This document shows positions 1-37,355 of a stretch of 37,355 nucleotides of DNA, piece by piece. The stretch covers positions 1 to 37,355 of the IMG/VR virus record IMGVR_UViG_3300045996_001524; one strand, given 5' to 3'. The first letter of the stretch is position 1, and every line of letters starts with the position of its first letter. The notes under the pieces were generated by a model. The model had not been told where the DNA came from, ran no database searches, and saw nothing but the letters and a program-made list of their open reading frames with translations. This DNA comes from a virus. A program made the translations under genes and the position numbers.

Positions 1-9
1 CGATAACCG

Positions 10-23
10 CTGATTATGGGAAG
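10..23 (+). repeat. 14-base repeat CTGATTATGGGAAG, copy 1
   Basis: This sequence is identical to positions 253-266. In both places it lies just upstream of a small + strand gene and includes a TGA. In the second copy that TGA is the stop codon of the gene before it. Here the TGA may likewise end a gene lying left of the window (reading GAT AAC CGC TGA). The GGGAAG part may serve as a ribosome binding site. Confidence 0.7.
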
Positions 24-28
24 CTAAG

Positions 29-256
29 ATGACCACAGAAGACCTGGCTCTCCTCCTCATGGAGGAGGTCAAGAGGCAGCTAAAGGCCCGCGACGGCCCG
101 ACAGCTAATGGCTGCTATCTCGGTGCGACTGGTTGGAGTGACGCAGAAGGCGAGTGGCACGGGTCGCCATATGTCATCGCCCTCGACGGACGGATCGACC
201 TGCTAGCGCTGGCTGAGATGGTGATCAAAACCAAAACAGATTTCGACGCCAACTGA
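29..256 (+). CDS. Small hypothetical protein, 75 aa
   Basis: I do not recognise this protein. It has an acidic, helical N-terminus (MTTEDLALLLMEEVKRQLKA), a Trp- and Gly-containing middle and a hydrophobic C-terminal helix around LLALAEMVI. The ATG follows GGGAAG by five bases, and that GGGAAG is part of the 14-base repeat. The stop TGA lies inside the second repeat copy, and the next gene starts 20 bases further on. It is the first complete gene of a compact + strand module leading to the DNA polymerase, so an early or replication-time role is likely, but this is inference from position. Codon use and spacing make it a credible gene. Confidence 0.6.
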   Translation: MTTEDLALLLMEEVKRQLKARDGPTANGCYLGATGWSDAEGEWHGSPYVIALDGRIDLLALAEMVIKTKTDFDAN

Positions 257-266
257 TTATGGGAAG
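253..266 (+). repeat. 14-base repeat CTGATTATGGGAAG, copy 2
   Basis: Exact copy of positions 10-23. It begins one base before the stop TGA of the preceding gene and ends ten bases before the ATG at 276. It may be a shared promoter or translation leader, or the boundary of a duplicated small-gene cassette. Confidence 0.7.
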
Positions 267-275
267 GGAGAAGCG

Positions 276-530
276 ATGCTCTGCAAAGCCCTCGCTCATG
301 GGTTGCTTATGCGCCTTCTGGACGCGGCGCTCAAAACAAAGCCGCTGGTGTTCGGTGGGTGCGTGATGACGCCGGGCTACGACAGGCGGCCCTCGATCGG
401 CCGCATAAAGCGTGTGCCGGGCGGCATCTGGGTTGAATACTGGGACATCCGTGGCGGTCCTATATTGATAGCCCATCCGGGCGGCGTAATCGAGTTTCGG
501 CGCCGAGCCGAAGCCTTACCGATCGGCTGA
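276..530 (+). CDS. Small hypothetical protein, 84 aa
   Basis: I do not recognise this protein. It is basic and ends in a stretch of likely beta strands (GGIWVEYWDIRGGPILIAHP) followed by a basic tail. The ATG at 276 is preceded by GGGAGAAGCG, a good ribosome binding site just after the second 14-base repeat. An in-frame ATG at 366 (MTPGYDRR) would give a 54-residue protein containing only the part that looks folded, so the start is not certain. It lies between another small unknown gene and the deoxyribosyltransferase-like gene, all on the same strand with short gaps. Confidence 0.55.
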   Translation: MLCKALAHGLLMRLLDAALKTKPLVFGGCVMTPGYDRRPSIGRIKRVPGGIWVEYWDIRGGPILIAHPGGVIEFRRRAEALPIG

Positions 531-563
531 CTAACTACGTCACAGATGACAAGGAGAACTTCG

Positions 564-1151
564 ATGCCTAACACCCGTGCTGCCCACCGCGCCCTCCTGA
601 CGGCACTCCGCAACCGCGAGTGCGTTGTGGTGGAGAGCCCCTACCGCGGCGACGAAGCCGCGCAACGCGAGCCCGGCGGCGTCTACGCCCGCGCCGAGTA
701 CGCCCGCGCCGCCATCGCCGACAGCCTTGCCCGCGGTGAAGCCCCCTTTGCCTCCCACCTGTTTTACACGCAGTTCCTTGACGACACGCACGACGCCTCC
801 CGCCGGACCGGCCTCATGTGCGGCTGGGCTTGGCTCACCCGTGCCTCGCTCGTCGCCGTCTACCTCGACCTTGGCTGGTCGCCAGGTATGCGCGAGGGGG
901 TCTCGCTGGCCCGCAGCCTCAAGCTCCGTGTGGAGGAGCGCTCCGTGCCGGGTTGGGTCGCGCCCACGCCTGCGCCCGCGCAGAACTGGCTGCCAATGCA
1001 CGAGGACCTGATGCCGCTCGACCCGCCCGTGCAACCGACACAAACGGACAAGATATTGCGCGCAGCCGGTGTTCTGCCGCCGGATGCCACGCTGCTTCCC
1101 CCGCTGTACCAGGAGCCGCGCGATCCCCGTGACGACGAGGTGAACCGATGA
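564..1151 (+). CDS. DUF7768-like protein (nucleoside 2-deoxyribosyltransferase-like fold)
   Basis: The sequence carries the pattern I associate with the DUF7768 phage/bacterial family: VVVESPYRG near residue 22, YARAAIADSLARGEAPFAS, HLFYTQFLDD, and then VAVYLDLGWSPGM. Proteins of this type are thought to resemble nucleoside 2-deoxyribosyltransferases, with a Rossmann-like sheet, but no reaction is established here. The C-terminal ~50 residues are Pro-rich and probably flexible. I chose the ATG at 564 because AAGGAG lies seven bases before it; the upstream ATG at 546 overlaps that site. The stop overlaps the next ATG (ATGA at 1148-1151), so translation of the two is probably coupled. A role in nucleotide handling during replication is inference. 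Confidence 0.65.
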   Translation: MPNTRAAHRALLTALRNRECVVVESPYRGDEAAQREPGGVYARAEYARAAIADSLARGEAPFASHLFYTQFLDDTHDASRRTGLMCGWAWLTRASLVAVYLDLGWSPGMREGVSLARSLKLRVEERSVPGWVAPTPAPAQNWLPMHEDLMPLDPPVQPTQTDKILRAAGVLPPDATLLPPLYQEPRDPRDDEVNR

Positions 1152-1414
1152 TCGTCACCGAGGAGGAAGCCCGGATCAAGTGGTGCCCGTTTGTCCGCGC
1201 CATCACTGGCGAGCGAGCCGGTTCGGGTTACAAGTTGCAACACGGACTAGGCCCGTTTAATCGCATCCTGCTACAACCAACCGGGGAGGAGACTAGCGGC
1301 GGTTGCATCGCCTCCGCCTGCATGGCGTGGAACTGGCTCATGGATCACAGCGAGCCGGGCAAGCCCCCGGTCCGCACCGACAAGGGCTACTGCGGCCTAA
1401 CCTACAGGGAGTAA
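1148..1414 (+). CDS. Small Cys-rich phage protein, 88 aa
   Basis: It has the pattern KWCPFVR near the N-terminus, CIASACMAWNW in the middle and GYCGL near the end. Small phage proteins with this CPF...C...CMAW...GYCGL layout are common and usually unannotated. The four cysteines suggest a bound metal, probably zinc, but this is inference. GAGG lies seven bases before the ATG, which overlaps the upstream stop. The polymerase begins six bases after its stop, so it belongs to the replication operon. No function is known to me. Confidence 0.7.
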   Translation: MIVTEEEARIKWCPFVRAITGERAGSGYKLQHGLGPFNRILLQPTGEETSGGCIASACMAWNWLMDHSEPGKPPVRTDKGYCGLTYRE

Positions 1415-1420
1415 CCGCCC

Positions 1421-2959
1421 ATGCGCACGTTTCACACCGCGGACCTGGACGCCGCCCTCGCCGCCAACACGCTGTCCTCCGACGACATCCTTTCCCTCTA
1501 CTGTGGCCTCGACACCTGCATCACTATGGAGGTCTGGCAAGCGCTCGAGCCCGACCTCCGGTCGCACCCGCCGTCGGCCACCATCTACGAGTTCGAGCGC
1601 CAGCTCCAGGCGCCCGCCCTGGAGATGATGCTCCGCGGGATACTCGTTGACCTGGAGCGCCGGGACGCCAAGGCCGCGGAGTTCGAGGCCAAGGAGGCCC
1701 AGGTTTGCGCCCTGCTCAACGAGCTGACGGAAGCCGCCGGCTTCGGCCCGCTCAACCCGCGCTCATACCCGCGCCTGCTCGCGTTCTTCTACGAGTTCCT
1801 GCGCGTGCCCAAGCTGTTTATCTCGTTCAAGGGCATGAAGCGGCTGTCGCTCAACCGCGAGGCGCTGGAAAAACACAAAGAGCGATTCGACGCCCTTCCC
1901 TTCGTCAACCTGATCCTCCACGCCCGGAAGCATCGTGACACTCTGAAGTTCCTGCGCAAAGGCATCGACCCGGACAGGCGCGCCCGGACCTTCTACGGAG
2001 TGGCGGCAACGGAAACCGGCCGCTGGTCCAGCCGGAGGTCGGCCTTCGGCACCGGCGACAACATGCAAAACCAACCGCCGGCCGTGCGCGAAATCTACGT
2101 GGCAGACCCCGGCTACAAGCTGGTTAACATCGACAAGGAGCAGGCCGAGAGCCGGATCACCGGCTGGTACGTGCTGCTCTGCACCGGCGACAGCACCTAC
2201 CTCGACGCCTGCGAAAGCGGCGACCTGCACACGCTCGTCGCCCAAATGTGCTTCGGAGTGCGCGACCGTGCCGACGCTGAGTCACGCAAGTTTTATGGTG
2301 AGTGGTCCTATCGGGACGTGTGCAAGCGGCTGGGGCACGCTACTAATTACTTGGGATCACCGTGGACGCTTGCGCGCCTTCTCCATATCCCCGTCCGCGT
2401 TGTCGAAGACTTCCAGCGGCGCTATTTCGATCAGTTCCCGATCCCGGAGTGGCACCGACACACTGCGACTGTTTTACAATCCACCGGCGAGCTGACCACG
2501 TACATGGGCCGGCGCCGGCAGTTCTTCGGCCGCCTCCGAGACGACGCAACCCTGCGGGAAGCCGTAGCGTACCTCGCGCAGTCCGGGCAGGTGGACAGCC
2601 TGAACGAAGGGCTCCTGCGGTGTTGGCGCGCCTTCGGCAGTCGCGTGCAATGGCTCGGGCAAACCCACGACAGCGTGTTGTTCCAGGTGCCCGAGGACCA
2701 GACCGACGGCTTCTGCGCCGGTGTCATGCATATCCTGGACGATCAGCGTGACCTCGCCGGCTTCCCGATCCTGCACGGCGACCGCCGTTTCTGCATCCCC
2801 TCCGAAGCCAAGGTCGGCTGGCGCTGGTGCGACGGCCGGTCCGACCCCGACGGTATGGTCAAGTGGAAGCCCGGCCAACCGGACCCCCGCACGCGGCAAC
2901 ACAAGCCGAACGGCGGCGCGTCGCTTCAAGAACTGCTAACCCGGAGGCTAAGCGCATGA
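1421..2959 (+). CDS. DNA polymerase, family A (PolA type), short N-terminus
   Basis: This is the phage's replicative DNA polymerase. Palm and finger motifs are visible: motif A NIDKEQAES at residues 236-244 (catalytic Asp238), motif B with Arg298, Lys302, His306 and Tyr310 (KRLGHATNY), and motif C QTHDSV at 414-419 (Asp417, with Ser where many PolA proteins have Glu). TETGRWSS at 197-204 is also typical. The N-terminus starts at the last 3'-5' exonuclease motif (SLYCGLDTCI, residues 25-34, the Y-x3-D site). The DxE and second exonuclease motifs are missing and there is no 5' nuclease. At 512 residues it is short for a proofreading PolA. AGGGAG precedes the ATG by nine bases. The stop overlaps the next start. 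Polymerase identity is firm; loss of proofreading is inferred. Confidence 0.95.
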   Translation: MRTFHTADLDAALAANTLSSDDILSLYCGLDTCITMEVWQALEPDLRSHPPSATIYEFERQLQAPALEMMLRGILVDLERRDAKAAEFEAKEAQVCALLNELTEAAGFGPLNPRSYPRLLAFFYEFLRVPKLFISFKGMKRLSLNREALEKHKERFDALPFVNLILHARKHRDTLKFLRKGIDPDRRARTFYGVAATETGRWSSRRSAFGTGDNMQNQPPAVREIYVADPGYKLVNIDKEQAESRITGWYVLLCTGDSTYLDACESGDLHTLVAQMCFGVRDRADAESRKFYGEWSYRDVCKRLGHATNYLGSPWTLARLLHIPVRVVEDFQRRYFDQFPIPEWHRHTATVLQSTGELTTYMGRRRQFFGRLRDDATLREAVAYLAQSGQVDSLNEGLLRCWRAFGSRVQWLGQTHDSVLFQVPEDQTDGFCAGVMHILDDQRDLAGFPILHGDRRFCIPSEAKVGWRWCDGRSDPDGMVKWKPGQPDPRTRQHKPNGGASLQELLTRRLSA

Positions 2960-3126
2960 ACCCGCCTACAGCACCGCTCGCCATTGTCCGCATAACAATG
3001 GTTTGGTACGACGGTCGAGAAGACACCGTCGTATGGCAGCCCCGCCTGTGCCGCAACATGCCCAAGCTCGCCGGGATGATCCGGCGCTGGGTGTGGGAAC
3101 GTCTAAGCGTTTCCGTTGCACCCTAA
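2956..3126 (+). CDS. Small hypothetical protein, 56 aa
   Basis: I do not recognise this protein. It is basic, with a beta-like start (LAIVRITMVWYDGRED) and a basic amphipathic end (MPKLAGMIRRWVWERL). The ATG overlaps the polymerase stop (ATGA), and GGAGG lies eight bases upstream inside the polymerase gene, so translational coupling is likely. It sits between the polymerase and the ATPase, which makes a small accessory replication factor plausible, but nothing in the sequence shows it. Confidence 0.6.
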   Translation: MNPPTAPLAIVRITMVWYDGREDTVVWQPRLCRNMPKLAGMIRRWVWERLSVSVAP

Positions 3127-3135
3127 CGGCCAGCC

Positions 3136-4380
3136 GTGGCCAACTGGCTAGACGACTTCGAGCGCTGGGCCGCCCCGATCCCGACCGTGCCGCTGTATCG
3201 CCGGTGGGCCGGGGTCATGGCGGCCAGCGCCGCAGTCCAACGGCGCCGGTGGCTTCCGACGAAGCCCGGCCCGATCTTCCCCAACCTATACGTCGTGCTC
3301 GTAAGCACGCCCGGCACAGGGAAAACAATGGCGATGAACGGCGCCCGTGCAGTCCTCTCCTACATGAAGGAGGGCGTTGCCGGGGTTCTCCCCGACAGCG
3401 TAACCCGCGCCTCGATGCTCGACGAGATGGCGAAACACCTGCACACCGAGAAGAACGGCTCCGGCATGTACGTGTGGGTCGGCGCGTCGCTCATGACCGA
3501 CGAGCTATCCATCCTCCTCCACGAGTACGACCGGGACCTGATCTCGCACTGGTCCAAGCTCTGGGACAACCTGCCGTACTTCGAGGAGGCACGTCGCCAC
3601 TCGGACAAGAAGCTCCTGCGGCTGGAACAACCGTTCCTGACGTTCTTCGCCGGGGTCCAACCCTCGGTCCTGGGCAACATCCTACCCGAGCACGCCTGGA
3701 CCCAGGGCTTCTGCTCTCGGACGTTGTTCGCCTTTTCCGAGGAAGAGGTGCCGTTTTCCATGGGCGTGTTCGAGGTGGATGAGCAAAGCGCCGAACGCCG
3801 TCGAGGCGCCCAAGCCCTGGCCGCCCGGTTGGAGAGCTTCTGCGACCGACACGAGCCGGTCGGCATGACCCCCGGCGCCCTCGCCCTGTTCGGTCAGTGG
3901 GCCAGGGACCGTTGGCAACCCGCGCCTACCCACGAGAAGCTCGCGGACTACAACACCCGCCGCTGGCTGCAAGCCCTGAAGATCGGGATACTGCGGGCAA
4001 CCTGCGACGGTCGCAACCAGGTCAGCGAGCGCGACTTCATGTGGGCAAAAGCCCTTCTGGAGGACACGGAAACCGGCTACCACCAGATGTTCCAGGAGCT
4101 ACGCCGTGCCTCGGACAAGGACATCTACGAGGATGTCGCGCAGTGGTTGCTCCTGCGGCACGCGGAGTTGGAGCGCGAAGGACGCCTCGGCGTTCCCGAG
4201 AGCGAAATCCACCGTTACCTGCAAACACGGACGGCCGCCAACAAGGTCGTCTCTTTTATCCAGGGCCTCCAGCTCGGCGGCCACATGACGGAGATGATCC
4301 AGGCCGGGCTCTTCGGCGGGGCCGGCGAGAAGTTGTACAAGCCGACCGGAAGGGTCGAGACAACAGGAGGGTTGTCATGA
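3136..4380 (+). CDS. DUF3987-like P-loop ATPase (putative replicative helicase/primase-associated)
   Basis: A Walker A motif STPGTGKT lies at residues 57-64 and a Walker B-like MTDELSILL near 120-128. They are followed by FFAGVQPSVLGNIL and a GFCSRTLFAF segment, which match the ATPase core of DUF3987 proteins often found in phage and plasmid replication modules. The C-terminal ~100 residues look like a winged-helix or other DNA-binding helical domain (VPESEIHRYLQTRT). It probably acts as the helicase or helicase-loader partner of the adjacent polymerase. No primase or DnaB-type helicase is visible in the window. The GTG at 3136 has no clear ribosome binding site; the next in-frame ATG would remove 27 residues that fit the family, so I keep the GTG. 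The stop overlaps the next ATG. Confidence 0.75.
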   Translation: MANWLDDFERWAAPIPTVPLYRRWAGVMAASAAVQRRRWLPTKPGPIFPNLYVVLVSTPGTGKTMAMNGARAVLSYMKEGVAGVLPDSVTRASMLDEMAKHLHTEKNGSGMYVWVGASLMTDELSILLHEYDRDLISHWSKLWDNLPYFEEARRHSDKKLLRLEQPFLTFFAGVQPSVLGNILPEHAWTQGFCSRTLFAFSEEEVPFSMGVFEVDEQSAERRRGAQALAARLESFCDRHEPVGMTPGALALFGQWARDRWQPAPTHEKLADYNTRRWLQALKIGILRATCDGRNQVSERDFMWAKALLEDTETGYHQMFQELRRASDKDIYEDVAQWLLLRHAELEREGRLGVPESEIHRYLQTRTAANKVVSFIQGLQLGGHMTEMIQAGLFGGAGEKLYKPTGRVETTGGLS

Positions 4381-4802
4381 GACTGGAATGGAAAGATCGC
4401 GACGAGCTGTGCGATCGCCTATACGCCTACACTGGCAACTATTACACAAGGAGGGAGTGCCTCGAACTGGTCAACCTCGTGGAGGACTGGTTGGCTGGGT
4501 GCTCTATTGTCCGACCAATCCCAGCCGCTGATACCACGCGACCGCCTGCTTGTCCCCCTGCCGCTCAATCATGTCCTCCCGATACTTCTGGCCGTATGCC
4601 CGAGCCGACGCCATCACCGAGTCCGGGTCAACCCCGAGGTACATCATCCGAGTTTGCAGTCGGCCCATTTCCTGAAAGTCCCTGGCTTGCTGCGCTGCGG
4701 CAAACGCTTGGCCCATCGCCGACACCAGCGCCTTCTTTTCTTCAGCGCTGTTCCACAACCTGTCGTTCACTCTATACGCGAGTTCGAGCTTATGTGGATT
4801 GA
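4377..4802 (+). CDS. Hypothetical protein overlapping the convergent late operon
   Basis: The ATG overlaps the ATPase stop and has a strong ribosome binding site (AGGAGG six bases upstream), so the start is well supported. The first ~45 residues (MRLEWKDRDELCDRLYAYTG...LVEDWLAG) read like a normal small protein. After about 4500 the frame continues as a Pro/Ser-rich sequence that is antisense to the 3' end of the 1340-residue virion gene, giving 142 residues in all and a 299-base convergent overlap. The downstream part may be a genuine extension or simply read-through after loss of an older stop codon. Function unknown. Confidence 0.5.
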   Translation: MRLEWKDRDELCDRLYAYTGNYYTRRECLELVNLVEDWLAGCSIVRPIPAADTTRPPACPPAAQSCPPDTSGRMPEPTPSPSPGQPRGTSSEFAVGPFPESPWLAALRQTLGPSPTPAPSFLQRCSTTCRSLYTRVRAYVD

Positions 4803-7800
4803 ACCCGAGACTGTAGAGCGCCTGCTCGCTCGGCGTGAGCCCGTCTACCTGTGGATAAAGCGAACCCGAGGCGCGGATTACGCCGTCCTCAGTTTGCTGC
4901 ATGACCCGGTAGAGCGCGCGCGGAGCCAGTGCGCGGCTGAGGTTAGCGCGGACGCCCTCGTTGCGCAGGGGGTTCTGGCCCGTAGCCTCGCTCGCCTCGA
5001 ACGCCTCTCCGACGGCTCGACCGAGATACTTCATGCGATCATAGTAGACAAACGACATGAGCTGCGCGACGTCGCGCGCCGGATTGCCGCCCGGCATAGC
5101 CGTGGCCGACGTGAGGGAAAACCCTGGCAGCCCAGCCAACGTCGGCAGAAAACCGGGTACACCCATGAAAACGGCATCGCTTACATTTGGTCCCGACTGC
5201 CCGCGGGGCCATTGCTCGTACCACAGCTCGTCGATCTTCTTTCCGAAGATATCCTTGGCGAAATAGTCTGCCGCCCAATACAGCCCGCCGGTAGCGGGCA
5301 GCCCGCCGAGGACCGCGGAACCGGTGACGCCCCACAGGAGCGGTCGCCAGTCGCCCTTGGAAGCGCCCAAGCTGGCGTAGTCCACCATCTGCATGATGTA
5401 GTGCATCTGCCAATTCTTAAAGAGGCCAAGAGCCGCACCAAACGGTCCCGTGAATACCCGCGCACGGTCGCTGACCGCGTAGCCGTACATAGTCCGATGG
5501 GTAAAATCGCGCGCAAACTGGAACGCCTCGCCGGGATCGCGCGCGAGCAGGCGGCGGCCTACTGCCCACCCGGTTGCGAACGCATGGGCGCGTGCAAGTT
5601 CATCGGCTTTCTCTACGGGCAGCGAGCCGATCTTGAGCAACAGCTTGCCGAGCCCGCCTTCCTGGAGCGCCTTACCGAACCCTGCCCGCATTGTGCTCTC
5701 GGGGCCGACCCATGCCTCCGATATGCGCGGATTTATTATGCCATCGTTTCGGGCTTTGCTCAGAGCCTCGATGAACTCTGCGTCCGGCTGTCGGAGGAGG
5801 CGAAGGCCCTCAGCGGCCGTCTTTATCGGGCTAATGGAGGAAAGCAACTCGCGGGGCAGTCCATCCGGTCCCGCCCGCATAAAAGTGTGGTAGAAGGGGG
5901 CCAGCCGCTCGGTGTGCCCGCCGCGGATGAAAGCCAGCTCGGGCAACCCGGTTTGCAGGAACGTCCCGAGCTGGAGCCCGGCGTGCGCGATGTTCCAGAA
6001 CCCGAACGCCGTGTGATGCATGAAGGAGTTGACCGACCGGACCAGCCGAGTGGCGCTGTCCTTCCCGACGAAGTCACCTAGAGCTTTGTCCGCCCACGCG
6101 TTAACCAGCGTTGCGGTCGGTCCTTGTTTCCCAACCAGATCGTCCGTCCGCTGAAGGAGCTGAGCATGGATCGCCGGGTTCTCGACGCTGAGGTTCGCCA
6201 TGTCGTTGAACGTGAGATGGTTCACGCTCAGCTCCGCCTCATACTTCGCAAGCTGGTGAACGTGCTTGTTCACCGCGTCGAGAACCTCCTCCTTCGTAAA
6301 CGGACGGAACTCGCCGGTTGCGCCGCCCATTCCCCGCCGCGGTTTGAAAAAGCCCGGACGCCCGGCGTTCCGCATCGCCCACTCCTCGCGGAGTGCGCCG
6401 ACCATGCGGAGCACGGGTCGGCTCGTGGTCAGCCGGGTGAGGAACCGCAGGTCGTCCCGTTTGTCAAACCGGAACACCTCGTCCCGGTACGACACGTTCC
6501 GCCCCTGCTTCCGCAGCTCGTCGACCAGGAACCGTGCCTCGTCCTGTGCTTGCTGCCGGTTGTTGCCGGAACCGAGAGCAACCACCGTGTCGCCCTCGTA
6601 CACCGGCGCCCGGTGCTCGCCTTTCCAGCTCCGGGACAGCCAGAAGTGTTCTGGATGCGCCCGGACACGCTTGTCCCCGGTGAGGTCCTGGAGCTTTTGG
6701 AGCGCGGCGATTTCCCGTCCGTCCTCGTCCTGTAGCGTCTGCAAGAGCTTGGTCAGCCGTGGGGAGGCGCCCAGCTCCCCAGCCGTCTGCAACCCACCAC
6801 CCCGGAACAGGACGCGCCCAAGGTTCCCCAGGTCCTTCTCGTCCAGCTTGTCGATCATCCCCGCAATACTGTCGTCGGACGAGGGCGACTTCAGAAGCTG
6901 GACCCACGGCGCTTTGTCCGGATCGAGCTTCGCCTCCCCGTAGACCAGCCGGGTCGCCTTCGCCTCGGCCATTTCGAACGCGGCCCGCCGGATGTGCCAC
7001 AGGCGCTGCGCCGCCGGATGCTTGATAAACTGCCACGCTGTCGGAACGAAGAAGGCGCGGCCGAACGCGCCCAGCGCGTCGCGCGCTCCGCTCGTGTCTC
7101 CCACGTCCAGGAGCTTGCCCAACACCTTGACCGCACCCTGCCCGCCCTTGGCCGCCAGCGACGTGCCGGGCGCCCCCTCATACAAGGTAAGGGGCGTCTG
7201 GTCCACCAGGGTCTTGGTGGCGTTAAACACCGGCGACGGCTGGTTAGCCTCGGCAAATTCGTCCACGCGGCGCCAGAAAGCGTTCTGTGCGTCCGTCGTC
7301 CGGGCCAGCGAGCCGGCCTTCGGCGTGAAGAACCCCGGCGAGTCGGTCTTTAGAAACGTCCACTCCGCGACGTTCGGGATCGTGCGCGACTCAACCGTCA
7401 CCTGCCCACGGCCCGGCAGCTTCTTCGCCAGGACATACATCCCGGCCCGGCCGCGTTCGCGCGCAATCCACCAGCCGTCGCCGATCGGCTTCATGTTCTC
7501 CTGGACAATCTTCTCCTCAAACTTAGCCGCCACCTTCGGCTCGCGAAATGCGCGGTACGTGGGGAACTGAGCCCACGCTTCCCAGTTCGGCATAAGACCG
7601 GCACGCAGTTCCACGTCCGCCAGTTCTTCGGCCGACTCGAGCCCCTGGAAACCGGCACGGCCGCGACCAGCGACGGCCAAGGGCGCCGCGAAGGTCCGAG
7701 CACCCGGCTTAGCCACACCCGATCGGACAAAGAAAGCACGGTTAAGTTGAACCGCATCGCCGGCGCCCTCCAACTCATCCCGGATGTATGACTGCTGCGT

Positions 7801-8526
7801 GCGCCTCCCGACCGGGATGCGCTCCGCAATCTTCTTCCGGTCGAGCACCTGGATGCCCGGCATCCCCTCCCGGCCCGCGCGCTCCTTCCGGATCGTGCTC
7901 CGCCACTCCTCCACCAACGGCTTGAACCGCTCCGGTAGCGTGCCCTTCTCGATGTCCGGCAGCAACTCACGCAGCTGGAGCTGTTCCGGTCCGGTTGCGT
8001 CACTCGCCGGCCGGGACCACCGTTGTGCGGTCCGCTTGCCAGCACTTTCCAACAGACCGATGCCCGCGCCGAACACGCCGGTCAGAGCAGCTCCGACGGC
8101 GACGTCAGTCCCCACCTCCCACAGATCGTTGCCCAAACCTGCGGTAGCAGACAGCCGTAGCGCTTCCGCGGGCGCAATGGCCGCCACTTCACCAAGAGCA
8201 CGGCGGACGACCTGGGGATACCGAGTTCCGTCTGCAATTGTGTCAATTCGTGACATGAGCTTGCTGCCGGCCAGCACGCTCCGCCCGACTTTCGCTGCGC
8301 CTGTGTAGTAGCCGACCGGCCCGAGCAGCTCACTTGTCAGCCCTCCCAGCGGGTGCTTCTGCCGCCACGCCTCAACTTGCGGGCTCGGACTAATCCCGAT
8401 TAGCTCGCCGAACCCGGCGATCCCGGACGCCAGGAAGTTTTGGCTCCAGCTTGTCGGGTCCTCCTGGCCGATGGCCGCTCTGGCTCGCCAGATTTCCGCG
8501 TCCCGCAGCCGTTCGTCTTCAGCCAA
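4504..8526 (-). CDS. Large internal virion / DNA ejection-type protein, 1340 aa
   Basis: This is the last and largest gene of the late operon. Its place after the tail genes and next to two other internal-virion-like genes and a muramidase-like gene is typical of podovirus ejection proteins, which leave the capsid and help build a channel across the cell envelope. Hydrophobic Gly/Ala-rich stretches are visible near the N-terminus (VAVGAALTGVFGAGIGLL) and in the C-terminal third (FWNIAHAGLQLGTFLQTG and LLWGVTGSAVLGGLPATGG), suited to membrane insertion. The rest is long and helical. I see no clear enzyme motif. The start is TTG, chosen because AGGAGG lies about eight bases before it and the upstream small membrane gene ends over it. 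The 3' end overlaps a + strand gene. Role inferred mainly from position and composition. Confidence 0.75.
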   Translation of the reverse strand: MAEDERLRDAEIWRARAAIGQEDPTSWSQNFLASGIAGFGELIGISPSPQVEAWRQKHPLGGLTSELLGPVGYYTGAAKVGRSVLAGSKLMSRIDTIADGTRYPQVVRRALGEVAAIAPAEALRLSATAGLGNDLWEVGTDVAVGAALTGVFGAGIGLLESAGKRTAQRWSRPASDATGPEQLQLRELLPDIEKGTLPERFKPLVEEWRSTIRKERAGREGMPGIQVLDRKKIAERIPVGRRTQQSYIRDELEGAGDAVQLNRAFFVRSGVAKPGARTFAAPLAVAGRGRAGFQGLESAEELADVELRAGLMPNWEAWAQFPTYRAFREPKVAAKFEEKIVQENMKPIGDGWWIARERGRAGMYVLAKKLPGRGQVTVESRTIPNVAEWTFLKTDSPGFFTPKAGSLARTTDAQNAFWRRVDEFAEANQPSPVFNATKTLVDQTPLTLYEGAPGTSLAAKGGQGAVKVLGKLLDVGDTSGARDALGAFGRAFFVPTAWQFIKHPAAQRLWHIRRAAFEMAEAKATRLVYGEAKLDPDKAPWVQLLKSPSSDDSIAGMIDKLDEKDLGNLGRVLFRGGGLQTAGELGASPRLTKLLQTLQDEDGREIAALQKLQDLTGDKRVRAHPEHFWLSRSWKGEHRAPVYEGDTVVALGSGNNRQQAQDEARFLVDELRKQGRNVSYRDEVFRFDKRDDLRFLTRLTTSRPVLRMVGALREEWAMRNAGRPGFFKPRRGMGGATGEFRPFTKEEVLDAVNKHVHQLAKYEAELSVNHLTFNDMANLSVENPAIHAQLLQRTDDLVGKQGPTATLVNAWADKALGDFVGKDSATRLVRSVNSFMHHTAFGFWNIAHAGLQLGTFLQTGLPELAFIRGGHTERLAPFYHTFMRAGPDGLPRELLSSISPIKTAAEGLRLLRQPDAEFIEALSKARNDGIINPRISEAWVGPESTMRAGFGKALQEGGLGKLLLKIGSLPVEKADELARAHAFATGWAVGRRLLARDPGEAFQFARDFTHRTMYGYAVSDRARVFTGPFGAALGLFKNWQMHYIMQMVDYASLGASKGDWRPLLWGVTGSAVLGGLPATGGLYWAADYFAKDIFGKKIDELWYEQWPRGQSGPNVSDAVFMGVPGFLPTLAGLPGFSLTSATAMPGGNPARDVAQLMSFVYYDRMKYLGRAVGEAFEASEATGQNPLRNEGVRANLSRALAPRALYRVMQQTEDGVIRASGSLYPQVDGLTPSEQALYSLGFNPHKLELAYRVNDRLWNSAEEKKALVSAMGQAFAAAQQARDFQEMGRLQTRMMYLGVDPDSVMASARAYGQKYREDMIERQGDKQAVAWYQRLGLVGQ

Positions 8527-8650
8527 GGAGCAGCCCTCCTAGCACGGACAACACAAACACACAGTACGCCGTCAGCACCAGCTCCGGCACCTCGTTCATT
8601 GCGCGCTCCCGCGCGCGCACGACGCTTTCAACGTAGGGGCCGTCCTGCAC
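8519..8650 (-). CDS. Small single-span membrane protein, 43 aa (possible holin)
   Basis: Starting from GTG at 8650, the frame encodes an acidic and basic N-terminus (QDGPYVESVVRARERAMNE) and then one hydrophobic segment (LTAYCVFVLSVLGGLLLG) that ends the protein. AAGGAG lies about seven bases before the GTG. An internal ATG at 8600 would give a 26-residue form with just the membrane span. The gene starts right after the muramidase-like gene and its stop overlaps the TTG start of the 1340-residue gene. That neighbourhood allows a holin or a virion membrane peptide, but size and one span alone do not decide. Confidence 0.6.
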   Translation of the reverse strand: MQDGPYVESVVRARERAMNEVPELVLTAYCVFVLSVLGGLLLG

Positions 8651-8651
8651 T

Positions 8652-9086
8652 TCAGCTCTCCTTTGTAACGGCCAGCCTGACAGCGTCCTCGATCAGCACC
8701 GCCGGCCAGTCGATCGTGCCGACCTCCATTCGCGCCATCGCGGGTAGCAGCCGCACCAGCACCTCGGGGTCCTCCAACCAAATAAGCGCGTTCGACGGGA
8801 AGCCGCTCCACTGCGCGACGAGCTGTGCGTATAGCGCAGTATTGTTCTCCGCGGTCGGCGCCCACACCGCGATGGCCTCCGCAATCGTGTCGATCCGGTT
8901 GGCAATGTTGCGCCGCCCGTAGTTGACCAGGATGCGCGCCCCGGCACGAAACCCGTACAGCGGGTTAACGAACGACTCGAACGTCTTGTGCTGCACGCCC
9001 AGGGTCGCCCCGCGCCAACCCGTCCGCGGGTCCGTCCGCTTGATGTTGAGCGGGTTGTTGAGACGGATGCCGAGGACCGCAGTCAT
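8652..9086 (-). CDS. Muramidase/transglycosylase-like protein of the GIRNNNPGNI type
   Basis: The N-terminus (GIRLNNPLNIKRTDPRTGWRG) matches a motif of phage virion-associated peptidoglycan-degrading proteins. It is followed by a region like F-x2-F...GFRAGARILVNYGRR...TIAEAIAVWAPTAENNT...YAQLVA, the usual order in this group. It would cut peptidoglycan either during DNA entry, as part of the virion, or during lysis. It has 144 residues, no signal peptide and no membrane segment, so it needs a holin or delivery in the particle to reach the wall. The ATG overlaps the upstream stop (ATGA). A single-span membrane gene follows directly. The family resemblance is fairly clear, but I cannot assign the catalytic residue. 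Confidence 0.7.
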   Translation of the reverse strand: MTAVLGIRLNNPLNIKRTDPRTGWRGATLGVQHKTFESFVNPLYGFRAGARILVNYGRRNIANRIDTIAEAIAVWAPTAENNTALYAQLVAQWSGFPSNALIWLEDPEVLVRLLPAMARMEVGTIDWPAVLIEDAVRLAVTKES

Positions 9087-10810
9087 GGCACGGCTCCCGG
9101 CGCCTGTCCGGCTTGGAGCGCCAGATAGCGCTTCTGTATGTCCGGATTGTTCATCATGTCCATCCAGAGCTTCCGGGCAAGCGCCCGCTGTGCGAGCTGT
9201 CCCTGCATCGCGTTGCCCTGCGTCCCGGTCAGGTTACTCGCATACGCGCCGAACGCCGTCGGCTGGCCCGTCGCGTCCTTCTGCCCGATAATCGAGTTGA
9301 TCTCCTGGTTGAATTGTCCGAACTTGTCGCCGTACACGACGGGCCACAGGTCCGGACTGTCCATCAGGTCCAGCGCCCACGAGAACGCGAGGTCCTCCGG
9401 CGAGTCCGGGTTGAGTTGCTGTCGGGTAAACTGGTTAACCGTGTTCTGGCCGGCGCCCAAGCCCTTAAGTGCCGTCCGCATTTCCAACAACTCTTGCACC
9501 GGCCGGTTGTCTATCCGGATGCGCCGCTCCCCATCCGGCCCGATGTCCTGAATGAGCAGTCCCGCCCCGGTCATCTGCGCCTGCGGCTGGTGCGCTTCCA
9601 GGATCGCCGCCTCCCGCTTCCACTCGCCGAGCCGGTTTTCGTAATCAATGTCGGCGCGCTTCTGCTCGTACTCCGCGCCGATTTCGACACCCTTGAGTTT
9701 TGCGTCGGCGATGCGCAGCCGGTGTTCCCGCTCCTGCTCCTCGTAGTACCGCTGTTCTCGCTCGGCTTCTCGCTCCTCCTGCCCGACGCCTGCGGCTATC
9801 CCGCCGCCCAGCGCCAAGAGCATCTCGCCGACGCTGGCGCGCGGCCCAAGCCGGAGCATGTTCTGCGTGCCCAGGGCCAAACGGCCCATGAGGTCCGGCT
9901 CCTCGTCCTCCGGCCGGCGCGGCGCCGACGCCTCGATCTCGGACATAACGCCCGAGAGGTCCGGCGCGTTGGGCAGCGCGCGAGTAGGAACCGGCGGCGG
10001 CGCCTGGTAGCGTCCGAGCGAGTAGGACATCCCACCCCCGCCGCTTCCGCCCCCGCCGACTCCGGCGCCCGGACCCGTTCCGCCCGGACCCGCCGGCCGG
10101 TTCTGCGCACCCGGTCGCTCGCCGCCTCCGGCCGCCATCCGCCGGGCAAACTCTTCCTGCAACGGCGACAAGCCTTGCGCGGCCGTTGCGCTTTCCGGCG
10201 CCAGCCCGAGCGGGTCCCGCGGGTCAACCCCGAAGAACCGGAGGGTTGGGTCCCAATCGTTAACCGCGTGCTCCATCCACGCTTCGCCGAGGCCCATTGC
10301 GCCGCGACCGACGATCCCGGCTTGCTCCGCGAGCCAGTCGCCCGTGGCGGAAAGCCAGTCGTTGTCCGGGGACGGTCCTTGCCCGCCGAGGCTCTGACCG
10401 AACATCGTGGTCGCCGGCGACGCCACTGCGTCACCCATTGGAGACATCCCGGACGGAGCGCCCGCGCTGGGCTGGCCAAGGCCAAGGAACGCCGGGTCAA
10501 TGGGTGCCGGGGGTTCGCCGGGGAAGGCCCCTGGCCCGGCCTGTGGCTGCCCTGTGGCGCCTTCTGCGTAAAGCATACGTGGTGGGCCGGGCGCCGGCAC
10601 CGGCCCCTGTAGCGGCCCTGGTGGCGGTTCCTGCGCCGTTGGCGTAAGCCCCTGTTGCATCCTCTCGATCATCGGCTGATCGCGCAGAAACCAGTCCCAG
10701 AACCCGGCGTCGGGCATCTGCGGGTAGCCGACCTCGAGCCACGGCGCTTGCGCCGGCCCAATGGACAGCAACGCATTCATATTCGGCTTGCCGCCCGGCC
10801 ACAGTGTCAT
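9083..10810 (-). CDS. Putative internal virion protein with coiled coil, 575 aa
   Basis: The first ~270 residues are rich in Pro, Gly, Ala and Gln and probably disordered, with a run of Gly and Ser near residue 255. A strongly charged coiled coil follows (about residues 345-410, EEREAEREQRYYEEQ and onwards), and the C-terminal third is helical. There is no enzyme motif. It lies between another internal-virion-like gene and the muramidase-like gene, in the ejection-protein position. The ATG has GGGGAGGGA about seven bases upstream, and its stop overlaps the next gene by four bases. Function is inferred from position; it could also be a tail structural protein. Confidence 0.6.
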   Translation of the reverse strand: MTLWPGGKPNMNALLSIGPAQAPWLEVGYPQMPDAGFWDWFLRDQPMIERMQQGLTPTAQEPPPGPLQGPVPAPGPPRMLYAEGATGQPQAGPGAFPGEPPAPIDPAFLGLGQPSAGAPSGMSPMGDAVASPATTMFGQSLGGQGPSPDNDWLSATGDWLAEQAGIVGRGAMGLGEAWMEHAVNDWDPTLRFFGVDPRDPLGLAPESATAAQGLSPLQEEFARRMAAGGGERPGAQNRPAGPGGTGPGAGVGGGGSGGGGMSYSLGRYQAPPPVPTRALPNAPDLSGVMSEIEASAPRRPEDEEPDLMGRLALGTQNMLRLGPRASVGEMLLALGGGIAAGVGQEEREAEREQRYYEEQEREHRLRIADAKLKGVEIGAEYEQKRADIDYENRLGEWKREAAILEAHQPQAQMTGAGLLIQDIGPDGERRIRIDNRPVQELLEMRTALKGLGAGQNTVNQFTRQQLNPDSPEDLAFSWALDLMDSPDLWPVVYGDKFGQFNQEINSIIGQKDATGQPTAFGAYASNLTGTQGNAMQGQLAQRALARKLWMDMMNNPDIQKRYLALQAGQAPGAVP

Positions 10811-10825
10811 AGTCGTCCCTCCCCC

Positions 10826-11890
10826 TTAGCCGAACCAGCCGCCAGCGCCGCCAGCGAGCGCACCGGCCCCGATCAGCCAGGGATTGCCCGCCATCCCCGT
10901 GCCGCGAGCAAGCCCCGCGACGCCCATGCCGGCGCCAAGCGCGCCCTGGATCGCGCCGCCAAAACCGCCGCCCCCACCGTCACTTGCCGCTGCGACGAGC
11001 GGCCCTTCATTGTTCTGGCCGGAGTTCTGGAACGCCAGCGGCATCGCCATCTGGAACCGCTGCCACGGGAGCTGCTGCGCCGCCATATGCCGCTGTTGCT
11101 CCATTTGCCAGCGCTGGAGCTGTTCCTCGGCGTCCCGCTGCCGGAACACGTCCGTAAGCTGGCCCGCCTGGCCCTGATATCCCAGTTGCCGCTGCTGGTT
11201 CGCGACCTGCCACTGTCGGTTCTGGAGGTCTTGGTTCTGCGCGAACGCGCGCTCCGACTGCGCGAACTGCCGCGGGACCATCTGCTGCGTCACGTCCAGG
11301 TTCGCCGCCGCGTTGTAGAAGCCGGGGAGCGCAAGCTGTCCCTGCTGCATGAGCTGCCGCTCATTCGCGAAGTTCTGTCCGTACATCTGGGCCGCGACGC
11401 CCTGCGCGTTCCGTTGCGCCTCGGTGTTCCGCAGCGTGGCCAACTTGTCCATCTGGCTGCCGCCGTAAGCGCCGCCCGCGACCGCCGCGGACTGCAACCC
11501 CGGCAGCGTCTGCCGCGTGAACTGTCGCCCGATGTCACCAGTCGCCGCCTCCACGGTTTGCCGCAGATACGGGTTCGAGTCCGGGCTCAGCCACTTGTCC
11601 GTTCCGAGCTGGTTGGCGGCATCCCGCACCTGTTGCCCACCCAGCTCCAGATCGAACCCCGGGATGCCCTCGAACTTGTGCAGCTGCGGGTTGTACTGCG
11701 CAGCGTTCTGGAGCATCTGGATATAGCGGTTAGTCGCCTGGCTCGGCCCCGCGTTGATGTTCCCTTCGTATCTGCTGTAGAGGTTCGGCTCCCAGGTATT
11801 AAACAGCTCCGAGCCTCTACGCCACATCTCCAGCTGCATATTGCGCTGGGCTTCCGACCATGGCGAAGTCTTCTGCCGATCACCAGCCAT
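10826..11890 (-). CDS. Putative internal virion / ejection protein, 354 aa, Gln-rich
   Basis: The protein is helical and rich in Gln, Arg and Asn (for example QVANQQRQLGYQGQAGQL and QLQRWQMEQQRHMAAQQ), and then ends in a Gly/Ala glycine-zipper-like tail (FGGAIQGALGAGMGVAG ... WLIGAGALAGGAGGWFG). Long helices followed by a Gly-rich hydrophobic tail are a recurrent build of podovirus ejection proteins that insert into membranes. The ATG overlaps the stop of the 62-residue gene (ATGA), and the next gene begins after a 15-base gap. The virion assignment is good; the exact role is inference. Confidence 0.65.
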   Translation of the reverse strand: MAGDRQKTSPWSEAQRNMQLEMWRRGSELFNTWEPNLYSRYEGNINAGPSQATNRYIQMLQNAAQYNPQLHKFEGIPGFDLELGGQQVRDAANQLGTDKWLSPDSNPYLRQTVEAATGDIGRQFTRQTLPGLQSAAVAGGAYGGSQMDKLATLRNTEAQRNAQGVAAQMYGQNFANERQLMQQGQLALPGFYNAAANLDVTQQMVPRQFAQSERAFAQNQDLQNRQWQVANQQRQLGYQGQAGQLTDVFRQRDAEEQLQRWQMEQQRHMAAQQLPWQRFQMAMPLAFQNSGQNNEGPLVAAASDGGGGGFGGAIQGALGAGMGVAGLARGTGMAGNPWLIGAGALAGGAGGWFG

Positions 11891-12078
11891 CAGGGATGCT
11901 CCGCTTCCAGGTGTTTCCGGATCGCCGCAGCGATTTTTGCGTCAACCGAGGCTTCCGTCGCGAACGTCCGTCGCAGCCGCGCAAGCCACCCGGTCAGCGC
12001 GCTCGCCCACGCGCGCAAGTCCCCGCCTGGAACCGGCGGCTCCTCCGGGACAGGATGTGGCGCCGCACCTTGTTGCAC
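11890..12078 (-). CDS. Small hypothetical protein, 62 aa
   Basis: The GTG start shares one base with the upstream stop (TAGTG), has GGGAGG eight bases upstream, and the gene's stop overlaps the next ATG. These overlaps on both sides make it a real member of the operon. The protein has a Pro-rich start and then two likely amphipathic helices (LRAWASALTGWLARLRRTF and VDAKIAAAIRKHLEAEH). It lies between the propeller tail protein and the first ejection-like protein, so it may be a small virion or assembly factor. I do not recognise the family. Confidence 0.6.
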   Translation of the reverse strand: MQQGAAPHPVPEEPPVPGGDLRAWASALTGWLARLRRTFATEASVDAKIAAAIRKHLEAEHP

Positions 12079-13694
12079 TAGCTCATCCTCCCGCCGACCA
12101 CGCGGCCGTACGTGTCGATCCCGGTCAACTTCCAGCGTGCCCGCACGAAGTCGTCCTCAATCCGGTAACGGAAGTACCGACCGGTCACGCCGGGACGACC
12201 CGCCGAATTAACCAGGTTTATCGGAACGTCGGAACCCGCCAGCACGTACCGCGGCGACCAGACAGTCGGCTCCTTCATCCGGTCCTTAACCGCATACCGG
12301 AAGAACAGCGAGCCACGGTCGGAGGCACCCTCCAACTTGACCACGATCTGGTCCACGTACTTCATCTGGTCGGTGCCGAAGTCCTGATCCTTCGTCTCGA
12401 CCCAGGCTTCGTCCGACAATCCTTCCTGCACGATGTCCAGCTGCACCTCCGGCGACCCGTCAGCCGGAACGAAAGTCATAACGACGTCAGCCGTCGTCCG
12501 ACCCGTGGGCAGCGGCTCCCGCGCGACGAACGCCGCGTAGGGCGCCTTCCCATAGTCGAACAAGCCGTAGGTCCAACCAACCGTTGCCGTCCGTCGCGTA
12601 ATCAACCCCTTGCTGAACGCGATGTTTGGCGCGATAACCTGCGCACCCTGTCCGTAGACGAAGCCGTCCACGGTTGCCAGAAGTTGCGCCGGCCACGACG
12701 CGCCCCGGTCGACCGCGCAGTAACCCGTCGTCAATGGCGACCAGTTCCGGCTGGTCAGGTTCCACGCCGCGCCGTCGAACTCCTGCGTTGTACCCATTAC
12801 CGGAAAATTGACGACGATCCGATCGTTCGCCGCGTCGTACCAGACCACGCTTTCGCTGATCCTGCTCGGCTCGATCAGCTCGCGGAACAACTTGTCGTGA
12901 AACATCGGGTTGTCGAGCGAGTCATGCGTGACTCCGTCGGACACCCACACCTGCTCCTGCGCCAGCCCGTAGATCATGCCCTTGGCGACGCAGACTGCCT
13001 CCCGCCCGATCGTGCCCACCCGTGCCTGGAGCTTCGTCACCCCGAAGGTGAAGTCGCCGCCGGTCATCTGCACGGACCAGATCGCCCCGCGCGAGAACAC
13101 CAGCGCGCCGTTCATGTACGGGACGACTGCCACGATCTCCGTGTCCATGTCCCGGATCGGGATGAACCCTGCGCGGCTGTCCGGATTGAAGAAGTCCCAA
13201 TCGTCAATGTTGTCCGTGTGGCACCAGTAAACCGTGCGCTCCCCGAACAGTAGCACATACGGCCCGGTGACCGCGATAAACTTAACCTTATCCGGCGACG
13301 TCGGTATCTGCGGAAAACCGCCCGTGCCGTTCGTCCGCTGTGAGTGCAGCCGGTTTCCGTTGACCACCAACGTGAAATTCCCGAACGCCGCAAACTGCAA
13401 AACGTTTACCACGCCGGACTGCTGCACAAACTGTGTGGGCGTCAGCTCCCAAATGCCGTCCTGGAACCCGACCCACAAACGCTGCCGATCAAAAGCGTAT
13501 TGGGACATAATCGCCCGGATACGCTTACGCACATTCGTATTCAGGACCAGCTTGGCGCCGGGCACCGGGCTGACCTGTCCGATGTCGAACCGAACGTTCC
13601 GCGCGTCCACGATCAGCGGCGCGGCGTCGTTCCCGAGGTCAGGCCAGACCCCACGCTCGAACTGCGGTGCATCGTTGCGGCTAAGCAAAGGCAC
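12078..13694 (-). CDS. Beta-propeller-like tail hub/nozzle protein
   Basis: The 538-residue sequence is almost all beta strand with regularly spaced blade-like repeats (RLWVGFQDGIWELTP, NFTLVVNGNRLH, GPYVLLFGERTVYWCHT, GALVFSRGAIWSVQM, KGMIYGLAQEQVWVSDG, DGFVYGQGAQVIAP). Podovirus tail tip proteins such as the T7 gp12 nozzle and the P22 gp10 hub have this kind of architecture, and the gene lies where such a gene is expected, between the fibre/collar genes and the ejection genes. It would form the tube end through which DNA leaves. The GTG start has AGGGAG seven bases upstream. Family naming is by fold-like repeats and position, not by a clear signature. Confidence 0.65.
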   Translation of the reverse strand: MPLLSRNDAPQFERGVWPDLGNDAAPLIVDARNVRFDIGQVSPVPGAKLVLNTNVRKRIRAIMSQYAFDRQRLWVGFQDGIWELTPTQFVQQSGVVNVLQFAAFGNFTLVVNGNRLHSQRTNGTGGFPQIPTSPDKVKFIAVTGPYVLLFGERTVYWCHTDNIDDWDFFNPDSRAGFIPIRDMDTEIVAVVPYMNGALVFSRGAIWSVQMTGGDFTFGVTKLQARVGTIGREAVCVAKGMIYGLAQEQVWVSDGVTHDSLDNPMFHDKLFRELIEPSRISESVVWYDAANDRIVVNFPVMGTTQEFDGAAWNLTSRNWSPLTTGYCAVDRGASWPAQLLATVDGFVYGQGAQVIAPNIAFSKGLITRRTATVGWTYGLFDYGKAPYAAFVAREPLPTGRTTADVVMTFVPADGSPEVQLDIVQEGLSDEAWVETKDQDFGTDQMKYVDQIVVKLEGASDRGSLFFRYAVKDRMKEPTVWSPRYVLAGSDVPINLVNSAGRPGVTGRYFRYRIEDDFVRARWKLTGIDTYGRVVGGRMS

Positions 13695-13705
13695 GGGCCG
13701 GCTCC

Positions 13706-14398
13706 CTAGAACTTAATGCCGATGAGAAGCTTAAGCCGGCGTGGACTGAACGCGATCTTGAACGGGGTTGGGTTCTCGAACGGCGAAGTGTCAGTCTCCG
13801 GCACCACACGCACAAGCCGTCGAGTGGTACCAGTTCCTTCTTGCACCGGCGACGCGTCCATCTTGGACCCCATCTGCGCCTCCGTCAACGTGTGCTCGCT
13901 CGTCTCAAAGTCGCCCACAACCGTCCCAACGTTGCCGGCGCCGCCCATACCGAACAGCATTCCCTTAGCCGTCGAGTTGTCGATCAGCGGCAGCGTGAAA
14001 TTGTCGCCCGACTTGAACGTGCTAGGCAACACCGCGAACAGCGCAGGGTACGCCGTTCGCACCCGGATTGCTCCGTCAAACGGCAAGAACCCAGTCGGCA
14101 ACAACTGCCATATTCCGCCGATAACGGCGCCCGTCGGCAGCGCCGGCCGCGGCGACCAGACCGCCGTGCCCACCGGCCCTATCTTCGTGCATTCGTACAT
14201 GATGGAGCCGACCGTGTCCCAGCACGTCTGCCCGTACCAGGACCCCGCGATCGTTCCGTTCGGATCGCCCTCCGACGTCAGCCCGATCCGCGCCTCGAAC
14301 GTTTCCGTACCGGCTTTCAGGCCCGGCCCCCAAACGCTAGGCGCGTCACCCTCGGTGAACGTGCGCAGACCGGTCTTGGGAAGAATAGTCTGCGCCAT
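13706..14398 (-). CDS. Tail fibre protein with phage tail-collar domain, 230 aa
   Basis: The middle of the protein carries the phage tail collar signature: GAVIGGIWQLLPTGFLPFDG (residues 90-109), then YPALFAVLPSTFKSGDNFTLPLID. The C-terminal part ends in positive and hydrophobic residues. Collar domains occur in short fibres that attach to the host or to the tail. A longer open frame reaches to 14782 but reads as shadow sequence of the upstream genes. The ATG at 14398 overlaps the previous stop (ATGA) and starts a well-formed MAQTILPKTG N-terminus. It follows a 110-residue gene that resembles the N-terminal part of collar fibres, so the two may form one fibre. Confidence 0.8.
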   Translation of the reverse strand: MAQTILPKTGLRTFTEGDAPSVWGPGLKAGTETFEARIGLTSEGDPNGTIAGSWYGQTCWDTVGSIMYECTKIGPVGTAVWSPRPALPTGAVIGGIWQLLPTGFLPFDGAIRVRTAYPALFAVLPSTFKSGDNFTLPLIDNSTAKGMLFGMGGAGNVGTVVGDFETSEHTLTEAQMGSKMDASPVQEGTGTTRRLVRVVPETDTSPFENPTPFKIAFSPRRLKLLIGIKF

Positions 14399-14730
14399 CA
14401 GAGAACCTCCAACTTCCATGTCGGGACGAGCGAACCTTCCGCGGCGGTTGCCAGCGGCCCGAAGACCCAGCGGTCGAGCATCCTCCCGTCGCTGTCGAAT
14501 AGCCCGGCCTCGCCAACGATTTCGCCTGCGGTCAACGACACCGAGGTTAGAAACTGCACGGTAGCCCCGTCTGTTACAACGAGCGCGCCATTGCCCGTCG
14601 CTATCGTCGTGCCTTGGAGCGCCGTCTGTGTCGGCTCCGGCGCCACCGAACTGTCGCCAACCCGAACTTGCTCCGCGTTGAGCCCAGCTGCGATAACCTG
14701 TGCCACCCGCTGCTTGCCGATGTTGTTCAC
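14398..14730 (-). CDS. Small tail-collar fibre-like protein, 110 aa
   Basis: The segment EIVGEAGLFDSDGRMLDRWV resembles the conserved E-x-G-L-F-D-x-D-G-x-L region of phage tail-collar fibre N-terminal domains. The rest is beta-rich, with an N-terminal helix (GKQRVAQVIAAGLNAEQV). It lies directly upstream of the collar-domain gene and downstream of the large spike gene, so it probably helps mount or build the fibre. The GTG start has AAGGAG ten bases upstream. The stop overlaps the next start. The similarity is short, so the call is moderate. Confidence 0.6.
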   Translation of the reverse strand: MNNIGKQRVAQVIAAGLNAEQVRVGDSSVAPEPTQTALQGTTIATGNGALVVTDGATVQFLTSVSLTAGEIVGEAGLFDSDGRMLDRWVFGPLATAAEGSLVPTWKLEVL

Positions 14731-14732
14731 GG

Positions 14733-17700
14733 CTATTCCACTCCTTCCCCGCGGAACATCGCGTCGTAGGCGCGCGGCCCAACGTTCGTGGCCTTCACCC
14801 GCTTCGCGATCTTACTGTAGTCGGCATCCGGCACCCGCGTCGTAAAATCGTGCGCCCGACCTCCGTACACAGGAAACGGCGACTGTACCTGATAGTTACG
14901 GTCGGGTCGGCTCGGGTCGGCCGGCGCGATCCGGCAGTAGCTTGGCCCCATGTTGTTGTTGCGGTCGCCGAACGACTCGCTGCACCGCACCTGCATGTGG
15001 TTCCCGCCGATCAACGCCTTCCCGACAGACACGTAACGGTTGATCGGTCCATCCGGCATCGGTGATTCCGTCGGCCACCCTTCCCAATACAGCTTGGGAT
15101 TATCCGTCGTCGTCAAGTTCAGGTCAACCTCACCGTTTGCTTTCGGCGTGCTCGCTGTCGGATCGCCCGTTCCGTCGATGAAAAACGCGCCGCACTCCCG
15201 GATTTTGGAATACGCGTCCCGGATCGAGAAGCCTGACCGTGTGTTGTCGCCCGGCTTCATAATCCATAGACAGCGTCGGAAGTCGTGGCCCACGCCGTCT
15301 ACCGGGCTAACGTCTCCCAACGTCTTACGACCTTGACGCACCTTGATGTGCCGGTCGTCGCTAGTGCCCATCTCGACAGTGATGTCGCGCATGTCGATGT
15401 CGGAAAACTTCAGCTCGATCAGGTCGTCGCCTTTCCCCACCGAGTCGCGGTCCAGCCAGTGCTGGATCGTGACGCCAAGTCCGTAAATACCATCGTCAGG
15501 GTTCCGTCCGAACAACATCCCCTTCGTCTGCGTGTAGCCGCCCGAACCCGGTCCCCACTTGTCGGTTAACAGGTGCGATATCAGCCAGTCTTGCGAGCCG
15601 TTCGTCGGCGGGATAACCCCGGAACCTTTCGGTGACTTGCTCACCCCACGCTTGCCCTGCTGGCAATTCAGGAACGGAACTTGGATGCGACCACCGGCCG
15701 TCCGCGGACTGGCCTCGCAAAAGACGATCGCCAGATTGGTTATCGCCAACGATGGTTCTACCTTAATCCAGTAGGACTCAGCCGAGCTGCCTACCAGCCC
15801 GTAACCCCACAAACACTCCAGCTGCAGATGGTTGCTCGCGTCGATATGCAGTTCGCAGTTGTCGAACGCGATCCCACGCGGGTGCCCAAACCGTCCCCGG
15901 ACGATAACCTTGCCGTTCATGATCCGCCGGTACAGGGTTTTCTCGCCCACATCCCGATCGGACCGCCAGTACGCATGGGTGTTCGCCGCACCGTTCCCGC
16001 CCTGAAAGTTCAGCGTAACCGTCGATCCGTTCAGGTTAATATCCGCCGTCTGAACGAGGTGTTTCCCGGCACCGATACTGGCACCCTGCGTCCGCAGTTG
16101 CTCAAGCGTGGACACACCGATGTAGGCCGACTCGCCTGGGGACGGAACTGGGACCGCACGCTTCCATTTTTGGGCGCCGTAGCGCGGGAACGCCGCGTCA
16201 GGCGGCGGCGGTGGCTTTACGTCCTTCTTCTTCCGTAACACCGCCGGCGCCATAATAAACCGGTCCGCGTTCAGGCCCGTGTCCAAATCATCTCCGCCCC
16301 AGACCACATATTGCGCCCGCGTACCGACAACTTCCCCCTCGCTAACCACCTGCGACATCGACCCCGGAACAACATTCATCGACGCAAGATCCGTGGCCAC
16401 CTCCGGGTGAGTCCACTGGCTGCGCGAAACAATCTCCCACGGCCCGTAGAGTTGGTCCGCCAACGCCACAAAAAACCGTGACTCGGAGCCGCCGCCGAAC
16501 CCGACGATGTGAACCCACTTGTCCAGGTTCGGGTCGAAATACAGGGAGGAGCGCCAGTCCACCGCTACACCGTGGTCCAGGACAGGGCTCCGCGTGCTGG
16601 CCGTTCCCGGATACGCCGACCACGCAGGCGCCTCGGGCGTCCCCGTGAAAATTTGATGGTTCGCCTTGGTTAGCAGCTCGTTCGACCGCAAGCACCGCAC
16701 CAGATAAAACGGCCCGAGCTGGTGCGGCGAGTCGCCCGGCTGCTGCGGCTGCGGATTGAGCGTTTGCGGCATCCAATAAACATAACCGTCCGGTGCGTAC
16801 GCGAAGTTCTGCCCCGCCTGCCCAAACGCCGGATTGATAACGCCGTTCCACTCTTCGTTAACGCCGATGCCCCACGAGGCAACTTGCGCCGTCGCGCCCA
16901 GGGCCGACAACGCTAGCTTGCAAATCCGCTGCTTGTTCCACCCGCGGTTGCCGTCGTTCCCCCCAAACCAGAAATACAGATTTCCGTCGATCGCCACACA
17001 CGACGTGGTCTTGCCGTCCGCATACGGCCCATCCTCCGTCGGAAAGCCGGGGATCGGCGCCATGCCCCCTGCCACCGTCGGGCTCGGGCCGCCAACCAGG
17101 TACGTCAACCCACTGGCGCTTGCCGCCATCCCCGACGCGACCCCGGTAATCTGCGCGATGCCGATGCTGCGCCGGCCCGTGTTTGGTCCGTCCCCGAAAA
17201 ACGTTATGTGTCGCCCATCCTGCACATGCGCCACCGGCCACAGGTCCGCGCCAATTCCGCGTTCTGCCCGCTGCGCGAGGTCAAACGTGAACTCGTAGTC
17301 GGTCGGGATAACCGGCCCGTCGATCTCCTCGACCACCGGGATGCCGGCAACCGGCTCGACAAGCATCCCGCGGCCACGCCCTGACCGCCAGCCCGACTGC
17401 CCACCCCGCGGCGCTATCGTGCTGTCGGTCCACTCGACGCCAGCTGCGGTGGTCCCGGCCGGCGTAATCTTGATGTTCAACACCTCACCACGCCGCGTGA
17501 CCACCAACCGATACGTCGCGCTTGCACCCGACATCGGCGCCGACGGCGGGTCCGGATTCGGCGTCGGTCGCCGCGCTGTTCCTTCATCTATCGCGACGAA
17601 GCGAACCTCGTTCGCGTTGCCGGAGTCCGTCGACTCCGTGTCCATACTCGCCCGCCGGTAGAAGCCGAAGTCGCCGTAGATCGCGTCCGACACCGGGTTG

Positions 17701-18335
17701 TAGCCCGAACGCCGGTAATGCGAAGTTGTCCAGTCGGAGGGCTTGGCCGGGACGTTGCGGGTGCCAACCATCTCCAGGATGAACTGCCAGAACCGTCCAC
17801 CCGCATCAACCGCTGCGAGATCCTCGTTCTTCGTTATGTCCACGGTCAGGCGGAAGTTCTCCGGAAACGGCGTTTTCCACCACAAAGCGAAGTTGTGCGC
17901 GTCGTCGTTCGCCGCACCATCGACCTCGAACCCGCCACCCGGCACCCACGTCAGCCGCGAAAGTTGCGCGTTCTCCGGCGCATGGACGGCAAAGTTCCCC
18001 TCGACCAGGTCCCAAACGCCCACCGGCACAATCGCGCGCGGTCGCACACTGATGCTCCGCGCTTGCGCCTCCGGGTCGATCTTGCAAGCTATCGGGGTCT
18101 CCAACAGGATCATCCCGAACAGCCGTTGTGGCGGACGTGTTCCCGCCAGTAACTCGAACGCCTGCGGCACGCTTGTCTGGCCAGCTTCGAACAGCGCCGT
18201 TCCGCTCGGTAGCACCCCTCCCGCGAACAACGCTCCCGTGATCTGGTCAGCCCCCTCACCCACGATCCGCCACTTGACGGAGCACGGCACCGTAAGGTTA
18301 CCCGACCGTTCGACACTGAAGCTATAAAACGGCAT
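14733..18335 (-). CDS. Large tail spike: Calx-beta-like, lectin-like, propeller and beta-helix domains, 1200 aa
   Basis: Residues 1-85 resemble a Calx-beta domain (CSVKWRIVGEG...ITGALFAGGVLPSGTALFEAGQ) and are paralogous to part of the next upstream gene. Residues ~110-330 look like a concanavalin A-type lectin/glucanase sandwich. Residues ~370-660 show five-bladed propeller repeats like those of DUF4185/GH43-type proteins (HITFFGDGP, LYFWFGGNDG, FAYAPDGYVYWMP, SLYFDPNLDKWVHIVGFG, QYVVWGGDDLD). Residues ~750-1120 are probably a right-handed beta-helix. Such a combination fits a receptor-binding spike that binds or cleaves surface polysaccharide. The ATG at 18335 follows the upstream stop by 15 bases and has only a weak ribosome binding site. 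Domain limits are estimated by eye, and enzymatic activity is not shown. Confidence 0.7.
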   Translation of the reverse strand: MPFYSFSVERSGNLTVPCSVKWRIVGEGADQITGALFAGGVLPSGTALFEAGQTSVPQAFELLAGTRPPQRLFGMILLETPIACKIDPEAQARSISVRPRAIVPVGVWDLVEGNFAVHAPENAQLSRLTWVPGGGFEVDGAANDDAHNFALWWKTPFPENFRLTVDITKNEDLAAVDAGGRFWQFILEMVGTRNVPAKPSDWTTSHYRRSGYNPVSDAIYGDFGFYRRASMDTESTDSGNANEVRFVAIDEGTARRPTPNPDPPSAPMSGASATYRLVVTRRGEVLNIKITPAGTTAAGVEWTDSTIAPRGGQSGWRSGRGRGMLVEPVAGIPVVEEIDGPVIPTDYEFTFDLAQRAERGIGADLWPVAHVQDGRHITFFGDGPNTGRRSIGIAQITGVASGMAASASGLTYLVGGPSPTVAGGMAPIPGFPTEDGPYADGKTTSCVAIDGNLYFWFGGNDGNRGWNKQRICKLALSALGATAQVASWGIGVNEEWNGVINPAFGQAGQNFAYAPDGYVYWMPQTLNPQPQQPGDSPHQLGPFYLVRCLRSNELLTKANHQIFTGTPEAPAWSAYPGTASTRSPVLDHGVAVDWRSSLYFDPNLDKWVHIVGFGGGSESRFFVALADQLYGPWEIVSRSQWTHPEVATDLASMNVVPGSMSQVVSEGEVVGTRAQYVVWGGDDLDTGLNADRFIMAPAVLRKKKDVKPPPPPDAAFPRYGAQKWKRAVPVPSPGESAYIGVSTLEQLRTQGASIGAGKHLVQTADINLNGSTVTLNFQGGNGAANTHAYWRSDRDVGEKTLYRRIMNGKVIVRGRFGHPRGIAFDNCELHIDASNHLQLECLWGYGLVGSSAESYWIKVEPSLAITNLAIVFCEASPRTAGGRIQVPFLNCQQGKRGVSKSPKGSGVIPPTNGSQDWLISHLLTDKWGPGSGGYTQTKGMLFGRNPDDGIYGLGVTIQHWLDRDSVGKGDDLIELKFSDIDMRDITVEMGTSDDRHIKVRQGRKTLGDVSPVDGVGHDFRRCLWIMKPGDNTRSGFSIRDAYSKIRECGAFFIDGTGDPTASTPKANGEVDLNLTTTDNPKLYWEGWPTESPMPDGPINRYVSVGKALIGGNHMQVRCSESFGDRNNNMGPSYCRIAPADPSRPDRNYQVQSPFPVYGGRAHDFTTRVPDADYSKIAKRVKATNVGPRAYDAMFRGEGVE

Positions 18336-18350
18336 CGTTAGGTTCCCAGC

Positions 18351-19868
18351 TCACGGAGGATAGAGGTTGCTCGGTACGATCACACGGAGACGTGCCGCCG
18401 TGATCAGACCGTCCAGCAAACTCTCGGGATACGGCTTACCGCCGACTGTTCGCGACTGCATCCCCAGCGCCGTCCAGTCCCCCGAGTTGTAATCCTCGAA
18501 CTGAAAGTGCGCCACGGCACCGGCATGGTCCGAGATGAACCACCCGTAGTCCCGCAACGCCTGCGCGATAATCCGCGCCGTGCTTATGGCCGCGATCCCC
18601 AAGCCGCCGGGAAGCGTTGCGACCCAAGCGTCAAGCTCGCCATTGGTCATCGACAGGTAGAAGCGAGTACCACTCGGGATACCAGGGTTGGAGACGGTGC
18701 CAGACCCGTCGGTTTTCTGTGCGGGCGCAACGAACGGCACGGGCGCCGTCGGCGCGGACTCCGCTCGCGTCGGCATACCAAGTGCGTGCAGGATCGCGCC
18801 CGACGCAACTTCCTTGGCGCGAACCAGAAACGCCAAGTTTTGTATCCCGCAACCCCGCGCGCCAATGTCGCCGGGCACCGGCGCCGTCTTCGTCCGATAG
18901 TCACCCGCAATCTGGTTGGCCGAGCCAACTTGCAGTTTGCCCCCCACCAGCGACACCTGCCACAGGTCAAGCTCGGCTCCGGTATCCGTGTCCAGGATAA
19001 TCAGCCAGTTGTCCTCGGCTTGCGAGCCCGCCCAAAAACCACCGCTCGGGCGCCAATCCGGGTGCCACGGAACCAGCGTGCCCTCCGCAACGTTGCCCCA
19101 CGTCGGATGGCCGTGATCCGTGAAGCTAACCCGGATGGTAGTGCTCGCAGCCGGCTTTCCGCCCGCGCCGTTCTTCTCATACACCGAGTAAGTGTATCGC
19201 GTGAAGGTGCAGTTGAAGTCACCGGGCGTCACAGAACCCGTGTTGTAAAGACGGGTGCTTAGCGTAGCCGAGTTGGCGTCCTGCGCCAAACCCGCAACGG
19301 GCCGGTTCCACGGCGCATCGTCACCGAAAGCACGCACAAAGCCCGTGTCCGTCTCCGGGTCCAGCTCCGTAAACGGCACAAGCAGCGCAACAATTGCGTC
19401 ACCCGGAATCACAACCTCCTCGAGCACCCGGAGGTCGATCTCCTCGTTTTCCTCGTCGATGACGCAACCAATCGGGTCGAACGCCTCTACCACGCCAGTG
19501 AGCGGTGCCACTGGCGGATCGCCGGGCGAAAGCGTGATCGTCTGCGGGATGATCTGGTCGCCGCCGCGCTCCCACGACAACGTGCCAGTCGGGTAGGCCC
19601 CGCCCGGAACGCCACCGAGAAAATGCTCCGGCAGAACCGGGTTGCTCCCGCTCGGCAGCACTCGCCACGACACCGAGCAAGCAACACCCTGCGACCCGTA
19701 GCGCCGCAGCTCGAACTCGCCCACGGTCGGTTCGGTGGGCGAACGCCGCAGCTCTCGCAGAGCCCTGCCGTAAATCGCGAGCCGCGGCTGCCCCCCACCC
19801 GGCGGGCGCAAGGTCCACTCCGCCCCCCGGTTCCGTCCCCACGTAGGCTCAAGCCTGACTAGTGTCAC
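18351..19868 (-). CDS. Tail fibre/adhesin with Calx-beta-like domain, 505 aa
   Basis: Residues ~48-125 (FELRRYGSQGVACSVSWRVL...HFLGGVPGGAYPTGTLSWERG) match the N-terminus of the 1200-residue spike and look like a Calx-beta domain. The C-terminal half (LDLWQVSLVGGKLQVG, GCGIQNLAFLVRAKEVASGA, ILHALGMPT, PSGTRFYLS, ALRDYGWFISD) resembles a domain I associate with secreted bacterial, often carbohydrate-related, proteins; its activity is unknown to me. Together they suggest a surface-binding fibre component. The GTG start has GAGG nine bases upstream, two bases before the end of the previous gene's spacing. Whether it is on the same fibre as its neighbours is inference. Confidence 0.6.
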   Translation of the reverse strand: MTLVRLEPTWGRNRGAEWTLRPPGGGQPRLAIYGRALRELRRSPTEPTVGEFELRRYGSQGVACSVSWRVLPSGSNPVLPEHFLGGVPGGAYPTGTLSWERGGDQIIPQTITLSPGDPPVAPLTGVVEAFDPIGCVIDEENEEIDLRVLEEVVIPGDAIVALLVPFTELDPETDTGFVRAFGDDAPWNRPVAGLAQDANSATLSTRLYNTGSVTPGDFNCTFTRYTYSVYEKNGAGGKPAASTTIRVSFTDHGHPTWGNVAEGTLVPWHPDWRPSGGFWAGSQAEDNWLIILDTDTGAELDLWQVSLVGGKLQVGSANQIAGDYRTKTAPVPGDIGARGCGIQNLAFLVRAKEVASGAILHALGMPTRAESAPTAPVPFVAPAQKTDGSGTVSNPGIPSGTRFYLSMTNGELDAWVATLPGGLGIAAISTARIIAQALRDYGWFISDHAGAVAHFQFEDYNSGDWTALGMQSRTVGGKPYPESLLDGLITAARLRVIVPSNLYPP

Positions 19869-19871
19869 TGG

Positions 19872-21524
19872 TCAGTACCTCGCCATAAACACACGGAGCC
19901 CGTCGTTCCGTATCTGGAGCAGTGCACCCTGTCCCGGCTCCAACACCCGGTCGACCGCCGCAGGCCGAATGTTGTCGTCGCCGCCACCCCCGGTGCTCTC
20001 CACAATCGGCTTGCTCACCATCGCGATGATAGCTCGCGGCGTGTTACGGCCGACTACCCCGGTGTACGCTTGGGACGCCGCCGGTCTGTCGTCGTGCGCC
20101 TGTCGCGCGTATGCGAAGTCTTTTTGCGTCCGCGCGCCCGTAGACGCCAGCCGCAAGTTTGTGCCTGGCGTGAGCCCCAAACCTTCGGTGGCCCCGCCCT
20201 GGAAGAGCGCAAGCACGTCGACGGCAGCGCCCGCCGTTGCCGGTTCAACCGTCGCGGCAACCGACCCGCTGGTTGCGTTGTCAACGGCCAGCACCGTTAC
20301 GTCCTCGAACCCGTCGCAGTTATTCCGGACTACCACGTCGCAGTAGTACGCCGCCCAGCCAGCCTGGATCGGAAACTGGAACGTCAGGCTGGCTTCCCCC
20401 GTTCCGCTGATGTCCCCGGTCCAGGCCCGAATGTGTAGCGGGTCGGCGGAGGTTGGACCCCCACCTCCGTCTGTTCCGCGGTCGACCACGTTCGCCGTCC
20501 CGGCTGGCGCCGTGAAGCTCGGCGCGGTCGTCGGCGTTACGTGATACACCACGGCGATGCGCGCCTGAAACTTCCGGTTAGACCCCGCCGGGATCGGGTT
20601 GCCCGCGCCGGTCGTGAACGGAACGAGCACCGTCGTCGCGGGTTGCGCAGTGTTCGTGTTCTTGGCCGTTGCGGAGCTTTCCGCAATCCGCGTTGGCTTG
20701 AGTGTAACCGATCCCGACGAGGAGGGGTTCCCGGTTCCCTCAATGGTCACCTGGTTGCCGGCCACCATGTCGTTATAAACGTCGATGTAGGCGTAGCGGC
20801 CGTCCTTGCCCGGCGCACTCGGCTGGGTATAAAGGGAAGGTGGGATTTTGTATTTCGCGTCCCGGTTCGTTCCCGCTCGCACAAACCGGACCTTGTTGTT
20901 CAGGTGTGCGGCGACAGCCGTGAAAAGCTGCTCGGCCCCGTTCGCGCCCTCCTCACCCGTGTGGTCGCCGATGGTTACCTCGTCGACGGCCGGCGCGTCG
21001 CTCAGCAACGCCTCTTGCTTGGCCAGCAAGCCTTCGGCCGACAGCTGCCCAGGTCGCCACTCGTTCCCTGGCGGCAACGTTATCATCTTGTCGACCAGCT
21101 CGACTTTCTCCGTTGCGAGCGTCGCCGACCCCTGCGCCTGCACTCGCGCCGCGTCGACTTCGGTGGCCGTCGTGCTAACCTCGGCCGCCCTGATCTCGAC
21201 CTCCAGCTGGGCCGCCTGGACGGTAGCCAGCGCCGCCTGTAACTGCTCCTCCGTGACGCTGCCGCCAAACGTACCGAGGTTAGTCAGCAAGCCCCAGTTG
21301 TCGGGCTGGAATTCAACCTGCGCGACGTGGGTAACGAGACACAGCATCAACAGCCGCGTGTCGTTGCCGACATACGTCACCATATCGCGCACGTTGTAGA
21401 GCGACCCGGCCTGCCAGTCCCCGCGGTACCGCGCCAGGACGGACTCAGCCGGCCCCGGCGACGAGAAGTTCTCCGCAACAATAACCGGCTCTTCCGAGGG
21501 AACATCGCGCCAGTTACCGCCCAT
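19872..21524 (-). CDS. Tail fibre protein with CBM5/12-like and coiled-coil segments, 550 aa
   Basis: Residues ~30-80 follow the pattern of chitin-binding type 3 (CBM5/12) modules: RYRGDWQAGSLYNVRDMV, then a Cys, an H-x-A-Q-x-E-F-x-P segment and NWGLL. A heptad-rich stretch (~90-150, QLQAALATVQAAQLEVEIRA) is a likely trimeric coiled coil. The remaining ~350 residues are beta-rich with a Gly-rich linker near the end. This is the first fibre gene after the head-tail adaptor, the usual place for the fibre that attaches to the tail. The open frame extends to 22151, but those extra residues are shadow sequence over the adaptor gene. I chose the ATG at 21524, which has GGGAGG six bases upstream. 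Confidence 0.65.
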   Translation of the reverse strand: MGGNWRDVPSEEPVIVAENFSSPGPAESVLARYRGDWQAGSLYNVRDMVTYVGNDTRLLMLCLVTHVAQVEFQPDNWGLLTNLGTFGGSVTEEQLQAALATVQAAQLEVEIRAAEVSTTATEVDAARVQAQGSATLATEKVELVDKMITLPPGNEWRPGQLSAEGLLAKQEALLSDAPAVDEVTIGDHTGEEGANGAEQLFTAVAAHLNNKVRFVRAGTNRDAKYKIPPSLYTQPSAPGKDGRYAYIDVYNDMVAGNQVTIEGTGNPSSSGSVTLKPTRIAESSATAKNTNTAQPATTVLVPFTTGAGNPIPAGSNRKFQARIAVVYHVTPTTAPSFTAPAGTANVVDRGTDGGGGPTSADPLHIRAWTGDISGTGEASLTFQFPIQAGWAAYYCDVVVRNNCDGFEDVTVLAVDNATSGSVAATVEPATAGAAVDVLALFQGGATEGLGLTPGTNLRLASTGARTQKDFAYARQAHDDRPAASQAYTGVVGRNTPRAIIAMVSKPIVESTGGGGDDNIRPAAVDRVLEPGQGALLQIRNDGLRVFMARY

Positions 21525-22164
21525 ACCCGTCCTCCCACATGCCGAGCACGAGGTCCAGCCCGGCCTGCTGCTTTCGATCGTTGTCTTCGACAAGTGCGGC
21601 GTAGGCGTCCTGTGCGATACCGACGTATGGCTGCACAACGTCGGGCGCCAGCCGCAAGTACGCCGCGAGGTACTGCATGGACTTCGCCTCGACGAAATCC
21701 AGGCCGTGGTCAAACAACCAGTGGAAGTCGCCCGGCCCCATCGTCCCCGTATACGAGAAATAGAAAAACTCGAAGGTCGCGTCGGTATCGGGTATCCCCG
21801 AGAACCAAAGCCACTGTACACCGTCGATCCAGTACGCCGCCGGATCGCCCAGCTTGACAGCCGCCAAGTCCTCCGGCTCAACCCGCCGCACGTAGCGGTA
21901 CTTGGCAACGCCGGTTGTCTCGACGCCCTTGAGCCGCAGTGCCCGCGGCTCCTTGTAGTTCGGCGGCAGATCATACGGGCCAGCCCGCGTGCTGCCCGCC
22001 AGGATGTCGCGTTGCATAACCCGCGCCATCCACTCGAACGAGTGGCGCTTCTCGAGCCAGGAAATCGACTTGAGGATCGCCGCGTCGATCCGGGGAATGG
22101 GAGTCTGTGGCCGGTCGGTTTCGGCCAGCACAGACTCCCGCACTTCGGCAAAAGATGTCGGCAC
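21514..22164 (-). CDS. Head-tail adaptor-like protein, 216 aa
   Basis: It lies directly after the major capsid gene, the usual place for the connector that joins portal and tail. Its helical N-terminal half (RIDAAILKSISWLEKRHSFEWMARVMQRD) and the W-F-x-G-containing middle fit SU10-type or gp11-type adaptors, which are about 200 residues. The open frame runs to 22500, but the extra part is shadow sequence over the capsid gene. The best start is GTG at 22164, with GGGGGA eight bases upstream; there is no ATG or GTG between it and the capsid stop. Its end overlaps the start of the first fibre gene by 11 bases. Confidence 0.65.
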   Translation of the reverse strand: MPTSFAEVRESVLAETDRPQTPIPRIDAAILKSISWLEKRHSFEWMARVMQRDILAGSTRAGPYDLPPNYKEPRALRLKGVETTGVAKYRYVRRVEPEDLAAVKLGDPAAYWIDGVQWLWFSGIPDTDATFEFFYFSYTGTMGPGDFHWLFDHGLDFVEAKSMQYLAAYLRLAPDVVQPYVGIAQDAYAALVEDNDRKQQAGLDLVLGMWEDGYGR

Positions 22165-22214
22165 CGGAGTGCTCCCCCAACCTGCGGTTAGCGCGGGAAA
22201 ACGAGAAACGTCGG

Positions 22215-23423
22215 TTAGGCTTCCGCCGCCGCCGAGGTCAAGCCGAAGATCGCGTAGTGCGTCTTCGCGTGTCCCATCGCGATCCCGCACTCCGTGATGT
22301 ACCCGTTCTTCTTTGCGTCCGCGCCGATCTCCTGCAGGTCCGTCTGGTACTTCGTGTCCCGGCCTCGCAGGTACCGGTACTTGATCTGGTCCATGTCGAG
22401 CGCCACGATCGCCGCGTCCATGGCCGCGTAGGTCCCGACGACGGACCCCATCAGGTTGAACATCGGATGGGTCTTGAGCACGAGCGTCCCGAACGGGCAC
22501 ATGAACCGCGTGACGTTCATGCCGTATTCTTTCTCACCCGACGTGATGTTGTAGTTCACGCCGCCGGTCTTCCGCACGAGCTGTTGCATGGTCAACAGCG
22601 CCCGGTTGCCGCAGAAGCCCATCTTCTCGTTGGACCCGTACTGGAACATCTTGTACAGGTCTTCCTCGAAGGCGCCCATCGTGACCGCCGCCGAGTACGT
22701 GTGCTTGTTGCCCGAGGGGATGCCCTGGAGCACACCGCCGGTTGTCCGCAGCGGCTTGCCGTTCCGGGTGCCCAGGGAGCGAACACCGAACCAGAACGCC
22801 TTCTCCATCCCGAACGAGTGCTTCTCCAAGGCCTCCCGCTTCTGCTCCTTCCACTCGTCGCCGGTCCGGACCTCCGTCTGCGCCGCAGTCCCCGTGATCT
22901 CATGCGTGTCGCGGAAAATCTGCGTGTAGTTGTACGCCTCCGTCGGATCGAACGCGATGCCGACCGGTGCCAGCGAACCTTCCTCGTAGCACGATCCGAT
23001 GTGCGTTGCGAACGGGTTGACCGAACCGATGGTCAGCGCTGTCTTGGTCGTGCCCGCAAACCCGCGCGTGACCGTCAGCCCGGTGTCCGCAGTCGGGTCC
23101 GCGCTAACGACCACGATTTCGTTCGTATGCTCGATGAGCAGGATGTCGCCGAGCTTGAACGCCAGCGCTCCGGAGGTGAGCACCAGCGACGTGGTCACGT
23201 CCGTGTTGTTCAGCGACGTGGTGATCTGGACCCGGTAGGTCTGCTGGCCCTTCTCGAACCAGTGGAAATGCGGGTCCGTTGTCTCCTGTTCCTTCATCAG
23301 CGTGGTCAGGGCCGTCAGCGGCGCCTGCCCGTTGATGTAAAGCAGCGAGATGTTCTGCCGCCACGACTCCGGCCGAGCATTCGCGATCCAGTTGGCAGTT
23401 GTCCGAAGGCCCTGAATAGCCAC
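22215..23423 (-). CDS. Major capsid protein, SU10 type (DUF5309)
   Basis: The 402-residue protein carries the typical stretch NYTQIFRDTHEITGTAAQTE (about residues 165-184) and the following EWKEQKREALEKHSFGMEKAFWFG of the SU10/DUF5309 capsid family, an HK97-fold group of podovirus and related phages. The C-terminal half, with MGFCGNRALLTMQQ and KTHPMFNLMG, also fits. It forms the head shell around the scaffold encoded just upstream. It starts at GTG (GTG GCT ATT CAG), with AAAGGA eight bases upstream, although capsid genes usually use ATG. The identity is secure in kind; the family name rests on recall of the motif. Confidence 0.85.
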   Translation of the reverse strand: MAIQGLRTTANWIANARPESWRQNISLLYINGQAPLTALTTLMKEQETTDPHFHWFEKGQQTYRVQITTSLNNTDVTTSLVLTSGALAFKLGDILLIEHTNEIVVVSADPTADTGLTVTRGFAGTTKTALTIGSVNPFATHIGSCYEEGSLAPVGIAFDPTEAYNYTQIFRDTHEITGTAAQTEVRTGDEWKEQKREALEKHSFGMEKAFWFGVRSLGTRNGKPLRTTGGVLQGIPSGNKHTYSAAVTMGAFEEDLYKMFQYGSNEKMGFCGNRALLTMQQLVRKTGGVNYNITSGEKEYGMNVTRFMCPFGTLVLKTHPMFNLMGSVVGTYAAMDAAIVALDMDQIKYRYLRGRDTKYQTDLQEIGADAKKNGYITECGIAMGHAKTHYAIFGLTSAAAEA

Positions 23424-23467
23424 TTCCGTCTTCCTTTCACACGACTGCGGCGCGCCCTATGCGCCCG

Positions 23468-24526
23468 CTACCACCGCGCAGCGTTAAAGAAGCCCTGTAT
23501 CGCCTCAGGCGAGTTAGGGTCGAGAGGACGCCCGGTCGGCTGAAGGCCAGCCGGCCGAGCCCCGTTCCCCGAGTAGGCCGCGGGAGCCGTCGCCGACGCG
23601 GTCACCGGTGCGTGCTGAGTCCCGCCGGCCCCGGCGAACCCGTGGATGAGGGTGCGCACCCGGTTCGCAATCTCATCCCGCACCTGCGGCGTGTACCCCC
23701 GGAACTGCGGGCCAAGCTCCCGAAACAGCGCCGAGGCCACCTGCTGCACAACTGGCCGCAGCGTCGGGTGATCCAGATCCTTGTGCGTCCCGTAGAAGTC
23801 CTGCTGGTACGAGGACGCGGCCTGCGCCCCCTGCTGCTGATACTGGATGGAACCGGCGAGCTGCGGTCCCCACTCGTGCTGAAACCTGTTCGCGACCTCC
23901 TGCGCCACCGTCTGGTGGACCGTCTCCGCCAGGCTGTTCGCCATGACCTCGAAGGCTTGCTGCGCCTTCAGCGGGTCCTCGTCCCGCATCGCCTCCAGAA
24001 GCTGCGGCGGCATCCGCAACTCGTACCGACGGGGTTGCTGCTGCGGAGCCTGCGGAGCCGGCTGCTGCTGCTGGCTCTCCCGCGCAGCAACGTGCGCCTG
24101 GAGCGCCGCGATCTGCGCCTGAAGCTGCGCGACCTGCGGGTCGACCGCGGTCGGCTGCTGCGCGGCCCTCGGCGGCTCTGGCGGCTGCTGGAGCGGCTTC
24201 GGAGCCGCCGGCGCAGGCGTCGGCGTTTGCGCCTGCTCCGAGCCGGTCCCGGCTGGCTTTTGCCCCGGCGCGGGCTTTTGCCCCGGCGCCGTCTCGACCG
24301 GCTCGATGCCCTTGGTCTGTCGGTCCCAATCCGCCCAGATGTCCGCGTCGACATCCGGCAACTTGGGCGAGCTGGGCGCGATGGACGCCGGGTTGTTCGC
24401 GGCTGCTGCCGGCGAGGGCATCGACGCGGGCGGGGGCGCTCCGCTGCTGTCCGGGTTTGCGCCCCCGCTGGGCGGCCCACCGTCGTCCGGTGCGAGCGCC
24501 CGCTGCCACCAATTCCGCACGAACAT
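23468..24526 (-). CDS. Scaffolding protein, 352 aa
   Basis: It lies between the portal and the major capsid genes, the standard scaffold position. The first ~170 residues are rich in Pro, Ala and Gln and probably disordered; they include a short tandem repeat APGQKPAPGQKPAG. A Gln-rich helix around PQVAQLQAQIAALQAHVAARE follows, and the C-terminal half is helical and charged (PQLLEAMRDEDPLKAQQAFE). This composition is usual for scaffolds, which help the capsid protein assemble around the portal and leave or are cut before packaging. No protease motif is visible. Confidence 0.75.
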   Translation of the reverse strand: MFVRNWWQRALAPDDGGPPSGGANPDSSGAPPPASMPSPAAAANNPASIAPSSPKLPDVDADIWADWDRQTKGIEPVETAPGQKPAPGQKPAGTGSEQAQTPTPAPAAPKPLQQPPEPPRAAQQPTAVDPQVAQLQAQIAALQAHVAARESQQQQPAPQAPQQQPRRYELRMPPQLLEAMRDEDPLKAQQAFEVMANSLAETVHQTVAQEVANRFQHEWGPQLAGSIQYQQQGAQAASSYQQDFYGTHKDLDHPTLRPVVQQVASALFRELGPQFRGYTPQVRDEIANRVRTLIHGFAGAGGTQHAPVTASATAPAAYSGNGARPAGLQPTGRPLDPNSPEAIQGFFNAARW

Positions 24527-24527
24527 C

Positions 24528-24875
24528 CTAGGTCTCCTCGGTTAGGTCGTGGACAATGTCCAGCGCCAGATACAAACCTGCCAGCTTACCCTGCATCTGG
24601 ATTGCAGCCAACCGCCCACCCTCCGTCGTCAGGTTCGTCTTAATGATCTCCTGCTCCAAGGCGCGGCCCCGCTCGAGCAACTCGCCGAACAACCGGCTTG
24701 CGCTGTCAGTGCTCAGAACGGACCGTAGCCATGCCCGATCGTTCTCGTTCCACTCGCCAGACTGCTCGGCCGACGCGATGAAGGCGGCCCATTCCTCGGA
24801 CGTCATGGAAAGGTTGCCCAGCACAACCCGGTGCGACCGGGAACCTCCGAGGTGCTCATGCCCCCGCCCCTCCAT
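24528..24875 (-). CDS. Small helical protein between portal and scaffold, up to 115 aa
   Basis: The clear part of the protein starts at MTSEEWAAFIASAEQSGEW and is a helical, acidic sequence that ends GRLAAIQMQGKLAGLYLALDIVHDL. I do not recognise the family, although small helical genes between portal and scaffold are common in this kind of phage. The frame opens at ATG 24875, overlapping the portal stop by 20 bases, but has no ribosome binding site there. An in-frame ATG at 24806 (92 residues) gives the cleaner protein, so the true start is uncertain. It probably contributes to head assembly, by position only. Confidence 0.55.
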   Translation of the reverse strand: MEGRGHEHLGGSRSHRVVLGNLSMTSEEWAAFIASAEQSGEWNENDRAWLRSVLSTDSASRLFGELLERGRALEQEIIKTNLTTEGGRLAAIQMQGKLAGLYLALDIVHDLTEET

Positions 24876-26868
24876 TCAGCCGTCGCCGCGGCTCCGCCGG
24901 CACACTCTGTCCCATGAGCTGTGAGCCCATGCCCTGGGGAGGCATCCCCGGCATCGCACCTGGCATAGCTCCTGTCGGAACCGCGTTCCCACTCTGCCCG
25001 AGCGCCGTTGCAACCTGATCCGGAACAACCTGGATCTTGAAACCCTCGACGTTGTACGCGCCTCCGAGTTCAGCAACGAAGTCAAAGATCCGTGGTACAT
25101 CGTACACCGTCCGCAGCTGCATGTCCTGCAGGATAATACCGAACAGTTCCCGCCACAGGTCGAACATGGCCGTCTTGTCGACCGGCAGCGTCCCGTCGTG
25201 GATCGGGAAGTAGAAGTCGCCCGCGATATCCCCCGGTTTGACCATGATCGGGGAGCTCAGCCACCGGTCGCCGATCGACTGGATTGCGAACTCGTGCTCG
25301 AGGAACTGCTGGTTGTCCAGCGACATCTGCTGGGCAAGGTCTACCATTCCTTGTCCGGAAATAAGTTTAGCCGTCGCAGCCAAGCGAGAGGCACCGCTAT
25401 CCGCCGACACTCGAACTTCCGTAGCACTCTTGCGCCCGCCACCGCTTTGAATTGCACGAAGGTTATCACCCACTCCGGAGAGGCTATCCGCGAGTCTTGT
25501 GACGATGTCCATGTCACCCAAATGCCCTCGGGTGACGTCCATGACGCTGAGCTGGGAGACGGCTTGTCCAACGTCCGTTCCATAGGCGCTTTTCTTCAGC
25601 CGGATGAGGCGGCCGCCCGTCGGCTTCCTCTTCAGGTCCTGCATTTCGACACGGGAAGGGTCCACGACCAGCATGTTGCTGACCGCGTTCCGCACGTTCT
25701 CCATGTGCGAGTTGAACAGCCAACCGAGCAGGTCCTGGAACGGTGCACCGTAGTCCGTCATGCTCGGCTGGCCGAAGCCGTAACCCATCGTGTGCGGCTC
25801 GGCCACGCAAACCGGGTGCATGTCGTGGTCGTGGTCGAACGGCGTCAACCGGATGATCTGGCCGAGGTTCGCCACGGTGACCAGAAACTTGCGGGGCGCA
25901 TTTGGGCTACCCGTGTCGCCGACTAAACCCGCGAGCCCAAACTCGCTCGGGATCAGCTCGAACGTGCCCTCGTCCACTTGGATGTAGTCGCCGATGTTGC
26001 CCATACCGGGCTCACGCAGCCGGCCCTCCTCGGCTCCCGGAAACGGGTCGCCGCCGCTGATGGCACTGCGCGCGCTGCTCAACCCGTCGGAGACCTCGCG
26101 GCGCGGCAGCGTCTTCGGGATCGCGTCAACGTGGACGTAGATGCCCTCGGAGGCACCCCGCTTCAGCTCGTGCCTGCCGTTGTACGACCGCCACGCCACC
26201 CACTCGCCGCGCTTGTTAACCTCGGTCATCGGCACGCGCGGGTCCGGCAGGAACATATACGGGTCGATCGTCCCGATCTCGGAGCCCTGATAAACCGTAC
26301 GCAGTTCGCGCGCCTTGTACTCCGTCTCCGGGGTGAGCGCAGCGAGCCCAACGTTCGGGCTACCGGGCTTTATCACCGTGCGCATCCGCTTGATCGTCTT
26401 GAACTCGGGCCGCAGGATACCGACGCCATATAGGCCGCAGTCGTTCAGAAACTGGTAGACCTGTTTGACAAAGCGGCTGTGGTCCGCATTGTACTGGAGG
26501 ACGATCTCCATCGTCTGGGCCGCATTGACCCGTTCGCCCTGGTTGGACCGGACGGGAAAGTGCGGCACCCGCCCCGTAAACGTGTGCAGCCAGTAGGTGA
26601 CCGCGGTCGCAAGCGTCGCATACGTGTGCGGGATAACGATGTTGACGAGCTGCGGCTGCCCCTTCGCGTCCGACTGGTCCTTGAGGAGCTGCTCATAGTC
26701 CGACAGCTGGATGTAGGCTTGCACCCGACGCTCATTCGCGGTCCAGCGCGAGTGAAACTTCCGCATCCGCTCCTCGGAAAACCGGATGCGCTCCTTGAAG
26801 TGCTCCAGCAACCGCCCGTGCGTGTCGGAGTCTGGCCGCAACAGGTCGACGGTGTCTTGCGCAGCCAT
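24856..26868 (-). CDS. Portal protein, 670 aa
   Basis: Size, composition and position mark this as the portal, the dodecameric ring at the capsid vertex through which DNA is packed. Typical features are a helical start (DTVDLLRPDSDTHGRLLEHF), an aromatic-rich region (YWLHTFTGRVPHFP) and LNDCGLYGVGILRPEF in the first third. Further on come the stem/clip region and long helices such as KSATEVRVSADSGASRLAAT, then a Met/Pro/Gly-rich tail that is probably flexible. The open frame reaches 27093, but that extension is shadow sequence over the Gly/Pro-rich gene. The ATG at 26868 begins a sensible MAAQDTVDLL N-terminus one base after the previous stop codon. Confidence 0.85.
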   Translation of the reverse strand: MAAQDTVDLLRPDSDTHGRLLEHFKERIRFSEERMRKFHSRWTANERRVQAYIQLSDYEQLLKDQSDAKGQPQLVNIVIPHTYATLATAVTYWLHTFTGRVPHFPVRSNQGERVNAAQTMEIVLQYNADHSRFVKQVYQFLNDCGLYGVGILRPEFKTIKRMRTVIKPGSPNVGLAALTPETEYKARELRTVYQGSEIGTIDPYMFLPDPRVPMTEVNKRGEWVAWRSYNGRHELKRGASEGIYVHVDAIPKTLPRREVSDGLSSARSAISGGDPFPGAEEGRLREPGMGNIGDYIQVDEGTFELIPSEFGLAGLVGDTGSPNAPRKFLVTVANLGQIIRLTPFDHDHDMHPVCVAEPHTMGYGFGQPSMTDYGAPFQDLLGWLFNSHMENVRNAVSNMLVVDPSRVEMQDLKRKPTGGRLIRLKKSAYGTDVGQAVSQLSVMDVTRGHLGDMDIVTRLADSLSGVGDNLRAIQSGGGRKSATEVRVSADSGASRLAATAKLISGQGMVDLAQQMSLDNQQFLEHEFAIQSIGDRWLSSPIMVKPGDIAGDFYFPIHDGTLPVDKTAMFDLWRELFGIILQDMQLRTVYDVPRIFDFVAELGGAYNVEGFKIQVVPDQVATALGQSGNAVPTGAMPGAMPGMPPQGMGSQLMGQSVPAEPRRRLNGGAGA

Positions 26869-26869
26869 C

Positions 26870-27481
26870 CTAATACCGCCCGCCGCCACCGAGGATCGCG
26901 GCCAGGAACTCCGGCGCCGCGCCGCCGCCGTATGTCCGAGGCAGGCCGGGGGGACGCGGGTCGACAAGTTGCGCGCCCATAAAGTTTGGTTCGCTGAGCG
27001 CACCGAGGTCACCTGCCGGCCGTCCGCCGTACATGGAGCCTGGCCCGCCGAGGCCCTGCGCCGCCCGCGAGCCAGGCACGCCGGGGTTGACACCAGGAAC
27101 CGGCTGCGGCGACACGCCTATGCGCGGCACGTTCTGACCGGGCGTGCCGGGCCGATTGGTATAGTTAGGGTCGCCCCGTCCGCCCGTGGTGAACTGCCCG
27201 AACAGTGCCGGGTGCATCGACGCGGAGTTGCCACCGTAGTCGGTGTACATCGAGGCGTTCGGCCCCAGCGGCCCGATACCGGGCACGCCCAGGGTTCCGG
27301 GCGGTGGCGCCATTCCGGCCGTCCCGCCCTGCCCACCCGGCCCGGCGACGCCCGGCGGGAACAGGCTCTGCGGCCCTTGCGAGCCGCCCCCGCCCATGCC
27401 GAGCCAGCGCGCGATCATGTCCGCGAGGTAGCCGCCCGGCTGCGGGGTGGTCCGCATCAATCCGGTTGTTCCGCTTGTCAT
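26870..27481 (-). CDS. Gly/Pro-rich low-complexity protein, 203 aa
   Basis: Apart from a short N-terminal helix (YLADMIARWLGMG) and a C-terminal hydrophobic piece (APEFLAAILGGGG), the protein is mostly Gly, Pro, Ala and Ser, with many PG and GG pairs, so it is likely disordered. The ATG at 27481 has GGAGG six to seven bases upstream; a start at 27502 would place that site inside the gene. It is directly upstream of the portal gene and directly downstream of a 35-residue membrane peptide. I do not recognise it. A role as a flexible virion or assembly factor is possible but unsupported. Confidence 0.6.
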   Translation of the reverse strand: MTSGTTGLMRTTPQPGGYLADMIARWLGMGGGGSQGPQSLFPPGVAGPGGQGGTAGMAPPPGTLGVPGIGPLGPNASMYTDYGGNSASMHPALFGQFTTGGRGDPNYTNRPGTPGQNVPRIGVSPQPVPGVNPGVPGSRAAQGLGGPGSMYGGRPAGDLGALSEPNFMGAQLVDPRPPGLPRTYGGGAAPEFLAAILGGGGRY

Positions 27482-27585
27482 TTGGGACCTCCGCCCATCC
27501 ACATGAAGAACAGGACGCTAACGAACAGCACTACGCCACCGCCGACCAGGAACCACGCAAAACGATTCGGTCTACCGGGCTTCAT
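27478..27585 (-). CDS. Small single-span membrane protein, 35 aa
   Basis: The protein is a basic N-terminus (MKPGRPNRF), one strongly hydrophobic span (AWFLVGGGVVLFVSVLFFMWM) and GGGPK. GGGAG lies seven bases before the ATG at 27585, and the stop overlaps the next ATG (ATGA), so it is a genuine operon member. The positive N-terminus suggests that end stays inside the cell. It lies between the ADP-ribosyltransferase-like gene and the portal, unlike classical lysis cassettes. It could be a holin, a pinholin-like peptide or a virion membrane peptide; the sequence does not decide. Confidence 0.65.
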   Translation of the reverse strand: MKPGRPNRFAWFLVGGGVVLFVSVLFFMWMGGGPK

Positions 27586-27589
27586 CCGG

Positions 27590-28798
27590 TTACTCCCGCC
27601 CCAGGATGCGCGCCAGCTCGTCGGCGAACAGGACGAAGTTCCGGGTGGCTTCGGCGTCGTCGCGTCCACGGCTCATCTGGTCCAGATACCGGATGCCGGG
27701 CACCCCGGCCTCGTGCAGCGCGCGAGACGCTAGTGGCTGGCCCTCGAAGCCCGTCTGAACGGAGCCCCAACCGCGAGGCGCTCCCGGTACGTCGAACTGC
27801 TCGGGCGGCGCCAACTTCGCGGCGAGCTTGCGATATAGCTCACTTCCGTAAGTATCAGTGTCAACGTCTTTCAATGCCGCAGCTTGCGCTTCCTCAAACG
27901 TGTTAAAGTGCGCGTCCGGATTAGTATCGAGGTGGAACGTCCCGTCTGGCTCTTTCCAGATGCTATTTTGCCAGTTGCCACCAGCGTGGACGTCCCAGTA
28001 GTCCGTGTCTGCCGCTGTGACGCGCACATCCGGCTGGTCCATTCCTAGCACGCGCAGCGCCTGCCGGACCTTCTCCGGCTGCTGGCTCAGGGGCGCGTCC
28101 CAGTCCAGCAAATCCTCCGGCTCGACCCGGAGTTCCACGTTGTAGAGCGCACCCGGCTTGTCCGTTGGCACGACCTGAAACGCGTCCCGCTCGTTCTGCA
28201 ACAACTCGAGCAGCCGCTGTCGCTCCTGCAACTGCGCCTCGAGCTGAGCAGGCGGCAACTTCTTCATCAGGTACGGTGTCAACGGCTTAGACAACGCCTG
28301 GATTGCCCCGTCTATCCCGTCGCGCATGTAGATATAGGATGCGACCTGCGCCCGCGGGTCGCTAGGAGCCGCAACATAACCCTGATCGCCGTAGAGCGGC
28401 TGCCCCTGATAATGTACCGCCTTGACCTTGCGGCCCGCGGCCAGCTTATCCCGATACCCCTTCGCGACTCCCGGGTTCTCCGCGAAATACAGACCGTGGC
28501 CGTAGGCTTGGGCGCCCTCGCCGGTCCCGACCTTGCTCATGTCGAACTTGTCGAACACATACGGGCTGCCGTGATACGCCTGGATAGGTCCAAGAAAGTT
28601 GAAGTTTTCGGCCAGTGTCGTCCCACTCTCCTGCACCCGCGGGTCCTGCATGAGCTGGCGCACACCGCCCTGCGCAAGCGCCTGGTCTTGCAACCCCCAG
28701 TGCGCCTGGAGCTGCTCGGCAACCGACGGCCCCTGGAACGGCGCGGCCAACGCCGCCAGTATCCGGTCCTTGATGGTCAGCGGCGGGTCCTGCGTCAT
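27590..28798 (-). CDS. ADP-ribosyltransferase-like protein (ART-PolyVal type), 402 aa
   Basis: The N-terminal half contains AYHGSPYVFDKFDMSKVG (His76) followed by GTGEGAQAYGHGLYFAE (residues 91-107, Tyr104) and a VAKGYR helix. The C-terminus has GIRYLDQMSRGR and a RNFVLFADE segment. These are the conserved blocks of the ADP-ribosyltransferase domain described from phage polyvalent proteins, where His, Tyr and a late acidic residue bind NAD and catalyse transfer. Here it is a stand-alone protein rather than part of a giant polyprotein. The middle ~200 residues are a less conserved insertion. Its ATG overlaps the large terminase stop (ATGA). It may modify a host protein, either after late expression or as a packaged effector; the target is unknown and activity is inferred. 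Confidence 0.75.
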   Translation of the reverse strand: MTQDPPLTIKDRILAALAAPFQGPSVAEQLQAHWGLQDQALAQGGVRQLMQDPRVQESGTTLAENFNFLGPIQAYHGSPYVFDKFDMSKVGTGEGAQAYGHGLYFAENPGVAKGYRDKLAAGRKVKAVHYQGQPLYGDQGYVAAPSDPRAQVASYIYMRDGIDGAIQALSKPLTPYLMKKLPPAQLEAQLQERQRLLELLQNERDAFQVVPTDKPGALYNVELRVEPEDLLDWDAPLSQQPEKVRQALRVLGMDQPDVRVTAADTDYWDVHAGGNWQNSIWKEPDGTFHLDTNPDAHFNTFEEAQAAALKDVDTDTYGSELYRKLAAKLAPPEQFDVPGAPRGWGSVQTGFEGQPLASRALHEAGVPGIRYLDQMSRGRDDAEATRNFVLFADELARILGRE

Positions 28799-30426
28799 GC
28801 CGCCACTAGCCCTTCGCCGAGCACTTCCTCGATCGGCTTGAACTCATCAGCTGCCAGGTTCACATCGTCCGGCGCCGCCTGCGCCGCAAACGGGTCGAGC
28901 AGGGCGACTGCCATCGCCAACGCGTCCGGGAAGTCGTCGTGGCCCGAGGGGAAATCCAGAAGCTGGCTCTCCAGCTCCGGGAAGCGGCGCTGATGCCAGA
29001 CGACGCCGGCGGCGTAGCGTGGCTGCAAGATCCCGTTTATCCGGTCGACCTTCGCCGCGCTGTGCGTTATCGCCTCCAGCTCGAAGTAATCGTGCCGGCG
29101 GAACATCTCCTCCCGCATCAAGTGGACCAGGGCACGCTGGAACGCCTGAGCCTCAATGCCCGAACGTATCGCCGCTCCACTTCCGGCGTATCGCGATCGG
29201 AGCGTGAAGAACTGGTCGCACTGCTCACGCATCGTGCTTCCCTGCCGCCCCCACGTCTCAACCACGAAAATCCGGCCGCGAGAAGAAATGGCAGCCACCA
29301 CGATGGCGGCGAAGTCGGGCCGCTTCCGTCCGGGCTTACGCTCACCAATCGCCGGGTCCAGCGCGATAGCATAGGTCAGTTCCTCCCCGGTATAGGGCAA
29401 CCCGTGCTGGATGAACCGCTCCTGGAACGGCGCGCCCTCTTCCACCCGCAGCTCGTTCATGTATTCCATGTAGTACGAGGCGAGCATACCTGCGGCAACG
29501 TAGGACCGCTTGAGCAGCTCCAGCTTCTTCTCGTCGACCTTCGCGGCCCACAAGAGCTGGCCGTCCGGCATCCGCGCCGAGAACACGATTGTTGTAAACC
29601 GCGGGTCGTTCTCCAGGGTTTTCAGAAGCGCTTCCCGATGGAGCAGCGTGCCGAGCACGGTTATCGTCGCGCTCGGGTTCAGCTCGTCAAGCGCCGGCAT
29701 GAGATCGTTATACATCCACTCGCGAAGCTTCTTCCGCAGCTCGTCGCTTTTTACGTCCTCTCGGTTCTCGACGTCGTCGCACACGATGTCGTCGGGCCGG
29801 AAACCACGAACGAGGAGACCACGGACTTGAGCACCGGAACCTCTTGCAACGACCGTGGTGCCGTTCGTACAATCGATCTGGTCGTTGTTCCACTTGAGGC
29901 CGAGTCGCTGGTCCGGACGCAGCTCTCCGAAGACGGCGCGGAGCGCAAGGTTCCCTTCCAGCTCGGACCGAATGTTGTTGAGCTGCGTCTCGGCATGGGT
30001 CGCCGTCTCCGACGTGTACAGGATTACGCGCGCCTGTTTGTAGCACAGCTTGTAGAGCGTCGCAGCGTTCCGGAGCGTGGTCTTGGAAAAGCCCCGGGGG
30101 ATACGTAGTTGAGTGAAGCGGCCGAGCACCAGTTCCAAATGACCGTCTGCGGCCCAGCGGAACACCGGCGCTGTCGCGCTGTCCTTATCCTGCGGATCGA
30201 GCCGAACGCGAAAGTGCGCGACGATCTTGGCAACCTCCGGGTGCTCCTCCAGCCAGGCGACCCGCCGGGTCAGGATCGCCAGGATGCCGCACTGGAACCA
30301 CGAGACCGGCCCGCGGAACCACGACCCGAGGAACGTCGTGCAGAAGAGCGCCGGCGACAGCTCGCAAGCCGCGCGCACGCGCGCCAGCTCGTCCGGGGAA
30401 AGCGCTTCTGCACGACGCAAGGTCAC
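28795..30426 (-). CDS. Terminase large subunit, 543 aa
   Basis: The packaging motor ATPase and nuclease. The ATPase has a deviant Walker A PRGFSKTT at residues 110-117 and a Walker B-like DDIVCDDVE at 212-220. The nuclease half shows a first acidic site in ALDPAIG (Asp357), a middle site in SGIEAQAFQ and a last site in SGHDDFPDALAMA, as in RNase H-like terminase nucleases. The length is normal for the family. The GTG start overlaps the lipoprotein stop (GTGA), and its own stop overlaps the next ATG, so it lies in a run of coupled genes. The small subunit is about 4 kb upstream in the same operon, with several membrane-protein genes in between, which is an unusual separation. Confidence 0.93.
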   Translation of the reverse strand: MTLRRAEALSPDELARVRAACELSPALFCTTFLGSWFRGPVSWFQCGILAILTRRVAWLEEHPEVAKIVAHFRVRLDPQDKDSATAPVFRWAADGHLELVLGRFTQLRIPRGFSKTTLRNAATLYKLCYKQARVILYTSETATHAETQLNNIRSELEGNLALRAVFGELRPDQRLGLKWNNDQIDCTNGTTVVARGSGAQVRGLLVRGFRPDDIVCDDVENREDVKSDELRKKLREWMYNDLMPALDELNPSATITVLGTLLHREALLKTLENDPRFTTIVFSARMPDGQLLWAAKVDEKKLELLKRSYVAAGMLASYYMEYMNELRVEEGAPFQERFIQHGLPYTGEELTYAIALDPAIGERKPGRKRPDFAAIVVAAISSRGRIFVVETWGRQGSTMREQCDQFFTLRSRYAGSGAAIRSGIEAQAFQRALVHLMREEMFRRHDYFELEAITHSAAKVDRINGILQPRYAAGVVWHQRRFPELESQLLDFPSGHDDFPDALAMAVALLDPFAAQAAPDDVNLAADEFKPIEEVLGEGLVAA

Positions 30427-30749
30427 GGTCCGTCGTCCTCCTCGGCCTCGGGCAGCACCACCGGCGACAGCTCCGGCACTAGCTGCCGCGGGCCGGGACC
30501 TGGGATTTTATCCAACGCCTTCTCGACCGTGGCAAAGGCGCGGTTACCCAGCTCTGCGTTCGGCGCGTTCGAGTACGTACCGGAGAACCCGTGCTCGGGA
30601 TCGGACGCCACAGACAGGTTCCGGTCCGTTATGAAGTTGAAGGCAACCCCGGACACCCGGAGGCCGTCGCTCGGCCGTGTGCCCTCGAACCGGGTGTAGG
30701 AGCATCCGGCCAAGACGAACAGGAGGGCGAACAGCCAACCCCGGGTCAT
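30423..30749 (-). CDS. Lipoprotein, 108 aa
   Basis: The protein begins with a type II signal peptide: MTRGWLFALLFVLAGC, with lipobox LAGC and the acylated Cys16. The mature part has about 92 residues with no coiled coil or transmembrane segment and ends in a Pro/acidic tail. A lipid anchor suggests the inner face of the outer membrane or the outer leaflet of the inner membrane of a Gram-negative host. It might be an o-spanin-like or superinfection-related protein, but there is no diagnostic motif. The open frame reaches 30917, but the ATG at 30749, which overlaps the upstream stop and has GAGGAG 11 bases before it, gives the signal peptide. Confidence 0.75.
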   Translation of the reverse strand: MTRGWLFALLFVLAGCSYTRFEGTRPSDGLRVSGVAFNFITDRNLSVASDPEHGFSGTYSNAPNAELGNRAFATVEKALDKIPGPGPRQLVPELSPVVLPEAEEDDGP

Positions 30750-31696
30750 AGGGCGCACAGCTCCTCGAAGCTGCCGATGTCGGTCTCCGCGAAACCCTCC
30801 TGCTCGAGCAGCTTGTATTTCTGGCCCCGCCCGACCATGCATTGGAGCGCCTTCTTCGGCGTGTTGTCCTGCATCTGCGCGCCCACGCCGACATTGCCCA
30901 CCTTGTCGGCAAAGCACAGCTCCGCGCGCTGGTAGTTGCCCTTGCCTTGCTTCTTAAGGGGCAGCCACTCCTTGAACTTGCCCGGCAAGTCGCCCGCGAG
31001 GAAATCCACTTGCGTGCCCTCGCACTCGACGCAAGCGTGATGGTGCCCGCGCATCGTGACCCGCTTCAGCCCCCGACAACCCACGATGAGACCGAAAGCG
31101 CCGTGCCGGAGCCGAACGCCCCGCTGGATGCCGGGACTCTCCGTGAAGTCGACGCCGATGATCGTGGGGTCGATCGCCTTGAACTCCCCGAACTCCGTGG
31201 CCCGCAGCCCGATCACGCGGCCACCAAAGATCACGAGGCCGTGTCGTAGCTCGCCCTTCTTGCCCATGTTGATATACATGCCGAAGGTGGACCCACCAGA
31301 TCCACCGACGTCAAACGGCACGAGGTCCCGGATCGTGGGCTGAATAAGCCGGACGTTCGGTGCGATCTGGTCGGAGTGAAAAGCCTCCTTGGTAAACTCG
31401 CAGTCGACGAGGTCCCGGTCGCCCTGGCTCATCCACGACGGGTTGCTGAAGGTCTTGCCCTCTACCGCGTTCGACCGAATTGGGCCGCCCGGCAAATTGT
31501 CGCGTGTGTAGCGCCAGCCGCCGTAGCCCGAGCCCCCACCGTTGCCGCCACCGCCGGCGGCCCCCTCGACAGTGAGCGCGACAACCATCTCGTACCGGCC
31601 CGGCTTGTCCGGCGCCTTGCCGACAGAGATAGACTGGCCGGGCTTGGCCCGTGCCTCCCGGTTGATCCGTGCTGGCTTGCCGCGCTCGCTTGTCAT
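30746..31696 (-). CDS. Hypothetical beta-rich protein, 316 aa
   Basis: I do not recognise this protein. After a basic N-terminus and a Gly-rich linker (EGAAGGGGNGGGSGYGGW, about residues 44-61), the middle ~150 residues have repeated short beta stretches (GLVIFGGRVIGL, PTIIGVDFTES, GVRLRHGAFGLIVGC) that look like the turns of a parallel beta-helix. It lies between the lipoprotein and a Lys/Glu-rich protein in the packaging half of the operon. AGAGGA lies seven bases before the ATG, in a tandemly repeated leader. It could be a virion decoration or a surface-acting protein. The beta-helix reading is by eye. Confidence 0.55.
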   Translation of the reverse strand: MTSERGKPARINREARAKPGQSISVGKAPDKPGRYEMVVALTVEGAAGGGGNGGGSGYGGWRYTRDNLPGGPIRSNAVEGKTFSNPSWMSQGDRDLVDCEFTKEAFHSDQIAPNVRLIQPTIRDLVPFDVGGSGGSTFGMYINMGKKGELRHGLVIFGGRVIGLRATEFGEFKAIDPTIIGVDFTESPGIQRGVRLRHGAFGLIVGCRGLKRVTMRGHHHACVECEGTQVDFLAGDLPGKFKEWLPLKKQGKGNYQRAELCFADKVGNVGVGAQMQDNTPKKALQCMVGRGQKYKLLEQEGFAETDIGSFEELCAL

Positions 31697-31700
31697 GGGA

Positions 31701-31720
31701 CGTTCCTCTCCGTTCCTCTC
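31701..31720 (-). repeat. Tandem 10-base repeat forming a doubled ribosome binding site
   Basis: On the - strand GAGAGGAACG occurs twice in direct succession, with two more degenerate copies further upstream (to about 31740). The copy next to the gene puts AGAGGA seven bases before the ATG at 31696. The repeats fill the only clear gap between two late genes here. They may raise translation of the 316-residue gene or may just be polymerase slippage. Confidence 0.6.
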
Positions 31721-31749
31721 CGCTTCTTTCCGCTTACCTGCGGCCGGGT

Positions 31750-32559
31750 TTACTTGCGGACGGGTTTCCCCGACGCCTTGGGGTCCGCGCCGTCCGACTC
31801 CGGCTTGTCCTCCGGCTTCTGGCCCTTCTGCGCTTGGCCCTGCGGCTCCGGCTTGTCCTCGGCCGCCGCCTCCTCCTGTTTCTCCTCGGCCGCCTGCTTC
31901 GGCGCCAGGACGCTCGCCGTCGCCTCCGGCCCGCTGCCGGGGCTCACCCGCGGGATGTCGGCCGCGGGCCGCCGGGGATCCTCGACCTTCGCGTCTGTTC
32001 CGCGCTGGACCAGCTCCGGCTGCGCCGCCGGATACGCCATCGCGTGCGGCGAGCCACCCGTGTTTTCCCCGCCCAGGACAAAGTTGGCGCCCGGCACACT
32101 CCCCGACGGATCGCTGCCAAAGTTCGCCTCGCTCGGCATCGGGCCGGAGCGGCTTGCGCTCTCCATGTCGCGGCCGGCCTGTCCAGGCCCCGACGTCTTC
32201 GGACCTTGGCGCGCCTGCCCCTCGTTACCGGCGGCGACGACGCCGGGGTGCTGCCGGTTCTGCATGGACAGCACACGCCGCTGGAACTCCTCCTGAAGGC
32301 TCTCCGGCGGCTTCTCGTCCGTCTCCTTGTACGACATGTTGAAGGCGCGCCCCGGCAGCACCCGGAGGGCGCCGTTCTCCCACATGACGGCTGCGCCCTT
32401 GCCAACGGTGTAGCGATGCCCGTCCGGCGCGATGATCTCGCTGGTGCCGTTGTCGCTGGCCTCGGCGAGCGTGCCGAACTCCTGCGGGAACGGCTCGGGC
32501 TTTTCCTCGTTCAGCCAGACCGCCACCGGCTGGCCACCTTCTGCCTTGTAATACTTCAC
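31750..32559 (-). CDS. Hypothetical protein with charged disordered tail, 269 aa
   Basis: The first ~85 residues look folded and beta-rich (KYYKAEGGQPVAVWLNEEK ... DGHRYTVGKGAAVMWENGAL). The remaining two thirds are low-complexity, with many Pro, Gly, Glu, Lys and Gln, ending in a strongly charged Lys/Glu/Pro tail. I know no family for it. The GTG start has AAGGAGGG six bases upstream. It follows the 57-residue membrane-protein gene in the same operon. A charged tail could bind DNA or another virion protein; this is speculation. Confidence 0.55.
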   Translation of the reverse strand: MKYYKAEGGQPVAVWLNEEKPEPFPQEFGTLAEASDNGTSEIIAPDGHRYTVGKGAAVMWENGALRVLPGRAFNMSYKETDEKPPESLQEEFQRRVLSMQNRQHPGVVAAGNEGQARQGPKTSGPGQAGRDMESASRSGPMPSEANFGSDPSGSVPGANFVLGGENTGGSPHAMAYPAAQPELVQRGTDAKVEDPRRPAADIPRVSPGSGPEATASVLAPKQAAEEKQEEAAAEDKPEPQGQAQKGQKPEDKPESDGADPKASGKPVRK

Positions 32560-32572
32560 GAGTTGCCCTCCT

Positions 32573-32746
32573 TCAGGGTTTCGGGGCTAGGTAAAGAAAC
32601 AAAGCGCGAATGGCATCCGGCCCCAGCGTCCACCACAGCGTCATGTACGACAGCCACCCGAGCAGCCAGTAAAGCACAACGCGGAACGGCCGCCAGTCCT
32701 GGATCGCCGGCAGCGCCGGCGCGTTGAGCCATCCCCGCTCGCTCAC
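32573..32746 (-). CDS. Small hydrophobic membrane protein, 57 aa (possible holin)
   Basis: Read from GTG at 32746: MSERGWLNAPALPAIQDWRP, then a strongly hydrophobic, Trp-rich span (VVLYWLLGWLSYMTLWWTLG) and a second shorter hydrophobic helix near the C-terminus (IRALFLYLAP). The GTG overlaps the stop of the upstream membrane gene (GTGA), so translation is probably coupled. It lies in a run of three membrane-associated genes in a row, beginning with a coiled-coil/membrane gene. The size and two possible spans are holin-like, but no signature proves it. Confidence 0.65.
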   Translation of the reverse strand: MSERGWLNAPALPAIQDWRPFRVVLYWLLGWLSYMTLWWTLGPDAIRALFLYLAPKP

Positions 32747-33207
32747 GGCGCGTCCCGCCAGTCAAACGGCGCGTTAAACAGCGAGTAGGTTTCGCTAAAA
32801 CCGTCCTGGCACTCGTTTGGCGAAACCCACAGACGAAACGTTCCGTGCCTGCCCTTTTGCACCTCGTAAGCCCACACAAGGTTGTCGTACCGGCCCGGCT
32901 TCAAGTTAACCGGGACGATCGGCTCCGGATCGAACGGCGCCGTTAACGCTTTGACGCGGAACGTTGCGTTTGTGCTCCCGTCGACAAACACGCGGTCAAA
33001 GGTAACGTGTCCGCAGTATTGGTTAACCGTAAGGGTGTCGAGACGGAAAAACTGCACCGTTCCGTCCCGCCAGTAGGTCAGTTCGCCGCGCTCATACGGC
33101 CGCTCCCGCGGCAGCCAAGCGTTGAGCTGTGCGCCGGCCAGAAAAAGCACAAATCCCAGCACGCTGCCGACCGTCACGTTCCACGGGTTAAGGCCCAGGC
33201 GCTGCAT
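32743..33207 (-). CDS. Membrane-anchored protein, N-terminal span, 154 aa
   Basis: The N-terminus MQRLGLNPWNVTVGSV continues into one hydrophobic span (GFVLFLAGAQLNAWL, about residues 15-35), and the remaining ~115 residues are a beta-rich domain that would lie outside the cytoplasm (ELTYWRDGTVQFFRLD, CGHVTFDRVFVDG, GTFRLWVSP). I see no coiled coil, so it is not an obvious inner-membrane spanin. I set the start at ATG 33207, which overlaps the previous gene by 20 bases; there is no good ribosome binding site, so coupling is likely. The longer open frame to 33288 is mostly shadow sequence. Function unknown. Confidence 0.6.
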   Translation of the reverse strand: MQRLGLNPWNVTVGSVLGFVLFLAGAQLNAWLPRERPYERGELTYWRDGTVQFFRLDTLTVNQYCGHVTFDRVFVDGSTNATFRVKALTAPFDPEPIVPVNLKPGRYDNLVWAYEVQKGRHGTFRLWVSPNECQDGFSETYSLFNAPFDWRDAP

Positions 33208-33616
33208 CACGGAGCCAATTGAACAAGGTCGAAACTCCGATAAGTGTGCTGAGCACAAAAGCCACAATGGCCGCCACTGACTTAACATCGTCCCGCCTCC
33301 GCTGCCGCGCCACCTCCTTCTCCGAGAGGCTCTTGTTCACGGCCTGGAGCGCCTTAACGTTGCCGTCCAGCTCCAGCTGAACCCGTTCGAACCGCTCCAG
33401 CTTGCTCTCCAACTCGTTCACCGAGGTCGTGAAGCCCTGCACCGTGTCACCGAGCTTGTACAGCCGATTGTTCACCGCGTGGATCTGTTCCCGGTGGTAC
33501 TGGAAGCCCTCTTCCAGAGCACGGATACGCTCACCTGTAGGGTAGCTTCCACCGAGCATGGCGGGGCGGTTCCCGGATATCTGCCGTGACAGAGCCTCCT
33601 CTTCATCGTCCGGCAC
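33188..33616 (-). CDS. XhlA-like coiled-coil protein with C-terminal membrane span, 142 aa
   Basis: Residues ~28-105 form a long coiled coil (RIRALEEGFQYHREQI ... LESKLERFERVQLELD). A basic patch (RQRRRDD) and one membrane span (VAAIVAFVLSTLIGVSTLF, about 114-132) follow near the C-terminus. This order, coil first and membrane span last, is that of XhlA/haemolysin-type phage proteins that act with a holin. The start is probably GTG at 33616, five bases after the nuclease-like gene's stop; an internal ATG at residue 20 is the alternative. It is the first of the membrane-associated genes in the operon. A lysis role is plausible but inferred. Confidence 0.65.
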   Translation of the reverse strand: MPDDEEEALSRQISGNRPAMLGGSYPTGERIRALEEGFQYHREQIHAVNNRLYKLGDTVQGFTTSVNELESKLERFERVQLELDGNVKALQAVNKSLSEKEVARQRRRDDVKSVAAIVAFVLSTLIGVSTLFNWLRDAAPGP

Positions 33617-33620
33617 CGGT

Positions 33621-34196
33621 TCAGCCCAATCGTCGCGGATCGTGGCAATGCAGCAGGAACCGGCTTGCGGCCAGCTCTTCCGGGTTCTCCTCCAGGGCAA
33701 GGGCGCGGAGCGCGGGAACCAGCGCGACGCCGGGCCCCGGCTCTCCGACTAGGTAGTGTGCAACCTGGACGCCGACGACCGGCAGCTCGTACATGTAGGC
33801 CAGCAACGGCGCGTAGACCGCGGCCAACTGGTGCCACGCCGCTGGCGTCTGCGTGCGTTTGCACTCCAGAAGCAGCACCCGGTCGTCCAGGATCAGGAAG
33901 TGGTCCGGCTGCGCCCAGTCCAGCCCCGTGCTGGCCGCGTGGAACCGGAACCAGAGGCCGCTAAACAGCTCGGCGTCCCAGGCAGGGGCCAACCGACGAA
34001 GCGCCTTCCCGACGGCCCGCTCGAACCGGAGGCCCTCCTGGGCGGCGGCGCTTGTTCCGACGGGCAGTGCTCGGTCCAGCCCCGGACAGGGCTTGACCCA
34101 GGTTAGGCCGGCGACGGGCGTGCGCAGGCGCAGCGCACGGGGCGGCGGGCCGGCCAGGAGCGCGGAGAGCCGGGCGGGAACCGCGAGGCCGGTCAT
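33621..34196 (-). CDS. PD-(D/E)XK nuclease-like protein, 191 aa
   Basis: The core reads LRFERAVGKALRRLAP (Glu59), a strand with QPDHFLILDD (Asp98), and then RVLLLECKRT (Glu111-Cys-Lys113), and a helix with HQLAAVYAPLLAYMYELP. This is the alpha-beta-beta-beta-alpha-beta layout of the PD-(D/E)XK superfamily, with the Asp and E-x-K catalytic residues intact. It may cut or resolve DNA during packaging or break down host DNA. The ATG overlaps the small terminase stop (ATGA), so it is coupled to packaging. The superfamily call is fairly firm; the substrate is unknown. Confidence 0.75.
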   Translation of the reverse strand: MTGLAVPARLSALLAGPPPRALRLRTPVAGLTWVKPCPGLDRALPVGTSAAAQEGLRFERAVGKALRRLAPAWDAELFSGLWFRFHAASTGLDWAQPDHFLILDDRVLLLECKRTQTPAAWHQLAAVYAPLLAYMYELPVVGVQVAHYLVGEPGPGVALVPALRALALEENPEELAASRFLLHCHDPRRLG

Positions 34197-34783
34197 GGGG
34201 GGTCCCCCGCAGGTGGCGCGCTGGAGCGCAGCTCTTCCCGCACGTCGTCCGCGACCACAACCCGCTCGGGCGCAGCCCCGGCGACCGCGCGCAGCCGGTC
34301 CGCGTCGGCCCCGAGCACGAGGTGGGTCTGCACCGACCGGCTGGTCACGCCGTGGCCGGCGCGGTCCGCTGCGGTCTGGAACAGCGCCAGCAGGGTTCCT
34401 TCGGACAGCTTCTCGGGCGCCTGCAACAACCGCTCGTGCAGCTCGCCCAGCGTGTCCAGCGCGATCAGCTCCATGCGCTGCTGGATGTCCAGCACGGCTT
34501 GGTCGCGCTGTTCCGCGTACAAGGCCAGCAACTCCTGGAACGCGGGGGAGCCCCGCATGGAGCGCACGCGGTCCGGCCCCCAGCCGAGGAGCGCCGCGGC
34601 CTGTGCGTCCGACGCGCCGCCGGCCAGGACCCGCGCTGCCCGGTGGTGCACCTCGCGGAGCCGCGTGATCGGGTCAGAGGCGCAAGGGCGCGCTGCCGAC
34701 CGCAGGTCGCCTCTGGCGCGCGCCGCGTGGTCGGCCGCGGTGAGGGGCACCAGGGACAGGTCGGGGGCGAGGGCGGCTTGCAT
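34193..34783 (-). CDS. Terminase small subunit-like protein, 196 aa
   Basis: A helix-turn-helix segment (GGASDAQAAALLGWGPDRVR, about residues 55-74) precedes long charged helices (LLALYAEQRDQAVLDIQQRM, ELIALDTLGELHERLL), the usual plan of small terminase proteins that recognise the packaging site and recruit the large subunit. It is the first gene of the late operon, which suits this role. The start is uncertain: ATG at 34783 is the best coding start but has no ribosome binding site, and a GTG at 34855 would add 24 residues across a hairpin. The call is by fold-like pattern and position. Confidence 0.7.
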   Translation of the reverse strand: MQAALAPDLSLVPLTAADHAARARGDLRSAARPCASDPITRLREVHHRAARVLAGGASDAQAAALLGWGPDRVRSMRGSPAFQELLALYAEQRDQAVLDIQQRMELIALDTLGELHERLLQAPEKLSEGTLLALFQTAADRAGHGVTSRSVQTHLVLGADADRLRAVAGAAPERVVVADDVREELRSSAPPAGDPP

Positions 34784-34805
34784 GGGCAGAAGGGTGGGCG
34801 GTAAG

Positions 34806-34826
34806 CCCTTGGCGCGCAAGGGTTTT
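34806..34826 (+). other. Hairpin followed by T run
   Basis: CCCTTG and CAAGGG pair around a 5-base loop GCGCG and are followed by TTTT, so the + strand sequence looks like a weak intrinsic terminator. No + strand gene precedes it. On the - strand it would form a hairpin in the 5' leader of the small terminase gene, about 20 bases before the ATG, where it could affect translation. Confidence 0.4.
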
Positions 34827-34844
34827 CTGGCGAGCCAAGCGCAG

Positions 34845-34858
34845 GTGCGCAGCACCGG
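34845..34858 (-). repeat. Motif CCGGTGCTGCGCAC, copy on - strand
   Basis: The - strand reads CCGGTGCTGCGCAC, identical to + strand positions 35952-35965. A near copy with one extra G is at 35935-35949. The two exact copies point in opposite directions on either side of the 217-residue gene. Confidence 0.65.
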
Positions 34859-35050
34859 GAAGGTGCGCTCTCGACGCGCGCAGTTTGTATCCTGGCCACC
34901 CCACAGGCACGTTGCCCGACGCGCTGGGGGGAGGGTGGCTGCCGGCGGCGGGCGCGGTGGGCGGGTAGCGGTCGGCCAGGGTGCGGCGGGCTGTCGCGGC
35001 CAGGGCTCCGCGCCCTGCGCACAGCTGGGTTGCGCCGTGCGCAGGACAAG

Positions 35051-35077
35051 AAAAACCCCGGTGCTTGCACACCGGGG
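35051..35077 (-). terminator. Intrinsic terminator
   Basis: On the - strand, CCCCGGTG and CACCGGGG pair perfectly (8 base pairs, 6-base loop TGCAAG) and are followed directly by TTTTTC. This is a textbook Rho-independent terminator placed 51 bases after the stop of the 217-residue gene. It separates that gene's transcript from the late operon, which therefore needs its own promoter or antitermination. Confidence 0.8.
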
Positions 35078-35128
35078 CAGGTAGGGGGGCAGGTGGGAAG
35101 GGGGCGGCGACCGCCCCCCGGGGGTGCG

Positions 35129-35782
35129 CTAGAGTGCGCCCTCCTCTGCGTCAACCGCGCTGGCCGCCTTCTGCCGCGCACGCAGGAGTTCCCTGTGCGC
35201 CTTCTGCTTGGCCGCCCAGCCCGTGTCCGACCGCTTGCGCACGGTTTCCAGGAACTCCTCGTCCACCGGCTTCCCGTCCCGCTCGCGCAGGGCCACGATG
35301 TAAGCGTGGTTGGCCGCGCGGTACAGGGCTTCCGGGCTGCCGTGCTCGGCCAGGAGCGTGCGCACGGTGACCGCCTCGCGAGCCTCGACCGCCGGCTTGT
35401 CCGCGGTGGCCTCGCGCGCCTTGCGCCCGCTGACTAGCCAGCCGTTGGCCTTGCAGGCAGACTCCAGAACCTCCTCCCAGCACAGTTGGTCGAGGCTGAC
35501 CGTCTCGCGCTCCGCACGGGCGCGCTCCGGCCACTCGGCCGCGTAGCAGTCCTCCACGAGTTTGGCCAGCACCGACTCGGCCAGGGCGCGGTCGGGCGTG
35601 CCACCGTCCTCGCGGACCTTAGCGGCGGCGTGGGACATCCGGGCGCTGGCGGTGTAGCGCATGCCCTGAAGGGTGAAGTTGGTCTTGGCGCCTTCGTTAC
35701 CGCGGTCGGTGTCGAACTCGAACTTGCCTTCCAGGCCGAGTTCCCGATACGCCTTGGGCAGGTTGATGGTGAAAACGGTCAT
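35129..35782 (-). CDS. Hypothetical protein, 217 aa, own transcription unit
   Basis: I do not recognise this protein. It starts MTVFTINLPKAYRELGLEGK and is helical and charged, ending in a basic/Ala-rich helix (KQKAHRELLRARQKAAS). There is no enzyme motif and no membrane segment. AAAGGA lies nine bases before the ATG at 35782; the open frame to 36037 runs through noncoding repeats. A strong terminator follows, and a regulatory-looking region precedes it, so it is expressed separately from the late genes, in the opposite direction to the + strand early genes. A regulatory, DNA-binding or early host-takeover role is possible but unproven. Confidence 0.65.
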   Translation of the reverse strand: MTVFTINLPKAYRELGLEGKFEFDTDRGNEGAKTNFTLQGMRYTASARMSHAAAKVREDGGTPDRALAESVLAKLVEDCYAAEWPERARAERETVSLDQLCWEEVLESACKANGWLVSGRKAREATADKPAVEAREAVTVRTLLAEHGSPEALYRAANHAYIVALRERDGKPVDEEFLETVRKRSDTGWAAKQKAHRELLRARQKAASAVDAEEGAL

Positions 35783-35916
35783 TGGGGAACTTCCTTTCCG
35801 GGGCTTGGCCCCTGCCGGCCGGGGCTGGGTTTGGTTCGGTTCGCCGCGGCCGGTGACAGGGTTATGGCGCAGCTTGCCGCCGGGCGCAACAGAAAAAGCG
35901 CCGAGTCGCGAAAAAA

Positions 35917-35968
35917 GTTGCGCCGGGTGCTGCGCCGGGTGCTGCGCACGGCCGGTGCTGCGCACGGC
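35917..35968 (+). repeat. Cluster of short direct repeats with CCGG(G)TGCTGCGC units
   Basis: Four successive units read GCGCCGGGT, GCTGCGCCGGGT, GCTGCGCACGGCC and GGTGCTGCGCACGGCC. The last contains the exact 14-base motif CCGGTGCTGCGCAC at 35952-35965, also found on the - strand at 34845-34858. Such repeats often mark binding sites for a regulator or an origin-binding protein; here the protein is unknown. Confidence 0.6.
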
Positions 35969-36104
35969 CCGCCCGTGCCGACGGCCGCCTGCGGCGCGCC
36001 CACACACGCTAACAGGCTGGCACGCGGACAAGCGCAAGCTTTCCCCCTACCCGTAACAGGGGCCGTTGAGCCCCCGCGTTGGTTTGCTGAAAATCGCTTT
36101 GCGT

Positions 36105-36133
36105 CATCAAAATATATATACATAAAAAAAAAG
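36105..36133. other. AT-rich island
   Basis: ATCAAAATATATATAC followed by nine A's interrupts otherwise GC-rich DNA. A patch like this in intergenic DNA can be a promoter, an UP-like element or an origin melting site. I cannot place a convincing -35/-10 pair on either strand here. Confidence 0.5.
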
Positions 36134-36212
36134 TAGGAAGGAACGCACTCCCGCGGTGCGCCAAACCCCACCCCTACCAACGCGCGGGCTCAGCGCACCC
36201 CGCTATAGGTAG

Positions 36213-36241
36213 TGGGAAGCCCTTCCCGCCCACAGTATAAT
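36213..36241 (+). promoter_or_regulatory. Promoter with possible operator before the HNH-like gene
   Basis: TATAAT at 36236-36241 is a perfect sigma70 -10 box, 28 bases before the ATG at 36270. The -35 position (TGGGAA at 36213-36218) matches poorly. The palindrome GGGAAG-CC-CTTCCC at 36214-36227 overlaps that position, so a bound protein there could control the promoter. The host RNA polymerase would use it, probably for early transcription. Confidence 0.6.
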
Positions 36242-36269
36242 AGGCGCGAACCCAAACCGGAGCTGTCCC

Positions 36270-37133
36270 ATGCGCGCCTTTTCCCTCTCCGACCGCGCGT
36301 TTACCCCGCCCGGCCTAGCCGAGCTGCGCAAGCGCCACCGCGCTCTCTTGCACGTCTACCCCGCACTCGACCCCTCCCGCAGCCTGCTCAACGGCGTGCC
36401 CGTGACCGGCACAGCGTTGGACGAGCACAGGTTGTTCTCCGTTCCGACCGTTTTGTTGGAAGCTCTGCCCGTTGTGTCTAACCAGTACCTCGGGGTACCC
36501 CGCCCGGCTGTGTGGGCGACGCCCAACACGGAGACGCTCCGCGCCAGCCGCCTAGCGCAGCAAAGCTCGGTCCTAACCGTGAAGCGCGCCGCCACCCTGT
36601 ACCGTGCTGTCAGCGCAATAGAAGGTGTAAGGCTGGAGCTGGACCCAAGCTGTGGCCTGCTCCTGCCCCAGGCCGACCTAGCCGTGTTCGCGCCCGACGT
36701 TTGTTGGCCGAGCAACGCCTCCGCTGGCGGCGGCCATACCAGCCCGACCATGCGCATGGACAATCGCATGATGACGGTTGCCACCGCTCTGTTCAACCTG
36801 GCCTATCCCTGTAAGATTTCGTTCCACTGGAAGTTGCGCCGCCAGTGCCCCAACTACCGCTGCGTCAACCCCTGGCACTATATCGACGAGGAGCTAAAGC
36901 CGCAGGTTCACGCCGCCCTACAAGTGGCCCTTGCCGTCCCGCTCGGCCTGCGCGCGCCCCTGCCGCTGCCGCGGCGCTCCCCCGTGGACGGCTTGGTCGA
37001 CTTCACCGCTACCTGGGCCGAATGGACGACGGACTGCGAGCGGCTGCTGCACGCAGCCGACAAGGGGCCGGGCCCAGCCGCCGCGATCCAGCCCGAGAAG
37101 ATGGAGCCGGAGGACGTGCTGGCCTTGTTCTGA
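36270..37133 (+). CDS. HNH-like nuclease or zinc-binding protein, 287 aa
   Basis: Near residues 189-208 the protein has SFHWKLRRQCPNYRCVNPWH, with a Cys pair, the Cys-Val-Asn-Pro-x-His signature and an upstream His, which matches the His-Asn-His core of phage HNH proteins (CVNP-x-H). The preceding ~180 residues are a less familiar N-terminal domain, and the C-terminal part is Pro/Leu-rich and then acidic. GGAG lies seven bases before the ATG. It is the first gene of a + strand unit with the promoter just upstream. It could be a DNA nuclease, a homing-type enzyme or a DNA-binding protein; activity is inferred. Confidence 0.6.
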   Translation: MRAFSLSDRAFTPPGLAELRKRHRALLHVYPALDPSRSLLNGVPVTGTALDEHRLFSVPTVLLEALPVVSNQYLGVPRPAVWATPNTETLRASRLAQQSSVLTVKRAATLYRAVSAIEGVRLELDPSCGLLLPQADLAVFAPDVCWPSNASAGGGHTSPTMRMDNRMMTVATALFNLAYPCKISFHWKLRRQCPNYRCVNPWHYIDEELKPQVHAALQVALAVPLGLRAPLPLPRRSPVDGLVDFTATWAEWTTDCERLLHAADKGPGPAAAIQPEKMEPEDVLALF

Positions 37134-37178
37134 CCAGGACCGGCGGTCGGCTAAGGGTTGTGCCACGCAACTAGGTGC

Positions 37179-37235
37179 CAGGAAGCACCGCGCAGGTGCC
37201 GCCCCTTTCCCCTTGCACCCTGCCGGTGCTTCCTG
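37179..37235 (+). repeat. Long imperfect hairpin (12-base inverted repeat)
   Basis: CAGGAAGCACCG at 37179-37190 is the perfect inverse complement of CGGTGCTTCCTG at 37224-37235, and GCAGGTGC and GCACCCTGC continue the pairing inside. The whole structure is about 57 bases and lies in the 153-base gap between the HNH-like gene and the next gene. There is no T run, so it is a poor intrinsic terminator; an RNA processing or regulatory hairpin, or an origin or packaging element, is possible. Confidence 0.65.
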
Positions 37236-37286
37236 TAACCTCCCCGGTGCTGGCAACCCGCCAGAAGCGCAAAGGAACTTGTTCCC

Positions 37287-37355
37287 ATGCCCCTTCCTAA
37301 GACCGCCTCCTACGGCACGCCCAACCTGACCGCCGATCTTGGCATCGAAGGGCGC
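37287..37355 (+). CDS. Start of a gene cut by the window end
   Basis: An ATG at 37287 with AAAGGA about ten bases upstream opens a frame that stays open to the last base (MPLPKTASYGTPNLTADLG and four more residues). It follows the HNH-like gene on the same strand. Too little is visible to name it. Confidence 0.6.
   Translation, partial: MPLPKTASYGTPNLTADLGIEGR

Follow-up and report, generated by a model that had tools for sequence, protein, structure and literature searches.

A Calx-beta-like domain common to two neighbouring genes of a viral tail locus, a candidate docking head of putative receptor-binding proteins

The tailspikes of CBA120 and, by model, the tail fibre proteins of RaK2 are homologous in the head domains at their N-termini, and it is through conserved N-terminal domains that the branched complex is assembled (PMC10253068). 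The RaK2 heads are reported, again from models, as a helix and a six-stranded beta-sandwich. In anchor-branched receptor-binding systems of podophages (G7C, K1-5, and KP32), a T4gp10-like dock is combined with short conserved peptides. Calx-beta domains, which are known mainly as calcium sensors and surface repeats, also occur in phage tail proteins, namely in the T4-like baseplate hub/tail lysozyme proteins of viral contigs, where they lie in the middle of the protein and are recognised by Pfam. No paper describing a Calx-beta domain as a tailspike mount was found in a search judged by titles and the beginnings of abstracts, with most subscription journals outside its range, and Calx is not mentioned in the consulted part of PMC12309495.

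Here, we describe two neighbouring genes, A and B, in a stretch of 37,355 nucleotides from an uncultured bacterial virus (IMG/VR record IMGVR_UViG_3300045996_001524; hereafter, the window), both of which encode one Calx-beta-like domain (Table 1). Both reading frames were recovered where the initial annotation had placed them. A third gene, C, lies upstream of B in the same gene run, with a gap of 3 bases between C and B, and the order C, B, A forms one tightly packed run that is flanked by the capsid gene and, at the other end, by a member of a virion-structural family. The label "tail" is suggested for A and B by this gene position, as virion family matches are absent for both. Gene C has a weak CBM5/12-like Pfam match that is below the cut-off (E 0.038). 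The domain of A begins five residues after the protein start, and no more than 15 bases of open frame precede the ATG; the domain of B is preceded by a 51-residue N-terminal piece.

Table 1. Features of the locus (positions in the window)
Feature	Positions	Strand	Basis and description
Gene A, 1200 aa	14733..18335	minus	ORF; presumed tailspike: Calx-beta-like head and ~1100 residues without family match
Gene B, 505 aa	18351..19868	minus	ORF; short N-terminal piece, Calx-beta-like domain, bacterial extracellular-type domain
Gene C (start provisional)	19872..21452	minus	ORF end; presumed fibre, candidate anchor
Calx-beta-like domain of A, residues 6-104	18024..18320	minus	BLASTP to B, tblastn, profiles, AF2 model, PDB fold searches
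Calx-beta-like domain of B, residues 52-155	19404..19715	minus	BLASTP to A; weak bacterial-repeat profile match
C-terminal domain of B, ~residues 173-505	18354..19352	minus	41.6% identity match, E 6e-64

The arrangement resembles that of the D1/D2 domains of CBA120 TSP1-4 and of the RaK2 heads in that homologous N-terminal domains are encoded together and carry different bodies, although the spike status of A and B is presumed; with the RaK2 heads, the likeness is one of arrangement. As in G7C, K1-5, and KP32, two receptor-binding genes presumably share one attachment, whereas here it is the same domain that is found in both proteins, and no Pfam or PHROG match to a T4 gp10-like domain was detected in A, B, or C.

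The likeness of the two domains, noted initially from the sequence alone, is borne out by BLASTP (34/104 residues identical, 50/104 similar, 55 bits, E 7e-12). The Smith-Waterman score is 141, whereas the best of 1000 shuffled versions of A reaches 80 (0/1000 as good), and the domain halves are significant when tested singly (87 vs. a shuffle maximum of 44, and 67 vs. 48; 0/2000 shuffles each). Judged from these alignments, chance is excluded as the source of the A-B homology. The common region spans approx. 100 residues, more than was quoted in the initial annotation, which had also described the motif spacing as the same in both genes; this is true of the distance from CSVxW to FxGG, which is identical, but PxGT lies four residues later in B (VLPSGT vs. 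VPGGAYPTGT). Behind the domain, no similarity was found between residues 106-345 of A and 159-505 of B (the score was equalled by 781/2000 shuffles), and other segments in the whole-protein BLASTP reach E 0.44 at best. In an all-against-all comparison of the 15 window proteins, A and B are the sole pair below 1e-3 (the next pair, D110/g9083, has E 0.004).

None of the 67 other Calx-beta domains collected matches A or B as well as these two match each other. A and B also share one branch of a tree (support 100/99; 113 columns, 63 distinct rows of 69) built from the domains scoring >25 bits with the bacterial profile described below, plus A and B; this tree, in which the branches of A and B are long, the bootstrap is unsettled, and the letter make-up of B is odd, is used only for the standing together of A and B. 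Thus, of the proposal that a domain was duplicated between adjacent genes, common descent is supported (mutual best matches and a single branch), while copying inside this genome and double arrival are not distinguished. Because no meaningful similarity remains at the DNA level (best blastn E 0.044), the split between A and B must be old.

That the domain of A is a relative of Calx-beta is supported by sequence searches and profiles. By tblastn, it retrieved an annotated Azospirillum Calx-beta protein (46% identity over 50 of 100 residues, E 2e-3), the only one of 28 records with E <0.01, and two repeats in proteins of this annotated kind score above the Pfam cut-off. A profile of eight bacterial repeats matches A with E 1.6e-9 (33.9 bits vs. 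at most 7.3 in 1000 shuffles), a result that is partly circular, since the repeats were drawn from proteins retrieved by the domain of A itself. Against a profile of 44 viral Calx-beta domains selected without the use of A, the domain ranks first of the 15 window proteins with 9.6 bits (shuffles at most 2.6, 0/1000 as good); after removal of two members (L010 and L011), the score drops to 4.6 bits (shuffle maximum 3.7, 0/1000). The predicted fold points in the same direction. With a modest AlphaFold (AF2) model (pLDDT 61), the first 20 rows of a PDB fold search are all Calx-beta structures of NCX, Calx, or integrin-beta4 (Z 5.0-6.2), in a list in which all Z values are below 8 and rank 21 is an unrelated tyrosinase (Z 5.0). 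The first 18 rows of a Foldseek search are likewise Calx-beta structures, with a best E of only 0.08. In a viral fold library, the model matched nothing at E 0.001 or better, and rank 2 (E 0.056) is a protein named CalX-like in Serratia phage Parlo.

With Pfam Calx-beta (PF03160) and the Azospirillum repeats, the positions F-x-V-x-R-x-G, SV-x-W, F-x-GG, PSGT, and G-E/Q-T-S are common, most clearly in A, and the fold of A is predicted to be alike. In contrast to PF03160, each protein has a single copy, the acidic positions are lost, a cysteine pair is common to A and B, and the Pfam model misses both proteins: with E values of up to 10 allowed, neither whole A and B nor the domains cut out of them gave a match, and a family search of the window gave none. 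The excised domains likewise have no PHROG and no meaningful NCBIfam match. A profile of A and B only did not retrieve Calx-beta among PDB sequences; the Calx-beta matches that appeared once the eight bacterial repeats were added were discounted, as the signal belongs to the repeats.

The name "Calx-beta-like" given to both domains thus stands for A, whereas for B, it derives mainly from homology to A, through which B can be placed weakly in this family. The match of B to the partly circular bacterial profile is weak (10.6 bits, 0/1000 shuffles as good), and that to the viral profile is insignificant (5/1000 shuffles as good), falling below zero bits without L010 and L011 (26/1000). No Calx-beta protein was retrieved with the domain of B alone as the query. 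The AF2 model of B is unreliable (pLDDT 39.8), so the empty PDB list obtained with it carries no weight against the fold.

The acidic positions of xADF and ExDExF, which we take to be the calcium site of Calx-beta, are replaced in both proteins. At the D of xADF, 61/61 other domains have an acidic residue, and 54/61 and 52/61 have one at the two E of ExDExF; A/B read L/H, P/V, and L/L at these three positions, none of them acidic. A further position, acidic in 43/61 others, is R/P, and the last acidic position (acidic in 32 of 36 filled) is G in A and D in B. The cysteine pair common to A and B is absent from the other aligned domains; a disulphide between the two cysteines is conceivable. New here are the mutual closeness of A and B, the cysteine pair, and the absence of the acidic positions. 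Some Calx-beta members do without calcium-site acidic residues. The domain seems to be a Calx-beta variant that does not use calcium, located N-terminally, or nearly so, in two proteins of a tail locus that are unlike in the rest of their sequence.

The bodies behind the domain are indeed dissimilar. The remainder of B is, to judge from its relatives, a bacterial extracellular-type domain: it matches Indioceanicola with 41.6% identity over 96% of the query (E 6e-64). Its relatives are domains of Indioceanicola, where an RTX protein with RTX repeats holds one copy, of Methylocaldum, and of Chitinivibrionales, as well as proteins of two viral contigs. In the five stretches sharing this domain (L056-L060), no Calx-beta domain scores above 8 bits. 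Protein A matches no family of Pfam, PHROG, or NCBIfam in a meaningful way, and no whole-protein relatives of it were found in phages, viral contigs, or plasmids (residues 106-1200 as the plasmid query). Whole B has relatives only via its C-terminal domain and none in viral contigs when used in full as the query; a partial match in Microcystis phage Mae-JY09 is weak (E 0.09). Searched alone against phages, the domain of A retrieved six records and that of B a single one, all with E of at least 1. Against plasmids, the domain of B retrieved three records, all with E of at least 4 and without a Calx-beta annotation. The domain-pair pattern (A1) yielded 34 viral-contig and 58 genome-contig stretches, none of which was confirmed. 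In Kuura, which is the closest named phage by portal (40% identity), tblastn at E 0.01 recovered nothing corresponding to A, B, or C.

Among 44 scanned viral ORFs carrying Calx-beta, 43 match the Pfam family, and matches to baseplate hub/tail lysozyme families were obtained for 26. A scan for the W-type Calx-beta pattern gave three viral loci: an ORF of 961 aa bearing a single Calx-beta domain (L052), taken to be the one GDSL-esterase member among the scanned ORFs, an ORF at a contig end (L053), and Calx-beta repeats split over several ORFs (L054). In the fetched stretches of these loci, no adjacent gene pair comparable to A and B was seen.

The likeliest reading, with about an even chance, is that A and B are two receptor-binding proteins whose common Calx-beta-type domain is a docking or assembly head. 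According to this model, each protein, with a presumed role in the virion, would carry one Calx-beta-type beta-sandwich devoid of the calcium-type acidic residues, N-terminal in A and close to the N-terminus in B; this domain would dock the protein on the tail or on a partner protein, and docking would allow two dissimilar distal bodies to be displayed together. The common mount or A-B contact suggested in the initial annotation is consistent with the position of the domain and with the published tailspike precedents. A more specific version is improbable, namely that a calcium-free Calx-beta variant serves as a tailspike assembly module in which B or C provides the strand missing from A by donor-strand complementation and two spikes are thereby locked into a single complex, perhaps with the help of the cysteine pair. 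The domain of A lacks approximately the first 20 Pfam positions, beginning at about position 21 of 119, so that the first-strand stretch should be missing.

The domain might instead be a passive spacer or stiffener, like the Calx-beta and Ig-like repeats of bacterial surface proteins, acquired with other bacterial modules and shared by A and B through easy recombination between neighbours, with no common dock. Calx-beta domains lie mid-protein in the hub proteins examined and are repeats of long proteins in bacteria, which makes a spacer role natural too. The nearest annotated bacterial relatives are such long repeat-bearing proteins of Azospirillum and Niveispirillum, the other domain of B is also bacterial, and the domains over-represented in phage proteins of recent mosaic origin include an N-terminal Ig-like domain (PMC10684548). 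However, the domain forms the extreme N-terminus of A, with nothing ahead to be spaced from, and the derived features of A and B (the cysteine pair and the lost acids) would be unexpected from two separate captures of bacterial repeats. We consider this explanation rather unlikely.

Weak binding of host polysaccharide, by which the domain would provide both proteins with an extra adhesive surface, is distinctly less probable: carbohydrate contacts were reportedly proposed for phage Ig-like domains by Fraser in 2006. However, spikes normally have their N-terminal domains turned towards the virion, and neither domain has a sugar-binding family match. The Calx-beta relationship itself would be compatible with a working calcium sensor that stiffens or switches the spike with calcium; however, the replacement of widely kept acidic positions in both A and B, except for the D in B at the last one, makes this very improbable. 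Finally, the lack of family matches for either domain, the two-sequence profile without Calx-beta among PDB sequences, and the insignificance of B with the viral profile might suggest a chance resemblance or a generic beta-sandwich pattern, which is scarcely credible in view of the A-B alignment statistics, significant in both halves, and of the profile and fold evidence tying A to Calx-beta.

Tailspike exchange requires a mount that persists while the receptor-binding body changes. If the docking-head interpretation is true, a recognisable common head would provide a sequence handle for finding multi-spike systems beyond the phages in which they have been worked out, and Calx-beta would be added to the folds that serve phage assembly.

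The genes for A, the 1200-residue presumed tailspike, and B, the 505-residue protein, lie in a single virus record of 37,355 bases and follow a presumed fibre gene, C, in the order C, B, A, with gaps of 3 bases before B and 15 bases before A. The A/B pair lies between the genes for the major capsid protein (phrog_1328, E 3e-34) and a virion structural protein (phrog_3287, E 4e-33), and a collar-domain gene adjoins this locus. Neither A nor B has a meaningful match in Pfam, PHROG or NCBIfam; thus, "tail gene" and "spike" are names given by position and size. The small tail-collar-domain protein (Pfam Collar, E 1.8e-5) overlaps the end of a 110-residue ORF that immediately follows A, and is probably a separate short fibre.

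Positions of the genes and domains discussed (L, fetched comparison loci; L055, Indioceanicola stretch)
Feature	Position	Strand	Remark
Gene B	18351-19868	minus	ORF, 505 aa
Gene A	14733-18335	minus	ORF, 1200 aa
Collar-domain protein and 110-aa ORF	window 13706-14401 and 14398-14730		110-aa ORF directly downstream of A
Portal and major capsid genes	window 24859-26865 and 22218-23423		
B C-terminal domain family	window 18354-19352; L055:19914-21761; L055:23019-24269; L056-L060		
Calx-beta in hub/lysozyme ORF	L023:8504-11356		domain residues 499-580
Calx-beta in hub/lysozyme ORF	L042:8396-12157		domain residues 535-618

The domain that the initial annotation saw in both neighbours is indeed shared: residues 6-104 of A and 52-155 of B have 34/104 identities (E 7e-12), with a score of 141 against a maximum of 80 among 1000 shuffles, and each half of the domain is significant by itself. 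In an all-against-all comparison of 15 window proteins, A-B was the sole pair below 1e-3 (next pair, E 0.004). The similarity ends with the domain, as A 106-345 and B 159-505 show no likeness and whole-protein BLASTP found no other A-B segment better than E 0.44. The equal motif spacing proposed earlier holds from CSVxW to FxGG, but PxGT is four residues off. The domains score higher with each other than with any of 67 gathered Calx-beta domains (at most 122 for A and 85 for B), and in a small, long-branched tree the two group together (support 100/99). At the DNA level there is no useful similarity, and the split is accordingly old.

The description "Calx-beta-like" is sustained for A directly and for B through its homology to A. 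When domain A was searched against plasmid records (E up to 10), 28 matched, the best being an annotated Calx-beta protein of Azospirillum (E 2e-3, 46% over 50 of 100 residues); the remaining matches had E 0.1 or worse, and many were annotated as Calx-beta or Ig-like. The Pfam Calx-beta model (cut-off 27) gave 41 and 51 bits for two repeats of such proteins. A profile of eight bacterial repeats, built without A or B though with rows from an alignment that also held them, matched A with E 1.6e-9 and B with E 0.021, mainly in the first half of the domain, in a search of six-frame ORFs from the window and an initial set of comparison loci. It gave A 33.9 bits and B 10.6 bits, and none of 1000 shuffles was as good (maxima 7.3 and 6.4; any score reported in 509 and 656 shuffles, respectively). 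This profile is partly circular, because A itself had retrieved the proteins behind it. In a second profile, built from 44 distinct viral Calx-beta domains that a bacterial repeat had retrieved, A came out on top among the 15 window proteins (9.6 bits; 0/1000 shuffles as good, all at most 2.6), whereas B reached just 1.6 bits (5/1000). Without two of the comparison loci, L010 and L011, A retained 4.6 bits (0/1000, maximum 3.7) and B fell to -1.4 (26/1000). Thus, A qualifies as a Calx-beta relative on its own evidence and B is placed through A: judged from sequence, the shared domain is a Calx-beta relative, as demonstrated on A, and the assignment holds for B by homology.

The AlphaFold2 model of A, for which only the A and B sequences were supplied, has a pLDDT of 61 and a pTM of 0.55. 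In a second structural comparison, each of its first 20 hits was a Calx-beta domain, from NCX, Calx or integrin beta4 (Z 5.0-6.2), and an unrelated tyrosinase followed at rank 21 (Z 5.0). Plain Foldseek returned Calx-beta for the first 18 hits, which are chains of fewer entries (best E 0.08). The B model (pLDDT 39.8) has no structural match; its strand order is similar, but the model is unreliable.

Calx-beta domains occur in phage tail proteins. Scanning viral contigs with one bacterial repeat gave 42 loci, and one ORF from each, together with a 961-residue ORF (L052) and a contig-end ORF (L053), made a set of 44, from which L054, with repeats split over several ORFs, and L005 were left out. 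Pfam Calx-beta matched 43/44, baseplate hub/tail lysozyme families 26/44 and a tail fibre family 9/44, these being counts of contigs, several nearly identical. In viral contigs, the domain was seen inside T4 gp5-type baseplate hub/tail lysozymes. A Cylindrospermopsis virus "phage tail protein" (L005:3494-4294) scored 37.7 bits with the profile of eight bacterial repeats and had only a weak minor-tail match in Pfam.

A and B differ from these viral proteins in the N-terminal position of the domain, its presence in two adjacent genes and its lost acidic residues. They were aligned with 61 further distinct Calx-beta domains, which came from plasmids, viral contigs and a single phage record. A/B have L/H in place of the D of xADF, which is acidic in 61/61; P/V and L/L in place of the two E of ExDExF, acidic in 54/61 and 52/61; and R/P in place of the D/N between them, acidic in 43/61. 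The last acidic position (32/36 others) is G in A and D in B. These losses argue against calcium sensing. Both proteins carry the cysteine of CSVxW, found in 0/57 others with a residue there, and a second cysteine, found in 3/59. The domain begins just five residues after the start of A, and residue 1 of A maps to about Pfam position 21 if no gap is assumed in the first ten positions; A is therefore missing the beginning of the canonical domain, which presumably holds the first strand.

From about residue 173, B shares 41.6% identity, across 96% of the query, with an Indioceanicola profundi plasmid sequence (E 6e-64); the plasmid stretch compared contains two ORFs of this type, one with RTX repeats. 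Further relatives were found in Methylocaldum (two, on one contig), a Chitinivibrionales MAG and two viral contigs (a 659-residue ORF with 28% identity and a contig-end fragment). This C-terminal domain represents a family without a Pfam match that is common to bacterial proteins and viral contigs. The remaining 1100 residues of A matched nothing in the sequence data compared. Among named relatives, the portal is closest to that of Caulobacter phage Kuura (40% identity), and the major capsid proteins of the two are 43% identical, but tblastn found no counterpart of A, B or C in Kuura; hence, the receptor-binding locus seems to have been exchanged. Azospirillaceae contain relatives of each of the two recognisable modules, and together with the Kuura-like portal these might point to an alphaproteobacterial host.

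With regard to function, one report describes tailspikes of CBA120 and, by model, RaK2 that have homologous N-terminal head domains, with the branched complex assembled by conserved N-terminal domains (PMC10253068). In podophages such as G7C and, by model, KP32, assembly is attributed to a T4gp10-like dock together with a conserved peptide (PMC6872550). The logic of such complexes best fits A and B, two neighbouring proteins whose bodies are dissimilar and which carry the domain at the N-terminus or close to it, and for this reason a shared structural head for docking is preferred, at about even odds. The main rival, in which the domain is a spacer, is considered less likely.

By analogy, a docking function is plausible, and the presumed spikes A and B would dock through a common Calx-beta-type structural head. 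Such an arrangement would combine paralogous head domains of co-encoded spikes with a divergent Calx-beta domain.
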